A stretch of DNA of 24,818 bases. Source: a virus. Numbering within the stretch: position 1 is the stretch's first letter; each line of letters opens with the position of its first letter. A program made the position numbers and the translations under genes. Shown one piece after another: positions 1 to 24,818 of this stretch. The DNA lies in the IMG/VR virus record IMGVR_UViG_3300013094_000266, positions 1-24,818 of that record. One strand, 5' to 3'. The notes under the pieces were generated by a model, which worked only from the letters and a program-made list of their open reading frames with translations, was not told where the DNA came from and ran no database searches.

Positions 1-1224
1 ATTCATTTAAAAGAAATAGCGGGATTAGATCTACAAACGAGAGGTTCTTTGGTAGAATCTTCTGTTATTCTTGGTCAAAATCAAAAAGACATCATGAATT
101 CCGTGTTTGCTCAAGTCAAAGGACTTAAACAAGCCACAGGAATTCAATTGGATCAAAAAGGAGTTCTTAAGGAAGCATCGAATCTTGGAGGTTATCTAGG
201 ATTATCCTTTGCCAAATACCCAGCGCAATTGACCAAGAGCTTGATTTCTATCAAAGCCATGGGACTTGAGTTAAAACAACTTGACTCAATGGCCAGCTCT
301 TTCTTGGACTTCGAGTCAAGCATATCCAGCGAGTTCGAAGCGCAGTTATTGACCGGCAAAGACATCAACTTAACCAAAGCCAGAGAGTTGTTCTTGAATA
401 ACGACTTGGCCGGCGCAGCCCAAGAAATTACGAGTCAAGTCGGTAGCTCTGCTGATTTCATGAAGATGAACAGAATCCAGGCAGAATCCTTAGCGAAAGC
501 CATGGGAATGACCAGGGATCAAATGGGAGACATGTTGAAGAAGCAAGAGTATATGTCTAAGATCGGAGCCAAAGACACGGATAACGCTCAGAAACAGTAC
601 CAGTTAGCATTAGCAAAATACGGTACTCAAAAAGAAATGTCAGCAATGCTTGGAGAAGATACAGCTAATGCTATCATGAACGCGTCTGCTCAAGAAAAGA
701 TCGCAGGATTAATGGACAAAATTAAACAAGGATTTATTGATTTAATATCAAATAGTAATATCACTGGTTTTATAGATAGAGCTATTAAGTGGCTTGGAGA
801 AAAAGGAACTATTGAATATATAATTAGTAAAATAAAAGGATTCTTTTCTACTGTCTTGACTGTTACTGGAAATGTAGTCGGTGGAATCATGAAATTTTTG
901 AACTATATTCCTGGAATTAACATAGACGAAGGGTTGATAGAAACTGTTTCCAACTTGGGTAGATCTTTGGGTACGGCAACAATCGGTGGAGGAAACGCAT
1001 TCGCAACTCCAGCTACTGTATCCGAAAACAAAGCAAAATCCGAAGCTGGCAAAACACAAGTGACTCCACCTCAAAATCAATTTGCGGGCGGAGCTTCGCC
1101 AATAGTTAACCTTAACGTAACTAACAAACTTGATCCTATTACCGGTAAATCCGTAGTGGAAGTAACTGACGTTAGTTATTCTCCAAATTTGGACAAAACT
1201 GCTAATCATTCAAACGGTCATTAA
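1..1224 (+). CDS. Tape measure protein, C-terminal part (5' end outside window)
   Basis: The frame is open from base 1, so this is the last 407 residues of a longer protein; a TTG at 49 is an internal codon, not a convincing start. The product is helical, with a segment resembling phage tape measure proteins: a DFESSISSEFEAQLLTG stretch followed by short helices rich in Lys, Gln and Ala. Near the C-terminus there is a hydrophobic Gly-rich stretch (bases about 735-930) of the kind tape measures use to line the tail lumen or cross the membrane on DNA delivery. The tail ends in a polar Asn/Thr-rich segment. Position just upstream of baseplate-type genes fits the usual order of a long-tailed phage. 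Bases about 718-900 use more AAT and TAT codons than the surroundings. Confident that it is a tail protein, fairly confident that it is the tape measure. Confidence 0.75.
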   Translation: MHLKEIAGLDLQTRGSLVESSVILGQNQKDIMNSVFAQVKGLKQATGIQLDQKGVLKEASNLGGYLGLSFAKYPAQLTKSLISIKAMGLELKQLDSMASSFLDFESSISSEFEAQLLTGKDINLTKARELFLNNDLAGAAQEITSQVGSSADFMKMNRIQAESLAKAMGMTRDQMGDMLKKQEYMSKIGAKDTDNAQKQYQLALAKYGTQKEMSAMLGEDTANAIMNASAQEKIAGLMDKIKQGFIDLISNSNITGFIDRAIKWLGEKGTIEYIISKIKGFFSTVLTVTGNVVGGIMKFLNYIPGINIDEGLIETVSNLGRSLGTATIGGGNAFATPATVSENKAKSEAGKTQVTPPQNQFAGGASPIVNLNVTNKLDPITGKSVVEVTDVSYSPNLDKTANHSNGH

Positions 1225-1243
1225 TACCATAACAACTAACTAA

Positions 1244-3097
1244 ATGCCAAAATTAGTCGACTTAAAAACATCGTTAAAGGACCTTAAATTCGGTAAGGAT
1301 CAAATTGGTGGAGGAAACTCTGGTCAACCTTATCAAACTTTTTCCATACCAGACGATAATGCTACTCCACTAATTACGGACTTTTGGCAAAATAACAACT
1401 CTAGCTTGGACTACCCTATCAGAGGTGGTAGTTTAATTGGATCGGATATCGGTGCTTACACTTTAAACGGACAAATAGACAAGAACAGAATACAAAAGTT
1501 CTTAAAAGATCCAAACAGAGGTAGAAACTTCATACAAAAACAGGTAGGATTACAGAGATCGAATCCTTTGATGGAGACCGGTAACGCGGACAGCAGCAAC
1601 ATTTTAAGCACGATTCAAAACATAATTGGTCCTATTCCAAGCGTTTTATTGGGATTGGGTTCAAATTTGGGAGGACTGTTCAATTTTACTGGAGCAGGAG
1701 GAAACAATCAAATTTACAACGACGGCAAAAATACTTTGGCTCAAGTCTTGGCTTCTGGCACAGGAGTGCACATAGAAAGAGCCGGAAAAATACCTTTCGA
1801 TACCAACGCTAGATATTATACAGACGTAGTAGGAGCTCAGTTGTATTACAATACCAACGAAGTTTCTCAAGTGAATCGTTTGTTACTATTACAAAGTAGC
1901 AAATTGTCTTCTGGAATTTCGGGCAATCAGTATAAAAGTATTCCTATCAACGCTCTTGGACTTGGTATATCCCCAAGAAATTTGATATTGTTCGATTATC
2001 CTGGAGGTCCTAACTCAACTTACGGCGTAGGCAATACTACAATATTAAGATCAGTAAACAGTTCGGAAGCTTACGACCTAACGCAAGATCCTAGTTCCAA
2101 TTCGCCTTTTCCTAACGTATTCACTATGGCTTACGAGCAAATAATGAATGCGCAAAACAACACTCCTCAAAGTTTGGCTTCTAACGGTCAAAATAGAAAC
2201 GCAACTACTTTAAACGATTATAGAAAAGTTACGGGAGCTCCGGCAGGAAGTAACGTTTGGGACAAATCGGAAGGCGTAGACTATAGATTCTACAACAACG
2301 GTGTGGATAAAATGAACAGCGCAAACTTGGCAGCGTTAATAGCAAACGATCCTTTCGAGAACATAACTCCAGGATCTGACTCTGACGACATCATAAAGTT
2401 TGGATTCGAATGTATGAGCAACGATTACGTTGGTCAATCCACTCCGCTTTTCTTTAGAGCGTTTTTGACCAATGGAATAAACGACAATAACAGCGGTGAA
2501 TGGGGTTCTTTTAAATACATGGGTAGAGGTGAAACGTTTTACACTTATCAAGGATTCAATAGATCTATATCTTTTGGATTCAAGATAGCAGTATTTTCTC
2601 AACAAGAAATAAAACCTTTATACAATAAATTAAATTATTTAGTTTCACAGGTATATCCTGACTATTCAAGCGCTGGATACATGAGAGCGCCAATAGTTAA
2701 GTTAACAATAGGAGATTATTTGTACAGAGTTCCAGGAGTTTTAGAGAGCGTGAATTTGACAGTAGACAACGGTACTCCATGGGAGTTGACAAGTTACGGT
2801 ACGAACAATCAAGACGTTGCTCAAGTTCCAAAAGTAATAGAAGTTGCCGTATCGTTCAAACCAATATTCGACGAGTTACCTAGAAGATCGGTTCCAGGAA
2901 GCGATCCTACTCAAACCGTTGGATCCGCGATTGTGGGTAGAAGAGGATTTTTGAACGTGACTACTGGTAGCTTACAAGTTCCTAAGCCTATATTGAATGC
3001 GCAACCGGTACAAACTACTAGAACTACTCCTACGACTTTCGATAAAACTAATTTGACATTACAATCAAATCCAACGGGTATAGTGCCTAAAAAATAA
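1244..3097 (+). CDS. Tail/baseplate structural protein, 617 aa
   Basis: I do not recognise a named family. The gene starts 19 bases after the tape measure gene with an A-rich ATG context and no Shine-Dalgarno sequence. The N-terminal 110 residues are polar and Asn/Gly-rich. The C-terminal third is beta-rich; residues about 420-560 contain a GFNRSISFGFKIAVFSQQEI stretch, then a segment about a YLYRVPG turn and a closing PKVIEVAVSFKPIFDELP strand. This pattern of paired strands (a position-setting line followed by an expected-shape line) resembles tail-tube-initiator or baseplate tube proteins that sit beside LysM-type proteins. No transmembrane segment or catalytic motif is evident. Its location between the tape measure and a gp53-like gene supports a role in the tail tip or baseplate. 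The function is inferred from context. Confidence 0.7.
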   Translation: MPKLVDLKTSLKDLKFGKDQIGGGNSGQPYQTFSIPDDNATPLITDFWQNNNSSLDYPIRGGSLIGSDIGAYTLNGQIDKNRIQKFLKDPNRGRNFIQKQVGLQRSNPLMETGNADSSNILSTIQNIIGPIPSVLLGLGSNLGGLFNFTGAGGNNQIYNDGKNTLAQVLASGTGVHIERAGKIPFDTNARYYTDVVGAQLYYNTNEVSQVNRLLLLQSSKLSSGISGNQYKSIPINALGLGISPRNLILFDYPGGPNSTYGVGNTTILRSVNSSEAYDLTQDPSSNSPFPNVFTMAYEQIMNAQNNTPQSLASNGQNRNATTLNDYRKVTGAPAGSNVWDKSEGVDYRFYNNGVDKMNSANLAALIANDPFENITPGSDSDDIIKFGFECMSNDYVGQSTPLFFRAFLTNGINDNNSGEWGSFKYMGRGETFYTYQGFNRSISFGFKIAVFSQQEIKPLYNKLNYLVSQVYPDYSSAGYMRAPIVKLTIGDYLYRVPGVLESVNLTVDNGTPWELTSYGTNNQDVAQVPKVIEVAVSFKPIFDELPRRSVPGSDPTQTVGSAIVGRRGFLNVTTGSLQVPKPILNAQPVQTTRTTPTTFDKTNLTLQSNPTGIVPKK

Positions 3098-3103
3098 TTT
3101 TAA

Positions 3104-3412
3104 ATGTTCAACAGATACCAAACCATATCAATACAGAGCGATCCGGTTAGCGGAAGTCAATTCTTTGCAAACGCAATCTACCCTGACATTCCCGTAACCG
3201 ACGACGACGCTTACGTTGTTACTACGATGGGAGACAGATTGGACATAATGGCCCAAAACTTTTACAACGACGTAGACTTTTGGTGGATCATAGCCTCAGC
3301 AAATTCTTTGACTGGAGATTCTTTATTTCCTCCAGTTGGAATGCAGTTAAGAATTCCTGCAAATTTGGTGAGCATAGTAAACAGTTACAAAAAAATAAAC
3401 TCAATTAGATAA
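3104..3412 (+). CDS. LysM/gp53-like baseplate wedge protein
   Basis: A 102-residue protein with the compact LysM-like pattern found in phage tail proteins (gpX of P2, gp53 of T4). Residues about 43-67 read GDRLDIMAQNFYNDVDFWWI then an AN pair, and about 20 residues on comes a GMQLRIP turn; the WW-I-A-AN and P-G-QLRIP positions are the hallmarks. Such proteins lie in the baseplate wedge or at the tail tip, and the family points to a contractile (myovirus) tail. It begins 6 bases after the 617-aa gene, and its TAA stop overlaps the ATG of the next gene by one base (TAATG), so translational coupling is likely. The length suits a minimal gp53/LysM protein. Confidence 0.8.
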   Translation: MFNRYQTISIQSDPVSGSQFFANAIYPDIPVTDDDAYVVTTMGDRLDIMAQNFYNDVDFWWIIASANSLTGDSLFPPVGMQLRIPANLVSIVNSYKKINSIR

Positions 3413-6400
3413 TGGCCGGATTGGACAATAAAATATCTAACGTATTAGGCGCTGCGTTACCGTATTGGTTAAAGAAACAAATACAGTTAAGATCTCAATA
3501 CAATAACCAAGCTAATAGAGACGACCTAAACATTTCTTATCTTACGAATCAAACCGCATGGGTAAGATTGGTTTCTTCTATTAATATCAACGGAAAAAAT
3601 GGAATGGACCAATTGAGCGATGACATGAGTTATTTTAAAAATACTCTTGGAATATCCGACTTAAATAGTCCTGCGGATTTGGCCAAAAAATACATGCTGT
3701 TCGGTGGAACTACACAATACATAAACGAGAATCAAAATAAATTACGATTCGGTCTTGGTCAGGACGGTGCTTACGGAATGCTTGGAGAACAGGAGATAAA
3801 CAAATTCGGTTACAGACCAATGCCAGGTATTACGGACGTTAAGATAGACACACAAGGTAGATTGGGATCGGTTAGAATGGCCACAATCAATTTCAAAGTT
3901 TGGGACAAAATGCAGTTGGACATTATGGACGCACTGTACTTCAAGCTTGGATACACAATGTTGTTGGAATGGGGCCACACAGTTTACATAAGTCAAGAAG
4001 CTAATTCTGACGTACAGTTTAACTACTCTGAATTCTACGCGATAGATCCTTTCCAACCAGGCATAACTAAAGAGAAGCTTAATTTACAATTGGCTCAAAA
4101 CTCAAGAAAAGCGCAAGGAAATTACGACGGTATGTTGGGCATAGTTACCAACTTCAATTTTTCTTTTACGCAAGAGGGTGGATACGATTGTAGTTTAAAA
4201 ATCGTAGGACTTGGTGCTATCGGAGATTCTTTAAAGATAAACAACCCATCTAGTTTACCCGACGTTGTTAAGTCGCAAGTAAGAGCTTATTTGGACTTGA
4301 TCAATAAAAAACAACAAGAAGCTGCTGCTAAAGCTGCGCAAGATTCCGCTGATGCGCAAAGTGCAGTTTTAGCTGCGGACAAGAAAAACGCAGAAGGATT
4401 AGTCACAGGAGATTCTTACGTTGACGCTGTGTATAAAAACAGAGGAGATAGCGATTTTATTTACGCGTACGATTCTAATTCTACCGTAGTATATTCTTCT
4501 CAAGGTGCAGCAGAAACTCCGCTAAACCAAAATCAAATACTAAAAAACTTATTCTATTTCAACAATACGTTCGCCGTTCCTCAGGTAAAAAACTTTTTAG
4601 CCGGAACCAAAGCTGCAGCGGCTTCTACTACGATGTATTTGAATTTGGATCTGTTGAACAAAGAAGCAAACAACAATAAAATATTCGCTCAAACTAGAGC
4701 CAAGGATTATACGGATATTTTAGCGTACAACGAATCGTTAGATTACAAAACTATCAATAGTACTGGCGCTGTAGGATTCGAAACCGGTCTTTACGGTGTA
4801 AGATCGAGTAACATAGCAGGCGGACTTCAAGTTACATGGATTCAATATCCTCAAACTTTTAATTCCGGCAAAAGCATTACGTATAGAGCGGAATTAACGA
4901 TGCCCCAATTCTTAACGAACCAAAGCACTAACAATCGAGTTAATTTATTAAAGCTTAATTACATTAACGGTAATAGCAGCGTGTATTCTTTCTATAAAAT
5001 TCACGATAAAATAGCTGCAGCGTTAAAGGACTATCAAAATGGTTGGTTCGTAGACTCTGAAGGAAAATACAACGATCGTGCGATAAAAGCGTTCGCGCCT
5101 GGAATATACAAGGACACATTAACCAACGATACTCCTACTTTGGGATTATTGTTGTATAAAAAAATTACTGTACCTATACACATCATTATTAGCGATCAAA
5201 CTAAAAACTCTTCAGGAACTGTATCGGTTAATACTTCAGATCAACTTATAAATTACGATTTGTACATTGGACTAAGACTTAACGACGCTGCAATGATTAC
5301 TAATTTCATTCAGACCGGTTACGTAGCCACCAAAGACGCGCAATTGGCCGCGATTCAAAGAGAGTTCGATCAAAAGGCAAAACAACTAAACGCGAGCTTA
5401 CAACCAGGAGAAGCCGCAAATCAAGAATCGGTAGACGCTCAAATAGATTCTTCGTTAAGGTATCAATCTAACTTAGAGTTGGCAATAAAAGCCATAGAGT
5501 TGTATTCTTTAACTCAAGCCGTTAACGAGGCAAACTTAGACCTTGGTAGAACTGTAAAGAGCTATTCTTTGTCTACTGATCCTCACAGAAAGTTCTTGAA
5601 CAACATAATGAAATACGGAGTGTTCAACGGATTCTTGGACTCTTTATTCGACGGTACGATAAAGGACGATTCTACTTACGGAACCGAGGAAGAATACGTA
5701 AACAAGCTGATAGACGCTAACGACGACGATAGATTCAAAATATTCGCGAAGTACGGGTTCAACAGCTCTATTATGGGCGGAAAAATCAACGCCAAGATAA
5801 AAGACGGGCAAGTTGGAGTTCCTGCTGTAGATTACTCAGAGCTAACAATTACTTACGTAATACCGTACGAAATAAATCAACCTATCGAAGGCAGCGGGCA
5901 AATTATCCACCCAGTGTACATGCAATTGGGATTCTTATTGATGATCATAAACGCAATGTCTACGATCTACGAATCAGAGCCAATAGACGCAAACACAACG
6001 AGTCCGCAAAACAAACCGTTAGTGTATCTAGACTTCAATCCAGAGACTAATCTGTGTTTGACAAACTCTTTACAATTTACTACCAATCCGTTTAGTTTCT
6101 TGATACCACTGCAAGCGACTTTGGCCGATTACAAAACTTTGTTCTCTTCCAACACTATAGACGATTCCAAGAACGAGATCAAAGCTCCAACTTCTGGGTC
6201 CACTTCAAAGTTATACGATCCTGAACACGATCCCAACATTTCTGGCGCTTTACCTAAATTTAGAGCCGGTGGAAACAAGGACGCTTACAGAGGAAAGACG
6301 ATGAAGATATTGGTTAGCTGTGAGTACGTTCTTAATCTGATCAAAGAATTTGCCGATCACAATGGATTGAACAAAGTATTCTTAAAACCTTTCTTGGACC

Positions 6401-7671
6401 AACTCTTAGTAGATATGAACAAGTCCTTGGGAGCCATGAATATTTTTAGAGTTGCCTACGACGATACTTCTAACTGCTTTACAATTGTGGACGATCAGGT
6501 TCAACCGTTAGCAGAAGGCGAAGAAGCGGTTTCGCAGAACGCAACCGATACCATGCCAGTGTACGGAGTTAATTCTATCGCGAAGTCTTTGAACATTCAA
6601 ACAGAGATATCGAGCAACTTATCGAACATGGTTGCAATATCGGCCAACTCAAACTCTGCGGATCAATCTGCAAACTCTACAAACGCCAGTAGCTACGGAT
6701 TCATAAACAATTCTTACAGAGACAGATACATTCCTGTAAGAAAGGATTTGAGCGCAGACGAAATTAAAAATCAAAAGGCGCAAGAGTTAGCAAGAGAAAA
6801 AGCGCAATACGATTCTATATTAAAAGCTGAGCAGAAGTTCAATACCTCCATAAAATTATTTTACAGTACCATTCAACCAAACAAGGACGACGTAAGTCAA
6901 GCGACCAACTACTACATCGATAGAAGTACGAAGACGAATAACCAACCTGGTCCCACTAGATCTTCCGCAATGATTCCTGTATCTGTCAATTTTACCACTC
7001 ACGGAATATCTGGATTCCACATGGGGCACGCGTTTACTTTACCGTCTGACATATTACCTTACACGTACTCCAGCAGACACACTCCAACTTTAAAAGACGT
7101 AACTGCTACCGATCCTACTTCGGACGTAAAAGTTGCATTCGCTACGGTTGGTCTAAGTCACACAATTCAAGGAAACGTTTGGGACACATCGATAAAGGGA
7201 AGCATGATTCTTATAAAAGATCAAAACGCTTTTTCGAACGCAACCATAAATACTTCGTACAGCAACGCTCCTTTATTAGTGATAAATTCAAATGCAAATA
7301 TTCCAAACGCACAAGGTCAAATACTTGTGCTAGCCACTTATTATGGTTTTAAAGGAGATAAATTAAAAGACACTAATTCAATAAAAGGAATTGGAAACAG
7401 AAATAATCAATTAGTAGAAACCCAATCAGGGCAAGGCAATTCTGTCGCTCTTAAGAAAAGTACAGCAGACGCCATTGGCGTAAAGAACGGCGACAATGTA
7501 TTGGTAACCATTCCAGATGGTCGCTCTATTATAGTTAAATACGATGATACAATACCTGAATACGATCAAGGCACAAGAATAGATTTCTATAATCCAAGCG
7601 CAGATAAAAACGGAGGAAAGTCTACATTTTCATTTGTCGGCAAGAGCGTATTAATTCAAAAAGCTAAATAA
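3412..7671 (+). CDS. Giant baseplate hub-like structural protein, 1419 aa
   Basis: One of the largest proteins in the window. Residues about 120-190 contain the pattern RPMPGI, then LGS, then a run ending in LLEWGHT, which I associate with large tail/baseplate proteins of T4-like and Bacteroidota phages. Residues about 295-335 form an Ala/Lys/Gln-rich, probably coiled, linker. Residues about 1196-1270 carry a hub-type pattern: HGISGFHMGHAFTLP, a YTYSS strand, then VGLSHTIQGNVWDTSIKGSM, like the late-control-D/gp27 hub fold. The last 115 residues read like a small double-psi beta-barrel (VALKKSTADAIGVKNGDNV, then a DQGTRIDFYNP turn). That last domain is encoded by DNA with different codon use (see mosaic feature at 7321-7970). 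It overlaps the previous gene by one base and ends one base before the next. Hub assignment is inference; virion role is well supported. Confidence 0.75.
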   Translation: MAGLDNKISNVLGAALPYWLKKQIQLRSQYNNQANRDDLNISYLTNQTAWVRLVSSININGKNGMDQLSDDMSYFKNTLGISDLNSPADLAKKYMLFGGTTQYINENQNKLRFGLGQDGAYGMLGEQEINKFGYRPMPGITDVKIDTQGRLGSVRMATINFKVWDKMQLDIMDALYFKLGYTMLLEWGHTVYISQEANSDVQFNYSEFYAIDPFQPGITKEKLNLQLAQNSRKAQGNYDGMLGIVTNFNFSFTQEGGYDCSLKIVGLGAIGDSLKINNPSSLPDVVKSQVRAYLDLINKKQQEAAAKAAQDSADAQSAVLAADKKNAEGLVTGDSYVDAVYKNRGDSDFIYAYDSNSTVVYSSQGAAETPLNQNQILKNLFYFNNTFAVPQVKNFLAGTKAAAASTTMYLNLDLLNKEANNNKIFAQTRAKDYTDILAYNESLDYKTINSTGAVGFETGLYGVRSSNIAGGLQVTWIQYPQTFNSGKSITYRAELTMPQFLTNQSTNNRVNLLKLNYINGNSSVYSFYKIHDKIAAALKDYQNGWFVDSEGKYNDRAIKAFAPGIYKDTLTNDTPTLGLLLYKKITVPIHIIISDQTKNSSGTVSVNTSDQLINYDLYIGLRLNDAAMITNFIQTGYVATKDAQLAAIQREFDQKAKQLNASLQPGEAANQESVDAQIDSSLRYQSNLELAIKAIELYSLTQAVNEANLDLGRTVKSYSLSTDPHRKFLNNIMKYGVFNGFLDSLFDGTIKDDSTYGTEEEYVNKLIDANDDDRFKIFAKYGFNSSIMGGKINAKIKDGQVGVPAVDYSELTITYVIPYEINQPIEGSGQIIHPVYMQLGFLLMIINAMSTIYESEPIDANTTSPQNKPLVYLDFNPETNLCLTNSLQFTTNPFSFLIPLQATLADYKTLFSSNTIDDSKNEIKAPTSGSTSKLYDPEHDPNISGALPKFRAGGNKDAYRGKTMKILVSCEYVLNLIKEFADHNGLNKVFLKPFLDQLLVDMNKSLGAMNIFRVAYDDTSNCFTIVDDQVQPLAEGEEAVSQNATDTMPVYGVNSIAKSLNIQTEISSNLSNMVAISANSNSADQSANSTNASSYGFINNSYRDRYIPVRKDLSADEIKNQKAQELAREKAQYDSILKAEQKFNTSIKLFYSTIQPNKDDVSQATNYYIDRSTKTNNQPGPTRSSAMIPVSVNFTTHGISGFHMGHAFTLPSDILPYTYSSRHTPTLKDVTATDPTSDVKVAFATVGLSHTIQGNVWDTSIKGSMILIKDQNAFSNATINTSYSNAPLLVINSNANIPNAQGQILVLATYYGFKGDKLKDTNSIKGIGNRNNQLVETQSGQGNSVALKKSTADAIGVKNGDNVLVTIPDGRSIIVKYDDTIPEYDQGTRIDFYNPSADKNGGKSTFSFVGKSVLIQKAK

Positions 7672-7970
7672 TATGTCAGCAAAATATTATCCATCATTTA
7701 GAATAAAAGAGAATAGATCCACAAAAGGACAAGATTTTATACTTAATGGTAATGCATATTCAGGTCCTTATTATACTACTTTTTCTGGCCAAAATTTTAG
7801 TGGACCTAATCCAATAATAGGCCCCAATGAATTATTAACTCCGATTACAGATTATTCAAATACTGCCTTGGGTCTTTCTTCTATTCAAGAAAGTTCAGCG
7901 CTAAAACAACAACTAATAAAAGCTACTAAAATAAGTAGCACAAATAGTAAACCTCTAGTGTCCTATTTTC
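7321..7970 (+). other. Mosaic segment with different codon usage spanning two virion genes
   Basis: Codon choice changes over this stretch. In bases 7673-7970 I count 8 AAT and 0 AAC for Asn, and 7 TAT and 0 TAC for Tyr. In 7971-8305 of the same gene the counts are 2 AAT, 9 AAC, 1 TAT and 7 TAC. The end of the 1419-aa gene from about 7321 is milder (6 AAT, 3 AAC; 7 GAT, 3 GAC). The right edge near 7970 is sharp, the left edge diffuse. It looks like a recombined segment carrying the C-terminal domain of one protein and the N-terminal half of the next. Confidence 0.6.
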
Positions 7971-8305
7971 CCAACCCAATCCAAAGCGATTACAACTTGG
8001 GTTACATTAACAGATATTTTGCTAAACAGATAAATAACAAAGGTTACATCACAGAAATTTCTCCTCAACAATACACAGACATACAAAATGGTGCAGCTGG
8101 ATACGATACGTCGATGTTACAGACGGTGTCTATCGCATGGAAATTGACCGGGCCATTGAACTCAATAAGAATCAGTCAGTACGATATTAGAGCCGGTATA
8201 ATCGACACGAACAAAAGATTGGTCGAAGCTGCAAACCCCAACTTCTTCGGTCTAATAGAATTCATCGGTGGAAACTACTCGAAGTTCGCTAAACCCACTG
8301 CATAA
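7673..8305 (+). CDS. Virion structural protein of unknown function, 210 aa
   Basis: No family recognised. The N-terminal half is rich in Gly, Pro, Asn, Ser and Tyr, with a FSGPNPIIGPNE turn, suggesting an extended beta or loop structure typical of tail accessory proteins. The C-terminal half (from about residue 100) is more regular, with VSIAWKLTGPLN, ISQYDIRAGI and FFGLIEFIGG segments. No signal peptide, transmembrane helix or catalytic motif is visible. It starts one base after the stop of the 1419-aa baseplate protein, so it is probably co-translated with it and may be its partner. The two halves differ in codon usage: AAT/TAT only up to about base 7970, AAC/TAC mostly after that, so the gene itself seems to be a recombinant. 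The CATAAATA at its stop is discussed under rejected items. Confidence 0.7.
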   Translation: MSAKYYPSFRIKENRSTKGQDFILNGNAYSGPYYTTFSGQNFSGPNPIIGPNELLTPITDYSNTALGLSSIQESSALKQQLIKATKISSTNSKPLVSYFPNPIQSDYNLGYINRYFAKQINNKGYITEISPQQYTDIQNGAAGYDTSMLQTVSIAWKLTGPLNSIRISQYDIRAGIIDTNKRLVEAANPNFFGLIEFIGGNYSKFAKPTA

Positions 8306-8337
8306 ATAAATTACTCAATGTCAATGAGATAGTATAT

Positions 8338-8363
8338 GTTTACCTCCAATAAAGGTTATAAAC
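8338..8363 (+). promoter_or_regulatory. Hairpin ending at the start codon of the short polymerase gene
   Basis: GTTTACCT (8338-8345) can pair with AGGT (8353-8356) and AAAC (8360-8363), leaving a three-base TAT bulge and a seven-base loop. The stem ends immediately before the ATG at 8364 and buries the only purine-rich stretch (AAAGG) in the leader. If formed, it would limit ribosome access. This is a hand-drawn structure with no energy calculation. Confidence 0.35.
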
Positions 8364-9665
8364 ATGTATTTCATCGTAGAAACTATAGAGCAGTTCGGTC
8401 AAATGGAGCACACAGAAGAGTGCTTCGTTCAGCTCATATCGGGCAACGATAAATTCCACCCAAAATTATCTTATCCAAGTTTACTGTATTACAACGACGG
8501 TAACAAAGGCTATATATTCCCCTTCAAACATTCGGAAGCGTTTTCTCTCGATTTGGAATTAGTCCAAAGCTTTTTGTCCAAACACAAGACAGTGTACCTA
8601 ATAGACAAAAAGTATCACTCGTATTTCTTTGATCTGGACAACACCGTAGATATTAACTTCATCTATTTGGACCAGACCAACAATTACGAGCCATTCGATT
8701 GCGATACTTTATTGCAGAACAACTATTATTCCAAGTTCGTAAACTTACCAAACGTTAACGAAATAATACCGATCGCAAAGCACTACGAAAGGTGTCAGTG
8801 TTTGTACGAGATAGTTAAAGGATTCTTTGGGCTAGAAGCGGACACAAAATTCCAAGACAGACTAGTCGATGCGTACAGAAAAGTAGAGCAGAATCCCATA
8901 AAGATAGACGAAGATAAATTCAAACTAAAGTACAGTCTAGTCAACGAAAATTGTTCCAAGCACGGAGACTTTATATACTCCTACTACAACTTATATAATT
9001 TGACCGGTAGACCCACCAACTCTTTTAACGGCGTCAACTTTTTAGCGATACCAAAGGACAAAGAGTTTAGAGAATGTTTTGTATCTTCGAATAGCTATTT
9101 GGTTGAGTTCGATTTCGATGCTTATCACTTGAGACTGATAGGAAATTTAATCGGCTACGAATGGGGAAAAACGTCTATTCACACCGAGTTGGGCAAAGAG
9201 TACTTCGGCAAAGACGAACTGACCCAAGAGGAATACTCAGAATCAAAGACTATAACGTTCAAACAACTTTACGGTGGAGTGGACAAGAAGTACAAACACA
9301 TAGAGTTCTTCGCCAAAATGGACGCATATATCCAAGAGACTTGGGAAAACTATAAAAAACAGGGCGCAATATCTTTGCCTACGGGGAGAATATTAAAGTT
9401 CACCAAAGACATGAACAAACTAAAGCTATTCAATTACGTGGTGCAGAATCAGGAGACTCTGGCCAACGTATCTAAAATAGAGCGTATAAATCAATACCTA
9501 GAAGAAAAGAAGCTGAGGACGAAGCTCGTATTAATCACCTACGATTCTTTTCTATTCGACTTTAGGGCTCACGATGGCAAGAAAACATTATTGGACATAA
9601 AAGCTATATTGGAACAGGACAATATGGTCGTAAAACACAAGCACGGACTCAATTACTCATTTTAA
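8364..9665 (+). CDS. Short divergent family A DNA polymerase-like protein
   Basis: A 433-residue protein aligning by eye with the Klenow polymerase core. A TGR (R216, like Klenow R668) is followed by a VNFLAIP strand. Motif A is FDFDAYHLRL, with D250 at D705; the E710 steric-gate position is H255. Motif B is KTITFKQLYGG, with K295, F299 and Y303 at K758, F762 and Y766, but Y291 at R754. Motif C is ITYDSF, with Y393, D394 and S395 at H881, D882 and E883. Both metal-binding Asp are therefore kept while several substrate-contact residues differ. The N-terminal 150 residues resemble a 3'-5' exonuclease fold in outline but lack the DxE, NxxxD and YxxxD motifs. A complete polymerase is encoded at 18627-20930, so this is a second copy: a specialised repair or bypass enzyme, a regulatory subunit, or a decaying paralogue. 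Family is quite certain; activity is not. Confidence 0.75.
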   Translation: MYFIVETIEQFGQMEHTEECFVQLISGNDKFHPKLSYPSLLYYNDGNKGYIFPFKHSEAFSLDLELVQSFLSKHKTVYLIDKKYHSYFFDLDNTVDINFIYLDQTNNYEPFDCDTLLQNNYYSKFVNLPNVNEIIPIAKHYERCQCLYEIVKGFFGLEADTKFQDRLVDAYRKVEQNPIKIDEDKFKLKYSLVNENCSKHGDFIYSYYNLYNLTGRPTNSFNGVNFLAIPKDKEFRECFVSSNSYLVEFDFDAYHLRLIGNLIGYEWGKTSIHTELGKEYFGKDELTQEEYSESKTITFKQLYGGVDKKYKHIEFFAKMDAYIQETWENYKKQGAISLPTGRILKFTKDMNKLKLFNYVVQNQETLANVSKIERINQYLEEKKLRTKLVLITYDSFLFDFRAHDGKKTLLDIKAILEQDNMVVKHKHGLNYSF

Positions 9666-9676
9666 CACAAAAATCA

Positions 9677-9684
9677 ATATTTAT
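9677..9684 (+). promoter_or_regulatory. ATATTTAT intergenic motif, copy 1
   Basis: One of five ATATTTAT copies that I found only in gaps between genes (9677, 11024, 15232, 20965, 24592). Here it lies 12 bases upstream of the ATG at 9696. It could be a promoter -10/-7 element, since Bacteroidota sigma factors use TAnnTTTG, but the short distance would give a very short leader. Function is inferred from recurrence. Confidence 0.35.
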
Positions 9685-9695
9685 ACTTAATGGTT

Positions 9696-10124
9696 ATGGA
9701 AGAATTAAAAACACTAGAATTAACGCAAGAGGCGCTTATGAATAAGTTATTTTGTAGTTTTACTACTAAAGACGGACTTGAGGAGAGATTACAAGAAATC
9801 AATAAAGAGTACAAAATCATGTACGGTAAGATATTCGTTTTAGAGTCTCCTGACTCCGAAGAATACATGTGTACTTACAATATAGAATTGGAAGGATCAA
9901 GCACAAAGATTTTGGGTAACACTATCCTCTTACACAGAAAGAAAGAGTCCAATACGTTGTACACAATCAATGCTTTGAACACTCTAATCAAATCTTTAAA
10001 CGGTGGAGTACTTGACACAAAGTTTATCATTAATTGGCCAGATTACAAGAACTCTATCCTATTGACTCAGGACGATGGTCTAAGAAAGTTAAATACGTCT
10101 ATACACAGGATAGTGAACGTATAA
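9696..10124 (+). CDS. Hypothetical protein, 142 aa
   Basis: Not recognised. Two in-frame ATGs lie six bases apart (9690 and 9696). I choose the second because it sits in the GTTATGG context shared by the starts of many replication genes here. The protein is mixed alpha/beta: an N-terminal helix rich in Glu and Leu, a FCSFTTKDGLEERLQEINKE segment, then alternating strands (KIFVLESPD, CTYNIELEG, NTILLHRKK) and a C-terminal part with FIINWPDYKNSILLTQDDG. No transmembrane segment, metal site or enzymatic motif is seen. It lies between the polymerase-like gene and SSB, 66 bases upstream of SSB, so a role in replication or its control is possible but not shown. Codon usage is that of the surrounding genes. 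Confidence 0.65.
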   Translation: MEELKTLELTQEALMNKLFCSFTTKDGLEERLQEINKEYKIMYGKIFVLESPDSEEYMCTYNIELEGSSTKILGNTILLHRKKESNTLYTINALNTLIKSLNGGVLDTKFIINWPDYKNSILLTQDDGLRKLNTSIHRIVNV

Positions 10125-10132
10125 CTCGAAAC

Positions 10133-10161
10133 TTAGATTTTTTATATCCCAAGGTTAGATT
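10133..10161 (+). repeat. Direct repeat TTAGATT upstream of the SSB gene
   Basis: TTAGATT occurs at 10133-10139 and again at 10155-10161, a spacing of 22 bases, or about two turns of B-DNA. It is in the 66-base gap before the SSB start at 10191. Two helically phased copies could be a protein-binding site, but short A/T-rich repeats arise easily by chance. Confidence 0.25.
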
Positions 10162-10190
10162 ATATTTAATCAATAAAATAAAATACAGTT

Positions 10191-11012
10191 ATGGACTTAT
10201 CAGCACTTAAGTCGCGTTTAGCGGCTTTACAAAATCCACGCGGAGGTCAAAAAGGCGAATTAGCCAAGACCTTATGGAGCCCAGCGGTTGGAAAACACCA
10301 AGTACGTATCGTTCCTTCGGCGTACAACAAATCAAACCCATTTAAAGAGTTATTTTTCCACTACGGAATCGGTAACAAAAACACAATGATCGCTTTGTCA
10401 AACTTTGGCGAAAAAGATCCTATCGTTGAATTCTCTCAAGGCTTAAGAAAGTCTTCTGTTAAAGAAGATTGGCAAATGGCCAAGAAGTTGGAGCCAAAGA
10501 TGAGAGTGTACGCACCGGTTATCGTTAGAAACCAAGAGGAATTAGGCGTAGTTTTATGGGGATTCGGTAAACAAGTTTACATGGATTTGTTGGCTTTGAC
10601 TGAAGACGAAGACGTAGGAGATTTCACAGATCCTATCCAAGGTCGTGATATTACTATCGAAGTACAAGGTAAAGAAACAACCGGTTTATCTTACAACACT
10701 TCTAGCATTAGAGTAAGAACTAAAATTACTCCATTGTCAGAAGACGCGGACAAAGTTAAACAATGGTTGACTACACAACCTGACCCAATGACTCAATTCA
10801 AAAAGTACTCTTACGAAGAAATGAAGAGCGCATTGATGTCGCATTTGAATCCTGAAGAAGAAATCAAGCAGAACGCAGATTCTGTTGTAGTGAAAACCGA
10901 AGAAGTTGGCGATTTACCATGGGAAAAAGACGCACCAGCTGCTCAACCTTTCACATTGAGTACGACCAAAAAAGATGTCGATTCCAAAATAGACGATTTG
11001 TTCAACTTTTGA
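10191..11012 (+). CDS. Single-stranded DNA-binding protein, T4 gp32-like
   Basis: A 273-residue protein with the gp32 layout. A short basic N-terminal segment (SALKSRLAALQ, then RGGQKGE) matches the region gp32 uses for cooperative binding. A central OB-fold-like core follows, with VGKHQVRIVPS, PFKELFFHYGI, VYAPVIVRN and VVLWGFGKQVYMDLL, which correspond to the gp32 lines about RFLPS, NHGF, YWANILV and FRFGKKIW. The acidic C-terminal tail ends SKIDDLFNF, the type that recruits partner proteins. It has no cysteine, so the zinc site of T4 gp32 is absent. It coats ssDNA and should work with the UvsX, helicase and polymerase encoded nearby. The start has the AATACAGTTATGG context and no Shine-Dalgarno sequence. 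A 14-bp inverted repeat follows the stop. Confidence 0.85.
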   Translation: MDLSALKSRLAALQNPRGGQKGELAKTLWSPAVGKHQVRIVPSAYNKSNPFKELFFHYGIGNKNTMIALSNFGEKDPIVEFSQGLRKSSVKEDWQMAKKLEPKMRVYAPVIVRNQEELGVVLWGFGKQVYMDLLALTEDEDVGDFTDPIQGRDITIEVQGKETTGLSYNTSSIRVRTKITPLSEDADKVKQWLTTQPDPMTQFKKYSYEEMKSALMSHLNPEEEIKQNADSVVVKTEEVGDLPWEKDAPAAQPFTLSTTKKDVDSKIDDLFNF

Positions 11013-11023
11013 GGTTAGAGAAG

Positions 11024-11031
11024 ATATTTAT
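11024..11031 (+). promoter_or_regulatory. ATATTTAT intergenic motif, copy 2
   Basis: This copy is 12 bases after the SSB stop and overlaps the left arm of the inverted repeat at 11027-11071. If it were a promoter, transcripts would serve the homing endonuclease and uvsX. See copy 1 for the family of sites. Confidence 0.3.
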
Positions 11032-11071
11032 TATAGATAGAAAGTTAGCGGAATTAACTATCTATAATAAA
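11027..11071 (+). repeat. Perfect 14-bp inverted repeat after the SSB gene
   Basis: TTTATTATAGATAG at 11027-11040 is matched by its exact reverse complement at 11058-11071, separated by 17 bases. As RNA it makes a 14-bp, A/U-rich hairpin beginning 15 bases after the SSB stop. No run of T follows, so it is not a classical intrinsic terminator. It could protect the 3' end of an abundant SSB mRNA, act as an RNase site, or be a dyad operator. Confidence 0.6.
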
Positions 11072-11137
11072 CTTATTGGGCCTATGAACCATTGATCATT
11101 CCGCGATCTTTGTTTCCTCTGGGTCCTTTTTTATTTT

Positions 11138-11698
11138 ATGGCTATAGTGTATCAACATAGAAGAAAAGATACTAATGAAATTTTTTATGTAGGTAGAGGG
11201 AAAATTTTAAAAAGAGCTTATTCTAAAGCAAATAGAAATACTCACTGGCATAATATTGTTAATAAGACAGATTACGAAGTAGAAATCATTTATTCTAATT
11301 TATCTTGGGAAGAATCTGGATTAAAAGAAATTGAATTGATTAAATCTATAGGTCGTCAAAATTTAAACAAAGGTCCTTTAGTAAATCTCACAGACGGCGG
11401 AGAAGGCATGATGACTTTTATGTTTTCTGAAGAGTCAAAAGAAAAAATGAGATTATCTAAGCTAGGAAATAAAAATGGAAGCGGAAATAAAGGCCAAAAA
11501 AGACAAGCACATTCGCAAGACACCATTAAAAAAATTAGCGATGCAAATAGAGGTAAAGTTCATACTAAACAATCTAGATCTAATATGTCAAAAGCTCATA
11601 TAGGCCAAGTACATTCAGAAGAAACAAAACAAAAGATGAGAGGGCCAAGAGGACCTCAAAAAAATCCTTTTTTAAGAAAGAATAAAGTATTACATTAA
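11138..11698 (+). CDS. Free-standing GIY-YIG homing endonuclease
   Basis: A 186-residue protein with a GIY-YIG nuclease domain in the first 90 residues: VYQHRRKDTNEIFYVGRGK carries the two-strand signature (variant of GIY and YIG), followed by KRAYSKANRN, a W and the NIVNK helix. A catalytic-type Glu lies in the LKEIELIKSIG segment, followed by an NLTDGGEG turn. The C-terminus has NUMOD3-like DNA-binding repeats (SEESKEKMRLSKLG, SRSNMSKAHIG, SEETKQKMRG). Such enzymes cut an allele lacking the gene and spread by repair. It sits between SSB and uvsX; as I recall, T4 also carries a GIY-YIG nuclease gene beside gene 32. Its codon use (AAT, TAT, AGA, ATT) is more A/T-rich than its neighbours', which fits recent insertion. 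SSB and uvsX are both intact. Confidence 0.88.
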   Translation: MAIVYQHRRKDTNEIFYVGRGKILKRAYSKANRNTHWHNIVNKTDYEVEIIYSNLSWEESGLKEIELIKSIGRQNLNKGPLVNLTDGGEGMMTFMFSEESKEKMRLSKLGNKNGSGNKGQKRQAHSQDTIKKISDANRGKVHTKQSRSNMSKAHIGQVHSEETKQKMRGPRGPQKNPFLRKNKVLH

Positions 11699-11715
11699 AC
11701 CAATAAAAAATAGTT

Positions 11716-12783
11716 ATGGCAAAAGCACTTACAGGCAAAATATCAAATGCAATAAAGTCCGAGTTTAACTTGGACAAATTTAAGAAGTCAAAGAACTTAT
11801 CCTCAAGCAGCGTTAAGTTCAAAGAGCAAAAATGGATTCCACTTTCATCAGCATTTCAAGATGCGTTACAAATTCCAGGAATCGCGATCGGTCACATCAA
11901 TCTATTAAGAGGTCACTCGGACACCGGTAAAACTACCGCTTTATTGGAAGCAGCAGTTCAAGCACAAAAGATGGGCATATTACCGGTATTCATTATCACA
12001 GAGATGAAATGGAGTTGGGAACACGCCAAACAAATGGGTCTTCAATTCAACGAAGTACCAGACGACGACGGTGTTATTTCTGACTACAACGGATTCTTCA
12101 TCTACGTGGATAGAGAAAAGTTACAGTGCATCGAAGACGTGTCTGCGTTTATCTTGGACATTTTGGACGAACAAAAGAACGGTAACTTACCTTACGATTT
12201 GTGTTTCTTTTGGGACTCTGTTGGATCTATTCCTTGTAGATTATCTATCGAATCTAACAAGAACAATAACGAATGGAACGCTGGAGCAATGTCTCAGCAG
12301 TTCGGTAACTTCGTTAATCAAAAAATCATTATGTCGAGAAAGGAAAGTCAACAGTACACAAACACTTTCGTTGCTATCAATAAAGTTTGGGTTGCAAAGC
12401 CTGAAACTATTATGAGTCAGCCAAAGATGAAGAACAAAGGTGGAGACACAATGTTCTTTGATGCATCGTTGATCATTACTTTCGGAAACGTTACTAACTC
12501 TGGTACGAACAAGATCAAAGCTACTAAAAACGGTAAAGAGGTCGAATTTGCCAAGAGAACTAAATTGTCTTGCGATAAGAATCACATTACGGGAGTTACT
12601 GCAACTAACAAGTTGATTATGACAGTGCACGGATTCATCAACGACGACAAGAAGGACTTGGACAAGTACAAGAAAGATCACAGTCACGAATGGTTACAAG
12701 TATTGGGATCGAAAGATTTCGATGTGATCGAAGAGGAAGAAACGGACATTAAAGACATTTTTGATTCATCAGATAGCGAATAA
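11716..12783 (+). CDS. uvsX: UvsX/RecA-like recombinase
   Basis: A 355-residue RecA-fold ATPase. Walker A is GHSDTGKTT at residues 66-74. A Glu in FIITEMKWSW (E96) sits where RecA and UvsX have the catalytic Glu, and a Walker B-like LCFFWDSVGSIP strand ends at D167. A polar loop follows (NNNEWNAGAMSQQFG), then SRKESQQYTNTFVAINKVW, resembling the DNA-binding loop region. The protein would form filaments on ssDNA for strand exchange, recombination-dependent replication and repair, cooperating with SSB. The C-terminal tail is strongly acidic (EEEETDIKDIFDSSDSE). The start is in the AATAGTTATGG context. The TAA stop shares a base with the next ATG, indicating coupling to the 5'-nuclease. Before the homing endonuclease arrived, SSB and uvsX were presumably adjacent. 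Confidence 0.9.
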   Translation: MAKALTGKISNAIKSEFNLDKFKKSKNLSSSSVKFKEQKWIPLSSAFQDALQIPGIAIGHINLLRGHSDTGKTTALLEAAVQAQKMGILPVFIITEMKWSWEHAKQMGLQFNEVPDDDGVISDYNGFFIYVDREKLQCIEDVSAFILDILDEQKNGNLPYDLCFFWDSVGSIPCRLSIESNKNNNEWNAGAMSQQFGNFVNQKIIMSRKESQQYTNTFVAINKVWVAKPETIMSQPKMKNKGGDTMFFDASLIITFGNVTNSGTNKIKATKNGKEVEFAKRTKLSCDKNHITGVTATNKLIMTVHGFINDDKKDLDKYKKDHSHEWLQVLGSKDFDVIEEEETDIKDIFDSSDSE

Positions 12784-13811
12784 TGGAAGAACGATACAAA
12801 GCAATGTTGGATTCCTTGGGTAAAGATACCACAGAGGAAAAGGAGGAACCTTTGAAGTTAAACGACAGAGTTCTAATCATAGACTCGTTGAACGCCTTCA
12901 TAAGGTCCTTCACCATTATCAATCACGTGAATAAGTACGGTCACCACATTGGAGGATTGACCGGCTATCTAAAATCTTTGGGCTACGCAATTAATCTTAT
13001 CAGACCAACCAGGGTCATACTGGTGTTCGATGGGCAAGGCGGATCGACTAACAAGAAGTATTTATATCCCGAATACAAAGCCAACAGAGGTTATCGCAGG
13101 GTGACTAACTGGGACTTGTTCGACAATCAAGAGCAAGAAGCGGAGTCGATCACTAACCAGATACTTCGATTGGTGGACTACTTAAAGTGTTTGCCGGTAG
13201 ATTTGTTGTCCATAGACAAGATCGAGGCAGACGACGTTATCGGTTGTTTGGCAGGAAAATTACCTGGAGAAGTTACCATAGTGTCCAGCGACCGAGACTA
13301 TTTACAGCTCGTGAATGAAAGGATTACAGTATATTCACCTATCAAGAAAAAATTCTACCAGTACAAAGAGGTTTTGGAAGAGTACGGAGTTACACCGCAA
13401 AACTTCTTGGCAGAGAAAGTATTGATGGGAGACAGCGGAGACAACGTACCAGGCGTCAAAGGTATTGGGCAGAAGACTTTATTGAAGCACTACCCAGAGT
13501 TGGCAGACGATACTGTATTCACGTTAGACGAAATATTGGACAAAGCAAGAGCGAGCAAAGGAAACATATACGAAAGGATTCTTGCGTTCGAAAATCAGCT
13601 GTACGTTAACGAACAGTTGATGGACCTAAAAAATCCCAACATACCGCAAGATTCGATGGAAACCATAGACTACATTCTAGAGAATCCAACGAAGACCTTT
13701 AGACCCAAAGAATTTGCAGAGCTGTACGAAGAGGACGATTTGGGTAAAAGCATAAACAACCTACAGATATGGTTGTTCGAAAAATTTCATGAAATAAGTA
13801 AATATAAATAA
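12783..13811 (+). CDS. 5'-3' exonuclease / flap endonuclease (T4 RNase H-like)
   Basis: A 342-residue FEN-type nuclease. The acidic metal ligands are in order: D34 in LIIDSLNAF, D83 in LVFDGQGG, E148/D150/D151 in KIEADDVIG, D170 and D172 in VSSDRDYLQ, and D217/D220 in LMGDSGDNVPG. A helix-three-turn-helix follows (GVKGIGQKTLLKHYPEL). A basic arch stretch (KKYLYPEYKANRG) lies after the second motif. It should remove RNA primers and 5' flaps during lagging-strand synthesis, as T4 RNase H does; the PolA encoded here lacks a 5'-nuclease domain, so this gene supplies it separately. It overlaps uvsX by one base and ends three bases before the helicase start. Length is close to T4 RNase H plus a short N-terminal extension. 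Confidence 0.88.
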   Translation: MEERYKAMLDSLGKDTTEEKEEPLKLNDRVLIIDSLNAFIRSFTIINHVNKYGHHIGGLTGYLKSLGYAINLIRPTRVILVFDGQGGSTNKKYLYPEYKANRGYRRVTNWDLFDNQEQEAESITNQILRLVDYLKCLPVDLLSIDKIEADDVIGCLAGKLPGEVTIVSSDRDYLQLVNERITVYSPIKKKFYQYKEVLEEYGVTPQNFLAEKVLMGDSGDNVPGVKGIGQKTLLKHYPELADDTVFTLDEILDKARASKGNIYERILAFENQLYVNEQLMDLKNPNIPQDSMETIDYILENPTKTFRPKEFAELYEEDDLGKSINNLQIWLFEKFHEISKYK

Positions 13812-13814
13812 GTT

Positions 13815-15209
13815 ATGGCAGTATTGAACACGCTACAAAGTTACGGAAATGGATTTCAAACAAAGGTTTTGTCGAGCTTATTAAAGCACAAGGAGTTTTT
13901 ACAAAACGTTAACGATGTATTGGACACTAACATGTTCGATAACCCGGCTCACAAATGGATCGTATCGGAAACGTTAAGATACTATTACAAGTATCACACA
14001 ACACCTTCACCAGAGTCGTTACAGGTAGAAGTGAAGAAGATCGACAACGAAGTATTGAAAGTTAGCGTAATAGAACAGTTGAAAGAGGCTTTAAAGGCCG
14101 CAAACGAGGACAGAGAGTACATAGAGCAAGAGTTCTCCAACTTCTGTAGAAATCAGCAGTTAAAGAACGCGATATTGGAATCGGTTAAATTATTAGAGAA
14201 AGGCGAATACGAAGACATCAGACACATCGTCAACATGGCCTCGAAAGCGGGTCAAGACAAAACTATCGGTCACGAGTACGAGAAAGACATGGAAACCCGA
14301 TACAGACAAGAGCAAAGATCTCCAGTTCCAACCCCATGGGACAATCTAAACAACTTGCTTATGGGTGGTTTGGGCGTAGGCGATCTAGGACTAATATTCG
14401 GAAACCCTGGTGGAGGTAAGTCTTGGATGCTCATTAATCTGGGCGCAAGAGCGGTTGCAGCTGGGTTTACGGTTTGTCACTATACACTAGAACTTTCCGA
14501 GGACTACGTTGGTAAAAGGTACGATGCTTTATTTACGGGTATCGATGCTCAACAGATTCACTTACACAAGGACAAAATCTCCGAAGTGGTGAATAAGTTA
14601 CCAGGTAAGTTGATCATTAAAGAGTTCCCAATGGGAAAAGCTGGGCCGGCAACCATAGAATCTCACATCCAAAAGTGCAGGGACTTGAAGTACCCACCCG
14701 ACTTGGTTATTATCGACTACGTTGATTTGTTAAAGAGCAAGACAAGATCTATAGACCCAAAGGACGCAATCGACGATGTTTACACAGCGATCAAGGGTAT
14801 GGCAAGGGAACTCAAAGTGCCAGTGTGGACGGTATCCCAAGTAAATAGAATGGGAGCCAAGGACGACGTAATCGAAGGTGACAAAGCGGCAGGGTCCTAC
14901 AATAAGATGATGATTGCGGATTTCGCCATGTCTTTGTCCAGGAAGCGTCAGGACAAGGTCAATGGAACTGGCCGTATACATATTATGAAGAACAGATACG
15001 GCGCTGATGGTATGACCTATGGCGCTAAGGTGAATACAAATAACGGTAACATAGAGATCAATAAGGACGAAATGGACGAGGACGATCTAACCTTTGACAA
15101 CGGTCAAAGCGGTCCACCAAGGACCCAGCTACAGAACAAATCCACATTTAGTCCGGACGAGAAAAGCTATTTGAACCAAAAATTTGTTGAATTGGTAGGA
15201 AAGAGTTAA
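13815..15209 (+). CDS. DnaB/gp41-like replicative helicase
   Basis: A 464-residue RecA-fold hexameric helicase. The first 150 residues are helical, as in the DnaB N-terminal domain (KVLSSLLKHKEFLQNV, HKWIVSETLRYYYKYH). The motor has Walker A GNPGGGKS at 196-203, a catalytic-type Glu in HYTLELSED (E226), Walker B LVIIDYVDLL with D301, a VPVWTVSQVNR strand (motif H3), and KNRYGADG near the arginine-finger region. It would move 5'-3' on the lagging strand and unwind the fork. The C-terminal tail is acidic and hydrophilic. It begins three bases after the nuclease gene in an AAGTTATGG context, so uvsX, nuclease and helicase form a tight cluster. No primase gene is present nearby, and I see no primase domain fused to it. 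Confidence 0.9.
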   Translation: MAVLNTLQSYGNGFQTKVLSSLLKHKEFLQNVNDVLDTNMFDNPAHKWIVSETLRYYYKYHTTPSPESLQVEVKKIDNEVLKVSVIEQLKEALKAANEDREYIEQEFSNFCRNQQLKNAILESVKLLEKGEYEDIRHIVNMASKAGQDKTIGHEYEKDMETRYRQEQRSPVPTPWDNLNNLLMGGLGVGDLGLIFGNPGGGKSWMLINLGARAVAAGFTVCHYTLELSEDYVGKRYDALFTGIDAQQIHLHKDKISEVVNKLPGKLIIKEFPMGKAGPATIESHIQKCRDLKYPPDLVIIDYVDLLKSKTRSIDPKDAIDDVYTAIKGMARELKVPVWTVSQVNRMGAKDDVIEGDKAAGSYNKMMIADFAMSLSRKRQDKVNGTGRIHIMKNRYGADGMTYGAKVNTNNGNIEINKDEMDEDDLTFDNGQSGPPRTQLQNKSTFSPDEKSYLNQKFVELVGKS

Positions 15210-15231
15210 TTAATTTTATTCTAAAAAGATC

Positions 15232-15244
15232 ATATTTATTAGAA
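15232..15244 (+). promoter_or_regulatory. ATATTTATTAGAA motif, copy 3 of the intergenic element
   Basis: This 13-base string is identical to the one at 20965-20977, and the following bases are also similar (17 of 19 in total). It lies 14 bases before the ATG at 15258. TTCTAA at 15219-15224 and TTAGAA at 15239-15244 form a 6-bp inverted repeat around it. A promoter or activator site for the downstream nucleotide-metabolism genes is the simplest reading. Confidence 0.4.
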
Positions 15245-15257
15245 CAAAACAGACACC

Positions 15258-15473
15258 ATGAGTTTCTTAATAGATTTATTTAAAAAAGCCAAAAAAGGAG
15301 ATGCTTTCAGACCAACTGAAACTCCTGATAAGTATGCAGATAGAATTGCAGCATTAAACGCGGGCGGTCAAAGCACGCAAACAAACACAAGGATTACTAC
15401 TCCAAATGTTGCTAAATTATCAAACGGCTTTATCCCTAGCGATAACAACTTAGGAAAACTTCCGTCTGCTTAA
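15258..15473 (+). CDS. Small hypothetical protein, 71 aa
   Basis: Not recognised. The N-terminus is an amphipathic, basic helix (MSFLIDLFKKAKKGDAF), the rest is polar, rich in Thr, Asn, Ser and Gly, and probably unstructured. There is no cysteine, no clear transmembrane segment and no known motif. It has the size of a phage peptide that modulates a host enzyme, but nothing in the sequence shows that. It lies between helicase and nrdB, with non-coding gaps on both sides (48 and 93 bases), so it may be separately expressed from the motif at 15232. It uses mostly AAA, TTA and AAT-type codons in the first part. Confidence 0.6.
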   Translation: MSFLIDLFKKAKKGDAFRPTETPDKYADRIAALNAGGQSTQTNTRITTPNVAKLSNGFIPSDNNLGKLPSA

Positions 15474-15490
15474 TTAACCTAGAACTTTAC

Positions 15491-15535
15491 AGACTTGCCA
15501 ATCATAGAGCGCTAAAATACTCTACAGGCTAGTCT
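15491..15535 (+). promoter_or_regulatory. Two-tier hairpin in the nrdB leader
   Basis: AGACTTGCC at 15491-15499 pairs with GGCTAGTCT at 15527-15535 (8 of 9 pairs, one T/T mismatch). Inside it, TAGAG at 15505-15509 pairs with CTCTA at 15520-15524 around a 10-base loop, leaving an asymmetric internal loop. It fills most of the 93-base gap before nrdB. It may be a leader structure that controls the reductase genes, or a processing site. No clear T-run follows, and it does not look like a tRNA. Confidence 0.4.
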
Positions 15536-15566
15536 ATTGTGTATTATATATTAAAATTAACTAATA

Positions 15567-16541
15567 ATGTCTATATTTGAGAAAAGAGTGGCGTTTAAGC
15601 CATTCGAATACCCTGAGCTCTACGATTTCGTGGATGCTATTAATCACAGCTATTGGATCCATACCGAGTATTCTTACGATTCGGATATACAGGACTTTAA
15701 AGTTAATTTGAATAAGCTAGAAAAGAATGCGGTTAAAAACGCAATGTTGGCTATATCCCAAATCGAGGTTAACGTAAAAAGATTCTGGAGCAATTTATAC
15801 TCTCAATTTCCAAAGCCTGAGTTCGATGCTTTGGGAAATACTTTTGGAGAGTCCGAGGTAAGACACAGCAGAGCTTATAGCCATGTGTTAGAGTTACTTG
15901 GATTCAACAAAGCTTTCGACGAACTGATGGACAACCCAGTTATCCAAGGAAGGATCGATTACCTTGCAAAGTACCTAAAGAACGCAGGGTCAAACAACAA
16001 AGAACTTTACACACTTACACTGACTTTATTTTCTCTGTTCGTTGAGAACTGCTCTTTATTTAGCCAGTTCTATATTATCAAATCTTTTAATAAGCAGAAG
16101 AACACTTTCAAGGGTATCGATAACGTTATCCAGGCCACAATGAAAGAAGAGAAGTTACACGCAATGGCAGGAGCTTATATTATCAACCTAATCAAAAAAG
16201 AAAATCCCGAGTGGTTCAACGAGGACTTCTACAAGACAATCGAAAGAGCTTGTAAGAAAGCCTACACCGCAGAGGAAAATATTATCGATTGGATCTTCGA
16301 ACTCGGAGAATTAACTTTTTTATCTAAGCAAGATGTATTAGAATTCACTAAGAACAGGTTCAACGAATCCTTGAAGATGATCGGCGCTAATCCAATATTC
16401 GAAATAGACAAAGAGATATTGAAAGGTTCTGAATGGTTCAACGTAGAAGTGGACTCGGAAACACACACTGACTTCTTCCACAAAACGCCAACAGCTTATC
16501 AGAAGAAAGCTCAAGCAATAACGGCAGAAGATATTTTTTAA
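15567..16541 (+). CDS. nrdB: Ribonucleotide reductase class I radical subunit (beta)
   Basis: A 324-residue ferritin-like R2 protein. Metal ligands by position are E67, E97, H100, E160, E195 and H198, in SQIEVNVKRF, ESEVRHSRAYSH, LFVENCSLF and KEEKLHAM. Y104 is at the radical-tyrosine position. The first ligand is Glu, where classical Ia/Ib enzymes have Asp. With K71 nearby this recalls class Id (dimanganese) enzymes of Bacteroidota as I remember them, so the cofactor may be manganese rather than diiron. There is no N-terminal ATP-cone. The C-terminal tail (AITAEDIF) would dock on the alpha subunit. It makes the radical that NrdA uses to reduce NDPs to dNDPs for phage DNA synthesis. nrdB precedes nrdA with 22 bases between. 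The start follows an A/T-rich leader with the 15491-15535 hairpin. Confidence 0.93.
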   Translation: MSIFEKRVAFKPFEYPELYDFVDAINHSYWIHTEYSYDSDIQDFKVNLNKLEKNAVKNAMLAISQIEVNVKRFWSNLYSQFPKPEFDALGNTFGESEVRHSRAYSHVLELLGFNKAFDELMDNPVIQGRIDYLAKYLKNAGSNNKELYTLTLTLFSLFVENCSLFSQFYIIKSFNKQKNTFKGIDNVIQATMKEEKLHAMAGAYIINLIKKENPEWFNEDFYKTIERACKKAYTAEENIIDWIFELGELTFLSKQDVLEFTKNRFNESLKMIGANPIFEIDKEILKGSEWFNVEVDSETHTDFFHKTPTAYQKKAQAITAEDIF

Positions 16542-16563
16542 CAACATACAAACAATAAAGTAA

Positions 16564-18204
16564 ATGAAGATCAAGTGGCTAAACAAGTATTCTAAATCGT
16601 TCTTGGAAAAGGACTACCTACTTCCAGGACAAACTGTACAGGACAGATTAAAAGTGATAGGAGACGCAGCAGAGAAAATCTTGGGCGTTGAAGGTTACAG
16701 CGAAAAATTACAACAATACATAGCCAATGGTTGGATTAGTTTGAGCACTCCAATGTGGACCAACTTTGGTACCAATAGAGGATTACCTATCAGCTGCTTT
16801 GGAGTGTACGTGGACGATAGCGTAGAAAGCATCTTAAGTTCCGTAGCAGAGATCGGAACAATGAGCAAATACGGCGGTGGTACCTCTGGATACTTCGGTG
16901 CTTTAAGACCAAGAGGTAGCGAAATTACAAACAACGGACACAGCAACGGTTCTAAAGCGTTCTTGGAATTATTCCAATCTTGCGCCCAATCTATGAATCA
17001 GGGTTCGGTTAGACGTGGATATTTTTCTGCGTATCAAGACATCGATCACCCCGATTTCGAAGAGTGGTTGAACATTAGAGCAGAAGGGGATCCAATTCAA
17101 CACATTACATGGGGAGTGTGCGTATCTGACAAATGGTTGGAAGCAATGAAATCAGGAGACTCAAAGAAGAGAAAGATCTGGGCCAAAGTTATCCAAAAGA
17201 AATTCGAAACTGGTTTACCTTACATATTCTTTACAGACAACGCCAACAATCACGAATCAGTACCGGAAGTTTACAAGGGCAAGAACTCCATCAAAGCTTC
17301 TCAAATGTGTACCGAGATCATGTTACCTTCGGACAACGAAAATTCTTTTGTTTGCGATTTGGGATCAATGAACGATTTTTACTACGAAGAGTGGAAAGAC
17401 ACCGATTGCGTAGAGGTATTAACGTTCTTATTGGACGCTGCAATGACCGAGTTTATCGAGAAAGCTTCCAAAGTAAAATTCTTGGCAAGAGCCGTATCGT
17501 TCTCTCAAAAACACAGAGCTTTAGGAATCGGTAGATTGGGATACCACTCTTTGTTGCAAAGCAAGATGATTCCATTTGAAAGTTTACAAGCAAGGAACAT
17601 AAACATTGAAATTCAGAAAAACATATACGACAATTCTTTGAAAGCATCTAAGAAATTAGCTGAAATGTTTGGAGAATGCGAAATGACAAAAGGCTTAGGT
17701 AGAAGAAACACTACAACTCAAGCAATTGCGCCAACGACTTCTTCTGCGTTTATCATGCAAGTTTCACAAAGCATAGAACCTTGGATGAGCAATTATATGA
17801 TCAAGGATTTGTCCAAAGGTAAGTTCGTAATTAAGAACGTATTTTTAGAAAAATTATTACAAGAAAAAGGCCAAAACACCGAAGAAGTTTGGGAAAGTAT
17901 CCAAAAACAACAAGGTAGCGTTTTACACCTTGACTTCTTGACCGAAGACGAAAAGCTTGTCTTTAAAACTGCCAGAGAAATATCTCAAACCGAAATTATA
18001 GTTCAGGCAGCTCACCGACAAAAATACATCGATCAAGGTCAATCTTTAAATTTATTCATTACATCAGACACGAAAGCAAAGGAAGTAAACGAGTTAATGT
18101 TATTAGCACACGAAATGGGAATCAAATCGTTGTACTACCAACACAACGTAAGTGCAGCTTCTGATTTCGCCAAAAACTTTAATTACTGTGTGGCTTGCGA
18201 ATAG
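16564..18204 (+). CDS. nrdA: Ribonucleotide reductase class I catalytic subunit (alpha)
   Basis: A 546-residue R1 protein. Active-site residues are visible: C78 in PISCFG, C249 and E251 in QMCTEIMLP, C264 in SFVCDLGSMN, the radical-transfer tyrosines Y524 and Y525 in SLYYQHN, and the redox pair C542/C545 in the C-terminal CVAC. Compared with about 760 residues in E. coli NrdA it is short: there is no N-terminal ATP-cone, so overall-activity (dATP) inhibition is probably absent, an advantage for a phage with high dNTP demand. One oddity is Q247 where E. coli has the substrate-contacting N437 (NLCLE becomes QMCTE). The gene follows nrdB by 22 bases. The two would form the working enzyme in the cytoplasm. 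Thioredoxin or glutaredoxin genes are not in the window, so host reductants are presumably used. Confidence 0.93.
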   Translation: MKIKWLNKYSKSFLEKDYLLPGQTVQDRLKVIGDAAEKILGVEGYSEKLQQYIANGWISLSTPMWTNFGTNRGLPISCFGVYVDDSVESILSSVAEIGTMSKYGGGTSGYFGALRPRGSEITNNGHSNGSKAFLELFQSCAQSMNQGSVRRGYFSAYQDIDHPDFEEWLNIRAEGDPIQHITWGVCVSDKWLEAMKSGDSKKRKIWAKVIQKKFETGLPYIFFTDNANNHESVPEVYKGKNSIKASQMCTEIMLPSDNENSFVCDLGSMNDFYYEEWKDTDCVEVLTFLLDAAMTEFIEKASKVKFLARAVSFSQKHRALGIGRLGYHSLLQSKMIPFESLQARNINIEIQKNIYDNSLKASKKLAEMFGECEMTKGLGRRNTTTQAIAPTTSSAFIMQVSQSIEPWMSNYMIKDLSKGKFVIKNVFLEKLLQEKGQNTEEVWESIQKQQGSVLHLDFLTEDEKLVFKTAREISQTEIIVQAAHRQKYIDQGQSLNLFITSDTKAKEVNELMLLAHEMGIKSLYYQHNVSAASDFAKNFNYCVACE

Positions 18205-18256
18205 TCACCTGTAATTAAAATAGTATTATTAACCAGGTTTTGTGTATATTGCAGTT

Positions 18257-18463
18257 ATGACAACAGAAAATTTTTACTTAGGCATTATCTTAGTTTTATT
18301 TGTTTTACAAATATATCAACTTAGCGTAATGAACAAACTTAAAGGCGATATCAATCAACTTTGGGATCAAATGGCAATTTTGACTGCAATGACAGCGGCA
18401 AAATTAACCGATATGGTATTAAAGAAAAAAGAACAAGTAGATGAAAGCAAATCAAAAGTCTAA
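18257..18463 (+). CDS. Small single-pass membrane protein, 68 aa
   Basis: A GTG at 18242 is also in frame, but the ATG at 18257 lies in the GCAGTTATGA context used by neighbouring genes, so I take that one. After a seven-residue N-terminus comes one hydrophobic helix (LGIILVLFVLQIYQL), then an amphipathic helix rich in Met, Ala and Lys that ends in a charged tail (KKKEQVDESKSKV). This is a type of small phage membrane protein; function is unknown. It follows nrdA by 52 bases, and its 3' end overlaps the next small gene by 23 bases in another frame. It could influence the host membrane, e.g. in lysis or superinfection control, but there is no direct evidence. Confidence 0.6.
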   Translation: MTTENFYLGIILVLFVLQIYQLSVMNKLKGDINQLWDQMAILTAMTAAKLTDMVLKKKEQVDESKSKV

Positions 18464-18617
18464 AGGTCTTGGCGACACAATCGCTAAATTTACCAAATTA
18501 ACGAAATTGGACATTCTTGCCGAGAAAGTGGCAAAATTGTTCGGTCACGAAGATTGTGGTTGCGAAAGACGTAAAGACAAATTAAATAAAATCGTTCCTT
18601 ATAAGAATAAGGATTAA
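18441..18617 (+). CDS. Small Cys-containing protein, 58 aa
   Basis: An ATG at 18441 opens a 58-codon frame that ends at 18617, nine bases before the polymerase start. The product is basic and helical: KGLGDTIAKFTKLTKLDILAEKVAKLF in outline, then HEDCGCERRKDKLNKIVPY. The C-G-C pair beside an RRKDKLNK helix resembles small phage proteins that I have seen annotated only as hypothetical. The cysteines and nearby His could bind a metal, but two Cys alone are not enough to claim a zinc finger. It overlaps the membrane protein gene by 23 bases. Coding is supported by the compact fit between genes and a recognisable protein pattern; the start has no GTTATG motif. Confidence 0.6.
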   Translation: MKANQKSKGLGDTIAKFTKLTKLDILAEKVAKLFGHEDCGCERRKDKLNKIVPYKNKD

Positions 18618-18626
18618 ATTACAGTT

Positions 18627-20930
18627 ATGGAAAAGAGTTATGTTCTGGTTAATACCAAAGAGCTCGTGCAAGAAATGGCACGACACATATTAGAGAACGA
18701 CATTATTGCGTTCGATACAGAGACCACATCGTTAAACCCACGAAAAGGTTCGATTATAGGTTGGTCAGTTTCAGCAGAACCTGGTAAAGGTTACTATCTC
18801 CCTACAAAATTATTCAAAAACGGCGAATTGGTCGATGCGTATATCGAGGACGTTAAAGCTCACGATGTATCGATCAAAGTGATTAACATGTTGGTCGGCA
18901 AAAAGCTGATCATGCACAACGCAAGCTTCGACTGTAGATTCGTTAAGAACTATTTTAAGATCGATCTGTTGTCCTCTTTGCACGCAGATACAATGTTGTT
19001 AGTACACACTGTTAACGAAGAAGGCGCTGGGTTCGGATCCAGTTCTCCATTTGGTTTGAAGAGTATCGCCAAGATGATTCAAAAAGAACTTGGATTGGAC
19101 GTAGAAAAAGCGGCCAACGAAGAACAGATAGCTCTAAAGAATTCTATCAAAGAAAACGGCGGCTCTGTTACACGAGACAATTACGAAATATGGAAAGCCG
19201 ATATCAATATTCTATCCGAGTACGCTGCGGCCGATACCGATCTAACGCTAAGAGTTTACAATCATTTTATTAAGGATCTATACGATCAAGGTCTAGAAGC
19301 ATTTTTCTTCGAGGACGAAGTAATGCCATTGTACAAAGAAGTTACTATCCCAATGGAAGAAACCGGAGTTAAGCTAGATATGGACCTAATCAATAGAACT
19401 AAGGACGAAGTTACCCAAGCTCTAGAGGATCACAAGAAGAAGGTCGTTGAAGAGTTGTTAAGTTATGCAGAAGTAAAACATTGGATCTTGATAAAAGCTG
19501 CCAATGCGTTCCCTGCGAACAACAGAGGTACATTTGCCATAGAACTTATAGATCAGAGCGGTATAGAATTCCCAAGGTCGGAAAAGACCGGCAAGTACAA
19601 CATCGCCAACGCAAACATACTAAGAATTCCAGACGGTCCAGTTAAACAATTCTTACTACACGGAGACACACAAATCCTAGAGCCAGATCAAATCACCAAA
19701 ATACAGTTAAAGCTTTGGAAAGAATCCAACGACGGTAACTGGTTCAACATACAATCCAAAGATCAGTTAGGTGAAATTGCTTTCGGTGCTTTGGGTATCA
19801 AGGCAAAATCTACCACAAAAACCGGTAAACCACAGTTCGACGACGATATGATTCAAGCCATTGGAGATACAGAAGAATGGGCGAAGAATCTAAGAATATA
19901 CAACAAGTTATTAAAGATCAAGTCCACTTACGTAGAAAGATTCTTGGACGGTCAAGAGGACGGTAGATATTACTTTAGTTACAAACAACACGGTACAGTA
20001 TCGGGCCGTTACGGTTCCGACGCTCAACAATTACCACGACCAAAGGAAGAAGGTGACGACGATCCAATCGTAATCGAGTACAACAATAGAGTAAGAGCAT
20101 TTTTCGTTCCTGACGAACACAACATATTCATCGACGACGACTACGAATCGTTAGAGCCACACGTATTCGCTCACGTATCCGAAGACGAAGGACTAAAGGA
20201 CATCTTTAGAAACGGTTGGGACTTCTATTCAACGATCGCAATCAAAACAGAAAAATTAGATCAATATTCCCCTGATAAAAAGGCCGACAACTATTTAAGA
20301 AAGCTTGCACCTAAGTTGAGAAACAAGGCAAAAGCTTACGCTCTAGGTATTCCTTACGGCATGGGAGCTTACGCTCTGGGTAAGAACATCGAAGTATCGA
20401 CAAAGGAAGCAAAGAAATTGGTCGACGGTTATCTAAGTGGATTCCCAGAACTAGAGAAGTGGATGAGAAAGTCTGAGAACGACGCAAGAACTTTAGGATA
20501 CGTTAAAACACAAGTTGGTCGTATAAGACACTTACCGAAAGTAAAAGCGATATACGAACAGCTAGGCGACGCAATGTTGGACTACAATACCAAAAAGGAG
20601 TTAGCCTACAGTCACGGAGAAGACAAAGTCAAAAGCATTTCAAGGGACTTCGTAAACGGACTAAACAATAGTAAAAATTATCAGATACAAAGTTTATCTG
20701 CTTCTATCGTAAACAGAGCAGCTATACAAATTAATAGAAGATTTAAACAGAATAATATAGTTGGATGGGTTTGCGCGCAAATACACGATCAGCTTATAAT
20801 CGAAGTAGAAATTTCAAGATCAGAAGAAGCGATGTTTATAGTTCAAGATTGTATGGAAAATACCACCAAATTAAGTCTTAAGTTAAAGGCTGTCCCTGCA
20901 TTGGCAAAAAACTTTAGAGACGGTCACTAG
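18627..20930 (+). CDS. polA: Family A DNA polymerase with 3'-5' exonuclease domain
   Basis: A 767-residue replicative polymerase. The exonuclease domain has D30/E32 in AFDTETTSL, N98/D102 in MHNASFD and Y199/D203 in YAAADTD, so proofreading should be intact. The polymerase domain has motif A DYESLEPH (D505, E510 = Klenow D705, E710), motif B RNKAKAYALGIPYG (R565, K569, Y577 = R754, K758, Y766) and motif C QIHDQL (H720, D721). Departures: L573 replaces the F762-type residue that affects nucleotide selection, H512 replaces R712, and Q722 replaces E883. There is no 5'-nuclease domain; that activity is encoded at 12783-13811. The start is in the TTACAGTTATGG context. Bases about 20650-20800, around motif C, have more AAT and ATA codons than the rest. 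It probably replicates the phage genome with the helicase and SSB. Confidence 0.93.
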   Translation: MEKSYVLVNTKELVQEMARHILENDIIAFDTETTSLNPRKGSIIGWSVSAEPGKGYYLPTKLFKNGELVDAYIEDVKAHDVSIKVINMLVGKKLIMHNASFDCRFVKNYFKIDLLSSLHADTMLLVHTVNEEGAGFGSSSPFGLKSIAKMIQKELGLDVEKAANEEQIALKNSIKENGGSVTRDNYEIWKADINILSEYAAADTDLTLRVYNHFIKDLYDQGLEAFFFEDEVMPLYKEVTIPMEETGVKLDMDLINRTKDEVTQALEDHKKKVVEELLSYAEVKHWILIKAANAFPANNRGTFAIELIDQSGIEFPRSEKTGKYNIANANILRIPDGPVKQFLLHGDTQILEPDQITKIQLKLWKESNDGNWFNIQSKDQLGEIAFGALGIKAKSTTKTGKPQFDDDMIQAIGDTEEWAKNLRIYNKLLKIKSTYVERFLDGQEDGRYYFSYKQHGTVSGRYGSDAQQLPRPKEEGDDDPIVIEYNNRVRAFFVPDEHNIFIDDDYESLEPHVFAHVSEDEGLKDIFRNGWDFYSTIAIKTEKLDQYSPDKKADNYLRKLAPKLRNKAKAYALGIPYGMGAYALGKNIEVSTKEAKKLVDGYLSGFPELEKWMRKSENDARTLGYVKTQVGRIRHLPKVKAIYEQLGDAMLDYNTKKELAYSHGEDKVKSISRDFVNGLNNSKNYQIQSLSASIVNRAAIQINRRFKQNNIVGWVCAQIHDQLIIEVEISRSEEAMFIVQDCMENTTKLSLKLKAVPALAKNFRDGH

Positions 20931-20956
20931 AGACATAAATTTCATTATAAATTAAA

Positions 20957-21061
20957 ATGTGCGTATATTTATTAGAAATAAACAAGGTACTTGGTAGGCC
21001 TTCAGTTATAAAACAATTATTTAATCGTTCACCGAAAGGGAACACAAAACTAAAATTATGA
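20957..21061 (+). CDS. Possible 34-aa leader ORF of hsp20
   Basis: ATG at 20957 opens a 34-codon frame ending in TGA at 21059-21061, which overlaps the hsp20 start as ATGA. The peptide would begin MCVYLLEINKVLGRPS and be basic. The overlap suggests translational coupling, but the frame contains the ATATTTAT motif and both leader hairpins, so it may be fortuitous. Confidence 0.2.
   Translation: MCVYLLEINKVLGRPSVIKQLFNRSPKGNTKLKL
20965..20977 (+). promoter_or_regulatory. ATATTTATTAGAA motif, copy 4, upstream of hsp20
   Basis: Identical over 13 bases to the site at 15232-15244. It lies 35 bases after the polymerase stop and 80 bases before the hsp20 ATG, in a TGCGTATATTTATTAG context that also resembles a Bacteroidota -7 box (TAnnTTTG) except for the last base. 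A transcript starting just downstream would carry the leader hairpins described below. Confidence 0.4.
20988..20998 (+). repeat. Left arm of inverted repeat flanking hsp20
   Basis: TACTTGGTAGG here is the exact reverse complement of CCTACCAAGTA at 21496-21506. After one differing base the match continues for three more (CTT), so 14 of 15 agree. The arms bracket the Hsp20 gene at about 500 bases' distance. Locally, AAGG at 20984-20987 can also pair with CCTT at 20999-21002 to make a small hairpin around this arm. Confidence 0.5.
21027..21043 (+). promoter_or_regulatory. GAAA-tetraloop hairpin in the hsp20 leader
   Basis: GTTC (21027-21030) pairs with GAAC (21040-21043), CC (21032-21033) with GG (21038-21039), with one bulged A and a GAAA (GNRA) tetraloop. 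It ends 14 bases before the hsp20 ATG. GNRA-capped stems are typical of real RNA structures. It may stabilise the leader or take part in heat or translational control of this heat-shock gene. Confidence 0.45.
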
Positions 21062-21489
21062 CATTTAGACCATTCGAGCTAGATATCTTTGACCTATTAT
21101 GGCGAGATTTATCAGACACACAATCGCATTTCTCTGCAATCACGCAGAAAGTATCACACCCAGTAGACATTTTTGAAACACAAGACGGCATTCGATTTGA
21201 AGTTGCTGCAGTTGGCCTTGAACAAGACGATATTGAAATCTTAGTAGAAGGGGACTTATTACGTATTAAGTACGAAAAAGTACGTCCTTTTGATCAAGAA
21301 ACATCTATTTATCGAGGTATCAAGAGATCGGGCTTTGACTTAAGTTGGAAAATTTCAACTAAATTCGATCTTAATCAATTAAAAGCTTCTTTAGACAAGG
21401 GATTATTGATATTAACAATTCCCGTCGCAGAAGGCAAGGCGGTAAAACAAATTAAAATTACTACGCCAAAACAATTATTAAAAGGATAA
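21058..21489 (+). CDS. Hsp20 / alpha-crystallin small heat-shock protein
   Basis: A 143-residue small heat-shock protein. A short N-terminal arm (PFELDIFDLLWRDLSD) is followed by an alpha-crystallin domain at about residues 38-130: PVDIFETQDGIRFEVAAVGL, DDIEILVEGDLLRIKYEK and the LDKGLLILTIPVAEG end-strand with the conserved G-L-L turn. The C-terminal IKI is the I-x-I motif that docks in a neighbouring subunit. It should hold unfolding proteins in an ATP-independent way and hand them to GroEL. It is the first gene of a chaperone cassette (63-aa protein, GroES, GroEL). The 127-base leader holds an ATATTTAT motif and two hairpins. It is bracketed by an 11-bp inverted repeat, suggesting it could be a transferred unit. 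Confidence 0.93.
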   Translation: MTFRPFELDIFDLLWRDLSDTQSHFSAITQKVSHPVDIFETQDGIRFEVAAVGLEQDDIEILVEGDLLRIKYEKVRPFDQETSIYRGIKRSGFDLSWKISTKFDLNQLKASLDKGLLILTIPVAEGKAVKQIKITTPKQLLKG

Positions 21490-21495
21490 GCAAGT

Positions 21496-21506
21496 CCTAC
21501 CAAGTA
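21496..21506 (+). repeat. Right arm of inverted repeat flanking hsp20
   Basis: CCTACCAAGTA is the exact reverse complement of 20988-20998. It lies seven bases after the hsp20 stop and just before the CCAGTTATG start of the 63-aa gene. Confidence 0.5.
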
Positions 21507-21513
21507 ACCAGTT

Positions 21514-21705
21514 ATGTTCTCAATTTGCAAAAACTTCATTAAAGTAAACGATCGTCTTTTCTTAGTAAAGAAAATTTACGCAGAAGAGCGCATATTGAAT
21601 TTAGATCTCGCTAAAGAGCTATTCAATACGCCGCACGTCTTCAAGAATAACGATATGTTCTATTTTACGGAAGAGATAGAAGAATTACAAATAATCACAG
21701 AATAA
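21514..21705 (+). CDS. Hypothetical protein in the chaperone cassette, 63 aa
   Basis: Not recognised. The product is mixed: MFSICKNFIKVNDRLFLVKK gives a beta-hairpin-like start, then a helix (ERILNLDLAKELFNT), then an acidic tail ending TEEIEELQIITE. It has one cysteine and no transmembrane segment. It starts 24 bases after hsp20 in the CCAGTTATG context and stops five bases before groES, so it is surely co-transcribed with the chaperones. A co-chaperone or an adaptor for a phage client is a possible role, inferred from position only. Confidence 0.6.
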   Translation: MFSICKNFIKVNDRLFLVKKIYAEERILNLDLAKELFNTPHVFKNNDMFYFTEEIEELQIITE

Positions 21706-21710
21706 AATAT

Positions 21711-22004
21711 ATGAGTAAATTAAACCCAAAAAACGGTTTCGCAGTATTGAAACCAGTAGAAGAACAAGAGCAGACCTACGGTAATATCGTAATACCTGAT
21801 CTTGGAAAGGAACGTCCTGAAATGGGCGAAGTTATTGCAGTAAGCCAAACCTACAACTGGCATTGCGGAGAGTACGTAGATTCTCAATTCCAGGTTGGAC
21901 AGAAAGTTCTGATTCCAAAGATGGGAACTATGAAGATCTCAGTAGGCGGCGAAGATTATTTTTTAACCAAAGACACAGAGATTCTATCTGTGGTAGAAGA
22001 TTAA
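21711..22004 (+). CDS. groES: GroES-type co-chaperonin
   Basis: At 97 residues it matches the usual bacterial GroES length. The mobile loop lies at about residues 17-35 and carries GNIVIP, where E. coli has the IVL tripeptide that contacts GroEL, so the contact motif is IVI at residues 26-28. Conserved barrel features follow: GEVIAVS, VGQKVLIPKMG and a C-terminal EDYFLTKDTEILSVVE like the bacterial Y-x-I-M-R-E-x-D-I-L-A end. Four bases separate it from groEL, the classical order, so both are probably translated together. It would cap the GroEL ring and define the folding chamber. It is a bona fide GroES, not the structural mimic gp31 of T4. Phage copies may enlarge the chamber for capsid protein, but the loop shows no large insertion. 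Confidence 0.93.
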   Translation: MSKLNPKNGFAVLKPVEEQEQTYGNIVIPDLGKERPEMGEVIAVSQTYNWHCGEYVDSQFQVGQKVLIPKMGTMKISVGGEDYFLTKDTEILSVVED

Positions 22005-22008
22005 TATT

Positions 22009-23628
22009 ATGAGTACAACAACAAACATAAGCGGTACGGAACTTAAAGAAAAGTTATTGGCCGGTATCAACAAATTAAACCAATCAGTGTCTTCAACTTT
22101 AGGACCTGGTGGTAGAACTGTTTTGATAAAAGAACAAAGCGGTGAAGTAAAAGTTACTAAGGACGGTGTTACTGTCGCTAAAGCTTTCCACAAATTGGAA
22201 GACGACGTAGAAGACTTAGGAGCTCAGTTAGTAAAGCAAGTAAGTATCAAATCAGCTAACGAGGCTGGAGACGGTACGACTACTTCTACTTTATTGGCCA
22301 CTGAAATCGTAAGAGAAGGATTGAAAGTAATTCGTCAAGGTTCTAACGCGGTAGAAATTAAAAATGCTATCGACAAAACGGTAAAAGAAGTAGTTAACAA
22401 CATTAAGAAGTTGGCGATCGAAGTCGGATCTGAAGAGCAAATAAAACAAGTTGCAACGATCTCAGGTAACAACGATCCAGAAGTTGGTAACTTAATCGCT
22501 ACTGCAATCGGAAAAGTTGGTCGCGAAGGTGTTGTAACCATCGAAGAGTCTAAGACAGGTGAAACTAGCTTAGAGATTGTAGAAGGTATGCAATTCGATA
22601 GAGGTTACAAATCTCCTTACTTCGTTACTAACAATACAACGATGCAAGCTGGATTGGAAAATCCTTTAGTGTTATTGTACGACGGTAGAATTTCTTCTGC
22701 GCAAGAGTTGTTACAAGCATTAACAAAAGCAAACGCAGAGAACAGAGCTTTATTGATCATTTCAGAAGATATCGGAGACGAAGCATTGGCTACATTGATC
22801 GTAAACAAAATGAGAGGTATCGTACAAGTGTGTGCGGTTAAAGCTCCTGATTTTGGCGAAAGAAAAACGTTGATCTTGGAAGACATCGCTATCTTAACCG
22901 GTGGTCAAGTTATTTCAAAAGACAAAGGACACAAATTGGACAAGTTAACTCCTCAACAATTAAGCGAATTCCTTGGTACTGCTCGTTTAGCGACTATATC
23001 TAAAGAAGAAACTACAATTGTGGACGGTAAAGGCGACGAAGCTAAAATCGAAGCAAGAGCAGAAGAGATCAAAGAGCAAATCGAAAAGGCTACTTCATTC
23101 TACGAGAAAGAGAAGTTACAAGAGAGATTGGGTAAATTGGTCGGCGGTGTTGCTATTATCAATGTTGGAGGAAATTCCGATATCGAGATCAAAGAAAAGA
23201 AAGATAGAGTAGAGGACGCGTTGTACGCAACCAAAGCTGCGTTAGCGGACGGTATCGTACCAGGCGGTGGATCTGCTTTATTCCAAGCTTCTTTAGAGCA
23301 ATACGCAGAAGAATCAACTAACGATGCAATCGGTCGATCTATCGTTCAAAAAGCCATTCAAGCTCCGTTCAAGAAAATTTTGGACAATGCAGGAATCGAA
23401 GACTGGTACACATTCGTTCCTAAGGACGGTCAAATATACGACGCCAAGAATCACGTTATGGTAAACGCTATCGAGGCAGGTATCATCGATCCAGCGAAGG
23501 TAGTTATCACCGCACTTAAAAACGCATCTTCTGTAGCCGGTACAATTTTAACTACCGAGTCGGTTGTATTCGAGAAAAAAGGCGCTGACGAGAAAGATGA
23601 AATGAACCCTTTAGCGGGAATGATGTAA
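22009..23628 (+). CDS. groEL: GroEL-type chaperonin
   Basis: A 539-residue group I chaperonin. ATP-site motifs are present: LGPGGRTV at 31-38, KDGVTVAK at 51-58, GDGTTT at 87-92 (D88 = E. coli D87) and D403 in VEDALYATKAA, the counterpart of catalytic D398; then VPGGGSAL. All three domains (equatorial, intermediate, apical) are represented with no evident gap. Unlike most bacterial GroELs it lacks the C-terminal GGM repeats and ends in DEMNPLAGMM. It should assemble into a tetradecamer with the adjacent GroES. Chaperonin genes in phages are known but uncommon; here they presumably fold phage proteins or serve when host GroEL is limiting. Codon use matches the neighbouring phage genes, so it is not a fresh host acquisition. 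It follows groES by four bases. Confidence 0.95.
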   Translation: MSTTTNISGTELKEKLLAGINKLNQSVSSTLGPGGRTVLIKEQSGEVKVTKDGVTVAKAFHKLEDDVEDLGAQLVKQVSIKSANEAGDGTTTSTLLATEIVREGLKVIRQGSNAVEIKNAIDKTVKEVVNNIKKLAIEVGSEEQIKQVATISGNNDPEVGNLIATAIGKVGREGVVTIEESKTGETSLEIVEGMQFDRGYKSPYFVTNNTTMQAGLENPLVLLYDGRISSAQELLQALTKANAENRALLIISEDIGDEALATLIVNKMRGIVQVCAVKAPDFGERKTLILEDIAILTGGQVISKDKGHKLDKLTPQQLSEFLGTARLATISKEETTIVDGKGDEAKIEARAEEIKEQIEKATSFYEKEKLQERLGKLVGGVAIINVGGNSDIEIKEKKDRVEDALYATKAALADGIVPGGGSALFQASLEQYAEESTNDAIGRSIVQKAIQAPFKKILDNAGIEDWYTFVPKDGQIYDAKNHVMVNAIEAGIIDPAKVVITALKNASSVAGTILTTESVVFEKKGADEKDEMNPLAGMM

Positions 23629-23649
23629 TTTAGATATAAATAAAATGTT

Positions 23650-24588
23650 ATGAAAATAGGATTAATATCAATCATGGGAAATGTCGGTTCAACTCTTAAC
23701 TCACAGGGAGGAGGGTACGGCATAATCCAAACAAGAATGTTGAAAGATAACCATCCTGACGATACAGTAGACGTAAACCCCGATCCTAGTGATTGGGGTT
23801 CTTACGATATGTTATACGTTTGCGAAGGAGTTAATTTCGTTGAAGGATCGTTTAACGTTCCTGGTGGCCCACAACCAATTCACACAGAGAAGATGAAAGC
23901 GATCGCAGAGTTCAAAGGCGAGATAAGATATTCTAATACGTCTTTCGACTTCAACAAGTTCAATCAAAGATTAAAGATTGAAGGAGTAACGTATCCAGAA
24001 GTCGTTGAATTGCCTTGGTACAATACTTTTATGGCTCACGGTTTAATGAACAGAAAATCGGTTATCGGAGACTCTCACGCCTTATCGGTATGGAGACCTG
24101 GTTATTCTTTGGAGTTTACTGCTGGTAGAACTTTACACGGATTCTTAAAAAGAGAAACGGTAGAAGCGATTAATAATAAATTTGACGAAACCACTACTTA
24201 TTTTATGAATATTGATATTAGATTCCATCTAATGAGACAAGAGAATCCAAAAGATGCAACCAAAGACTTAATTGGTAGATATATTGATTTTTCCAGCAGA
24301 CTAAAAAATAATACTATAGTTGAACCGCTTCCAATAGAACACGAATCTAGAAAAATTCCTGGAACTGGCTTGTATAAAAAACAACCGTTCTTCGGAACTA
24401 GAGAAGAGAGAATGGAGATACGACAAATAGCTATAGAAATGATAAGAAATTCAGATCAGAAATATATATCATGGCCAGAAGATTGGATTGATTTAGACGG
24501 AACTAAAATGTTGGATATATTAGAAAGTCGCCAATCTGTTCACTTAAAACCTCGATATTATCCATTTTTAAATGAAATCTTAGGTTAA
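23650..24588 (+). CDS. Hypothetical protein with GDSH motif, 312 aa
   Basis: No firm family. Residues 1-70 look like an alpha/beta start: MKIGLISIMG, a glycine-rich QGGGYG turn, then a SYDMLYVCEG strand. The middle carries VIGDSHALSVW at 138-148, followed by AGRTLHGFL and then YFMNIDIRFHL at 184-194. A GDS-type nucleophile turn and a later D-x-R-x-H hint at an SGNH/GDSL-like esterase or a relative, but spacing and missing blocks leave this open. The start at 23650 is in the ATGTTATGA context, 21 bases after groEL. From about base 24171 the codons change to AAT, TAT and GAT only or mostly (8 AAT, 0 AAC; 6 TAT, 0 TAC), right up to the HNH endonuclease that follows, so the C-terminal 45% was probably replaced by recombination. 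Confidence 0.65.
   Translation: MKIGLISIMGNVGSTLNSQGGGYGIIQTRMLKDNHPDDTVDVNPDPSDWGSYDMLYVCEGVNFVEGSFNVPGGPQPIHTEKMKAIAEFKGEIRYSNTSFDFNKFNQRLKIEGVTYPEVVELPWYNTFMAHGLMNRKSVIGDSHALSVWRPGYSLEFTAGRTLHGFLKRETVEAINNKFDETTTYFMNIDIRFHLMRQENPKDATKDLIGRYIDFSSRLKNNTIVEPLPIEHESRKIPGTGLYKKQPFFGTREERMEIRQIAIEMIRNSDQKYISWPEDWIDLDGTKMLDILESRQSVHLKPRYYPFLNEILG
24171..24588 (+). other. Codon-usage patch next to the HNH endonuclease
   Basis: In these 139 codons I count 8 AAT/0 AAC, 6 TAT/0 TAC and 7 GAT/3 GAC. In the preceding 23650-24170 of the same gene, Asn is 5 AAT/6 AAC and Tyr is mixed. The patch runs into the HNH gene, as expected of a gene-conversion tract brought in by homing. Confidence 0.55.
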
Positions 24589-24591
24589 TGA

Positions 24592-24599
24592 ATATTTAT
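24592..24599 (+). promoter_or_regulatory. ATATTTAT intergenic motif, copy 5
   Basis: Copy in the 27-base gap between the GDSH gene and the HNH endonuclease, 16 bases before the ATG at 24616, followed by a TATATAAAA stretch. See copies at 9677, 11024, 15232 and 20965. Confidence 0.35.
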
Positions 24600-24615
24600 A
24601 GTATATAAAATAACT

Positions 24616-24818
24616 ATGAATTATAAAAAAATCTACGAAGATATTTGTAAAAGAGCAAAGGACGAATTAAGCATTAGAAAAAATAAAAAAAAACTTGGAG
24701 AGTATTATGAAGGTCATCACATAGTTCCAAAATGTTTAGGAGGAACAGGGTGGGCTACCCAATACGATCATTTGAATATAGCTTTATTAACTGCTAGAGA
24801 ACATTTTTTATGCCATTG
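24616..24818 (+). CDS. HNH homing endonuclease, N-terminal part (3' end outside window)
   Basis: The first 67 residues of a longer protein, cut by the window edge. After a basic helical N-terminus comes YYEGHHIVPKCLGG, then HLNIALLTAREHFLCH: the H-H-x-x-P-K-C-x-G-G followed by N, L-L-T-x-R-E-H-F is the beta-beta-alpha metal signature of phage HNH endonucleases. It would nick or cut DNA at an intron- or gene-less allele. No intron boundaries are visible, so it seems free-standing. Its A/T-rich codons match the end of the upstream gene, which suggests both arrived together. Domains after the HNH core cannot be judged. Confidence 0.85.
   Translation, partial: MNYKKIYEDICKRAKDELSIRKNKKKLGEYYEGHHIVPKCLGGTGWATQYDHLNIALLTAREHFLCH

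Follow-up and report, generated by a model that had tools for sequence, protein, structure and literature searches.

The window analysed here, a 24,818-nucleotide stretch of viral DNA (positions 1 to 24,818 of IMG/VR record IMGVR_UViG_3300013094_000266), encodes two homologues of family A DNA polymerases. One of them is presumed to be the replicase. The question raised by this locus is what the other one, with its altered nucleotide pocket, might contribute to the phage:

8364..9665, + strand: divPolA1, a homologue of family A polymerases with a reduced thumb, a dead exonuclease and the invariant changes E710H / R754Y / H881Y
18627..20930, + strand: full-length DNA polymerase of family A, including a 3'-5' exonuclease and presumed to be the replicase (PF00476, 1.6e-63; PF01612, 2.7e-15)

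The second polymerase homologue and its family

A first-pass annotation, made from the letters alone, had placed a full polymerase at 18627 and had proposed that the shorter protein may be a specialised polymerase or a non-catalytic replication factor, kept by selection. The full polymerase is confirmed by its matches to DNA_pol_A and to the 3'-5' exonuclease family, and it retains the canonical E710, R754 and H881 (Klenow numbering). Downstream of it, GroES-like (21711-22004) and GroEL-like (22009-23628) genes were recognised by eye and by synteny with Flavobacterium phage immuto, a position matching the account given in the text of PMC11348598 for related phages.

The shorter gene, 8364-9665 (+), is an intact ORF of 433 aa. 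Pfam DNA_pol_A matched it at E = 2e-8 with 34.0 bits, just below the curated cut-off of 34.3, and 40 of 76 relatives individually matched the same model at E <= 0.01. In an alignment of the family profile with Klenow, motifs A, B and C were all covered, D250 falling at D705 and D394 at D882. An AlphaFold2 model, computed from an alignment of 76 sequences (the window and environmental relatives), had mean pLDDT of 95.1 and pTM of 0.91. Over its residues 1-433 it matched M. smegmatis Pol I (6vdd) with Z of 27.6 and rmsd of 3.7 Å over 398 residues, and the polymerase palm was present. Taken together, the profile alignment and the full-length structural match exclude a chance resemblance to Pol I.

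By tblastn, the protein shared 35% identity over 97% of its length with the second PolA of phage immuto (E 5e-74). It is a further member of an already published family, divPolA1, named by Yutin et al. 2024 (Virol J 21:200, PMC11348598), the text of which describes 14 phages with immuto as the named representative. According to that text, the thumb of divPolA1 is truncated, all three exonuclease aspartates are replaced and the catalytic residues of the palm are kept; a regular polymerase is encoded separately with GroEL/ES near it, and conserved replication genes lie downstream of divPolA1. The window protein shares the truncated thumb, the dead exonuclease and the status of second polymerase with the family as described there. 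The words "steric", "E710" and "ribonucleotide" do not occur in the main text of PMC11348598, nor does the text name the 144-aa neighbour discussed below; its figures or supplements could contain the rewritten substrate pocket and might show the neighbour. In the literature searched, no experimental work on divPolA1 was found. What is added here is residue-level invariance in a much larger sample, a correction concerning E883 and an always-adjacent partner gene.

The carriers of divPolA1 are large T4-like phages of environmental bacteria. One scan of IMG/VR returned 386 relatives, and a profile scan returned at least 584. Among bacterial genome contigs there were two matches only, each in a metagenome-assembled genome, which is consistent with divPolA1 being a phage gene. 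Against four close relatives, dN/dS was 0.03-0.06 (dS was saturated for more distant ones), in support of the proposed maintenance by selection. The pairing with a full polymerase, which the first-pass annotation had suggested looking for in related phages, indeed recurs: 18 of 19 large records bearing divPolA1 encode a separate replicase, of family A in 12 and of family B in six, and the single record lacking one is a 114-kb record, possibly a fragment. In one contig (L003, 2262-3596), divPolA1 is split by a frame break, which might be a sequencing error or a sign of decay.

As for its origin, the idea that divPolA1 arose lately by duplication of the full polymerase of the same phage is not supported, the only trace being a weak N-terminal profile match (E 0.054). 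A relation to divPolA2 was also considered, and no profile match was found. The latter protein (Vibrio phage 1.063.O, AUR84708; described in the text of PMC11348598) is also a second, thumbless PolA-like protein beside another replicase. Unlike divPolA1, it still has, as read by eye, the Glu of E710 and an intact RxxxK motif.

Nucleotide pocket, thumb and exonuclease domain

Residue invariance was scored in 82 divPolA1 representatives with less than 85% identity to one another, in a family whose identities range down to about 24%. The equivalents of six Klenow residues were present in 82/82: R216 (R668), D250 (D705), K295 (K758), Y303 (Y766), Q361 (Q849) and D394 (D882). Thus, both catalytic aspartates, reported as surviving in the first-pass annotation, do not vary even among very diverged members. 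Three substitutions were equally invariant, namely H255 (E710), Y291 (R754) and Y393 (H881). The position of A852 is occupied by an invariant Glu (E364). The fingers residue D732 aligns with Ser271 in the window protein, a change seen in the window and close relatives.

For comparison, we used 22 ordinary family A sequences (15 from these phages, six other phage polymerases and Klenow), a small set that is rich in close relatives and counts the full polymerase of the window twice. E710, D732, R754, H881, K758, Y766, N845, Q849, D705 and D882 were unvarying in all 22. The steric gate position E710 is thus His in 82/82 divPolA1 proteins versus Glu in 22/22 ordinary polymerases, and the fingers motif reads YxxxK in the former versus RxxxK in the latter. 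RxxxK was listed by Iyer et al. among the features common to superfamily A polymerases and TV-Pols (PMC2579912). Because the changes at E710, R754 and H881 are invariant within divPolA1 and never seen in the 22 ordinary polymerases, we regard them as features of the family. Second polymerases with this identically rewritten pocket are retained in hundreds of contigs of environmental phages.

The residue assignments of the first-pass annotation (R216, D250, H255, Y291, K295, Y303 and Y393-D394-S395, the last three equivalent to H881-D882-E883) all proved right. It had, however, counted S395 as an altered member of the triad, and this part did not hold: 20/22 of the ordinary polymerases have Q, S or A in place of E883, so that a change to Ser is commonplace among phage enzymes and was dropped as a distinctive change of divPolA1. 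The truncation of the thumb and the changes D732 to Ser271 and A852 to E364 had been overlooked.

As for the thumb, E175 and R216 lie 41 residues apart in the window protein, whereas about 216 residues span the same stretch in the full polymerase of this phage; the equivalent spacing is 23-41 across divPolA1 and roughly 130 in phage Muddy. From this, it can be concluded that most of the thumb is gone. The exonuclease had been described as lacking its motifs, which holds for the catalytic residues: DTE of motif I in full PolA aligns to I-S-G in the profile alignment, and those of motifs II and III were judged by eye to be missing. The exonuclease-like fold itself remains, since the structural alignment begins at residue 1. 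Within this N-terminal domain (window 8364-8700), His32, His56, Lys83 and Asp96 are invariant in divPolA1, and such conservation despite the loss of the exonuclease acids suggests a retained binding role. Compared with Pol I, divPolA1 has thus preserved the whole-length fold, the three motifs A, B and C, and the majority of the template/primer contacts; it differs in the mostly deleted thumb, the lost exonuclease acids and the changes E710H, D732S (in the window and close relatives), R754Y, A852E and H881Y.

The downstream partner gene and the replication block

divPolA1 is followed by a row of genes on the same strand:

9690..10124, + strand: 144-aa conserved protein of no known family, just downstream of divPolA1, candidate partner
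10191..11012, + strand: gp32-like single-stranded DNA binding protein, SSB (Pfam gp32, 3e-11; phrog_1192, 9e-20)
11716..12783, + strand: RecA/UvsX-like recombinase (phrog_97, 8e-15; RecA, 3e-5)
12783..13811, + strand: 5'-3' exonuclease of the flap nuclease family (PF02739, 5e-30)
13815..15209, + strand: DnaB-like replicative helicase (PF03796, 8e-20; phrog_19, 8e-77)

Homologues of the 144-aa protein were found in 380 loci. When IMG/VR was scanned with this protein alone, independently of divPolA1, 76 additional loci were recovered; divPolA1 lay upstream in all 74 that were testable, the two remaining loci being too near a contig end to judge. Within the phage collection, the six records that hold the gene are the same six that gave clear divPolA1 matches. 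The protein has 19 columns invariant among 96 members and the signature NTILxHRKKESNTLYTINALN. No Pfam or PHROG family was assigned to it, a few single members giving weak, scattered matches to unrelated families. Its AF2 model (pLDDT 87.8) found no confident fold in the PDB: the best match, to the SV40 T-antigen origin-binding domain, had Z of 4.7, within noise, and no OB-fold match was obtained. Its pI is not basic.

The gene order divPolA1-partner-SSB-RecA-exonuclease-DnaB is kept in phages immuto and Mel-JY01 and in environmental contigs. Insertions of more than 300 bases were observed at the junction of divPolA1 and its partner in 13/288 loci versus 89/260 at the junction of partner and SSB. 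The junctions SSB-RecA, RecA-exonuclease and exonuclease-DnaB are as tight or tighter, which indicates that the adjacency of divPolA1 and the 144-aa gene, strong as it is, is also a property of the block as a whole. It may partly reflect common descent, as the neighbourhood is common to one broad phage group. In the window, a probable GIY-YIG-like homing endonuclease (11138-11698, recognised by eye) is inserted between SSB and RecA, and a homologue was detected in one alone of the loci compared. Two further T4 functions were sought in ten records. The T4 helicase loader gp59 gave no match, and as the control was also silent this does not imply its absence; the gp45 clamp gave no match over the cut-off in a search made with no T4 control.

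Possible roles of divPolA1

We consider it about an even chance (roughly 0.5) that divPolA1 is a catalytically competent, non-proofreading non-replicase of low processivity which performs short synthesis, probably with the 144-aa partner. The proofreading function and the thumb are lost, the catalytic centre is kept and the gene belongs to the SSB-RecA-exonuclease-DnaB block, all of which points to a specialised enzyme rather than a replicase. Such an enzyme would fill gaps, or extend primers or invading 3' ends, on DNA coated by SSB, acting inside this conserved module; the 144-aa protein probably works together with it, presumably by binding. We infer that divPolA1 polymerises at all and, because the thumb has been lost, that its processivity is low. 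In Klenow, E710 has a role in ribose discrimination (Astatke et al. 1998, as cited in PMC4882331). By analogy with this published role, His in place of the Glu gate would relax the discrimination of divPolA1 against ribonucleotides. The substitution tested in Klenow by Astatke and co-workers was reportedly Ala.

Against activity, nucleotide binding in Pol I involves E710, R754 and H881, so that their joint replacement could cripple synthesis. Alternatively, divPolA1 might be a non-catalytic replication factor whose polymerase fold binds nucleotides or the ends of a primer-template and controls the loading of replicase, helicase or recombinase, with the pair of Asp kept solely for binding of metal or DNA. 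The replacement of three substrate-contacting residues in every member would agree with this, as would the broken RxxxK motif of superfamily A (PMC2579912) and the exonuclease domain, which is already a pseudo-domain. Nevertheless, both metal-binding Asp and the equivalents of K758, Y766, Q849 and R668 are invariant across very diverged members, which exceeds what DNA binding would usually require, and we regard this explanation as improbable. The evidence favours an active enzyme in the replication/recombination module over a non-catalytic factor. A different division of labour would have divPolA1 fill gaps in partnership with the 5'-3' exonuclease encoded nearby, the two rebuilding the domains of a Pol I in trans for Okazaki fragment maturation and repair. 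This would be one specific form of our preferred explanation, in which the altered pocket would tolerate ribonucleotides or damaged templates. divPolA1 lacks both exonuclease activities and a Pol I-type 5'-3' exonuclease lies in the same conserved block; of all the roles discussed here, however, this one appears to us the least probable. T4-like phages commonly carry such a 5'-3' nuclease and no second polymerase.

By analogy, the closest biochemical precedent for divPolA1 and its partner is CCPol-MP of staphylococcal SCC elements, in which a PolA-type protein and a small ssDNA-binding partner prime DNA de novo (PMC7581432); PolA-SSB primases are surveyed in PMC10061031. divPolA1 and its neighbour could likewise form a primase-polymerase in which the small protein holds ssDNA while PolA starts the primer, possibly using ribonucleotides now that the Glu gate is gone. 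In both systems, the gene for a thumb-shortened PolA with a non-functional exonuclease immediately precedes that for a small partner (here of no known family), with a helicase in the same operon or block (PMC7581432, PMC10061031), and the His at the E710 position of all divPolA1 members would fit such a role. A last thumb helix one turn shorter than in Pol I is the proposed structural signature of such primases. In 75/76 divPolA1 members, the spacing that sets this helix falls short of that in E. coli Pol I by four residues, which also seemed to fit; as the ordinary polymerases of S-CBP2, ChickenKing, Zuko and Muddy share it, it is not diagnostic and was dropped as evidence for priming. Unlike divPolA1, CCPol keeps E710 and F762 and uses dNTPs, and its partner is a predicted OB fold (PMC7581432, PMC10061031), a fold which the model of the 144-aa protein did not match, its pI moreover not being basic. 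In CCPol-MP elements no DnaG or AEP primase has been identified (PMC7581432, PMC10061031), whereas a DnaG-type homologue is present in 3/3 reference phage records and in 8/11 contigs tested, that of immuto matching both zinc-ribbon and Toprim. A role of divPolA1 as the sole primase of these large genomes is weakened accordingly. For these reasons, namely the retained E710 and dNTP use of CCPol, the lack of an identified DnaG/AEP in its elements and the non-specific helix signature, we place de novo priming second and hold it to be unlikely. A bolder form, a two-subunit, ribonucleotide-using family A primase outside DnaG and AEP that would serve beside DnaG at a different step, for example recombination-dependent restart, is a rather remote prospect, slightly less probable to us than the non-catalytic factor.

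If active, divPolA1 would be a natural family A enzyme with both the ribose gate and a triphosphate contact changed. It would bear on the choice of sugar and substrate by family A enzymes and would account in part for a block of phage replication genes that is conserved yet uncharacterised. The 144-aa gene, always next to it, offers a concrete two-protein experiment on its job. Finally, phage immuto (L084, L081) carries annotated genes of the 7-deazaguanine pathway together with DpdA, and judging by these annotations it probably modifies its DNA.
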